A stretch of 37,977 nucleotides of DNA. Origin: Nostoc sp. GT001 (GTDB lineage: Bacteria > Cyanobacteriota > Cyanobacteriia > Cyanobacteriales > Nostocaceae). The position numbers and the translations under genes are program-made. The stretch spans positions 7,068,166-7,106,142 of the forward strand of contig NZ_JAUDRJ010000003.1 of assembly GCF_030382115.1 (NCBI RefSeq). The letters are read 5' to 3'. Shown here in pieces: positions 1 through 37,977 of this stretch (position 1 is its first letter; each line of letters starts with the position of its first letter). The notes beneath the pieces were generated by a model. That model made no database searches, had not been told where the DNA came from, and saw only the letters and a program-made list of their open reading frames with translations.

Positions 1-18
1 GACAGTATTCATCCAGCC

Positions 19-675
19 CTAAGACTCAGAATTATTAATGGTGCGGCTATTACAAACATTCATCGCCTTTTCTACTCCCTGTTTGAGACTTAGTTCAATA
101 CACTCAACTACGAACTGAAGTACAAGAGACATCTGCTGATTTTCGGCAGCGGAAAATCGCCCCAGCACATGAGAAATAGTACCAGAATCATCCTTATTAG
201 CTGCATCTTTGGGTTTACCAATACCGATTCGCAAACGGGGAAAGTTTTGGGTATTAAGATGTGCGATCGCACTTTTCATCCCGTTATGTCCCCCAGCCGA
301 ACCAGATAAACGCAAACGAGTTTTTCCCAAGGGCAAATCCATATCGTCATAAATTACCAACACTGACTCAGGCGGCAATTTATACCAACTTGTCACCGCT
401 TGTATTGCTTGTCCTGAGCGATTCATATAAGTTAACGGTTTCAACAAGCGAATCTTACCTCCACCTGAGGCCATACCCTCGCCATACTCACCCTGAAACT
501 TGCGGTTTTCTGTTAAGGAAATGCGCCAAGAACGAGAGAGAGTTTCTAAAGCAGCAAAACCGATATTATGGCGTGTTTGGTCGTACTTAGCTTCTGGATT
601 CCCTAATCCGACGATTAGTTGGGGAATTACCAAAGCTGGTTGCGTAACAGCTTCTGTCATTTTGCCTACAGTCAA
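19..675 (-). CDS. pth: peptidyl-tRNA hydrolase
   Basis: Releases tRNA from peptidyl-tRNA that drops off ribosomes; cytosolic and essential in most bacteria. The 218-residue product shows the family signature throughout: GLGNPE with the substrate-binding Asn at 26, TRHNIGF with the catalytic His at 36, TYMNRSG with Asn85, YDDMDLP with the His-activating Asp at 110, GSAGGHNG at 125-132 and RLRIGIGKP at 148-155. The family is usually about 190-200 residues; the excess lies at the N-terminus, and a second Met at residue 6 is an equally plausible start (660). It lies downstream of tatA on the same strand, but a 225-bp repeat-filled gap separates them, so co-transcription is possible but not shown. 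The identification is certain; only the exact start is open. Confidence 0.96.
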   Translation of the reverse strand: MTVGKMTEAVTQPALVIPQLIVGLGNPEAKYDQTRHNIGFAALETLSRSWRISLTENRKFQGEYGEGMASGGGKIRLLKPLTYMNRSGQAIQAVTSWYKLPPESVLVIYDDMDLPLGKTRLRLSGSAGGHNGMKSAIAHLNTQNFPRLRIGIGKPKDAANKDDSGTISHVLGRFSAAENQQMSLVLQFVVECIELSLKQGVEKAMNVCNSRTINNSES

Positions 676-693
676 TTGATATGCAGCACTCTT

Positions 694-904
694 CTAGTAG
701 TCTGTCCCAAAAGTTTTGAGAGGTTAGTGGTGTTCAGATCCCCGACTTCTTAGAGAAGTCGGGGATCTAGCAGCCCCTCAAAATCAATGGGACAGACCAC
801 TAGTACAATGTCTAAGCTAGTAATGAAGGGTTTGTAGTAAGTAAGACTTTAGTGCTTAGAAAATAAGGACTAAAGTCCTTACTAAGAACTTGACAGACTA
901 CTAG
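694..904. repeat. MITE-like compound inverted-repeat element between pth and tatA
   Basis: The 15-bp end ctagtagtctgtccc (694-708) recurs inverted, with one mismatch, at 789-803, enclosing a 110-bp unit. Its centre is a perfect 15-bp inverted repeat (736-750 and 754-768) with a 3-nt loop. A second inverted copy of the first 13 bases lies at 892-904, so an outer pair spans 211 bp and includes another hairpin (834-891). The outer right end overlaps the last codon and stop of tatA. No ORF is present, so any movement would need a transposase in trans. The structure is seen directly; the MITE interpretation is inference. Confidence 0.7.
834..891. repeat. dispersed hairpin repeat, copy 1 (gtagtaag...cttactac family)
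   Basis: An imperfect inverted repeat built on 'gacttta' and 'taaagtcctta' arms. The same motif recurs at 13578-13624 and, in perfect form, at 21042-21091. It sits just beyond the tatA stop on the minus strand and could act as a transcription terminator there, though no strong T-tract follows. Confidence 0.55.
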
Positions 905-1173
905 CTAGGTTGGGAAGAACTAGCGGTATCCTGCTCAGATTTCGCAGGGTGGATTTGCTTGGGTTCCAATTCAGCAGTAGTCTTGACAACTTCTTCTAAC
1001 TGTTCTGCTTCTTTTTGAAACTCGTTTTGAAACTCCTTAGAAGCTTCTTGGAAACTACGAATTGTTTTGCCCACACTCCGACCGATCTCTGGTAGCTTTT
1101 TTGGGCCAAAGATTAACAGCGCTACCACCATAATTACAGCCATTTCTGGCAGACCGATACCAAATATATTCAT
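901..1173 (-). CDS. tatA: Sec-independent protein translocase subunit TatA/TatE
   Basis: Pore-forming subunit of the twin-arginine translocon, which exports folded proteins across the thylakoid or plasma membrane. The 90-residue product begins MNIFGIGLPEM, has one transmembrane helix (about residues 4-21), the diagnostic FGPKKLPE hinge (about 22-29), an amphipathic helix and a charged Glu/Lys/Gln-rich tail, matching TatA/E rather than TatB. The reading frame is open for 14 further codons upstream, but ATG at 1173 is preceded by an AGGAGA ribosome-binding site at good spacing and begins exactly at the conserved N-terminus, so it is preferred. The stop codon lies in the end of a repeat element. 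pth follows on the same strand. Confidence 0.94.
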   Translation of the reverse strand: MNIFGIGLPEMAVIMVVALLIFGPKKLPEIGRSVGKTIRSFQEASKEFQNEFQKEAEQLEEVVKTTAELEPKQIHPAKSEQDTASSSQPS

Positions 1174-1307
1174 TTTTTGTCTCCTGTAAACTATAGAACT
1201 ACTACAGAAACTCACATATTATTATGTAGTCTACTCAATAATCGCCTATCATAGAAAGCGATGCCTGCGGCGAGCTACGCTAACGCCCCACCAGCGAGTG
1301 ATGCCTT

Positions 1308-1869
1308 ATGTCTCTGACAATCAAAGACTTAGAACAATTACAATCACAGAATCCTGATTGGCGAATGGAGCTAGTAGAGGGAAACATCATCGTTATGGGA
1401 GCCATCCGATTATCAGTCAGACGAAATTGGTTCTCGTCTGCTGAAATTTTTGAATATATGGGTCATGCCTCGCAAACTGGGACGTGTTACTGGTTCTAGT
1501 GCTGGTTTTATCTTGCCCAGTATTGAAACAAATGAAACTGGAGGCGACCCAGAAAAAAGAAACCTACGCGCTCCAGATGTTTCTTTTGTTCGAGCAGAAC
1601 GACTCAAGAAGACTCAGCGTGACTTTGTGCAGTTAGTACCCGATCTCATGGTTGAGGTCAAATCGAAAAGTGATCGCCTCAAACCACTCCAAGAAAAGAT
1701 TAAACTATTCCTATAACTAGGATCTACAGTGGGTATTCTCATTGACCCTGATAAACTTTTAGTAACAGTTTATCGCTCTAACCTTGAACCAGTAGTTTTA
1801 AAAGATAACGACAAACTGACAATACCAGAATTACTTCAAGGTTGGGAATTAACAATAAAAGAACTGTAG
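1308..1869 (+). pseudogene. broken Uma2-family (DUF820) nuclease-like gene
   Basis: Read across two lesions, this is a complete protein of about 187 residues of the Uma2 family, a PD-(D/E)XK nuclease-fold family expanded in cyanobacteria with unsettled function. The first frame gives DWRMELVEGNIIVM and then shifts at the GGG run 1397-1399. Continuing in the other frame gives PSDYQSDEIG, PRKLGRVTGSSAGF, the family PDVSF motif and the VEVKS core (Glu-Lys of the nuclease motif). A TAA at 1714-1716 then replaces what is probably GAA (KLFLELGS expected); after it the frame continues through GILIDPDKLLVTVYRS to a natural TAG at 1869. One extra G and one G-to-T change explain both lesions, so decay is recent. 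Confidence 0.85.
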
Positions 1870-1888
1870 CCACCTGAGTTTGAGTAAA

Positions 1889-2152
1889 TTAAGTACTTAA
1901 TAACATCAAATTGAAGTCAAGCACCATTCGTGTTTGATAGCGCAAAATGTCCAGTTGAGTATTGAGAGATTCTAGTTGAATAAGTTTATCTTTAGCATAT
2001 TTGGCTTGAATTAATCCCTCAAATAAATCGTACAGTTGATTGATTATCCTGCCGCCTAAAGTAAACTTATGAATTTTCGGCAATTTCTCAACAATTAAAA
2101 CGTACCACTCAATACAATCATAAGTCTTTTGGATGACCGATAATTATTTCAT
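1889..2152 (-). pseudogene. avd: remnant of a DGR accessory variability determinant (bAvd, four-helix bundle)
   Basis: bAvd binds the reverse transcriptase of diversity-generating retroelements and is needed for mutagenic retrohoming. The readable part runs SVIQKTYDCIEWY, then KLPKIHKFTLGGRI, then AKYAKDKLIQLESLNTQLDILRYQTR, typical of cyanobacterial DGR-associated Avd. The natural ATG is at 2150-2152, but its third codon is TAA (2144-2146) where GAA would give the expected MKELSVIQ. A TTG at 2083 opens a 64-codon frame lacking the first helix. The C-terminus also stops early (LLST, stop at 1889), missing about the last 30-40 residues, right where the Uma2 pseudogene ends. It follows the variable protein by 109 bp, the normal DGR order. 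Family assignment is from remembered sequence patterns. Confidence 0.75.
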
Positions 2153-2261
2153 TGAAATTAAAAAATCTTAATATTTATGCCAAAAAATTCGAGTCGCCAT
2201 GATGCGACAAAAAAGGAAAAAAGAACAAGAGCAAAGGGCGAAAGAGGAAAAGTATAAAGGG

Positions 2262-5200
2262 CTACTGAAGAATCCTCCCAACAGCACACACAACACGAAA
2301 ACTAAAAATGTTGCTGTGGAAGCCAAGGAAGAAGATGAGGTTGCGAGACGCGGAACGGCAGTAATTAGGATTGTCGAACCAGGAACCGCCGCGCAGTATG
2401 GCTCTTCCTATTTTTTGAGAAAGTTTATTATTATCATCAAACCAAGCACTGCCATCTGTTGGTGCACCTTCATAGTTATCGTGCCAATCGTCAAGACACC
2501 ATTCCCATACCTGACCGTGCATATCGTATAACCCAAAAGCGTTAGCTACTTCAAAACTGCCCACTTCTGTTGTTTGTCCTCGATATGTTCCTTTCACACC
2601 AGCACGGTAAGTATAGTTAGCATCGTAGTTAGCCAACTCTGATGTAGTTGTTTCGCCAAAATGGAATGGAGTCGTAGTTCCGGCTCTACAGGCATATTCC
2701 CATTCTGCTTCACTGGGAAGACGGTAGCTTTTGCCTGTGTATTGAGAGAGGCGATCGCAAAATTCCACCGCTTCAAACCAAGATACTCTCTCAACTGGTC
2801 GATTTTCTCCTTTAAAATAGGATGGGTTAGGTTTCAGTTCGCGGTTTACTTGCGGGAGAGATGTGACTGCTTGCCATTGTGCTTGGGTGACTGGGTACTT
2901 GCCCATAAAAAAGGGTTGAACCTTTACTTCATGTTGAGGTTTTTCAAAGCTATCTCCTTCCCCTTGGGGTGAACCCATCATGAATGTACCACCAGGGATG
3001 GCAACCATATCGAGGGTGATGTCCAGTATGCCACTGAGAGAGGGGCTTTGTAGAGTTTCGGTGAAGTATTGGGCAAGTTTTGTTTCTCGTTCGATGATTT
3101 CGCCGCGATGGTTGACGGTGATGCTTTCAAACTCAAAGGACTCTAGATCGTCACTTTCTCGTCCCAAAGATTGAACATCTTTAAATACTTCTCTAGAAGA
3201 AAAAGTAGCGATCGCATTTCTTACTAAGTCTTCTCCCACTCGATCCTGATTTCTTTGGGCTGCCTCTATTGCCAAATCCAATCTAACCAAAGGGTCTTGA
3301 TTCGCTTCAATCCAACGCCAATAAGGACTTAATGAAGCTGTTATCCTCGCACTGCGACAGATTTTATCTAAACTCATTTCATGCTCATAACCCCATTCAA
3401 GAAACAAGATTAAGTTTGAGTTTTCTTCCAGAAGCAACTCCTGCCCTTTCTTCTCATCTCTATTGCCAAAATGCTTGAGAACTGTGTCACACAAATTACT
3501 ATAATAAAAATCTAAAACTTGAGGAGCAAGATAGTCAATTCCTCTACCTTTCTGCAATTTACTTTGTGCATAAGTACGGGCAGGTTCGGGTAAAGTTACT
3601 CTCCAATCAGATGCACTAAGAGACTTTTCTGCCATAGAAAACTTGAGCAATTCCATTAAAGCCTTATTTCCACTTCTGCCCCGAATAGCCATAGCTAAAT
3701 CCCGACTCAACCCACTAGGAAAAAAAGCCAATAAAGGAAATATATCTTGTCCTTCTACCGATAACATTTCAAAGGAGCGCTCTAAAGTTATCCGCAGACT
3801 TCTGTCTTTTCTTTGTTCAGGAGAATAATCGTCAAGAATTTCTAATGGTTCAATGTCCAAATCTTCACACAGCATCTTGAGAGTACATTGAGTTTCTGCC
3901 ATATAAGATGCTGCTAGTTTAATGGGTAAGGGATAGCCATCAAGAAACTTTACTAAAAGATTAAAATCTGACACCAAATCATCATTATCTCCCCATTCTG
4001 CTTCTAATGGTGCATATTTTTTAAATATCTGTCTCGTTTCTGAAGCTCCCATGCTGTAAACTTCTTGTTGACGGCAATCAATATCCCTTACTAAAGAATC
4101 ACGACAAGTTAACAACAGTCTTAAATTAGGACACTGTTCTAAAAGCGAGTTCAAAAGTTTAATTAGTTCATTGGATTCTTTCTCAATCAATTTATCCAAA
4201 TCATCGAGAATCAAAAACAATCGACTATTCCTTAACTCTTTCTCTAAAGCAAAACTCCTTAATTCCAGACTCTGTGTAACTTTGATAATTAGCGTTCCTA
4301 CAGAATCAGTATCGCGCAAACTAATAAACCAAACTCCATCCTTATAGCGATCGCGCTCATGTAACCACTGAGCAACGGCATAAGCTAAGGCAGTTTTACC
4401 TATTCCTCCCATACCATGAAGAGCAATACAACGATTATCCGACTCTACTAGTTCTTTAATTACCTGATGTATTTCTTGCCTGCGTCCGACAAAATTTGGA
4501 TCTTTACGGGGAATATTAGTATTTGACCACTGAGGATAGATAACTTGGTGAGAATCGGCTGGTTCGATAATCAGCGATTGATTATGGTCAGTTTGGGGTA
4601 GCAATCGAAATTTGAAGGCTTCATCAAAATTAACTCCTTGCCTAAAAGTCTGAGAGTTAAACAGTTTTATTAATTTATCATCAAGTTTAACTGCATTACG
4701 ACTCAATAAAAAACTATTTGCAACTGAATTCTGATTGAATAATGCCTGATAAAGTCGTCGAGAAAAACATCGAGCTGCAATATCTAAAATTTTATCTTCA
4801 GCATTAACCGCAATTACATGAGACACTCCTGCTTTTACAAAAGCTTGAGCTAACTTTTCGGAATGACAGGCATTCAATAATGCTAATTGACAGGGTGGTT
4901 GCTTTTGGTTGGATAGGGCGATCGCGAGTTCTTCTTCACTAAAAGAACGAGTAATTCCCACTTCATCTTCTAACACCAAAGCTGTATTATCCCGATCTCT
5001 CATTCCATGACCAATAAAATGAATAATCAGTGGTTTGACACGATGAGACAACACATCTTGTAGAGTCTGTGAGGTGGCTACTTTAACCACTATTTCTACT
5101 GCTATAGGGTGAGATATATCCTCTAACACCAAAGCAATAGCATCAATTTCTTCCTGAATCGATAAATTCTCTACCGCCAATAATTCTTCAGTCAGCAGAG

Positions 5201-5309
5201 GGGCTGAAAACAAGATCAGAATTTGATTACTGAACGAATTATCTTGTTTAGTAAATTTTTCTACCCCTGGACTAAGGGGAACTTTTTCAGCTACTTTCGA
5301 GACAGCCAT
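2262..5309 (-). CDS. CHAT protease - NB-ARC NTPase - FGE-sulfatase variable protein (DGR target)
   Basis: A 1015-residue modular protein. Residues about 25-235 form a CHAT (caspase-like) protease with the His-Gly pair at 101-102 (IHFIGHG) and catalytic Cys148 (LLNACHS). Residues about 270-520 form an NB-ARC STAND NTPase: Walker A GMGGIGKT with Lys305, Walker B LFLILDD (Asp369-Asp370) and a GYPLPIKL motif near 458. A helical region with a winged-helix-like part follows (about 520-720). Residues 757-1011 are an FGE-sulfatase domain (VAIPGGTFMMGS, RLPSEAEWEYACRAG, HGQVWEWC, LRGGSW, FRVVCA), the C-type-lectin-like fold used by DGR variable proteins. Its final segment is the presumed variable region. 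The likely role is a self/non-self or stress sensor in which the NTPase oligomerises and activates the protease; that is inference from related STAND systems. It overlaps the upstream small ORF by 19 bp. Confidence 0.9.
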   Translation of the reverse strand: MAVSKVAEKVPLSPGVEKFTKQDNSFSNQILILFSAPLLTEELLAVENLSIQEEIDAIALVLEDISHPIAVEIVVKVATSQTLQDVLSHRVKPLIIHFIGHGMRDRDNTALVLEDEVGITRSFSEEELAIALSNQKQPPCQLALLNACHSEKLAQAFVKAGVSHVIAVNAEDKILDIAARCFSRRLYQALFNQNSVANSFLLSRNAVKLDDKLIKLFNSQTFRQGVNFDEAFKFRLLPQTDHNQSLIIEPADSHQVIYPQWSNTNIPRKDPNFVGRRQEIHQVIKELVESDNRCIALHGMGGIGKTALAYAVAQWLHERDRYKDGVWFISLRDTDSVGTLIIKVTQSLELRSFALEKELRNSRLFLILDDLDKLIEKESNELIKLLNSLLEQCPNLRLLLTCRDSLVRDIDCRQQEVYSMGASETRQIFKKYAPLEAEWGDNDDLVSDFNLLVKFLDGYPLPIKLAASYMAETQCTLKMLCEDLDIEPLEILDDYSPEQRKDRSLRITLERSFEMLSVEGQDIFPLLAFFPSGLSRDLAMAIRGRSGNKALMELLKFSMAEKSLSASDWRVTLPEPARTYAQSKLQKGRGIDYLAPQVLDFYYSNLCDTVLKHFGNRDEKKGQELLLEENSNLILFLEWGYEHEMSLDKICRSARITASLSPYWRWIEANQDPLVRLDLAIEAAQRNQDRVGEDLVRNAIATFSSREVFKDVQSLGRESDDLESFEFESITVNHRGEIIERETKLAQYFTETLQSPSLSGILDITLDMVAIPGGTFMMGSPQGEGDSFEKPQHEVKVQPFFMGKYPVTQAQWQAVTSLPQVNRELKPNPSYFKGENRPVERVSWFEAVEFCDRLSQYTGKSYRLPSEAEWEYACRAGTTTPFHFGETTTSELANYDANYTYRAGVKGTYRGQTTEVGSFEVANAFGLYDMHGQVWEWCLDDWHDNYEGAPTDGSAWFDDNNKLSQKIGRAILRGGSWFDNPNYCRSASRNLIFFLGFHSNIFSFRVVCAVGRILQ
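2265..2392 (-). other. probable DGR variable region (VR)
   Basis: This covers the last 43 or so codons of the FGE-domain protein. After the fixed GGSW, codons at the exposed positions are nearly all NNC or NNT, for example aac ctc atc ttc ttc ctt at residues 990-995. That is the footprint expected when AAC/AAT codons of a template are randomised at adenines. Fixed elements (CRSA, SFRVVC) and a final GGGAGG-containing stretch resembling an initiation-of-mutagenic-homology segment bracket them. The residues created (F, L, I, F, F, L) are unusually hydrophobic where unmutated relatives are Asn-rich. No template repeat is present in the window to confirm this. Confidence 0.72.
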
Positions 5310-5644
5310 TCTTCTATTTCTTCATCAGTAGCGGTGCTTAAATCAAGAGAGGGACGAACTGGGTGTTCTAACGTGCCTTTTGGTTCTATCCCTTTTTCTC
5401 GCAATTTTCGCCGCCAATTATTGATCGCCTTAGCGACTTTGATACTGTACTCTATCAAATTGGCTGTTGCTGCTATCCCTCCAACTACTGTAGCTACAAA
5501 AACTATGTCATCTGCACCTAATATTCGACTTGGTGACTTTTGCACATTGATTGAACTCATCCCCAGCAATGTTTCTAAAGACTCTATTTCATTTGAGGGC
5601 AGTTGGGATGAAATCACTATGCTACAGAGAGGAATTTCGCTCAT
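5291..5644 (-). CDS. small protein translationally coupled to the CHAT/NB-ARC gene
   Basis: A 117-residue protein of no family I can name with certainty. The N-terminal half is mixed; residues about 43-62 (ADDIVFVATVVGGIAATANL) form a Gly/Ala-rich hydrophobic stretch that could be a membrane helix or the core of a helical hairpin. A basic segment (NNWRRKLREKG) and an acidic tail (DEEIEEWLSRK) follow. Its last codons overlap the start of the CHAT/NB-ARC gene by 19 bp (5291-5309), so the two are surely co-transcribed and probably translationally coupled. It resembles in size and position the small constant components that accompany STAND/CHAT conflict proteins in multicellular bacteria; that match is inference. 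An AGAGG-type ribosome site precedes the ATG. Confidence 0.75.
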   Translation of the reverse strand: MSEIPLCSIVISSQLPSNEIESLETLLGMSSINVQKSPSRILGADDIVFVATVVGGIAATANLIEYSIKVAKAINNWRRKLREKGIEPKGTLEHPVRPSLDLSTATDEEIEEWLSRK

Positions 5645-5724
5645 TTACACCTCTAAAAGTTTTATTTTTTGATCAATATTTATAGTTCGTATTTAAAAGC
5701 TAGATTAACTTTTAATCCTGTTTG

Positions 5725-5741
5725 ACTAAGTAATACTTAGT
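5725..5741. promoter_or_regulatory. candidate operator palindrome upstream of the CHAT operon
   Basis: A perfect inverted repeat, actaagta-a-tacttagt, with 8-bp arms around one central base. It lies about 80-97 bp upstream of the first gene of the minus-strand CHAT operon, and a TATAAA-like -10 (minus strand, 5679-5684) lies between. A dimeric regulator could bind here. Position and symmetry are the only evidence. Confidence 0.25.
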
Positions 5742-5825
5742 GATATTGTAGTACGACATTTTTTCTTTTGGCAGATGTTTCGCTTTTATGACGCTTGTGT
5801 CACTCTAAGGAGAAAAAAATAAATA

Positions 5826-6011
5826 TAGGTTGGGTTTAACAAACGCGAACACCGTCCCGTAGGGAACTGAAACCCAACAAACTTTTGAGAATGTTGGGTT
5901 TCGTTCCTCAAACGCCACTTGCTTCTCCCAAGGGGAGACCCTGCGCGTAGCTTGCTTCCCCGAAGGGGTACAAATCGGGAAACCGCAAGGGCGCAGTGGC
6001 TCCCCAACCTA
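5826..6011. repeat. 'taggttggg' inverted-repeat intergenic element
   Basis: The left end taggttggg (5826-5834) is matched by its inverse at 6003-6011. The interior carries repeated gttgggttt/aaacccaac motifs and the cyanobacterial palindromes 'gcgtagcttgcttcc' and 'ccccgaagggg'. A 73-codon minus-strand frame across it is composed of these repeats and is not a gene. This element fills most of the gene-free stretch 5645-6115; the rest contains the CHAT operon promoter region and the psbH terminator. Confidence 0.65.
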
Positions 6012-6051
6012 CACCTGCTGAGTTATTGTTCAGTAGCAAATCGCAACTCAC

Positions 6052-6074
6052 AAAAAAACCCGGAAGAACCGGGT
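6052..6074 (-). terminator. rho-independent terminator of psbH
   Basis: On the minus strand a perfect 6-bp stem, acccgg/ccgggt, with a 5-nt loop (ttctt) is followed at once by a run of seven T residues. It lies 42 bp beyond the psbH stop, a textbook intrinsic terminator. Confidence 0.87.
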
Positions 6075-6115
6075 GAAACTTAACTTGTTATCCAAACTCG
6101 CTCGCTTTGTATGCG

Positions 6116-6319
6116 TTAGCGTCCTAAACTGCGCCAATCGACAAATACATCCTGAACCAACAGTGATTTATTGTAAAGTTGCAGAATAATCAGCAGAAAC
6201 ACGAAAAATAGTGCCATAAAAACAGCCATCACAGGGGTAGTACCCCAACCTGGAGCCACTTTACCATACTCAGAGTTAAGTGGTTTCAGGATATCTCCCA
6301 ACCTAGTCCTTTGTGCCAT
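6116..6319 (-). CDS. psbH: photosystem II reaction centre protein H
   Basis: A single-span thylakoid subunit of photosystem II that sits near CP47 and supports the QA/QB electron-acceptor side. The 67-residue product has the standard cyanobacterial size and sequence: [20 protein letters not shown], then VAPGWGTTP, one transmembrane helix (about 29-48) and the luminal tail [16 protein letters not shown]. It is divergent from psbN with an 85-bp shared promoter region and ends at a strong terminator. An AGGTG ribosome site precedes the ATG. Certain. Confidence 0.98.
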
Positions 6320-6404
6320 AGTTCACCTAAGATTACTTGCCAAAGCTTTTTTTAATCTTCTGTAATATTCTATAAGAATAGCACTCATCATCTATCTCTC
6401 AATT

Positions 6405-6536
6405 ATGGAACCCGCAATAGTTCTTAGCATTTCTATGGCTGCCGTGGTGGTTGCCATCACTGGAATTTCGATTTATACCTCCTTTGGCCCTCCTAGCAAG
6501 GAGTTGAACGATCCGTTTGATGACCACGAAGATTAA
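6405..6536 (+). CDS. psbN: photosystem II assembly protein PsbN
   Basis: A 43-residue single-span thylakoid protein needed for assembly of PSII reaction centres rather than being a stable PSII subunit. The translation starts MEPAIVLSISMAAVVV, has one helix (about 5-25), the conserved GISIYTSFGPPSKEL segment and the acidic end NDPFDDHED. Length and sequence match the cyanobacterial family exactly. It is divergent from psbH, the usual arrangement in cyanobacteria and chloroplasts. Confidence 0.97.
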   Translation: MEPAIVLSISMAAVVVAITGISIYTSFGPPSKELNDPFDDHED

Positions 6537-6852
6537 AATGAGTCATATCATGCTCGCAGCGTAAATTTTTGGTGCGATGTCTACGATGGGCTACGTCTAC
6601 GTAGATAAACATTGCTGTTGCTCGTCGGGGTTTCCTCCATGAGCGACTGGTGTGTGGGGTGCATTGGTGTCAACTTAAGCCGAAAACTATATCGGACAGG
6701 CGTTTTGCAAATCCCTCACGCCCTCATCCCCTAACCCCTTTTCCCAAGGGAGAAGGGGAATTGAATATTAATTACCCAGACATGATATTTGAAGTGCGTT
6801 ACGGCTTGAGCCGTAACGCACACTACTTTGGATGTTTTTTAATTGGAAATCT
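6537..6852. other. intergenic stretch psbN to tal, repeats only
   Basis: No credible gene. It contains a copy of the 'gctacgtctacgtag' palindromic repeat (6588-6604), a ccctaacccc/aaggggag-type repeat (6719-6760) and a strong hairpin at 6794-6821. The small plus-strand frame 6650-6856 is made of these repeats. Confidence 0.6.
6794..6821. repeat. 13-bp perfect palindrome downstream of tal
   Basis: gtgcgttacggct and its exact inverse are separated by 2 nt. It lies 32 bp past the tal stop, so it may end the tal transcript, but no T-run follows on the minus strand. The sequence looks like a dispersed Nostoc-type repeat. Terminator function is inference. Confidence 0.6.
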
Positions 6853-7857
6853 CTAATGGCTTGCCACTACCTCTCCTTCTAGGCGAACGAGTCGGTCTGC
6901 CAAAAGTTTCTCAAGGTCTTCTAGTGCCTTGGTGAAACCTTTAATACCTTCGTCTAGTTTGTCAGTTGCCATGCGGTCAGCGGCGTGCATTTTGTCATAG
7001 TTCGCTTTGTCAATGGATATCTTTTCAATTTCCAAATTTGCTGCCTTGGCGGGGTCAAGTTTACGTGGCAGTTCTGCAACAGTTGACTGTAATTCAGCCA
7101 AAAGCGACGGTGAAATGGTCAGCAAGTCACTACCTGCAAGTTCAGTAATTTCACCAAGGTTACGGAAACTAGCTCCCATAACTTCGGTTTTATAGCCAAA
7201 TTTCTTGTAGTAGTTGTAGATTTTGGTGACAGACAAAACACCTGGATCTTCGGCCGCTGGGTAGCTATCGCGTCCGGTATCTTTTTTGTACCAGTCGAGA
7301 ATCCGGCCAACGAAGGGAGAAATTAGGGTAACGCCAGCTTCAGCACAAGCGATCGCTTGGTGAAGACCAAATAACAAGGTAAGGTTACAGTGAATACCTT
7401 CTTTTTCGAGAATTTCCGCAGCGCGAATGCCTTCCCAAGTGCTGGCAATTTTAATTAAAACGCGATCGCGGCCAATTCCGGCAGCTTTATACTGGGCAAT
7501 TAAGTCCCGTGCTTTAGTCAGAGTGGCTTCCGTATCGTAGGACAAGCGAGCATCCACTTCCGTAGACACGCGACCGGGAATGATTTGCAAAATCTTTAAT
7601 CCAAAAGCAACTGCCAAACGGTCAAACGCTAGAGAAACTATCTGTGCTTGGGTGGCTCCGGCTCCAGCATCTTTTTTTGCTTGGAGTAAAGTTTGATCGA
7701 CAATTCCCTGATATTCTGGCATTTGCGCCGCAGCAGTAATCAGAGAAGGATTGGTGGTGGCATCTTGGGGTTTAAACTTTTCAATTGCCTGGATATCCCC
7801 TGTATCTGCGACCACAACAGTCACTTCTCGCAATTGTTCCAGTAAATTCTTAGACAT
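6853..7857 (-). CDS. tal: transaldolase (TalB type)
   Basis: Transfers a dihydroxyacetone unit between sugar phosphates in the non-oxidative pentose phosphate pathway; cytosolic. The 334-residue product is the length of the classical TalA/TalB subfamily. Visible active-site elements are ADTGDI (Asp18), the DATTNPSLI signature (32-40), VLIKIAST with the Schiff-base Lys136, the following CNLTLLFG, and [16 protein letters not shown] ribosome site precedes the ATG. It is the third of three minus-strand sugar-metabolism genes (gap1, pyk, tal), with gaps of 263 and 148 bp. The clustering suggests joint use in glycogen or sugar breakdown, a heterotrophic or dark-type metabolism in these organisms. 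Confidence 0.97.
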
Positions 7858-8005
7858 AAAATACTCCGTGATGTTTGTTTAGGATTTACTTATTCCCCAG
7901 TTCTTTACACTCTTTACTCTTCCTTCAATTCTGATTCTGGCAATTTTTCTTAATGATTGCCCAATTTTGCTTACTATCTTGAGCCACAGCCTTATTCTAA
8001 GTGCC

Positions 8006-9436
8006 TTATGCCGAAATTGGCTGTCCAATGGAATGCACTTTGATTAAACTAGTTGTTCCTGATTTACCAATTGGAACACCAGAGGTAATAACTACTTTAT
8101 CGCCCTTGTTTGCTAGACCCATGTCTACAACTGTGTTCACTACATTGGTAAACATCTCTTCGGCATTGTGGACTGGTGGAATCAGCAAAGCTTCCACACC
8201 CCAAGAAAGTGCTAGCTGGCGATAAGCGGTAATGTCGGAGGTGAGGGCAATAATGGGAGAAGTCGGCCGATATTTAGACACCATTCTCGCTGTACTTCCT
8301 GATGAAGTGTTACAGAGAATTGCCCGTGAGCCAGTTTCATAAGCGATGCGACAGACGGATTCTGCCACAGATTCGGTAACGCTAAGACTGCCTGCTTCAT
8401 GACACCAAGCGTGTTTGCTACCCTCATCGAGAGCCTGTTCTGTCCGCACGGCGATGTTGTGCATCATCTGGACGGCGGCGACGGGATATTGTCCGACAGC
8501 TGTTTCACCAGAAAGCATTACCGCGTCTGTTCCATCCAAGATCGAGTTAGCAACATCGGTGGCTTCGGCGCGGGTGGGATCGGGGGCGCTAATCATCGAC
8601 TCTAGCATTTGGGTGGCTGTAATCACCGGCTTACCAGCACGATTGCAACGGCGAATAATATCTTTTTGAATTAGGGGTACTTCGTGAATTGGCACTTCCA
8701 CCCCTAAATCGCCACGGGCAATCATAATCGCGTCGGCAACCTTCAGAATGGAATCAAAGTTTTCTACTGCCTCCGATCTTTCGATTTTGGCAATTAAGCG
8801 AATCGAAGCGCCAGCGGCTTCAATCATGCGCTTGGCGGGTTCTAAGTCTTGTGGCGATCGCACGAAGGATACCGCTACCCAGTCTACACCTAACTGAATC
8901 CCAAAACGCAGATCCAGCAAGTCTTTCTCGGTGATCGAACTTACAGGTAAAGGAGTTTGGGGTAGGTTTACTCCCTTGTGCGTAGAAATTAACCCGCCAT
9001 TTTTCACTTGTGCCCGAATGCGATCGGCATCGCGATCGGTAACTATCAATTTGACGCGACCATCATTAATTAAAATCGGTTCGCCTGGTCGCACCATTGC
9101 AAATAAAGTCGGCAACGGTAAGGGTAGTTCGTCAATACTCTCGCCCTTTTCTTGCAAAACAAAAGTAACTTCAGTACCAGCTTCTAAATTTAAGCCTTCC
9201 GGTGGTAAAGTTCCCAAGCGAATTTTGGGGCCACATAAGTCTTGCATAATGGCGATCGGCTTTTGCAACTCAGTACTAATCTGCCTGAGATAGTGAGCCG
9301 TTTGGGCGTGGAATTCATAAGCTCCGTGGGAAAAATTCAGCCGTGCCACATTCATTCCAGCTTTTACCAAGGCTTGCAGCTTTTCAGGTGCAGATGTAGC
9401 CGGGCCAACAGTACAAATGATTTTGGTTCGACGCAT
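8006..9436 (-). CDS. pyk: pyruvate kinase
   Basis: Converts phosphoenolpyruvate and ADP to pyruvate and ATP, the last step of glycolysis. The 476-residue form shows ARLNFSHG (Arg32, Asn34, Ser36), LIAKIERSEA with catalytic Lys217 and metal ligand Glu219, IARGDLGVEVP with Asp243, KPVITATQMLESM, and GTDAVMLSGETA, followed by the regulatory C-terminal domain ending IKVHSIGQPISA. It is the short form, without the extra phosphohistidine-type C-terminal domain of some bacterial pyruvate kinases. The frame is open for 31 codons further upstream, but those codons derive from an intergenic repeat (9470-9510); MRRTKIICTVGPAT is the conserved start, so ATG at 9436 is chosen. No good Shine-Dalgarno site is visible. 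Confidence 0.96.
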   Translation of the reverse strand: MRRTKIICTVGPATSAPEKLQALVKAGMNVARLNFSHGAYEFHAQTAHYLRQISTELQKPIAIMQDLCGPKIRLGTLPPEGLNLEAGTEVTFVLQEKGESIDELPLPLPTLFAMVRPGEPILINDGRVKLIVTDRDADRIRAQVKNGGLISTHKGVNLPQTPLPVSSITEKDLLDLRFGIQLGVDWVAVSFVRSPQDLEPAKRMIEAAGASIRLIAKIERSEAVENFDSILKVADAIMIARGDLGVEVPIHEVPLIQKDIIRRCNRAGKPVITATQMLESMISAPDPTRAEATDVANSILDGTDAVMLSGETAVGQYPVAAVQMMHNIAVRTEQALDEGSKHAWCHEAGSLSVTESVAESVCRIAYETGSRAILCNTSSGSTARMVSKYRPTSPIIALTSDITAYRQLALSWGVEALLIPPVHNAEEMFTNVVNTVVDMGLANKGDKVVITSGVPIGKSGTTSLIKVHSIGQPISA

Positions 9437-9647
9437 AGGGATTGGGGGTTGAGGAGTAACCTGTGAATTTGAATGCTTTGAGCGTAGGCGTAGCCCGTCG
9501 TAGACATCGCACAAAACATCCAAATTCACACGTGCTTCATATCACTGGTTTGCTAAATAAAAATACTAGATTCCGTTTTATTTTCGGAGTATTTACCATT
9601 AGACCCAAATCCCAAAAGTCCCTAGTCAAGAGTCAGCAGTCAAAAGC

Positions 9648-9699
9648 TAATGACCAATGACTAATGACTAATGACTAATGACTAATGACTAATGACTAA

Positions 9700-9700
<1 letters not shown>
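9648..9700. repeat. heptamer short tandem repeat (aatgact)n
   Basis: About seven tandem copies of a 7-bp unit (taatgac/aatgact), one variant (caatgac), end exactly at the gap1 stop codon. Such heptamer arrays are typical of heterocystous cyanobacteria. A shorter array of the same unit (inverted) lies at 25898-25926. Confidence 0.85.
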
Positions 9701-10791
<1,091 letters not shown>

Positions 10792-10876
10792 TCAAAATAG
10801 ATTGCCTTTTACTCTTTACTCTTTGATCCTGACAGTCTCAGTCGGCTAAGGCATATTTACTTGGCATATTTTAAGG

Positions 10877-11030
10877 ATTGGGGCATTGGGCATTGGGCAT
10901 TGGGCATGGGGAAAGGGGTAAGGGGAAAAGGGGAAAGATTAAATTTATTCCTTTTCCCTTTAACCTTTAACCTTTTCCCCTGCTCCTGCTGCCCCACTGC
11001 CCCTCTGCCCCTCTGCTCCCCGCTCCTCAA
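10877..11030. repeat. gggcatt heptamers and pyrimidine/purine-rich 'cccctctg' repeat block
   Basis: Four tandem gggcatt units (10881-10908) are followed by ggggaaagggg-type purine-rich sequence and then repeated ctgcccctctg units, the two halves being roughly complementary. The block fills the space between the VWA gene stop (11032) and the gap1 leader. The same type of repeat occurs at 19886-20030, inside a coding region, and at 36797-36900. Confidence 0.7.
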
Positions 11031-11031
11031 T

Positions 11032-12870
11032 TCAAGTGGGTTGGACAAATCGCTTAATTTCACCACAGGCAATATAAGACTTGCCATCCGGTGCGGTTTT
11101 GACTTCATCAACAACGTAAAGCATTCCTTCCTCGCGAACCGATCGCGGAAAACGCATGTTCCAATCCGGTTCATATCCGTCGGAAACCACCCTAGCACGT
11201 AGTTTGCTGCCATCTTTGACACATTGAACTAAAATGCTGTCTCCTACACTGTCAGTTGTGGGCAGATCGGCAGCACTGGCAGGGCCTTTGGAAGCTTTAC
11301 CTGTGTTAGCTGGATACGATTGTCTAGGGGCAACAAAGATATCTGTTTCACCAGGTTGAGCAAAACGGGTAATCTTACCACGTACCCGATAGAAAGTAGC
11401 ATCGCTTGAAAGTTCCAATCCTTCAACAACATAACGTGCCCCCTCGGCACGAATGGCACGAGGAAACTGGATGTTCTTGGTTGAATCATAGCCTTCGGAC
11501 ATGACCTTGACCCGCAGTTTACCCCCTTCACGAACGCAGTGCAATTCAACACCTGAACCGACTTCATTCACAATGGGCATGGCGTACACTTCATCGCCAG
11601 TAGTGACACCGCGACCTACCAAATCGCTGCGATTGCGCGTCATCGTTTGGTAAGTCTGATCTCGCATCTCTTTCCGTCCGGCATTGCCTAAAGCTTTTTG
11701 AGCGATTCGACTGGCGAAATATTCAAGCTGATCGATTTCTTCAGCAATTTCAAAATTCTCATTCAACCCTTTATCCCGCAAATCTTTCACAAGCGATCGC
11801 AGGGTTTGTTCAGCTTCCTGATGCTTGCCATGTTCAGCGAGATGAAGTCCAGTCTCTTTGGCCTTAGCGATGGTAAGGCGACTCAGTTCCAGAATTATAT
11901 GACTCGTAGCAGCAAAAGCTGCTTCCTCAATGGTGCCAACTTTGGCGACGACATCGACTGTACCTGACACGCTTTGAATGCGGTCATCTTGCACAACATC
12001 GGCGCTGTAATGCAATTTCATCACAGGTAAATCGCCAACTTGAGCACTTGATATCCCCAGACTCAAACCGAGAAGTTTATCTTCGCCCTCGTAAAGCTCT
12101 CCCAAGGTGATGACAGTTTGACCTGCATCATTCTGACTAACTTTAGCCAGACTTAAGGTATCAACCAGGCTGACACCATTAGCCAATTCAAGTGTCACCT
12201 TGAGGTTCTGTCCCACTACTGCTCTGAGACTGTCTAGCTCAATACTAAACACTTCAGTTGCTTCGTCGATGCTCTGAATGAAGTAGAAGTTGCCCGTGGC
12301 TGCCCTTGCCATCCCAATCAACAGGTCTTCATTAAAACCCTGAGCAAAACCTAGCGTAGTTGTGATAATGCCTTCCTCAGCTTTTTGCCCTGCTGTCGCC
12401 GTCAGTATCTTGGGGTCTTGAATGCCCATATTGGCATGACCATCGGTAAGTAGGAGAACACGGTTGATTTTTTGCGGGTCGAGTCGCGTTTTCACGTGTT
12501 CGCAGCCTTTGAGCCATCCCCCCGATAAGTTGGTAATACCACCTGCTCTCACCTTGCGGATGGAATTTTTCAGTGTAGATTTGTTAGTCACAGCTTGGGG
12601 TGGCACAACACTATCTACTTCATCGTCGTAAACAACTACTGAGAGAATGTCATCAGGCTCAAGTTGATCTACCACAGACTCAGCGGCTTTGAGTGCGTGA
12701 TGCAAGGGAGCGCCTGCCATAGAGCCGGAACGGTCAATTACAAGCGAAAGGTTAAGGTTACGTCGAGGAGATTTAGCTATATCAGTACGAAAACGTAGCA
12801 GAATATCAGTCTTTAATGAAGATCCTGCGGCGAGGATAGATTGGTCAAATTCGTAACTTGTCTTAATCAT
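11032..12870 (-). CDS. von Willebrand factor A domain protein with duplicated C-terminal module
   Basis: A 612-residue protein. After a short N-terminal strand region, residues about 38-210 form a VWA domain with an intact metal-binding MIDAS: Asp46-x-Ser48-x-Ser50 (DRSGSM), Thr113 (GGITNL) and Asp143 (LLTDGHAN). Residues about 220-310 look like a beta-sandwich domain and about 312-400 are helical. Two copies of a roughly 75-residue module end the protein (about 434-506 and 543-611), each with a pattern like 'C-V-[KR]-[ED]-G-x-K-L-R-x-[KR]-V' and ending in [KR]RFxQP. No signal peptide or membrane span is seen, so it is probably cytosolic. Function is not known; similar proteins occur with stress or conflict genes. 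It is on the same strand as gap1, with a repeat-filled gap between. Confidence 0.85.
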   Translation of the reverse strand: MIKTSYEFDQSILAAGSSLKTDILLRFRTDIAKSPRRNLNLSLVIDRSGSMAGAPLHHALKAAESVVDQLEPDDILSVVVYDDEVDSVVPPQAVTNKSTLKNSIRKVRAGGITNLSGGWLKGCEHVKTRLDPQKINRVLLLTDGHANMGIQDPKILTATAGQKAEEGIITTTLGFAQGFNEDLLIGMARAATGNFYFIQSIDEATEVFSIELDSLRAVVGQNLKVTLELANGVSLVDTLSLAKVSQNDAGQTVITLGELYEGEDKLLGLSLGISSAQVGDLPVMKLHYSADVVQDDRIQSVSGTVDVVAKVGTIEEAAFAATSHIILELSRLTIAKAKETGLHLAEHGKHQEAEQTLRSLVKDLRDKGLNENFEIAEEIDQLEYFASRIAQKALGNAGRKEMRDQTYQTMTRNRSDLVGRGVTTGDEVYAMPIVNEVGSGVELHCVREGGKLRVKVMSEGYDSTKNIQFPRAIRAEGARYVVEGLELSSDATFYRVRGKITRFAQPGETDIFVAPRQSYPANTGKASKGPASAADLPTTDSVGDSILVQCVKDGSKLRARVVSDGYEPDWNMRFPRSVREEGMLYVVDEVKTAPDGKSYIACGEIKRFVQPT

Positions 12871-13129
12871 TTTTTATATCCCTCAGAATTGTCTTTTATC
12901 AGCTACAAGGCTTGTGAAACATAGACAGTAAGCGCTTTATTTAGTTTACCCAGAAATAAGTTTGTTCAGTATAAAAATGGTATTTAATGTAAGATTTTAT
13001 AGTTTTAGTATCTTACCAGCGTAGACAGAGCCAGTCCTAGACATTCTCGACTCTCTGCTACTGAAAGGCGATCGCACTGGTCACAATTGCGGGAAACTGA
13101 AAGCAGATATATTAGGAGAGGAGAACCTA

Positions 13130-13489
13130 ATGAGTTGGACTAAAGTTCTTGCAGTCGATGCACTTTCCCCAGGTGCGCGAGAAGTGGTGAAAGTTGGCAG
13201 CCGGAAAATTTTGCTTTTGAATCACGAAAGTCAGCTTTATGCTGTAGATAACACTTGTCCTCACTTAAAATTACCGTTGAAAAGTGGGAAAATAAATGAG
13301 AATGGCGCAATTGTTTGTTCCTTCCATCACAGTGCTTTTGACCTGCGGACTGGTGAGGTAAAAGATTGGTGTTCTTGGCCACCTGGTGTAGGTAAGGTAC
13401 TCTCGTTAGTTTCACAACCAAAGGCCCTACCAGTGTTTCCGATTCGTGTTGAAGAAGGTAGTATCTGGGTTGATGTGCAAGAGGAATAG
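13130..13489 (+). CDS. Rieske-type [2Fe-2S] ferredoxin
   Basis: A 119-residue soluble electron carrier or oxygenase-type ferredoxin subunit. It has both halves of the Rieske cluster motif: CPH at 43-45 (Cys43, His45) and CSFHH at 63-67 (Cys63, His66). It lacks a transmembrane helix and the disulfide cysteines of cytochrome b6f Rieske proteins, so it belongs to the NirD/dioxygenase-ferredoxin group. A WCSWPPG segment near 80 is common in cyanobacterial members. The ATG is preceded by a strong aggagaggagaa purine stretch. No partner oxygenase lies next to it, so its electron acceptor is unknown. It converges with the hsp20 gene. Confidence 0.92.
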   Translation: MSWTKVLAVDALSPGAREVVKVGSRKILLLNHESQLYAVDNTCPHLKLPLKSGKINENGAIVCSFHHSAFDLRTGEVKDWCSWPPGVGKVLSLVSQPKALPVFPIRVEEGSIWVDVQEE

Positions 13490-13535
13490 CACCCTCTCCC
13501 TGAATTTACTGAAATAGTTCTAAGTAAAAAAAAGT

Positions 13536-13809
13536 AGGACTTACGCAAGTGTCACAGAAAATAAAAGTTTTTTGTTTGTAGTCAGGGCTTCAGCCCTTAT
13601 CTTGAGGACTAAAGTCCTTACTACAAGCTTAAAATAACGTGAGTTCGATGAACCTCTCCCTCCCAGCCTCCCTCTCCGAAACGGAAAGGGAGGAGAAACG
13701 AAAAATTAAGCTTTTTGCTCCCCTCTCCGCGTCGGAGAGGGGCTGGGGGAGAGGTCAAATAAGACTTGTCGAACTCACGTTAAAATAATACGCCAGTTGC
13801 GTAAGTCCT
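13536..13809. repeat. nested inverted-repeat elements between Rieske and hsp20 genes
   Basis: The outer ends are a perfect 13-bp inverted pair, aggacttacgcaa (13536-13548) and its inverse (13797-13809). Inside lies a second element with 12-bp ends taacgtgagttc (13635-13646) and inverse (13771-13782), containing cctctccc/gggagagg arms and a gagagg hairpin near 13720-13742. A copy of the gtagt...actac hairpin lies at 13578-13624. There is no ORF. Elements inserted within elements is the simplest reading. This accounts for most of the 421-bp gene-free gap 13490-13910. Confidence 0.75.
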
Positions 13810-13810
13810 G

Positions 13811-13848
13811 AAAAGAAAAACCCCAGCTAAACTCATTGGCTGGGGTTT
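13811..13848 (-). terminator. rho-independent terminator of the hsp20 gene
   Basis: aaaccccagc (13818-13827) pairs with gctggggttt (13839-13848) around an 11-nt loop. On the minus strand it is followed by a T-rich run (ttttctttt). It lies 63 bp beyond the hsp20 stop and could also act on the converging Rieske transcript. Confidence 0.75.
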
Positions 13849-13910
13849 CTAGCAAAATTTACCTATTTCAGAGATATAGGAATCATTGAATGAGAAAATA
13901 GAACGTCTTC

Positions 13911-14453
13911 TCAAGCAGTTTCAACACTTTGCTGCGATCTAATGTTGGATTGTGTGTTACCATTGCCGCCTTCTATAGAAGCTGTGGAACTTTGAGATTG
14001 GCCTAAATTCACTTTGAATACCTTGCTCTGCTCTTGCTCCAGTTTGGGTAAAGTCAAAATTAAAATCCCATCTTTCAAGTCTGCCTTAACTTGTTGATTC
14101 TGAACTTTGGTTGGCAGAGGAATTACTCTAGCGAACTTGCCATACCGGAATTCCGAATGAACTTTATCCTTAGATTGGGAATGTTTTTCGTAACGATGCT
14201 CACCAGCAATCGAAACTGCATCTTGAGTAACTTGAACATCCAGGTCTTTAGCTTCCACGCCTGGAATCTCAACTCTTAATAGCAACTCTGAGCCATTATC
14301 ATGTAATTCAACCGCAGGAACCCACGCTGTTCTCGGTGATGAAGAAATCTCAGAGTTACCGCGCTCGGCTACTGTAAGCTCAGAGAATAGTTGATCCATT
14401 TGACGACGCAGAATCTCCATTTCACGGAATGGTTCCCAACGAATCAGTGCCAT
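13911..14453 (-). CDS. hspA: small heat-shock protein (Hsp20 / alpha-crystallin family)
   Basis: An ATP-independent chaperone that holds unfolding proteins and protects membranes and phycobilisomes during heat and light stress. The 180-residue product begins MALIRWEPFREMEILRRQMDQLF, the typical cyanobacterial N-terminus. The alpha-crystallin domain spans about 43-148, with VEIPGV (61-66), the GILILTLPK strand (129-137) and a C-terminal VFKV oligomerisation-type motif. A Ser/Gln/Asn-rich tail of about 30 residues follows. The ribosome site aaggagag sits 8 nt before the ATG, and a CUCU...AGAG pairing in the leader could hide it. A terminator lies downstream. Gene symbol follows cyanobacterial usage. 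Confidence 0.95.
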   Translation of the reverse strand: MALIRWEPFREMEILRRQMDQLFSELTVAERGNSEISSSPRTAWVPAVELHDNGSELLLRVEIPGVEAKDLDVQVTQDAVSIAGEHRYEKHSQSKDKVHSEFRYGKFARVIPLPTKVQNQQVKADLKDGILILTLPKLEQEQSKVFKVNLGQSQSSTASIEGGNGNTQSNIRSQQSVETA

Positions 14454-15262
14454 ATTTTAATCTCTCCTTAACTTTCTAATTCAATCTTGGGTAATCAAAC
14501 AAAGTTTTAGAGGTATTTTTTAGAGAGGAGCTTTATTTGCTTTGTTTCTTCTCTCTAGTAAGTAATTTAATAAAAGAAGAATCTAAAAACAGTTGGGTAA
14601 ACCGTACAGACATAGGTTGGATTTACCGTATCAAACAAAAAAATTATGAAAAGCTTGAGAATAATGAATGTCAAAGGAAGTAGGCGATCGTAAATTAAAC
14701 TATATTATGTAATGTAAATTTAATTAAATTCGCTTGTAGCTAGAAGCTCTAGCCCGATGCTAAGGGTTAGATTGACAAAGACGCTGAACATAGCTTGCCG
14801 TATGAAGACTTGCTAACGCTTCTGGCGTCTCCCCAATGCGAAGGGCTACGGTGTGGACACAATTAAAAAAAAGCTCAATTATCTCCTTCCCATACAGAGC
14901 ATGGCAATGGCTGATTAGCGACTGCTGCCTCCAGTCAGACATTGAGTCAGAGACTCAATGAATGTATTCCAGTCGGAGACTGGGAACGAGTCAAGGCTCA
15001 TTAAGCTAGGTTTTTAGGACTTGTGTGTACACCGTAGCTTTGGCTGTTTGGGATTCTTCGGATTTAATTAAATAATCAAGCGGAGATGATATAAACAGTT
15101 ATCCTGCTTTATATGCAACTTTTCTATACACCCGGCGCTGAAGTATGGTTGTAAGCGACGATGATTTTATTTACAATCTGGTGGCAGAGTTTTGCTGTCT
15201 GATTTCATGTTCAGTTTTATTCAAGAAATTCTTCCTGATTTAAAATTAACTTAGTAACTGAT
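14454..15262. other. 809-bp gene-free region with repeats
   Basis: This contains the hsp20 leader and promoter (to about 14580), an AT-rich stretch, a TIR element (14846-15037), the hairpins attgagtc/gactcaat (14941-14959) and ccagtc/gactgg (14970-14984), and the leader of the hybrid kinase. The only frame, a minus-strand one of 60 codons at 14760-14942, is composed of repeat sequence. No RNA gene is recognised. Confidence 0.6.
14846..15037. repeat. TIR element, 'ctacggtgt...' family, copy 1
   Basis: The left end ctacggtgtggacacaa (14846-14862) and right end ttgtgtgtacaccgtag (15021-15037) are inverted copies with 15 of 17 bases matching. The inside holds two short hairpins. The same ends bound the element at 30003-30244, whose interior is different. 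A non-autonomous mobile element family is the likely explanation. Confidence 0.7.
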
Positions 15263-18200
15263 ATGGATGCTCAAAAAATAAAAATTTTATTAGTTGATGA
15301 CAACTTAGAGAATTTACATTTTTTATCAGACATCCTTCAACACCAAGGTTATCAGGTAGAAAGTGTCATTTTTGGACAATTGGCAATCAATACGGCAATT
15401 GCTTCTCCCCCGGATTTGCTTTTGCTAAATGTTTTGATTATAGAGAGGGATGGGTATGAAGTATGTCAATATTTGAAAGCTAAGGATCAAACTCAAGAAA
15501 TTCCGATAATTCTTTTCGGAATTTTCGATGATTTTTTTGAAAAAATAAACGTCTTCAATTTAGGCGATATTGACTATATTACTCAACCATTCCAAACCAA
15601 AGAAGTTTTATTACGCGTCCAAAATCAACTCACTCTTCAAAGACTGAAAAAACAGTTAAAAGAAAAAAATGCCCAACTGCAACAGGAGATTAAAGAGCGT
15701 CAACGGATTACAGTTGAGTTAAATATTCGCGACAGACAAATAAAAGATATTTTTAAAGAAATTCCCGTTAGTATTAGCAAAGCCTTTTGTAGAGAAGTTT
15801 ATCGAAGCGAACGCCTTGTAGTTGAAGCCGCCCTCAAGAAGAGTGAAAGTCAGTATCGCCTCCTGGTGGAGACATCCCAGGACATGATTTGGTCGGTGGG
15901 CATTGATGGATTAATTACCTTTGTCAATCCAGCAGTCAAACAGATTTATGGCTACGAACCCCAAGAAATGATCGGGTGTGCCTTAATTGATTTCATCTCA
16001 CCTACACAAGTTGCTCAAGATAAAGTAGCCTTTGAGCGTGTTCTTCAGGGAAAGTCTATTTTCCAGCATGAAACTACCTGTGTGGCTAAAGATGGTACTT
16101 TACTTTATTTAATGTTGAATGCGATCGCATTACGCAACGAAGAGGGTCAGGTTATAGGCATGACGGGCACTGCTAGTAATATTACGCAGCGCAGAGGTAT
16201 AGAAAAGTTACTCCAAGAAAGCGCGATTAAGCTCCGTAACCATAATCTCGTGCTAACACAATTGGCACAAAATCAGACGCTTTATCAGGGTGATTTGAAA
16301 GCAGCCTTGAGTATAATCACAGAAACAGCTGTCAACAATATTGGCGTAGAACGAGCTAGTGTATGGCTGTATGACGAAACGGGCATGAAAATCCAGTGTT
16401 TTGATTTATTTGAGGGCAGTCGCAATCAACATAACGAAGGACTTTTCTTGTCAGCGACAGACTATCCAGTTTATTTTGCAGCTTTGCAGCAAAACCAATC
16501 AATCGCCGCAGATGATGCTCATACCGATCCCAGAATTAAAGAATTTTCTGCGTCTTATTCAAGATTAAATATTACCTCCATACTCGATACACCCGTTAGG
16601 CTGGAGGGAAAGACCGTAGGAGTTTTATGTCTAGAGGCAGTGGAAGTTACTCATCATTGGACGCTAGAGGACCAAAATTTCGCTCGCTCTCTGGGTAATT
16701 TAGTATCTTTGGTATTGGAGGCAAAAGAACGCCAACGCGCAGAAGCAGCACGACGGGCTTCTGAAGAAAAGTTAGCATCAGCTTTCCGGTCATCTCCCGA
16801 TCCAATTGCCTTAATTACTGTTCCCAATAAACGCTACATCGAAGTCAACGACAGCTTTTGTCGGTTTTTTGGTTATTCTCGCTCTCAAGTGATTGATCGC
16901 ACCGATGAAGAATTGCATATTTGGGTGAATCCAGAAGAATATCATTTTCTCATCAACATCCTGCAAGAAACCAAAGCCATCCGCAACTATGAAATTGATG
17001 TCTGCACAGCAACAGGAGAAATCAGGACAACACTGTTGAGTGCAGAAATGATCGAGATTGATGGGCAATGGTACGTACTGGGAACCGCAAAAGATATTAC
17101 TGAACGCAAGCAGGCAGAAAATGAAAGCCGTTTGTTACTGTTGACAACCCAAGCTATCACTCGCGCCAGTGATGTCAACAGCGCCTTAGCAGTGGTCTTG
17201 CGCTTAATTTGCCACACCATTGGCTGGGATTTTGGTGAAGCCTGGCTACCTAATAAAGATGGGACTGTTTTAGAGCATAGTTTGGGTTGGTATGGAGAGG
17301 AGAGCAGCTTAGAAGAATTCTGCCAGCAAAGCCAAACGGTGAAATTTGCTCTGGGAGTGGGATTGCCAGGAAGAGTTTGGCAGAACCAAGAACCCGAATG
17401 GATAGAAGATGTTTCTAAAGTTACACAACCAGTTTTCTTGCGATCGCCACAAGCCGCAAAGGTAGGATTCAAAGCTGGTTTTGGTGTTCCCATACTGGCT
17501 GGGAACCAAGTATTAGCTGTTTTAGTGTTTTTTAAACGTAGCTCAGTATTGGTAGATCGGCGTTTGCTCTTGCTAGTCAGTGCTGTTGCTGCTCAATTGG
17601 GTGGGTTGATTGAGCGCAAAACCTTAGAACAAGAACTAGCACTCAGAGAAGCTCGTCTCAATGCCTTTTTTAGCAGTGCCCCCGTCGGTATGAATATTGT
17701 AGATAACCAGCTGCGATTTGTCCAAATTAACCAACTGCTAGCGGAGATTAATGGACTACCCCAGCAAGATCATATTGGCAAGACCATCCATGAAGTCTTA
17801 CCCGACATCGCCCCTGTAGTAGAACCAATTTATCAACAAGTTCTGGTAACTGGTCAACCGATTCTCAATCAAGAATTAAGCAGCGCATCAATCAAGCAAC
17901 CAGATATTATCCGCCACTTCTTAGCTTCTTATTTTCCGATTGTTAGTGAAGGCGATCGCCCCTCTGGTGTTGGCACAGTTTTAGTAGAAATTAGCGAACT
18001 ACACGCAGCGCTACGCGAACGCAAACACGTCGAACAAGAACTACGTTTAGCCAACGAACGCCTACAATATCTGCTCACCTCTAGCCCTGTAGTCATTTAT
18101 AGCAGCAAAACATCAGAGGATTTTAGCATTACTTTTATCAGTGAAAACGTTAAAGAAATGGTGGGCTATGAAGCGCGGGAATTTATCGATAACTCCAGTT

Positions 18201-21016
18201 TTTGGCTTTATCGCGTCCATCCACAAGATATTGAACTGATATCGGAAAAATTTTCTCACCTGATTAAGCAGGAGTACATTTCTTACGAATACCGTTGGTT
18301 ACACGCTGACGGAACTTATCACTGGTTCTACGAAAAGATGAGGTTAATTCGTGACGAAGCAAATTCCCCGATCGAATGGGTTGGTTATTGGGCAGATATT
18401 AACGATCGCAAATTAGCAGAACTAGCTTTGCAGTCAGGTCAGCAACGATATCAACTTTTAGCAGAAGCCTCACCAGCTTGTATATTTCATACTGATGTCG
18501 ATGGCAATGTTTTATATTTTAATCAACGCTGGAGTGAAATTACTGGATGTAGTTTAGAAAATTCTCTGGGAACAGGTTGGGCAAATGCCGTACATCCAGA
18601 CGACCGCGAACAGCTATTGTTGGCATGGAATCAAGCAACAGTCGCTAAATCAACCTATAAGTACGAACATCGTTTCTTACATGACGATGATAATACAGTC
18701 GTCTGGGTAATTTGTCATGCTTTGCCAGAATTTAGAGATGATGGAGAAATTAAAGGTTACATCGGTACAATTACAGATATTACCGAGAGAAAATTGGCAG
18801 AAGAAGCCTTACGTGAGAGTGCAGAGCGAGAAAGAGCGATCGCGCAAGTGATTCAAAGAATGCGCCAAACACTGGATTTAGAGACGATATTTGCGGCGAC
18901 AACCGAAGAATTACGCCAAGTACTCAACTGCGATCGGGTTGTTGTCTATCGCTTCAATCCCAACTGGAATGGCGAATTTGTTTCTGAATCAGTGGGTAAC
19001 GATTGGATTTCTCTCATAGAAGAACACAACAACGATCCTCATCTCACAGAAGGTGTTTTACAAGATGGACGTTGCCTAGCGAAAATTTTGGATAGTGCGG
19101 ATAACCAGATGGAATATTCTGACCTGCAAGCAACCCCAGGTGCAAGTTTCCTCTGTGTCCCAGACATTTACAACGCTGAGTTTCATCCTGCTTATATCAA
19201 TCTCTTAGAGCGATTTCAGGCTAAAGCCTACATTATTGTTCCGATTTTACATGGTAGTCAGCTTTGGGGATTGCTGGCGAGTTATCAAAATTCCGATCCC
19301 CGCCAATGGAAACCAGGAGAAATCAACATCGTAGTTCAAATTGGCAATCAGTTGGGTGTTGCTTTACAACAGGCACAATTGCTAGCGCAAACTCAAAGGC
19401 AGTCACAAGCATTGCAAGAAGCTGTAATCATTGCTGATGCTGCTAACCGCGCCAAAAGCGAATTCCTGGCCAACATGAGTCACGAACTGCGTACTCCACT
19501 CAACGCCATCCTCGGTTTTACCCAAGTCATGAGCCACGATCGTGATTTATCAACTGAACATCAGCAAAATCTAGCAATCATCAATCGTGCTGGCGAACAT
19601 CTCCTGAATTTAATCAACGATATTTTGGAAATGTCTAAAATCGAAGCTGGGAGAATAACCTTAAATCTCAACAGTTTTGACTTAATTCGCCTCTTGGAAA
19701 ACCTTAAAGAGATGTTGCGCTTCCGCGCCACCTCCAAAGGATTGGAATTGGTCTTTGAATATACATCTCACCTTCCCCAATACATCCAAGTTGACGAAAG
19801 TAAACTGCGTCAAGTCTTGCTTAACCTCCTGGGAAATGCCATCAAATTTACCGATACTGGCAGGGTGACGCTGCGGGTGGGGATGGGGGAGCAGGGGAGC
19901 AGGGGAGCAGGGGAGCAGGGGAGCAGGGGAGCAGAGGAGCAGGGGAGCAGGGGAGAAGTAGCAGTAAGTCTTTCCCCTCTGCCCCTCTGCCCCTTTGCAC
20001 CTCTGCCTCTTCCTATGCCCAATTCCCAATTCCTAACCTTTGAGGTACAAGATACTGGCCGCGGTATTGCCCCACAAGAAATTGACTTGCTATTTGAAGC
20101 TTTTGGGCAAACTGAAACCGGAAGAAAATCGCAACAGGGAACAGGACTAGGTTTAGCAATTAGCCGCAAATATGTGCAACTAATGGGAGGAGATATTAGC
20201 GTCACCAGCACTATTGGCGAGGGAAGTAAATTTACTTTTGATATTCAAATTGGTCTAGCCACAGTCAGCGAAATCCAGATCCAACAAATTAGACCCCAAG
20301 TTATTAGTTTAGTGCCTGATCAAAGTGAATACCGTATTTTAGTGGTTGATGACTCCACAGATAGCCGTTTAGTGTTAAAGAAAATTCTGACATCTATCGG
20401 TTTTGTAGTCCAGGAAGCAATAAATGGCATGGAAGCGATCGCACTTTGGCAGACATGGCAACCACATCTAATTTTAATGGATATGCGGATGCCAATTATG
20501 GACGGCTACGAAGCCACAAAAGTTATTAAAACTAGAGAAGAAACCTTAATCCAAAATACCGAATCCCAAATACCCAATTGGAAGACCATTATTATTGCCT
20601 TAACTGCTAATGCTTTTGAGGAACAACGAGAGGCAATAATCAAAGCGGGTTGCGATGATTATATTAACAAGCCTTTCCGTGAGGAAGAATTACTAGAAAA
20701 GTTGAGCGAATATTTGGGAGTTCAATATATTTATCAAGAAGAAAGCTATCAGTTAACAAATCTAAAGCAACAAAGACCAAAATCAATGTTGACACTCACA
20801 GATTTAGTAACTCTATTATCTGAAATGCCGCCTGAATGGGTGAAACAAGTGTACACTGCCGCAGCCCAATGTAGTGATGACCTGATTTTAGAATTGATTG
20901 AGCAAATACCCTTAGAAAATGCTGTACTGCAAAATTTTATCAAGAATTTAGCTCATGATTTCCAGTTTGAGAAAATCATGGAATTGACGAGTATTGCAGG
21001 AGTCTTATCCAGCTAA
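15263..21016 (+). CDS. multi-PAS/GAF hybrid histidine kinase with degenerate N-terminal receiver
   Basis: A 1917-residue cytosolic signalling protein. Domain order: receiver (5-123) with Asn56 where phospho-Asp belongs and Gln108 for the conserved Lys; coiled coil (125-165); PAS (195-310); GAF (330-490); PAS (500-618); GAF (620-785); PAS (795-915); PAS/PAC (930-1050); PAS/PAC (1060-1180); phytochrome-type GAF (1195-1375) lacking the bilin Cys (HPAYI in its place); HisKA with His1407 (NMSHELRTPLN); HATPase (N box about 1520-1528, DTGRGIA, GTGLGLAIS); C-terminal receiver (1692-1817) with intact Asp1740 and Lys1803. So only the last receiver can take the phosphoryl group. An array of 8-bp repeats is inserted in frame inside the ATPase domain. 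The signal sensed is unknown. Confidence 0.95.
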   Translation: MDAQKIKILLVDDNLENLHFLSDILQHQGYQVESVIFGQLAINTAIASPPDLLLLNVLIIERDGYEVCQYLKAKDQTQEIPIILFGIFDDFFEKINVFNLGDIDYITQPFQTKEVLLRVQNQLTLQRLKKQLKEKNAQLQQEIKERQRITVELNIRDRQIKDIFKEIPVSISKAFCREVYRSERLVVEAALKKSESQYRLLVETSQDMIWSVGIDGLITFVNPAVKQIYGYEPQEMIGCALIDFISPTQVAQDKVAFERVLQGKSIFQHETTCVAKDGTLLYLMLNAIALRNEEGQVIGMTGTASNITQRRGIEKLLQESAIKLRNHNLVLTQLAQNQTLYQGDLKAALSIITETAVNNIGVERASVWLYDETGMKIQCFDLFEGSRNQHNEGLFLSATDYPVYFAALQQNQSIAADDAHTDPRIKEFSASYSRLNITSILDTPVRLEGKTVGVLCLEAVEVTHHWTLEDQNFARSLGNLVSLVLEAKERQRAEAARRASEEKLASAFRSSPDPIALITVPNKRYIEVNDSFCRFFGYSRSQVIDRTDEELHIWVNPEEYHFLINILQETKAIRNYEIDVCTATGEIRTTLLSAEMIEIDGQWYVLGTAKDITERKQAENESRLLLLTTQAITRASDVNSALAVVLRLICHTIGWDFGEAWLPNKDGTVLEHSLGWYGEESSLEEFCQQSQTVKFALGVGLPGRVWQNQEPEWIEDVSKVTQPVFLRSPQAAKVGFKAGFGVPILAGNQVLAVLVFFKRSSVLVDRRLLLLVSAVAAQLGGLIERKTLEQELALREARLNAFFSSAPVGMNIVDNQLRFVQINQLLAEINGLPQQDHIGKTIHEVLPDIAPVVEPIYQQVLVTGQPILNQELSSASIKQPDIIRHFLASYFPIVSEGDRPSGVGTVLVEISELHAALRERKHVEQELRLANERLQYLLTSSPVVIYSSKTSEDFSITFISENVKEMVGYEAREFIDNSSFWLYRVHPQDIELISEKFSHLIKQEYISYEYRWLHADGTYHWFYEKMRLIRDEANSPIEWVGYWADINDRKLAELALQSGQQRYQLLAEASPACIFHTDVDGNVLYFNQRWSEITGCSLENSLGTGWANAVHPDDREQLLLAWNQATVAKSTYKYEHRFLHDDDNTVVWVICHALPEFRDDGEIKGYIGTITDITERKLAEEALRESAERERAIAQVIQRMRQTLDLETIFAATTEELRQVLNCDRVVVYRFNPNWNGEFVSESVGNDWISLIEEHNNDPHLTEGVLQDGRCLAKILDSADNQMEYSDLQATPGASFLCVPDIYNAEFHPAYINLLERFQAKAYIIVPILHGSQLWGLLASYQNSDPRQWKPGEINIVVQIGNQLGVALQQAQLLAQTQRQSQALQEAVIIADAANRAKSEFLANMSHELRTPLNAILGFTQVMSHDRDLSTEHQQNLAIINRAGEHLLNLINDILEMSKIEAGRITLNLNSFDLIRLLENLKEMLRFRATSKGLELVFEYTSHLPQYIQVDESKLRQVLLNLLGNAIKFTDTGRVTLRVGMGEQGSRGAGEQGSRGAEEQGSRGEVAVSLSPLPLCPFAPLPLPMPNSQFLTFEVQDTGRGIAPQEIDLLFEAFGQTETGRKSQQGTGLGLAISRKYVQLMGGDISVTSTIGEGSKFTFDIQIGLATVSEIQIQQIRPQVISLVPDQSEYRILVVDDSTDSRLVLKKILTSIGFVVQEAINGMEAIALWQTWQPHLILMDMRMPIMDGYEATKVIKTREETLIQNTESQIPNWKTIIIALTANAFEEQREAIIKAGCDDYINKPFREEELLEKLSEYLGVQYIYQEESYQLTNLKQQRPKSMLTLTDLVTLLSEMPPEWVKQVYTAAAQCSDDLILELIEQIPLENAVLQNFIKNLAHDFQFEKIMELTSIAGVLSS
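19886..20030 (+). repeat. in-frame 8-bp tandem repeat and its inverted partner inside the kinase ATPase domain
   Basis: Nine head-to-tail copies of ggggagca (19886-19957; copies 7 and 9 each have one change) encode an 8-residue repeat GEQGSRGA. They are followed by cccctctg/cccttt units encoding a Pro/Leu-rich stretch up to 20030. The block falls between the N box and the DTGRGIA box, where relatives have a short loop. It matches the intergenic repeats at 10877-11030 and 36797-36900. Confidence 0.88.
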
Positions 21017-21041
21017 TAAAAATTGATGGTTAAGCAAGTTC

Positions 21042-21091
21042 GTAGTAAGCACTTTAGTCCTTAATTTTCTCAGCACTAAAGTGCTTACTAC
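21042..21091. repeat. perfect 17-bp inverted repeat, possible bidirectional terminator
   Basis: gtagtaagcactttagt (21042-21058) and its exact inverse (21075-21091) enclose 16 nt. It lies between the convergent hybrid kinase and ABC1 kinase genes, a good place for a bidirectional terminator. It is the best-preserved copy of the family also found at 834-891 and 13578-13624. Confidence 0.75.
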
Positions 21092-21145
21092 AAACTTCAA
21101 TTTTAGATTTTTATTTCAATTCAAAGTCCAAAATTCAAGATGATT

Positions 21146-22792
21146 TTACCGTAAACGTCCCGATCGCAATGTACTAATAATTAACCACAAACCCAATAAA
21201 CTAGCGACTGCAAACAGGATGGTACTTAAAAAAGATAGCTGAGTTGTTTGCGCTCTGGTGGAAATAATTGCCGCACCCATAATCAGCGAACCCACTAAAA
21301 TACTAAAAGATAGTCGGTTAGCGGCATCGTCCATAGTGCGCCGGACACCATCTAACCCCCGCAGCGATAGATTCCACTGTAGGGTTTCTGAGGTAACTCG
21401 GTCTAATAAGAGTTCGATTTGGCGAGGAGATTGGAGAGACAGACTTTTAATATCTAAAGCTGTCCGTAATAGCGATCGCACTGGATTATCGCCCAGTAAT
21501 TGCCGACGAAACAAGTCTGTAATTAATGGTTTGACTTCATCAAAAAAGTTAAGCTCTGGGTTGAATGTCCGCGCTACCCCTTCTAAATTTGCTAGGGTTT
21601 TGGCATACAAACCCATATTACTAGGTAATCTAATTTTATTGTTGCGGGCAACTTGTAAAACTTCATAAATTATCTGACTGAAGTTTATTTGCGTGAGGCT
21701 GACGTTGTGATATTTTCGCAACATGCGATCGTAATCATTTTCTAACCGCGACAAAATTACTGGTTGAGCAGAATCTGATAGTTGCAAAGTTAACTGAGCG
21801 CACCTTTGAGCATCTAAATCAACGATCGCTAACAACATCTCTGTTAATATCTGCTGTGTCCGGGGATCAAGTCTTCCCACCATGCCACAATCTAAAAGAG
21901 CGACACGCCCATCTTTGAGATAAAACAAGTTTCCCGGATGGGGATCAGCGTGAAAAAAGCCATCAATATATAGTTGCTGGAAAAATACCCGAAACAACAA
22001 AGTAGTTATTTCTTTACGCTTTTCGGCAGGATCTTTAACGTTGGGGTCATTATCCAAATCCGCCGCCAGGAACGGCACTCCATCCAGCCATTCCATTACC
22101 AGCAATTTCTCTGTGGTCAACTCCCAGTTAATTTCCGCCACCATTATTTGTGTGGGATCGTACCAGCGACTCTTGGATAAGTTGCGCCGCAGCTGGTCTG
22201 TAAAACCCGCTTCCCGTGTAAAATCTAACTCGGCTTCTAAGGCTTTAGTAAATTCTTCGGCGATGGATTTGATTTCGTAGGTTTGCCCAAAATCAGTTCG
22301 CGCCACTAAATCGGCAATACCTTGAATTAAAGCAATATCTTGAGCAATAGTAATATCAATTCCTGGACGTTGCACTTTTAGAGCGACTTCTCGACCGTCT
22401 GCTAGTGTAGCGCGATGTGTCTGAGCAATCGATCCGGCTGCTACGGGGATCGGGTTAACAGTGCTGAAGGTTTCTGCTAATGGACGTTTTAATTCTTTGC
22501 GGAGGATTATTTCTATCTCTGACCAAGGAACTGGCGGTACTTCATCTTGTAGAGTTGACAATTCCTCAATATAGGAGGCGCTCAGTAAGTCGGGGCGGGT
22601 AGAGAGTAGCTGACCAAGTTTGACGTAAACTGGCCCCAAGTCTACCAGAATATTTTTTAAAACCGCAGGTGTCGGCAGTTGGGGTTCATCAGCTTTGCCA
22701 CCAGTAAGTAACCTTCGCATATAGTCCCAGCCATTGCGAAGGAAGACTTCCAGGATTTCTCGTTGACGGGGAACAGTTTGGGTGAGGAACAT
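21146..22792 (-). CDS. ABC1/UbiB-family atypical protein kinase
   Basis: A member of the ABC1K (UbiB/ADCK) family, ATPase-like kinases that support quinone or isoprenoid-lipid metabolism at membranes; in cyanobacteria and plastids the exact substrates are mostly unknown. The 548-residue product has the family KxGQ motif (Lys58-Gln61 in YVKLGQLLSTRPDLL), the Ala-rich nucleotide loop PVAAGSIAQ (116-124), VALKVQRP with Lys139, HADPHPGN (281-288) and the metal-binding Asp301 in DCGMVG. Two hydrophobic segments end the protein (about 492-512 and 518-540), anchoring it in the membrane. It may be co-transcribed with the upstream yidD gene, 29 bp away on the same strand. Confidence 0.93.
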   Translation of the reverse strand: MFLTQTVPRQREILEVFLRNGWDYMRRLLTGGKADEPQLPTPAVLKNILVDLGPVYVKLGQLLSTRPDLLSASYIEELSTLQDEVPPVPWSEIEIILRKELKRPLAETFSTVNPIPVAAGSIAQTHRATLADGREVALKVQRPGIDITIAQDIALIQGIADLVARTDFGQTYEIKSIAEEFTKALEAELDFTREAGFTDQLRRNLSKSRWYDPTQIMVAEINWELTTEKLLVMEWLDGVPFLAADLDNDPNVKDPAEKRKEITTLLFRVFFQQLYIDGFFHADPHPGNLFYLKDGRVALLDCGMVGRLDPRTQQILTEMLLAIVDLDAQRCAQLTLQLSDSAQPVILSRLENDYDRMLRKYHNVSLTQINFSQIIYEVLQVARNNKIRLPSNMGLYAKTLANLEGVARTFNPELNFFDEVKPLITDLFRRQLLGDNPVRSLLRTALDIKSLSLQSPRQIELLLDRVTSETLQWNLSLRGLDGVRRTMDDAANRLSFSILVGSLIMGAAIISTRAQTTQLSFLSTILFAVASLLGLWLIISTLRSGRLR

Positions 22793-22821
22793 TTTGTAAA
22801 AAACTCAAAGAGGCAGAGGAG

Positions 22822-23118
22822 TTAAAGAGGTAAGCAGCAGGGGATGACAATACAACGGAAATCGGCTCTAGTTTTGATGCTTGCTAAAGTTTTGCTAGCT
22901 GCGGCACAATCTTGAAATCTTTTTATGGATGATTGTACGGCTTCGTGAAGCTTCTGTTCGTTCAGCATCCGTTTGACGTAATTAGAGCAGGAATCCCCGC
23001 CGTGTAATAAGCGATGGGAACAAGAAAATCCTTTAGACGGAGAAATATATTTTTGATAAGCAGTAATAGAGTCGATTGCCATTGTCTTGGCCAGAGGCTC
23101 AAAGCTAATAATGTCCAT
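22822..23118 (-). CDS. yidD: YidD-like membrane protein insertion efficiency factor
   Basis: YidD is a small membrane-associated protein that assists YidC-dependent membrane protein insertion. The 98-residue product shows ITAYQKYISPSKGFSCSHR, then GGDSCSNYVKRML, matching the YidD pattern (YQ-ISP-G-C, Cys-S-Y) in its cyanobacterial variant, and ends with CIVIPCCLPL. The His-rich tail of the E. coli protein is absent. Met13 (MAIDSITAYQ) is an alternative start. It precedes the ABC1 kinase gene by 29 bp. The family assignment is good but the sequence is divergent from proteobacterial YidD. Confidence 0.8.
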   Translation of the reverse strand: MDIISFEPLAKTMAIDSITAYQKYISPSKGFSCSHRLLHGGDSCSNYVKRMLNEQKLHEAVQSSIKRFQDCAAASKTLASIKTRADFRCIVIPCCLPL

Positions 23119-23196
23119 AACTGTCAGATAAAATAACAGACTGTCAAGTTATAATGGGAAAATAGACTTTTTCGCCTCTGCCAAGGGTTCTAACTT

Positions 23197-24261
23197 TTAT
23201 AGCAGGTCAGTAAATCGGGAATCACTTTGGAGAATTTTAAGGATCTGCTTGATTTCCTGGGTACGTTCTTTTTTGACAACGAGGGTGACATTGCGATCGC
23301 GCACAATCACCACATCCTCTAAACCAATAGTAACAACTACATCTTCTGGGTTTGAGGCGTAAATAATCGCCCCTTGCGTATCTAAACCTACGTGAGTAGC
23401 GAGTTCCACGTTTGGAGTATCTTCCGTTTTCAGTAAACGTTCGATCGCATTCCAATCTCCTAAATCATCCCAACCAAAATCAACTGGCAAAACGTATGCT
23501 AGAGTTGTCTTTTCCATTAACGCATAGTCTATACTCTTCTTAGGCAACTGGGGATAGATATCAGGGCCATGTTGTTCTAAAGGTTCGATAATTTCTGGAG
23601 CATGGGTATGTAGTTCCTTGAGAACAACCCCCGCCCGAAAAACGAACATTCCACTATTCCAGCTAAAACGTCCCGTAGATAAAAAAGTCTCTGCCGTTTC
23701 TCGGTCGGGCTTTTCAGTAAAGCGGTTCACGTGATAAGCTGGCAACTCATTAAAGCTACCTATTTTTTCACCTTGTTCAATGTAGCCGTAACCGGTTGAT
23801 GGAAAAGTAGGCTTGATCCCCAGTGTAACGATCGCTGCTGTGCTTGTTGCCAGTTGCGTAGCTGCATTTAATGTGTGTGCAAAGGCCTCTTGGTCAGCAA
23901 TCCAGTGGTCAGCAGGGAAAAAGCCAATCACAGCGTCTTCACCATAGCGCCGTTTGATTTCTAAACTTGTCCAAGCAACGGCTGCGGCAGTGTCTCTTCC
24001 TTCCGACTCAATCAGTAAGTTTTCAACTGGTAGATCGGGTAGTTGTTGTCTTACGCCTTCAGCTATCTGACTAGAAGTGATAACCCACAAGGAATCCCAT
24101 CCGCCACCGAGTTCAATCAATCGATCGGCGGTTGCTTGTAATAGACTTCTAGAGCTACCATCAAGACTTAAAAATTGCTTGGGTCGGTCTTTGCGGCTTA
24201 GGGGCCAAAAACGTTCACCTTTACCACCAGCTAGGATTACGGGGAACAATAAAGTATTCAT
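23197..24261 (-). CDS. manC: mannose-1-phosphate guanylyltransferase
   Basis: Makes GDP-mannose from mannose-1-phosphate and GTP for exopolysaccharide, glycan or fucose pathways. The 354-residue protein is the nucleotidyltransferase half only, without a phosphomannose isomerase domain. Motifs: ILAGGKGERFWPLSR (9-23, nucleotide binding), RPKQFL, the metal-site PADH (116-119), GYGYIE (157-162), FTEKP (181-185) and WNSGMFVF. A GTG four codons upstream is in frame, but MNTLLFPVILAGG is the usual family start. It diverges from the LCP gene, with a 115-bp shared upstream region. Envelope-polymer genes on both sides fit a role in surface glycans. Confidence 0.92.
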   Translation of the reverse strand: MNTLLFPVILAGGKGERFWPLSRKDRPKQFLSLDGSSRSLLQATADRLIELGGGWDSLWVITSSQIAEGVRQQLPDLPVENLLIESEGRDTAAAVAWTSLEIKRRYGEDAVIGFFPADHWIADQEAFAHTLNAATQLATSTAAIVTLGIKPTFPSTGYGYIEQGEKIGSFNELPAYHVNRFTEKPDRETAETFLSTGRFSWNSGMFVFRAGVVLKELHTHAPEIIEPLEQHGPDIYPQLPKKSIDYALMEKTTLAYVLPVDFGWDDLGDWNAIERLLKTEDTPNVELATHVGLDTQGAIIYASNPEDVVVTIGLEDVVIVRDRNVTLVVKKERTQEIKQILKILQSDSRFTDLL

Positions 24262-24376
24262 GTTGTCATACACGCCTACCGAAGAACATTACAAGTTTAC
24301 AGTGAGCTTTTCCACTGGCAATATTTGTAGCTTGGATTAACATACTTTTAGGGAGTGGTTGAGTGGGGAGATAATT

Positions 24377-25894
24377 GTGATAAAACAAGTCGAATGGTCG
24401 GAAAATCCGGTTACGTCTCAGCAAGTAGTAGAGTTTGAAAGTGACGTGCGATCGTCGCAACTTCAACGGATAGAAAATCAAGTAATACCAGCACCAGTAG
24501 CCGACTCAGAGGAGGAGGTCGAACTAAACCAGCCAGCGAATCCGAACCGTAGCGTCGTCGAATCTGTGGGTGCGTTTCCTAATCAGCTTTCTGAGAGACT
24601 GGGCTTAACCATGCCTCGATGGCTGTTATGGTTTATGACGGTTGTCATTGGCATCATCTTATCTGGGCTGCTGGTGTCAACATTAGCGCTGTGGACTCCT
24701 TTATGGAGCAATCTAGATCGAACAGATGAAGATTTAGGAACTACTGCTAAAGACGAAGTAAAAATCCCATTACCAGGGGAGTTATGGAGCAAACTCTCCC
24801 AGTACAAGCTTTCACGTCCGATGAATATTTTAATCATGGGGATTGAACCAGTCAGCGGTACCGTTGATGGCTCACCAGAAAGCTTTGCCGGGAAAAGCGA
24901 CTCCATGCTACTGGTACGACTGAACCCTAGTGAAAAATCTGTAAGGGTGCTTTCCATTCCCAGAGATACAATGATCGCCATCCCCGAAAAGGGAGAAAAG
25001 GGATTAACTAAGGTATCTGATGCCAATGCCAAAGGCGGCCCAGTCTTAGCAGCAAGGGTAGTTAGCCGTACCTTAAACAACGCCCCAATCGATCGTTACA
25101 TCCGTATTTCTACCAGCGGCTTACGGCAGTTAGTCGATCAGTTAGGCGGAGTAGAAGTCTTTGTTCCCCAATCAATGGAATATAAAGACTCCAGCAGTCG
25201 GCTGTCGATTAATTTAGTCAGTGGTTGGCAAACCCTCAACGGCGAACAAGCTGAACAGTTTGCCCGATTCCGCGAACCAGGTTTGGGAGATTTGCCGAGA
25301 GTACAGCGTCAGCAAGCACTAACAGCAGCCCTGCTGCAACGCTTAAATAGTCCTACTATCTTACCCAGGTTGCCTCAATTAACTCGCTTGATGCGAAAAT
25401 ACTTTGATACCAACCTGAAGATGGAAGAAATGATGGCGTTGGTAAATTTCGGACTCAACCTAGATCGGGATAATTTCCAAATGACCGTGTTGCCTGGTAC
25501 TTTTAGCCGCTTTAGCAAAGACCCTGATAGCTATTGGCTAAATATGACTGGACAACAGAGCCTGTTGAATGATTATGTTGGGGTAAATGTACCTGGTCTA
25601 AAGCCAGATATGCGTCAGGTTCCTAACCTCAAAATTGCTATTCAAAATGCTTCTAATCAACCTCAGCTAACTGAAAAAGTTATTGCTTATCTTAAACAGA
25701 AAGGCTTTAATAATATTTACAAAGTGCCTGATTGGCCGGATACTCAACGTCAAACTCAGATTATTGTCCAAAAAGGCAATCGACGAGTTGGGGTTGATTT
25801 GCAAAAAGTCTTAGGCTTGGGTCAAATCGAGGTAGCAGCGATTGGTGATTTAGAATCCGATCTGACAATCCGCATTGGGAAAGATTGGAAATAG
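24377..25894 (+). CDS. LytR-CpsA-Psr (LCP) family envelope glycopolymer transferase
   Basis: LCP enzymes attach lipid-linked glycopolymers to peptidoglycan. A cytosolic tail of about 80 residues, Glu/Pro-rich, precedes one transmembrane helix (about 82-106, LLWFMTVVIGIILSGLLVST). The LCP domain (about 145-335) contains MNILIMGIE, the KSDSMLLVRL motif (Asp175), SIPRDT (Arg196), and QFARFRE; a LytR-C domain follows (about 418-505, LKIAIQNAS). The GTG at 24377, preceded by GGGGAG, is chosen as start; an in-frame TTG at 24359 has its purine stretch too close. Length is then 505 residues. The acceptor in this cyanobacterium is unknown. A strong hairpin lies 56 bp downstream. Confidence 0.92.
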   Translation: MIKQVEWSENPVTSQQVVEFESDVRSSQLQRIENQVIPAPVADSEEEVELNQPANPNRSVVESVGAFPNQLSERLGLTMPRWLLWFMTVVIGIILSGLLVSTLALWTPLWSNLDRTDEDLGTTAKDEVKIPLPGELWSKLSQYKLSRPMNILIMGIEPVSGTVDGSPESFAGKSDSMLLVRLNPSEKSVRVLSIPRDTMIAIPEKGEKGLTKVSDANAKGGPVLAARVVSRTLNNAPIDRYIRISTSGLRQLVDQLGGVEVFVPQSMEYKDSSSRLSINLVSGWQTLNGEQAEQFARFREPGLGDLPRVQRQQALTAALLQRLNSPTILPRLPQLTRLMRKYFDTNLKMEEMMALVNFGLNLDRDNFQMTVLPGTFSRFSKDPDSYWLNMTGQQSLLNDYVGVNVPGLKPDMRQVPNLKIAIQNASNQPQLTEKVIAYLKQKGFNNIYKVPDWPDTQRQTQIIVQKGNRRVGVDLQKVLGLGQIEVAAIGDLESDLTIRIGKDWK

Positions 25895-25897
25895 CTA

Positions 25898-25926
25898 AGA
25901 GTAATTAGTCATTAGTCATTAGTCAT
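25898..25926. repeat. heptamer short tandem repeat (tagtcat)n
   Basis: About three to four copies of ttagtca directly after the LCP stop codon, the reverse complement of the array beside gap1 (9648-9700). Confidence 0.75.
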
Positions 25927-25950
25927 TGCTTAAATGACAAAGCGCAAAGT

Positions 25951-25975
25951 CTGATCGGAGGTTTCCTCCGATCAG
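25951..25975 (+). terminator. hairpin between LCP and pentapeptide genes
   Basis: ctgatcggagg and its exact inverse are separated by ttt, and flanking aaagt/acttt can extend the stem. It is well placed to end the LCP transcript, but there is no T-run after it, so an attenuator or repeat is also possible. Confidence 0.5.
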
Positions 25976-26027
25976 AACTTTGTAAGAGAGGACTAATGAC
26001 GAAGGACTACTGAAAAATAATAAAGTT

Positions 26028-26534
26028 ATGAAAAAGATTTTACTGCGTTTTTTGAGTTTGATTGTAATTTTGCTACTAGCCTTTGGGTGGATAATACTGA
26101 ATCCTAAGCCGGCCTTTGCTCAAATAAACACAATCAATTACAACAATATAAATTTAGAAAATCGTGACTTTTCTCATGCTGATTTGGCGGGTGTAACTTT
26201 TGTAGCAGCAGAAATGCGGGGGACAAATTTTCAAGGAGCGAATTTAACCAACGCAATTCTCACTAAAGGAGTTTTATTAAAGGCAAATTTGGAAGATGCG
26301 AACTTGAGCGGCGCTTTAGTCGATCGCGCCACTATGGATGGTGCTAACCTCAAGAATGCCATCTTTACGGAAGCCACTTTGACCCGCAGCCGCTTTTTTG
26401 ATGCTGATGTCACTGGTGCTGATTTTACCGATGCTTTAATTGACCGTTATCAAGTGTCGCTGCTGTGTGAAAGAGCCGATGGCGTAAATCCAGTTACGGG
26501 TGTGTCAACGCGAGATAGTTTGGGTTGTAAGTAG
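26028..26534 (+). CDS. exported pentapeptide-repeat protein
   Basis: A 168-residue protein with a signal peptide (MKKILLRFL plus a hydrophobic core, cleavage likely after PAFA at residue 31), so it is probably lumenal or periplasmic. From about residue 42 to 142 it is built of pentapeptide repeats of A(N/D)LXX type ([29 protein letters not shown]), which fold into a right-handed quadrilateral beta-helix. A short tail with two cysteines (LLCERADG ... SLGC) may form a disulfide, as in lumenal pentapeptide proteins of cyanobacteria. The biochemical role of these proteins is not established. The gene follows LCP on the same strand but behind a hairpin. Confidence 0.9.
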
Positions 26535-26714
26535 AGAATCTCCGCGTTGAGCATAAAAACAGAGACATTTTTGCGAAAAATCAACTCTGCGATCGCATCC
26601 CAAAAAACGTCCTAAACTATAACGCAATGGCAGTTATGATGCCTTTGGGGAACGGAGGAAACCCAGGCTCCCCTATTTAAGATTGACTGAAGAATTGTCA
26701 AAAATCAGTCGCCT

Positions 26715-29700
26715 TTAATTACCGCAGGGAATTTCAATTAAAAATTCTGTTCCTTCTCCTGGTTTAGAGGAACATTTCATCTGACCATGATGTTTTTCAA
26801 CTACTATTTGATGGCTAATAGACAATCCTAACCCCGTACCTTTACCTGGTGCTTTGGTAGTGAAGAAGGGATCGAATATATGCGATCGCACTTCTTCTGG
26901 AATCCCCAGACCATTATCAGCTATTCTTATTACAATCTGGTTATTAATCGTTTGCGTATTAATCCAGATAGTCAAAGGTATTCTCGGACACGTTTGTAAT
27001 AATTTCAAATACCTTTGCTGTATAGTGTTAAACTTTTCCTCTAATGCATCAATACTGTTACTCAAAAGATTCATAAACACTTGATTTAATTGCGCGGGAT
27101 AGCATTCGAGCAAAGGTAAATTATCATATTGTTTAATAATCTCAATGGCTGGGCGTTCATTATTATTTTTGAGGCGATGCCCTAAAATTAGCAAAGTACT
27201 ATCTAACCCTTCATGAATATCTACTGGCTTCAATTCAGCCTCATCTGTACGAGAGAAGTTTCGTAGTGATAGCACAATATCACAAATCCGCTCTGTTCCT
27301 ACTTTCATTGACTCAAGGGTTTTGGGTAAATCTTCGATGAGAAAGTCCAAATCACTCTTGTCGATTTGCTCTTGGATAGTTGGCAATATTGAGGAGCTTT
27401 GACGGTAAAGTTTCACTACCTTTAGCAGTTCTTCAGTATATTCATTTAAATGGATAAGATTGCCAAAAATAAAACTGATGGGATTGTTGATTTCATGGGC
27501 AACTCCAGCAAGTAGTTGTCCTAATCCCGCCATTTTTTCACCCTGAATTAACCTAGTCTGAGTTTGTTTTAATTCTTGCAGAGTTTGAGAAAGTTCCAAG
27601 GTTTGACGTTTAGTTTGCTCGAGTAATTCTGCTTGCTGAATCGCAATTCCTAATTGCACCCCAACTTGAGCCAGTAAATTAATTTCTTCCTCTTTCCAAT
27701 AACGCGGTTGCGAATTTTGATAAGCAACTAATAATCCCCATAATTTTTCACCTTCCCGAATCGGCACAAAGGTTTCGTTACGTGGAAGTTCGTTATCGTC
27801 GTCTGTGTCCTCAAAAGTTTCTATAATCATTGGTTGGTCTTGTACAACAGGTTTCCAACCATCTTTAAAGGAATCTGCCACAAATTTACCACTCCAATCC
27901 GGGTTGAAGCGGTAAATTGCAATTCGCTCGACTTCTAGCAACTCTCGTACAGCTTGAGTCGTGGTTCTAAAAATAGTTTTAATATCGAGTGACTGGCGGA
28001 TTTTATCAATAGTTGCAGCCAGCAGTTCTTGACGTTCCATTGCTTTCTCCCGTTCAGTGGCTTCTGCTAACTGGACAACCTGCATTTGAACTTGCTTTAA
28101 ATAAGAATCCTGTTTTAATGCGACTCCTAATTGTTCGGCGATTTGACTGGCAAATTCAATCTCAGAAGATTGCCAGTAACGAGGAGCGGTGCATTGGTGA
28201 ATACACAGCAATCCCCAAAGTTCACCTTTTTTTAATAGAGGTGCAACCATATTTGCCCGCACTTGAAATTTTTCTAGGATTTGGACGTAGCAACCGGGGA
28301 ACTTTCCTTGATAAATGTCAGCGATCGCATTTACTCGACCTTGGGCGTAAAGGTGTGCAAAGTTTTCTCCGAAACAATAGTCATAAACTTTTTCTGCCAT
28401 TACCGAGTTACACTCAGGTACAAAATCCTCAGAAATAAATTCCCCTTCCCAATCTTTTTGCGGGTCAAAACGAAAGACTGCCACTCGGTCTGCTTGCAGC
28501 ATTTGCCGGGCCTCGGTGACAGTAGTCTGGAAGATTGTATCTAAATCTAGAGACTCCCGAATTCGAGTAATCACACTAGTTAATGTCTTTTGTTGCTCTG
28601 CTTGGTACTGAGCGTATGCCAGCAACTTATGGTGTCGAACTGCTACACCAATTTGTGTACCGATTTTGATCAGTGATTCGACTTCATAAGATTCCCACTC
28701 TCTGGGTGAGGCATTTTGGTAGGCAGCAATGATTCCCCAAAGTTGATCTCCTTGGAGAATAGGGGCAGTTGCAAAGGCTTTTGCCTGGAATTGCTCCAAC
28801 AGAGTTACATGGCAGTTTGTTAATCCAGCTTGGTAAATGTCATTAACTATAAAAGTCTGGTTGTCAACGTAACGCCCACCTTGCGTCTGTTGTAAATAAG
28901 TATCAGCGATCGCAGGCTCAACCCCAACTAAGGGAGTCCAGCCTGACGTAAATGATTCCGCAACAAAGTTACCACTCCAATCGGGATTGAAGCTAAAAAT
29001 GGCAACTCGGTCAGCTTGCAACAGCTTACGTATTTCTTGAGTTGTGGTTTTAAAGATAGTTTCAATATCAAGGGGCGAGCGAATTTCATCGACAATTTTA
29101 GCTATTACTTGGTCGCGCTGAACTGCTTGAGCCAATTTTGTAGCTTGCAATTTGACTTCATGGAGATGCTTTGCTTGTTGAATGGCAACAACAAGATGGT
29201 CAGCAATTTGACGAATAAACTCAATTTCCGATTCTTTCCATTCACGAGTCTCACTGCACTGATGAATGCAAAGCAATCCCCACAGTTCTTGCTTCCGCGA
29301 TAGAGGGACAACGAGGTTGGCCTGTACCTGAAATTTACTCAAAATTGCCAGATGACAATCACTCAGTCCCGCATTAAAAATATCTGCTACTGCTTGCACT
29401 CGACCTTGTTGATAACTGGCAGCAAATTGTTCTCCAAAGCAATGGTCGTAAACTTTTACTGTCATTGCTGAGTCCCAGCCAATTGCAACATCTTCAGAAA
29501 CAAATTCTCCCTCCCAGTTTTGTTCGCGGTCGAACTGGAAGACTGCTACTCGGTCAGCATTAAGCAACTGACGCACTTGTGTAACAGTCGTTTGAAAAAT
29601 TTTTTCTAAGTCAAGAGATTCCCGAATTCGGACAATTACACTCGCCAGAGCTTTTTGTTGCTCTAGTTGCTCTTGAAGTTGAGCGCTTGACAAAAGAAGT

Positions 29701-29732
29701 TGATTTTCTGTGAAATTTGAATTGGGTTCCAT
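26715..29732 (-). CDS. histidine kinase with three cyanobacteriochrome-type GAF domains
   Basis: A 1005-residue soluble sensor kinase and probable photoreceptor. GAF1 (30-190) has a DXCF motif (Asp96-His-Cys98-Phe99) and the bilin-binding Cys126-His127 ([11 protein letters not shown]). GAF2 (215-370) has the red/green-type segment [12 protein letters not shown] and Cys307-His308. GAF3 (380-540) again has DXCF (Asp451-Cys453-Phe454) and Cys481-Tyr482. GAF4 (565-700) is shortened between strands and lacks the chromophore Cys. A coiled coil leads to HisKA with His746 ([10 protein letters not shown]) and an HATPase ([26 protein letters not shown]). There is no receiver, so a separate response regulator is implied; none lies nearby. 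GAF1 and GAF3 are more alike than either is to GAF2 or GAF4, suggesting duplication of a GAF pair. Confidence 0.93.
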
Positions 29733-30521
29733 TGCTCTGGATTATCTCGTTTTTATACAAGGGTTCCTCACACCAAAGTTCATAGGCTTGAAGGGTGTCA
29801 AAAGTATGACAAACTGCAAATTTTTACAGTGTTCAACAATTTCCCAGAAGATGGTTATTGTTATAGTTCCCCTTTCTCGATCTATCCTCGTAATGAGTTA
29901 AAAAATAATTTTGGCTTGTACACAACAAAGGAGGTGACTAAGTTATAGCGGTTCTCGGTTGAGTGAGGTACAAGAACCCCAACCCCTCCCCTCTCCCAAG
30001 GGCTACGGTGTACACACAAGTCGAAAAATCCTCTACAGTGAAACTGTCACGCCCACCCATATCCCGCCCAGAACTGAAGTTCAGGGCTGATAGCGAAACT
30101 CCACTGAAAGTGGACTAAATAATTCATTCAGTCCACTTTCAGTTGACTTGGGCTATGAAACTCGGAATTCATTCCGAGGCGGGATCAAAACACAGTGCGA
30201 GATTCATTCATAAAGAAAGATATAGACTTGTGTGTACACCGTAGGCAAGCGAGGAGGCAGGCTAAGATGTACCTCATGTGATTAGGAAACGCTATAGTAT
30301 GGCAGGGACAAATCAGAAAAGCGACCTCACCACTTTTGAATCGCGTTCGCTGTATCATAGCAATCTCAGGAATTTAATTCTGGGCGTAGGCATTGCTTTG
30401 CTTTTGCCCTGAGCGTAGGCATTTAAAATTACTAATTTGTCAAAATTTACCTGACAGACTGTGGAATTTCAGGTTAAATGTTTTAAAGTATGCACTCTGC
30501 AAGAGTTGTCGGGTATTATTC
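29733..30521. other. 789-bp gene-free region dominated by nested repeats
   Basis: It includes the leader of the GAF kinase (29733-29900), a nested repeat element (29944-30296) and a repeat 'gcgtaggcatt' (30385-30422) just before murJ. The murJ frame stays open back to 30393, but those codons read through repeat sequence. No RNA gene is recognised. Confidence 0.6.
29944..30296. repeat. nested element: 'tatagcg' ends enclosing a 'ctacggtgt' TIR element
   Basis: The outer ends (tatagcg 29944-29950, cgctata 30290-30296; tgaggtac 29964-29971, gtacctca 30269-30276) are inverted. Within them CTACGGTGTACACACAAGTC (30003-30022) and its exact inverse (30225-30244) bound a 242-bp inner element. That carries a 14-bp perfect hairpin actgaaagtggact (30103-30116 and 30130-30143) and a cccgccc/ggcggg pair. 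The inner ends match those at 14846 and 15037. This looks like one mobile palindromic element inserted into another. Confidence 0.8.
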
Positions 30522-32126
30522 GTGACACAACAAGATCAAAAACCCTCTCGTTCTTTCGCTGGAATTGCTGGCATTGTTGCCGCAGCCACATTAATTAGTA
30601 AAGTCTTCGGTTTAGTGCGGCAGCAAGCGATCGCTGCCGCATTTGGTGTTGGTGCTGCTGCCACTGCCTATAGTTATGCCTATGTTATCCCTGGCTTTTT
30701 ATTGATCTTACTCGGTGGCGTAAATGGGCCATTACACAGTGCGCTCGTCAGCGTTTTAGCCAAGCGTCGCCGAGAAGAAGCGGCTCCCCTAGTGGAAACC
30801 GTGACAACGCTGGTAGCTGGAGTGCTGTTGCTGGTGACACTGGCTCAAGTTTTCTTTGCGGATGCGATCGTTGATTTAGTTGGTCATGGTTTGGAAGCGA
30901 CAACTAGAGCGATCGCCATTCAACAACTCCGCATTATGGCCCCGATGGCTTTATTTTCAGGATTAATTGGCATTGGCTTCGGTACTCTCAATACAGCAAA
31001 TCAATATTGGTTACTCTCTATTAGCCCTCTATTATCTAGCATTACCGTTATTATCGGCATTGCTTTGATGACCATGCAAGTGGGCAAGGACATTATCAAG
31101 CCAGAATACGCTTTAATCGGTGGTATGGTATTAGCCTGGGGAACCTTGGCAGGGGCAATTCTCCAATGGCTGGTGCAGCTAATTGTTCAGTGGCGGTTAG
31201 GACTAGGTACGTTACGCCTGCGGTTTGATTTTAAATCCCCAGGTGTTCAAGAAGTGATCAGAATCATGACTCCGGCAACAATTTCTTCCGGGATGATGCC
31301 AATTAACTTTGCTACTGTGCTTTACTTCGCAAGTCCCATCCCTGGTGCTGCTGCTGGCTTTAACTATGCTAATTTGCTAGTGCAAACTCCCTTAGGGATT
31401 ATTTCTAATATAATTTTGCTGCCTCTGTTACCAATATTTGCCAAACTTGCCGAACCAGAAAATTGGGACGATCTCAAATTACGTATTCGTCAGGGACTCC
31501 TACTTAGTGCTGTCACCATGCTACCTCTAGGAGCGTTGATGGTAGTGTTATCTGTACCCATTGTTCAGGTAGTGTATGAGCGGGGTGCTTTCAAGCAAGA
31601 TGCTACACAGCTAGTTTCCGAGTTGCTAATCGTTTACGGGATTGGGATGTTTGCTTACTTGGGGCGTGATGTCTTGGTGCGGGTATTTTATGCCTTGGGT
31701 GATGGGCAGACACCTTTTCGCATTAGTACTTTTAATATCTTTCTGAATGCTCTGCTCGATTGGATTTTAGTTGGGCCTTTTGGTGCCCCCGGCTTGGTGT
31801 TAGCAACAGTGGGTGTAAATTGCAGTTCCCTGTTGATGCTGTTATGGTTGCTCGATCGCAAACTCAATGGTTTACCTTGGCGGGAGTGGAGTTTGCCGAT
31901 TTTGGGTTTGACTGCTGGTAGTGTGGTAGCTGGGGTTGCAAGCTATGGGACTTTGGTTGCTTCTCAACAATTCTTAGGTAAAACGGGTTTACTGGTTCTG
32001 TTGTTGCAATTGTGTATATCCGGCTTCGTGGGAATTGCGGTGTTTGCTGCGATCGCTTCATGGCTGAAAATACCAGAGGTGAATATTTTTATCTCTCGTC
32101 TACGTCAGCGTTTTTTGAAGAAATAA
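30522..32126 (+). CDS. murJ: lipid II flippase MurJ (MviN family)
   Basis: Moves the peptidoglycan precursor lipid II across the plasma membrane. The product (534 residues from GTG at 30522) is a polytopic protein of about 14 helices, with the family N-terminus SFAGIAGIVAAATLISKVFGLVRQ, then AYVIPGFLLILLGG, QVVYERGAF and GRDVLVRVFYALGDGQTPF. The frame stays open for 43 more codons upstream to 30393, but those codons read through a repeat and are Cys/Arg-rich, unlike any MurJ; GTG followed by TQQDQKPSRS is the natural start. No strong ribosome site is visible. Nearby LCP and acyltransferase genes also concern the envelope. Confidence 0.93.
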   Translation: MTQQDQKPSRSFAGIAGIVAAATLISKVFGLVRQQAIAAAFGVGAAATAYSYAYVIPGFLLILLGGVNGPLHSALVSVLAKRRREEAAPLVETVTTLVAGVLLLVTLAQVFFADAIVDLVGHGLEATTRAIAIQQLRIMAPMALFSGLIGIGFGTLNTANQYWLLSISPLLSSITVIIGIALMTMQVGKDIIKPEYALIGGMVLAWGTLAGAILQWLVQLIVQWRLGLGTLRLRFDFKSPGVQEVIRIMTPATISSGMMPINFATVLYFASPIPGAAAGFNYANLLVQTPLGIISNIILLPLLPIFAKLAEPENWDDLKLRIRQGLLLSAVTMLPLGALMVVLSVPIVQVVYERGAFKQDATQLVSELLIVYGIGMFAYLGRDVLVRVFYALGDGQTPFRISTFNIFLNALLDWILVGPFGAPGLVLATVGVNCSSLLMLLWLLDRKLNGLPWREWSLPILGLTAGSVVAGVASYGTLVASQQFLGKTGLLVLLLQLCISGFVGIAVFAAIASWLKIPEVNIFISRLRQRFLKK

Positions 32127-32259
32127 CTGTTACACCCAGGTGGGTGAGAAATAATTCAGCCACTTGGGTGAACCAGGTGCGTGAGGTTACATTTTGTAAA
32201 AAAAGAGATTCTAGTACTAGAGAACATTGATTTTACCTAACTCTAGTGAGAATAACTCT

Positions 32260-32781
32260 ATGAAACTGACAAAATTAGCTGCCTCTGCACTTGCTGTTGC
32301 TTCCATTATCCTCTCAGCTGGCGTTGCATCTGCTCAAACAGCAGGTACTAACGGTACTAACGGTAACTACATCGGTGCTGGTGTTGCTGTTGGTGCAACC
32401 AGTGGCGGACAAGGAAACGATGAAGCCCAAATTGGTGGTAATATTCAAGGACGATACGCCGTACCCAATGCCCCTGTTTCACTGCGGGGTTCTGTGTTGT
32501 ATGGTGGCGATGCTGCTGCAATTATGCCTATCGTGACTTATGATGCCCCCATCGCCAAAAATACTAACGTTTACTTCGGTGGTGGTTATTCCTTTGTAAC
32601 TGACGAAGGTCAAAAAACTCCATTGGGCAATCGGAATTCACCTGTAGTCACCCTTGGGATTGAATCAGAAGTTAGCAAAAATGTCATTGCCTACGGCGAT
32701 ACTAAATGGGGTATTGACGCCTACAAAAATAGTGATGCTGATGCTGTCAGCTTCCAAGCTGGATTAGGCTATCGTTTCTAG
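32260..32781 (+). CDS. small outer-membrane beta-barrel protein
   Basis: A 173-residue secreted protein. A clear signal peptide (MKLTKLAASALAVASIILS, cleavage likely after ASA before QTAG) is followed by a Gly/Asn/Thr-rich linker and alternating hydrophobic strands, ending in FQAGLGYRF with the C-terminal Phe typical of outer-membrane barrels. It has the size of an 8-strand barrel. ATG at 32260 is chosen because the signal peptide starts there; the frame extends 11 codons upstream without cause. Function is not known. A good terminator follows 75 bp downstream, so it is probably its own transcription unit. Confidence 0.85.
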   Translation: MKLTKLAASALAVASIILSAGVASAQTAGTNGTNGNYIGAGVAVGATSGGQGNDEAQIGGNIQGRYAVPNAPVSLRGSVLYGGDAAAIMPIVTYDAPIAKNTNVYFGGGYSFVTDEGQKTPLGNRNSPVVTLGIESEVSKNVIAYGDTKWGIDAYKNSDADAVSFQAGLGYRF

Positions 32782-32855
32782 TGATTACCACCTAGAAAAC
32801 GGCTATTCACAAGCTAAAGCAATGCTGTTTACCAGCCGTAATAGTAATTCATTCT

Positions 32856-32895
32856 TTCATACCTGAGTACTCTATTCAGGTATGAATAGTTTTTA
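32856..32895 (+). terminator. rho-independent terminator after the OM barrel gene
   Basis: ttcatacctga (32856-32866) pairs perfectly with tcaggtatgaa (32876-32886) around a 9-nt loop; tagtttttatt follows. It is well placed for the barrel gene. Confidence 0.8.
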
Positions 32896-32989
32896 TTGAT
32901 GATTTTGATAAAAAATGATATTGGCTAGTATTGATACTTTCTTTTAAAGTGAAATGAGTAATTGAGAATACACGTATAAGATATTACTC

Positions 32990-33283
32990 ATGAAAAAGAT
33001 TAATCCCACTCCAGAAATAGTTGGTGAAACAACTGACGTGGAATCTTGGCTGATGCGAGCAGGGCTAAGATTTTCCGACTTAGGTAACGATGCTACAAGT
33101 ATTGCAATCCGTAGGCAATGGCGAGAGTATCAAGCCGCAGTTCATAGATGCTGTGTAACCCTACACCAACCACCATCAGGCGTTCAACTAAGCGGCGACT
33201 ATGCCAACTTGAGAATACCTGACGCGGTATTTACAAATTGTGCGATCAATCGCTTGTCGAGTCGTCCCCAGTCCTTAGACTAA
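32990..33283 (+). CDS. hypothetical protein, 97 residues
   Basis: I do not recognise a family. The product is soluble, has no signal peptide, and reads as a real protein: an N-terminal KKINPTPEIVGETTDVESWL, an amphipathic region with IRRQWREYQAAVHRCC, and three Cys in all. It has no convincing ribosome site; AT-rich sequence precedes the ATG. Its TAA stop overlaps the stop of the convergent LptD-like gene (33280-33283). It is a conserved-hypothetical candidate of moderate certainty and could be a small regulatory or adaptor protein. Confidence 0.55.
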   Translation: MKKINPTPEIVGETTDVESWLMRAGLRFSDLGNDATSIAIRRQWREYQAAVHRCCVTLHQPPSGVQLSGDYANLRIPDAVFTNCAINRLSSRPQSLD

Positions 33284-36162
33284 TTATCCTGTTGCACGCC
33301 GCCCACTACTGGCTTAATTTCCGAAAATGGATCGGTGCCGCCACCCCAGTTAAAATCACTAATTCGGACGGTGAAGCCGCCTAACTCCAACACCGGATTG
33401 TAACGCAAGGTAATGCCATAGGTGCGACGGCTATATTCCAAGATGTAGTCAGTGCTAGTTTCTTTACCAGTATCCAAGTTAACAGATGTTTGGAAGCCTA
33501 AGCGAAAAGGGCCATAGATTTGCTGTGATATCCCAGCGCTCAATACTTTGTTATCAACGGAGCGGTCAAACAAAAAGGGTGATAATCCGCTATTTAAGCC
33601 TTGAGATAAGCTGACATTAAAGGCGGTATAGTCGAAAAAAGGTCGAGAAAAATGACCAATTTGCCCTTGTAAGCCAATTGTACCAATTAGAGTACTTTGG
33701 TTATCACCATTGCTGTAATAACTGGTAGTGCCTGTAAGGCTAGCGATCGCTTGCAAATAAGGAACTACAGGGGTAGCGGTGTATCGTAATCCCTCAGTGG
33801 CAGTAGGTGGTAATGGTTTTCCCTGCCACAGCAACAGCCCTCTACTGAGGGTAGCACTGCCTTGTAAACGACCAAGTGAAATGCGATCGTTTTCCCGCAC
33901 TGGTTCTAGCAAGTCTGGGCGATCGGTGTTGGCATCAATATACTGGGCACTTGCCTGGTAGTTGAGGTTGATGCCACTTTTTCCTAAAGGAATTACAGGA
34001 GAGCTAATAATGCCGCCAAAACTGCTCTGGACAGTTTGAAAACCCAGAGTACCGTTATAGAGGCGATCGCGGTAGTTATATTGCACATTCAATGTGTGGG
34101 GAAGAGAAGTGCCTAATGTCTGGCGTAATCCCAAATTCATTCGCAAATTCTCTTCCACGTCATTCAAGTTAAAACTAGTTAACTCCCCAGTTCCTTGAAT
34201 TATCGTTCGTGGACTCAAAACAGAATTTATCTTGGTCTTCACACCAAACAGTGCCCCTAAGTCACCCGTGCCTTCTTGCACAGCTCTCTGTAATAATAAC
34301 TGGGGCGTGATCGTCCAGCGTGTCTGTTCTGTATCGATTATTGGAAAGCCACGCTCAATATACAAACCACCCCGATCTTCTCCATCGTAGCCGGGGGAAA
34401 CTATTGCAGGTGAAACGTCCCGCTCTCGGCGATCAATAGTCCGCTCATTCAGCGGAATTGGTAAGGAGACTGTTTGATCCAATACCAAACGCTGCCCCTG
34501 TGTCCTGATGCGGTCTATCAAGGGTGATTCTCGCGTCAAAGTTACTGTATTTGCGCGTAATTCTAACTCTGGGGGCGAAAATGGATCGTTGGTGATGCGG
34601 ACATTGCTTGCCTGCCAGCCTTGCGGATAAAAGTCAATTTGTTCAGCTTCAAATCTGAGCCGATTGACTGCACCCCCTGTTTTTGGTGGCGGGATGTTGC
34701 TTGCATTTGCCTGACCACCAATTGTCACATCAATTCCTCCAGGGCTGCTGACACCAGAAAGGGGTTGATTGGCTCTAATGCGATCGCTGGGGGGACGTTT
34801 TGAAACTCCACCAGCATTTACAGCTGTGGGTGAAAAAGCAAAATCTGTTTGTGCTGAGGGTACGTAAATTTCTCCTCTACCATTTTCCAGTTCCCCACGA
34901 TCTTGAACAAAGTTATAGGTAAAGCGTTGTCCACGTAGTATCTGATCGCCCCGTGTTAAGGTTACGTTACCTTCTCCCGCAGCAATCATGTTGTCCAAAT
35001 TGACTTGTAAGCGATCGGCATCCACCACCGCTCCATCAAATCGCACAATTACATTACCTACAGCTGTAATAATTCGCTGTTTCTCGTCATACTCTTGCCG
35101 ATCTGAAGTGACTTCTACAATTCTTGGCCCGGCTGGTGGTGTGGTAGCTGGTGCAGTTGTACCAGATGGTTGAGTTTGTGGCTGAGTGGTATTTACTTGT
35201 GGTGTAGGCGTTGGGACTTGGCTTTGTTGCTGGAATTGGGACTTAAATTCTACAGCGATCGGTACAGAGAGTTGGTTTGTGGGCTTACGAGATTTAAATG
35301 TTATAAAATTTTGTACTGATTGAGAACTCGGTGCTAGATCGGCAGCAGATACAGAGATATTGTCTTGTTTTAGAGACTGTTGTGCAGTAAGGTCGCGTTG
35401 CTGTTTTTGTTGGGTTAACTTCTCAGCTAAAATTTCTGCTTTGGATTTGCCTAACTTGTTGCTGTTTGTGGCAGTTGGGGCAATTTGAAGAGGGTGTTGA
35501 GATTGGGCGACAAGGGGACTTGGAGAAACTCTATAGCTAAAGCTAGAAGAGTCCAAAAAGGTTGGTTTTGCTCCACCATTAGAGTTTGGATTTAGCGATG
35601 GCTGACCGAGTTTTTGAGCAGGCTCATCTTTTGCGTCTTGGTCTGAAGCCTCCGCTCTAACTTTTTTTTGCAAGGCAGCGGCTTCTCTTTGCATCTCCCG
35701 TTTACGCAGTGCCGACATCAGAAGAAGTTCCGAGTGGCGGGGTTCGACGCTCGGACTTGTCTTTGTATATTCTGTAACTTGGCTATTAGAGGTTGTAACC
35801 TCCTGCGTGGGATAACCAACAACCATTGGCTGTCCCAAAAGCCCAGCAGTTGCAGAACCGGGGAGTGGGGAACTTTCTGGTGGAAAGGTTTCTGGTGAAT
35901 GAGGTACAGAATAAGTTTTCGCAACTACCAAGTCATCTTGAGTTGAGTCGATCGGAGTTGACAATAAAGGATCGCTTTTAGTGTTACCCGAAATTGCCAA
36001 CTGAGCCAAATTCTTGGGCTGCTTGGATTTGTCTATCTTTTCGTGTATTCCAGTATCTACACCTGAAAGAAACTTTGTATGACTAGCAGATGAGGCGGGA
36101 TTTACAGGTTGTAAAGATTCAACGATAGGAGGCGGATTAGGTGGCAGAACTGGATGAAGCAT
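33280..36162 (-). CDS. DUF3769 / LptD-like outer-membrane assembly protein
   Basis: Cyanobacterial counterpart of LptD, which inserts lipopolysaccharide into the outer leaflet. From ATG at 36162 it has 960 residues. Residues 1-345 are a low-complexity Pro/Ser/Gln/Thr-rich region with a helical Arg/Lys/Gln stretch. Residues about 348-434 are an OstA/LptA-like periplasmic domain (VEVTSDRQEYDEKQRIITAVGNV..., with repeated 'GNV' strands). The rest is a beta-barrel with many short aromatic strands (YNYRDRLYNGTLGFQ, ITLRYNPVLELGGFTVRI). No clear signal peptide is visible, and the frame extends 13 codons further to a TTG, so the true start is uncertain. It converges with the 97-residue ORF. The LPS role is inferred from the family. 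Confidence 0.85.
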   Translation of the reverse strand: MLHPVLPPNPPPIVESLQPVNPASSASHTKFLSGVDTGIHEKIDKSKQPKNLAQLAISGNTKSDPLLSTPIDSTQDDLVVAKTYSVPHSPETFPPESSPLPGSATAGLLGQPMVVGYPTQEVTTSNSQVTEYTKTSPSVEPRHSELLLMSALRKREMQREAAALQKKVRAEASDQDAKDEPAQKLGQPSLNPNSNGGAKPTFLDSSSFSYRVSPSPLVAQSQHPLQIAPTATNSNKLGKSKAEILAEKLTQQKQQRDLTAQQSLKQDNISVSAADLAPSSQSVQNFITFKSRKPTNQLSVPIAVEFKSQFQQQSQVPTPTPQVNTTQPQTQPSGTTAPATTPPAGPRIVEVTSDRQEYDEKQRIITAVGNVIVRFDGAVVDADRLQVNLDNMIAAGEGNVTLTRGDQILRGQRFTYNFVQDRGELENGRGEIYVPSAQTDFAFSPTAVNAGGVSKRPPSDRIRANQPLSGVSSPGGIDVTIGGQANASNIPPPKTGGAVNRLRFEAEQIDFYPQGWQASNVRITNDPFSPPELELRANTVTLTRESPLIDRIRTQGQRLVLDQTVSLPIPLNERTIDRRERDVSPAIVSPGYDGEDRGGLYIERGFPIIDTEQTRWTITPQLLLQRAVQEGTGDLGALFGVKTKINSVLSPRTIIQGTGELTSFNLNDVEENLRMNLGLRQTLGTSLPHTLNVQYNYRDRLYNGTLGFQTVQSSFGGIISSPVIPLGKSGINLNYQASAQYIDANTDRPDLLEPVRENDRISLGRLQGSATLSRGLLLWQGKPLPPTATEGLRYTATPVVPYLQAIASLTGTTSYYSNGDNQSTLIGTIGLQGQIGHFSRPFFDYTAFNVSLSQGLNSGLSPFLFDRSVDNKVLSAGISQQIYGPFRLGFQTSVNLDTGKETSTDYILEYSRRTYGITLRYNPVLELGGFTVRISDFNWGGGTDPFSEIKPVVGGVQQDN

Positions 36163-36359
36163 AAGTGAGCAAAATCGGGCTAACAAACAGCCAAATGACA
36201 AAGGGAAGGATTAAACATACATTTTGCCTTCCGACTGTCGCCTTCTGCTACCTACAGCAAGCTACTTGGAGGAAGAAACTTACTAAATTTTCGCTTAGTA
36301 AGTTTCCGTGGCGTTTAGTATTTTCCGCCTTCCAAAGTCGCGGATGATTTATCGCCCTC

Positions 36360-36476
36360 TTACTCTAAGTCCCGACGGCCGGGGTTACGAGCTGGATCGT
36401 TCGACAAAAATCCGAAGATGAAGATAGTTACGAAGAAGGCAACAACAATATAAACAGCGATTTTTAAAGTCAGCAT
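36360..36476 (-). CDS. psbI: photosystem II reaction centre protein I
   Basis: A 38-residue single-span subunit next to D1 in photosystem II, important for PSII dimer stability and assembly. The translation [19 protein letters not shown] is followed by [19 protein letters not shown], the exact family length with the conserved SNDPxRNPGRxD end. It is too short for usual ORF lists. A GGAGA ribosome site sits 7 nt before the ATG. It lies upstream of the LptD-like gene on the same strand, 197 bp away. Confidence 0.97.
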
Positions 36477-36907
36477 AGAAATATCTCCAACGGGTAAAAC
36501 AAAGAAAGCTTTTCTTTCGGTATCTGCAATGCAGAAAAGATAGCTACTTTATATTACCCAAATCTCGTCCCTTTTTTAGAGGACTCTGGGGACTCAGGAC
36601 TAGCAATGTCTACCCTACGGTTATTGATAACGCACAAGATGTCAGTTGTCTGACTTGTAGATGCCCTTAATAAAGATAACCCAGAGACGTTTACCCTTGT
36701 GACGTTGACTGATGGCAAAGGTTTCCCAAAAAAGGCAACAGGTTACAGAGGATAGTTACTATTCCCCATACCTTTCAGGAGTGCTGAGTTAGGAGTTATT
36801 ATTTCTCCTCTGCTCCTCGTTCACTGAGCGTAGTCGTTGGCGAAGCCTCTCGTAGAGAAGTGCTGCTCCTCTGCCCCTCCGCCCCTCTGCCTCTTATACC
36901 CAATGCC
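36477..36907. other. 431-bp gene-free region: psbI promoter side and repeat block
   Basis: The part next to psbI (36477-36780) holds no recognisable gene or RNA. From 36797 to 36900 it is a pyrimidine-rich repeat with ctcctctgcccctc units, interrupted by the dispersed 'gcgtagtcgttggcgaagcctctcg' type of palindromic repeat (36829-36860). The block ends at the stop codon of the acyltransferase gene, as the similar block at 10877-11030 ends at the VWA stop. Confidence 0.6.
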
Positions 36908-37609
36908 CTATTTCTCAACTTGAAGCTTTGCTATATCTTTGCTAATTCGGTTTTTGATTACTCGTGCAGGTATGCCGACAGCAACGGAAAAAGGAGGAAT
37001 ATCTTTATTAACAACTGCTCCCGCACCAATAACACTGCCTTTGCCGATAGTAACGCCATCTAATACTGTTACTCCATGTCCTAGCCAACAATCATCCTCA
37101 ATCACAATTCCCTTGCGAGTAACACCTTGGTATTTAATCAACTCCATCGGATCGGCAAAATTATGATTATTGGCATATATCCCTGAATGGGCAGCAATTA
37201 AGCAGTGTTTACCAATTTTAATGTCTCCTGGCCCCTCAATACAAACGTTGGGAGCAATGAAGGTGTCTTCATCAATATGTATATACGTATCTTCTAAACA
37301 CCCTATATCAACGTTACGCTCAATCGCGACTCTATTTCCTAGATGAATTCTATTATTTTTGTGTCCTCTCGCATCCATCCGCACACCCTTGAAAATATAG
37401 ACTCCTGCGCCGATCTCAATACAAGAAGTACCGTTAAATTCAACACCATTTTGAATATACACCGGTCTGCCTATCTGGCTAAAAATACTACGATATCCTA
37501 AATTACGCAACTTTGGACCGAGAAGAAGTGTTGGAATATCTCCTAACAGTGTAGTTACTAAAAGTTCTTGCACGCGCTGCAATTTGGAAAAATATTGCTC
37601 GTTCTGCAT
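36908..37609 (-). CDS. hexapeptide-repeat (left-handed beta-helix) acyltransferase
   Basis: A 233-residue transferase of the WbbJ/LacA/NodL type, which acetylates sugars, usually of surface polysaccharides or antibiotics. After a helical N-terminus, hexapeptide repeats run from about 50 to 205 (IEIGAGVYIFKGVRM, IHLGNRVAIERNVDIG, IKIGKHCLIAAHSGIYANNHNF). The NNHNF segment supplies the catalytic-type His (about 148), and the end VVNKDIPPFSVAVGIPARVIKNR is diagnostic. No glycosyltransferase cluster is visible on this side, so the substrate is unknown; the window ends nearby. A second repeat block abuts the stop codon. Confidence 0.92.
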   Translation of the reverse strand: MQNEQYFSKLQRVQELLVTTLLGDIPTLLLGPKLRNLGYRSIFSQIGRPVYIQNGVEFNGTSCIEIGAGVYIFKGVRMDARGHKNNRIHLGNRVAIERNVDIGCLEDTYIHIDEDTFIAPNVCIEGPGDIKIGKHCLIAAHSGIYANNHNFADPMELIKYQGVTRKGIVIEDDCWLGHGVTVLDGVTIGKGSVIGAGAVVNKDIPPFSVAVGIPARVIKNRISKDIAKLQVEK

Positions 37610-37840
37610 GGCTACATATCTCTTTAATCAATTTTTGTTGACAGTGTTTCAAGTTGTTTTGGCTGTATCCTAATCTTTTGCCAATACCAATAGGCTCCGT
37701 GTGTATTAATACATGAGCTAGCAGTATCACCAAAATTTTCCAAGATTTTTAGATGGTTTTCCAACATTTGAAAAACCAGAGTATGGCTTTGACTATGCAA
37801 GCAATTCTTGAGGTTAGGTGTGTAGAATTACTCAAGTATT

Positions 37841-37977
37841 ATGCACAATTACGTTAAGTCGCTAGCAGATTTTGTACTATATGCACGTAAAACTTTGGCT
37901 TATTTTTCACAAAATCAATTAACAAAAAAATTTCAGTGCATTGCCGGGTCAAAACTCAGACTTTTAAATTGTCTGAT
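37841..37977 (+). CDS. possible partial ORF running off the right edge
   Basis: An ATG opens a frame that stays open for 45 codons to the end of the window (MHNYVKSLADFVLYARKTLA...). It is not long enough to prove coding, and there is no clear ribosome site. It is rich in Lys, Leu and aromatic residues, like an ordinary protein start. The rest of 37610-37840 shows nothing I can assign. Confidence 0.3.
   Translation, partial: MHNYVKSLADFVLYARKTLAYFSQNQLTKKFQCIAGSKLRLLNCL

Follow-up and report, generated by a model that had tools for sequence, protein, structure and literature searches.

The 37,977-nucleotide stretch of the Nostoc sp. GT001 genome analysed here (the window) contains, at positions 2262..5309 of the reverse strand, a large open reading frame whose 1015-residue product combines CHAT, NB-ARC and FGE-lectin domains and ends in a tail that, as judged from its sequence, is a variable region (VR) made by a diversity-generating retroelement (DGR). 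The tip looks orphaned from its DGR machinery. We consider it probable that the protein is an NLR-like sensor with a retired DGR-made tip, whose effector cassette is exchangeable at one genomic slot.

All three domains of the 1015-residue protein exceed the curated Pfam cut-offs, in agreement with the domain calls of the initial annotation: a caspase-like CHAT protease domain (residues 43-197, 4719..5183, reverse strand; PF12770, 6e-11), an NB-ARC/AP-ATPase domain of the NB-ARC/NACHT type (residues 278-490, 3840..4478, reverse strand; PF00931, 2.7e-13) and a C-type-lectin-like FGE-sulfatase domain (HMM residues 767-989, 2343..3011, reverse strand; PF03781, 4.2e-51). The His101/Cys148 pair and the Walker motifs, described there as intact, proved to be invariant in an alignment of 52 homolog sequences; this holds for G299, G301, G302, G304, K305 and T306 of the P-loop (GMGGIGKT, residues 299-306) and for Asp369/Asp370. 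The His/Cys pair marks the CHAT domain as a predicted protease, and the Walker A and B motifs, with NB-ARC/NACHT lying between effector and sensor, place the protein among the STAND/NLR-like NTPases. Comparison with the PDB matched the CHAT part to the CHAT protein 8tl0 (6.4e-7), the NB-ARC part, by sequence, to Roq1 (4e-7), and a profile of FGE homologs to PvdO (9.3e-50) and the Treponema variable protein 2y3c (6.5e-32), and a Foldseek search with the model returned Apaf-1 (4.9e-11) with low whole-model TM-scores. The position of the NB-ARC between effector and sensor is shared with Apaf-1 and plant NLRs; unlike in these, the protease is fused in the same chain, and the sensor is lectin-like instead of WD40 or LRR. 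Homologs are numerous (6481 at E<=0.001 among 7996 scored candidates). The six nearest aligned ones are 88-92% identical to the protein, and their tails diverge strongly at the VR specifically. Comparison of this gene with that of a sister genome gave a dN/dS of 0.24 for codons 1-856. PADLOC gave weak NTPase matches alone for the large protein (best 3.7e-5), which weighs against an NLR-like immune sensor, and we also count against that reading the pLDDT below 50 of VR residues 976-988 and 992-995 in the AF2 model.

The VR comprises codons 973-1008 (2286..2393, reverse strand) and was delineated by codon bias, template comparison and pairwise adenine tests. Codons ending in C or T make up 34 of the last 40 (85%) versus 52% gene-wide, and the 40-codon window richest in such endings (87.5%) begins at codon 970. 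The initial annotation had described nearly every surface-type codon of the tail as NNC or NNT and attributed this to DGR diversification; the first point agrees with these counts, and the second is borne out by an adenine-specific contrast that goes beyond mere composition. Relative to the template repeat L156 of genome G048, the closest natural template found and the best among the 24 RT loci scanned, the tail is changed at 19 of the 34 template adenines versus 8 of the 83 other bases (p=3.2e-7); three further templates gave p=2e-6, 2e-6 and 5e-5, the counts for templates L155 and L058 being identical. Likewise, four slot relatives were compared in all six pairings, and each pair differs at 17-22 of 31 adenine sites versus 0-5 of 61 other sites (p from 6e-12 to 2.4e-8). 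Genome G020 was omitted from this pairwise comparison on account of its altered VR start motif. Six pairs of cyclase-like-FGE genes, which are alternative occupants of the slot (see below), displayed a pN of 0.25-0.32 and a pS of 0.02-0.15 in the VR, versus a pN of 0.04-0.08 and a pS of 0.13-0.22 directly upstream. With its C-terminal position in a C-type-lectin/FGE fold and its adenine-directed substitutions, the tail has the properties of a historical DGR target.

Additional support comes from a Microcystis homolog (L040, 73% identical) that adjoins a complete DGR. Over a 70-base stretch its tail differs from the template at 21 positions, all 21 of which are template adenines; a few non-adenine mismatches occur further toward the 3' end. 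A DGR RT match was present somewhere in 9 of the 15 genomes holding homologs of the large gene, one of these matches being a fragment, and therefore action on the gene in trans may have occurred in the past. Such genomes yielded a VR at 13 loci; for 9 of these, the RT locus was compared with the VR of its own genome. For the eight compared besides L040 the best stretch extended over 25-123 bases with 3-17 non-adenine mismatches (L176 gave a trivial 17-base match), indicating that none of these eight loci is the matching template, although some compared loci are fragments and the template may lie outside them.

The DGR machinery was next sought in Nostoc sp. GT001 itself, whose assembly of 6 contigs has a listed completeness of 100%. 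Of the 20 RVT_1 matches in the genome, ten were examined individually and comprise seven of group-II type with a GTPQG motif, one of plant Ty3 type, one retron-like and one Abi-like, the last two being assigned by eye. A DGR RT query produced 16 weak matches, the best with an E-value of 9.1e-10 at 28% identity. By these two approaches no DGR-type RT was found in the genome. Used as a query, the VR found itself and, apart from that, no match longer than 28 bases, so that no second VR-like copy was detected, and the same outcome was obtained genome-wide with two natural templates, which revealed no template repeat. On these searches an active DGR in this genome is rejected. The initial annotation had held that its reading would be refuted by the lack of a near-identical template in the genome together with identical tails in close relatives: the first half of this agrees with the searches, which gave neither an RT nor a template, and the second half does not hold, as homolog tails do vary and those of relatives differ mainly at adenines.

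At the locus, no intact gene for Avd, the accessory protein of DGRs, adjoins the large gene; instead, an avd relic is present at 1904..2152 (reverse strand). The relic corresponds to residues 1-83 of 117, is truncated and contains a stop at codon 3 (tblastn, 60% identity, E 6e-33; the intact query matches NF033474 Avd at 1.7e-38). It is joined to the 3' end of a broken Uma2-type gene (1402..1884, forward strand; ORF list and slot survey), and this junction is common to our genome and G050, G051 and G023, while other deletion junctions occur in further relatives. The fusion of a truncated avd to the Uma2 gene shows that a DGR was formerly located at this slot, and, with neither RT nor template found in the genome, the present tip most likely represents a fixed variant. 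The view of a currently programmable tip, put forward in the initial annotation, is thus not supported: a DGR-type RT and a second template were not found in the genome, and the neighbouring avd is truncated and interrupted by an in-frame stop. The relic and its counterpart in G051 share 92-95% identity, and the scar may for this reason derive from an earlier cyclase-like-FGE occupant; alternatively, the lost DGR may have served this very gene.

The slot is bordered on the left by a transaldolase gene (6853..7857, reverse strand) and on the right by a conserved tatA (901..1215, reverse strand), both named from their protein sequences, and these flanks are presumably housekeeping genes. Among 53 genomes of the genus surveyed, the slot holds a CHAT-NB-ARC-FGE gene in 2, a cyclase-like-FGE gene together with a PycTM/2TM-like protein in 4, an avd scar without target gene in 2 and another FGE gene in 2, and none of these was detected in 43. 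Thus, the slot of relatives is occupied by a different cassette whose tip is of the same kind, which indicates that effector cassettes are exchangeable. Pycsar-type systems consist of a cyclase and PycTM, and the alternative occupants, which lie outside the window, resemble them in pairing a cyclase-like-FGE protein with a PycTM/2TM-like one. In G051 this partner matched PycTM/2TM in PADLOC (4.3e-36) and Pfam PycTM at 6.4e-5, under the family cut-off. Unlike in Pycsar, the cyclase-like domain is weakly supported by profiles (GGDEF 0.04 in one of four members, Cas10d 0.01 likewise in one; PDB cyclase 3mr7 at 0.7), and PADLOC returned no match spanning the whole 504-residue cyclase-like-FGE protein.

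Comparison with the sister genome revealed that divergence is also raised, in a patchy manner, upstream of the VR. Of the synonymous sites, 29 of 72 are changed in codons 857-972 (2393..2741, reverse strand), whereas codons 1-856 have 80 of 558 changed (p=1.1e-6), and the differences are dense in codons 857-916 and 957-976 and sparse in codons 917-956. Within the VR, 5 of 54 bases differ in the first half versus 20 of 39 in the second, which is the side from which a DGR copy enters; the first half has 10 of 12 adenine sites in common with the sister, a degree of sharing that 64 of 3160 VR pairs attain. No close donor of codons 856-972 was found among 217 family genomes (best 89% identical), and scanning of the FGE domain did not resolve one clear breakpoint. 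The uneven differences of VR halves and codon blocks weaken the idea of a single imported tract carrying the present tip, and the VR difference was dropped as proof of DGR action after the loss, since raised divergence is not confined to the VR. Given the patchiness, recombination or late retrohoming in trans may each have been a source of tip change, and recombination may account for the later changes; the patchiness also led us to rate the retired-tip reading and the exchange of tips discussed below lower, and a DGR acting in trans higher.

In the reading that we prefer, an NLR-like sensor with a retired tip, the C-terminal lectin-like domain would bind a ligand, upon which the NB-ARC NTPase would switch and oligomerise and thereby unleash the N-terminal CHAT protease, which would act probably on or together with a 117-residue partner encoded by an overlapping gene. 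The binding face would have been created by a DGR through adenine-directed hypermutation from a template repeat, and the DGR would later have been lost from the slot, leaving the truncated avd and a tip that is most likely fixed. Ligand sensing, protease activation, a role in cell death or against phages and an immune function may be proposed for the large protein. A broader scheme, possible but doubtful, is that DGRs build a repertoire of lectin-like tips, after which the machinery is deleted and tips, or parts of them, and effector cassettes are exchanged by recombination at the slot. The cassettes would be the CHAT protease or a Pycsar-like cyclase, and deletion would perhaps have been repeated, so that avd scars at the slot differ. 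If true, DGR-made sensors would be interchangeable, heritable immune modules.

Other explanations were weighed against these. It is unlikely that a visiting DGR on a plasmid or lost replicon outside the assembly diversifies the VR in trans or did so until recently: the listed completeness of a genome that yielded neither a DGR-type RT nor a template, and the divergence raised beyond the VR, argue against it. It would nevertheless fit with the restriction of the strong sister difference to the second VR half and with the VR belonging to a shorter template class than that of the sister; judged by non-adenine positions, of which 3-4 in 53 differ, the nearest VR and template are those of G048, a genome with its DGR on a 292-kb contig, and part of Dore et al. 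2024 describes action in trans in another bacterium (PMC10907252). A role for the protein as a protease of developmental or stress signalling, in the manner of orthocaspase-type signalling, instead of as an immune effector appears rather unlikely. The housekeeping-looking flanks would suit such a role, and Vallota-Eastman et al. 2020, in the part drawn on here, favour signalling for cyanobacterial DGR targets (PMC7517822), whereas the effector-like PycTM/2TM partner in the same-slot cassette of G051, and the proposal in part of PMC8195603 that STAND-FGS proteins with DGRs counter invaders, speak against it. Finally, an ordinary fast-evolving FGE surface with a coincidental NNC/NNT pattern is scarcely credible. 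It could draw on the gene-wide share of C/T-ending codons, and is strongly contradicted by the adenine-specific contrast with natural templates and in the six slot-relative pairs, by the rise of pN in the VR of the cyclase-like-FGE genes and by the avd relic adjoining the gene.

Our search of open-licence papers yielded none describing this slot, and in that literature the fate of a DGR sensor after loss of its machinery is little described. DGR targets in bacterial cells have been proposed as adaptive-immunity-like sensors (PMC10907252, in part). The relevant section of Kaur et al. 2021 (PMC8195603) presents STAND NTPase-FGS conflict proteins, with a DGR nearby or elsewhere in the genome, that share with the large protein an N-terminal effector or adaptor, a central STAND/NTPase and a C-terminal FGS/C-type-lectin domain. 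Here, in contrast, the DGR was not found, an avd scar is traceable and the whole effector cassette varies among relatives at one slot. Dore et al. 2024 (PMC10907252), in an excerpt that also reports incomplete loci, present DGR-diversified antigen-sensor candidates in multicellular bacteria, among them a CLec domain fused, as here, to NACHT/STAND and effectors (CHAT in a figure legend); unlike there, the searches here recovered neither an intact RT nor an intact template, and our case concerns one gene in one lineage. According to the portion of Vallota-Eastman et al. 2020 (PMC7517822) considered, CHAT-like domains occur among cyanobacterial DGR variable proteins, and the paralog all3226 has remnant TR-VR homology without an RT, for which removal of the machinery after selection of a good variant was suggested. 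In comparison, the loss is visible here as a deletion junction that four genomes share; further relatives have other junctions, and effectors at the slot differ. The locus constitutes an orderable case, with a shared avd scar, purifying selection on the gene, differing tips and differing effectors at the slot, and the scar would allow the sequence of events to be tested in isolates.

The partner gene (5291..5644, reverse strand) overlaps the start of the large gene and is conserved before its homologs. Neither a fold search against solved structures (E<=0.001) nor a profile search with 46 members assigned its product to a convincing family, a point that counts against the preferred reading. 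A weak match to EACC1, the constant component of EACC1 conflict systems (2 of 46 members, best E 0.0058), may be due to chance, because the unrelated families Phage_portal and HTH_32 match more members (15 and 10, respectively). The AF2 model of the partner has a mean pLDDT of 79.8, and its gene precedes the large gene in all 14 homologs examined.

The ORF at 2262-5309 (minus strand) encodes 1015 residues, in which Pfam places a CHAT domain (residues 43-197), an NB-ARC/NACHT domain (residues 278-490) and an FGE-sulfatase domain (residues 767-989). His101, Cys148, Asp369/370 and six P-loop residues are invariant across 52 aligned homologs, in agreement with the initial annotation of this protein as a CHAT, NB-ARC and FGE fusion with intact motifs. 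A profile of these homologs matched 38 solved sequences at E≤0.001, the majority of them FGE-type proteins (PvdO, 9.3e-50; Treponema variable protein 2y3c, 6.5e-32), with the NLR Roq1 (4e-7) and a CHAT protein (6.4e-7) among the rest. Foldseek partners of the AlphaFold2 model (mean pLDDT 77) were PvdO, 2y3c and Apaf-1, the latter with low whole-chain TM-scores. Purifying selection acts on codons 1-856 (dN/dS 0.24 against the gene of the sister genome).

The tail of the large gene is the variable region (VR, 2286-2393) of a diversity-generating retroelement (DGR). Its richness in NNC/NNT codons, remarked on previously, is evident: 34 of the last 40 codons end in C or T, compared with 52% gene-wide, and codon 970 starts the gene's highest C/T-ending 40-codon window. 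Scanning 76 related loci from named genomes for segment pairs with mismatches on the adenines of one copy gave such a pair in 11 loci, ten of which were inspected and yield 13 pairs of VR and template repeat (TR). The most informative is L040, a Microcystis aeruginosa MAG locus whose target is a full-length, 73% identical relative of the window gene. Over a 70-base stretch of its VR all 21 mismatches fall on template adenines, with a few non-adenine mismatches further 3′, and the target is followed by the accessory gene avd (NF033474, 1.7e-38), a reverse transcriptase (RT) with motif GNLTSQ, and the template. Of the natural templates found, the one nearest to the window VR was that of L156, a locus of genome G048 of the same genus. 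Relative to it, 19/34 adenines and 8/83 other bases are changed (p=3.2e-7), which bears out the earlier claim of an adenine-randomised tail; three further template comparisons gave p=2e-6, 2e-6 and 5e-5. Tails are hypervariable among homologs that are 88-92% identical overall, and the VR loops of the model (residues 976-988 and 992-995) have pLDDT <50. By eye, the tails of homologs P0014 and P0015 look frameshifted and that of P0009 seems to have a duplicated VR end. The eleventh locus, L083, holds a possible inverted TR/VR pair (around 3770 and a minus-strand partner; 24/28 mismatches at adenines).

The DGR RT and matching template that the initial annotation proposed to look for were not found in the own genome (GCF_030382115.1). 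With an intact DGR RT as query the best match had E 9.1e-10 and 28% identity, compared with 66-75% in other genomes possessing a DGR RT. The window VR, the Microcystis template and the G048 template each matched the VR, and otherwise stretches of at most 28 bases. RVT_1 matched 20 places, ten of which were inspected individually: seven have the group-II-type GTPQG motif, one belongs to a plant Ty3-type polyprotein encoded by a small contig, one looks retron-like and one Abi-like (the last two by eye). This small contig, C6 (L003), carries pieces of the retrotransposon polyprotein (RT, RNase H and integrase-like, by eye) and is probably plant DNA contaminating the assembly. Across the genus, 33/53 genomes match the large gene at E≤1e-100, mostly through the FGE part alone, and a DGR RT match reaches E≤1e-50 in only 10/53, being partial with a stop in two of these. 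A DGR RT match is present somewhere in 9/15 genomes in which the large gene has homologs. Among nine comparable loci a matching template and VR were seen in L040 alone, and therefore orphan VR tips seem common in this sample.

The gene lies in a chromosomal slot between the transaldolase gene (6853-7857) and tatA (901-1215). The tatA-pth flank was matched in 53/53 genus genomes, and up to ~12 kb around it was taken from each (less where contigs stop short, in G006, G036, G041 and G039) and searched by tblastn at E≤1e-5. In two genomes (own and G050) the slot holds the CHAT-NB-ARC-FGE gene together with the 117-aa partner. It is occupied by a cyclase-like-FGE gene with a PycTM/2TM-like protein in four (G051, G014, G032 and G020), by an avd scar without target in two (G023 and G001) and by another FGE gene in two (G013; G033, partial). 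At this threshold neither FGE cassette nor avd scar was detected in 43/53, nor an RT in any of the 53. The transaldolase-tatA gap is ~0.8-1.1 kb in G031, G021, G035 and G006, which lack FGE insert and avd scar, versus ~5.7 kb in the window. In G051 the 2TM partner matches a PADLOC effector (4.3e-36) and, sub-threshold, Pfam PycTM (6.4e-5); those of G014, G032 and G020 are 88-92% identical to it, the G020 frame being interrupted (longest ORF 115 aa). The cyclase-like-FGE protein as a whole was not matched by PADLOC. Its cyclase-like domain, with what we take to be class-III-cyclase-like motifs, has weak profile matches to GGDEF (0.04, 1/4 members), Cas10d (0.01, 1/4) and the PDB cyclase 3mr7 (0.7). 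Between tatA and pth, 694-803 is a ~110-base dispersed repeat with many copies here and in other genus genomes.

Downstream of the large gene, an avd relic (1904-2152, minus strand) retains residues 1-83 of 117 at 60% identity, with a stop at codon 3, and breaks off where it is joined to the 3′ end of a Uma2-type gene (1402-1884, plus strand). This scar shows that a DGR was once present at the slot; by itself it does not tie that DGR to the window gene. The relic shares 92-95% identity with its counterpart in G051, host of a cyclase-like-FGE gene, and the scar may therefore have been left by a DGR that belonged to an earlier occupant; the CHAT cassette may have arrived before or after DGR loss. 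The junction is also present in G050, G051 and G023, and different sequence stands at or before this point in G001, G014, G020 and G032, which may reflect several losses, or a single loss then insertions. The Uma2-type gene is stop-broken in the window, intact (192 aa) in G050, G051 and G020, and matched full-length in G023. In the sister genome (L031, ~11170-11300) repeat-like sequence replaces the middle of the relic, both ends being retained.

Among the VRs of G050, G051, G014 and G032 (six pairs, G020 omitted), 17-22/31 adenine sites and 0-5/61 others differ, the most extreme pair being G050/G051 (19/31 and 0/61, p=6e-12). VR codons of the four cyclase-like-FGE genes (six pairs) have pN 0.25-0.32 and pS 0.02-0.15; for FGE codons just upstream, the same pairs give pN 0.04-0.08 and pS 0.13-0.22. 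The VR of the sister exceeds the window VR by two codons, and at non-adenine sites the latter is nearest to G048 (3-4/53 differ). Synonymous changes relative to the sister amount to 29/72 in codons 857-972 versus 80/558 in codons 1-856 (p=1.1e-6). DGRs are not known to rewrite a stretch placed like codons 857-956, and thus some recombination likely contributed. The divergence is too patchy for one imported tract (per 60 bases, codons 857-916 have 10, 11 and 15 differences, 917-956 have 6 and 4, and 957-976 have 16), and a search of 217 family genomes for a donor of the tip-adjacent stretch yielded none (best 89%). Within the VR, 5/54 bases differ from the sister in the first half, where 10/12 adenine sites agree, a level attained by 64/3160 VR pairs; in the second half 20/39 differ, and for this changed half late trans retrohoming could equally be the source. 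Contig C5 of G048 (292 kb), which could be a plasmid, carries a complete DGR (L211) whose two FGE targets lie in tandem.

Already described are STAND-FGS proteins that occur with DGRs and bear diverse N-terminal effectors (PMC8195603). The literature also covers DGR targets that may act as antigen sensors (PMC10907252), conflict systems associated with DGR (PMC7159879) and, in cyanobacteria, a VR remnant that lacks an RT (PMC7517822). As far as our searches show, the new features are the shared deletion scar, a slot without an RT whichever of the observed occupants it holds, and the presence of distinct complete effector cassettes beside a DGR scar in one slot of one genus.

The 117-aa gene (5291-5644, minus strand) overlaps the start of the large gene and precedes 14/14 homologs examined, with an identical overlap of match ends in 12/14. 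The protein has 116 homologs among 122 candidates and is assigned to no family. No solved structure matched it at E≤0.001, and EACC1 weakly matches 2/46 family members, unrelated families matching more. Its model is alpha/beta (pLDDT 79.8). As a constant companion, it is a natural candidate for a substrate or adaptor of the protease.
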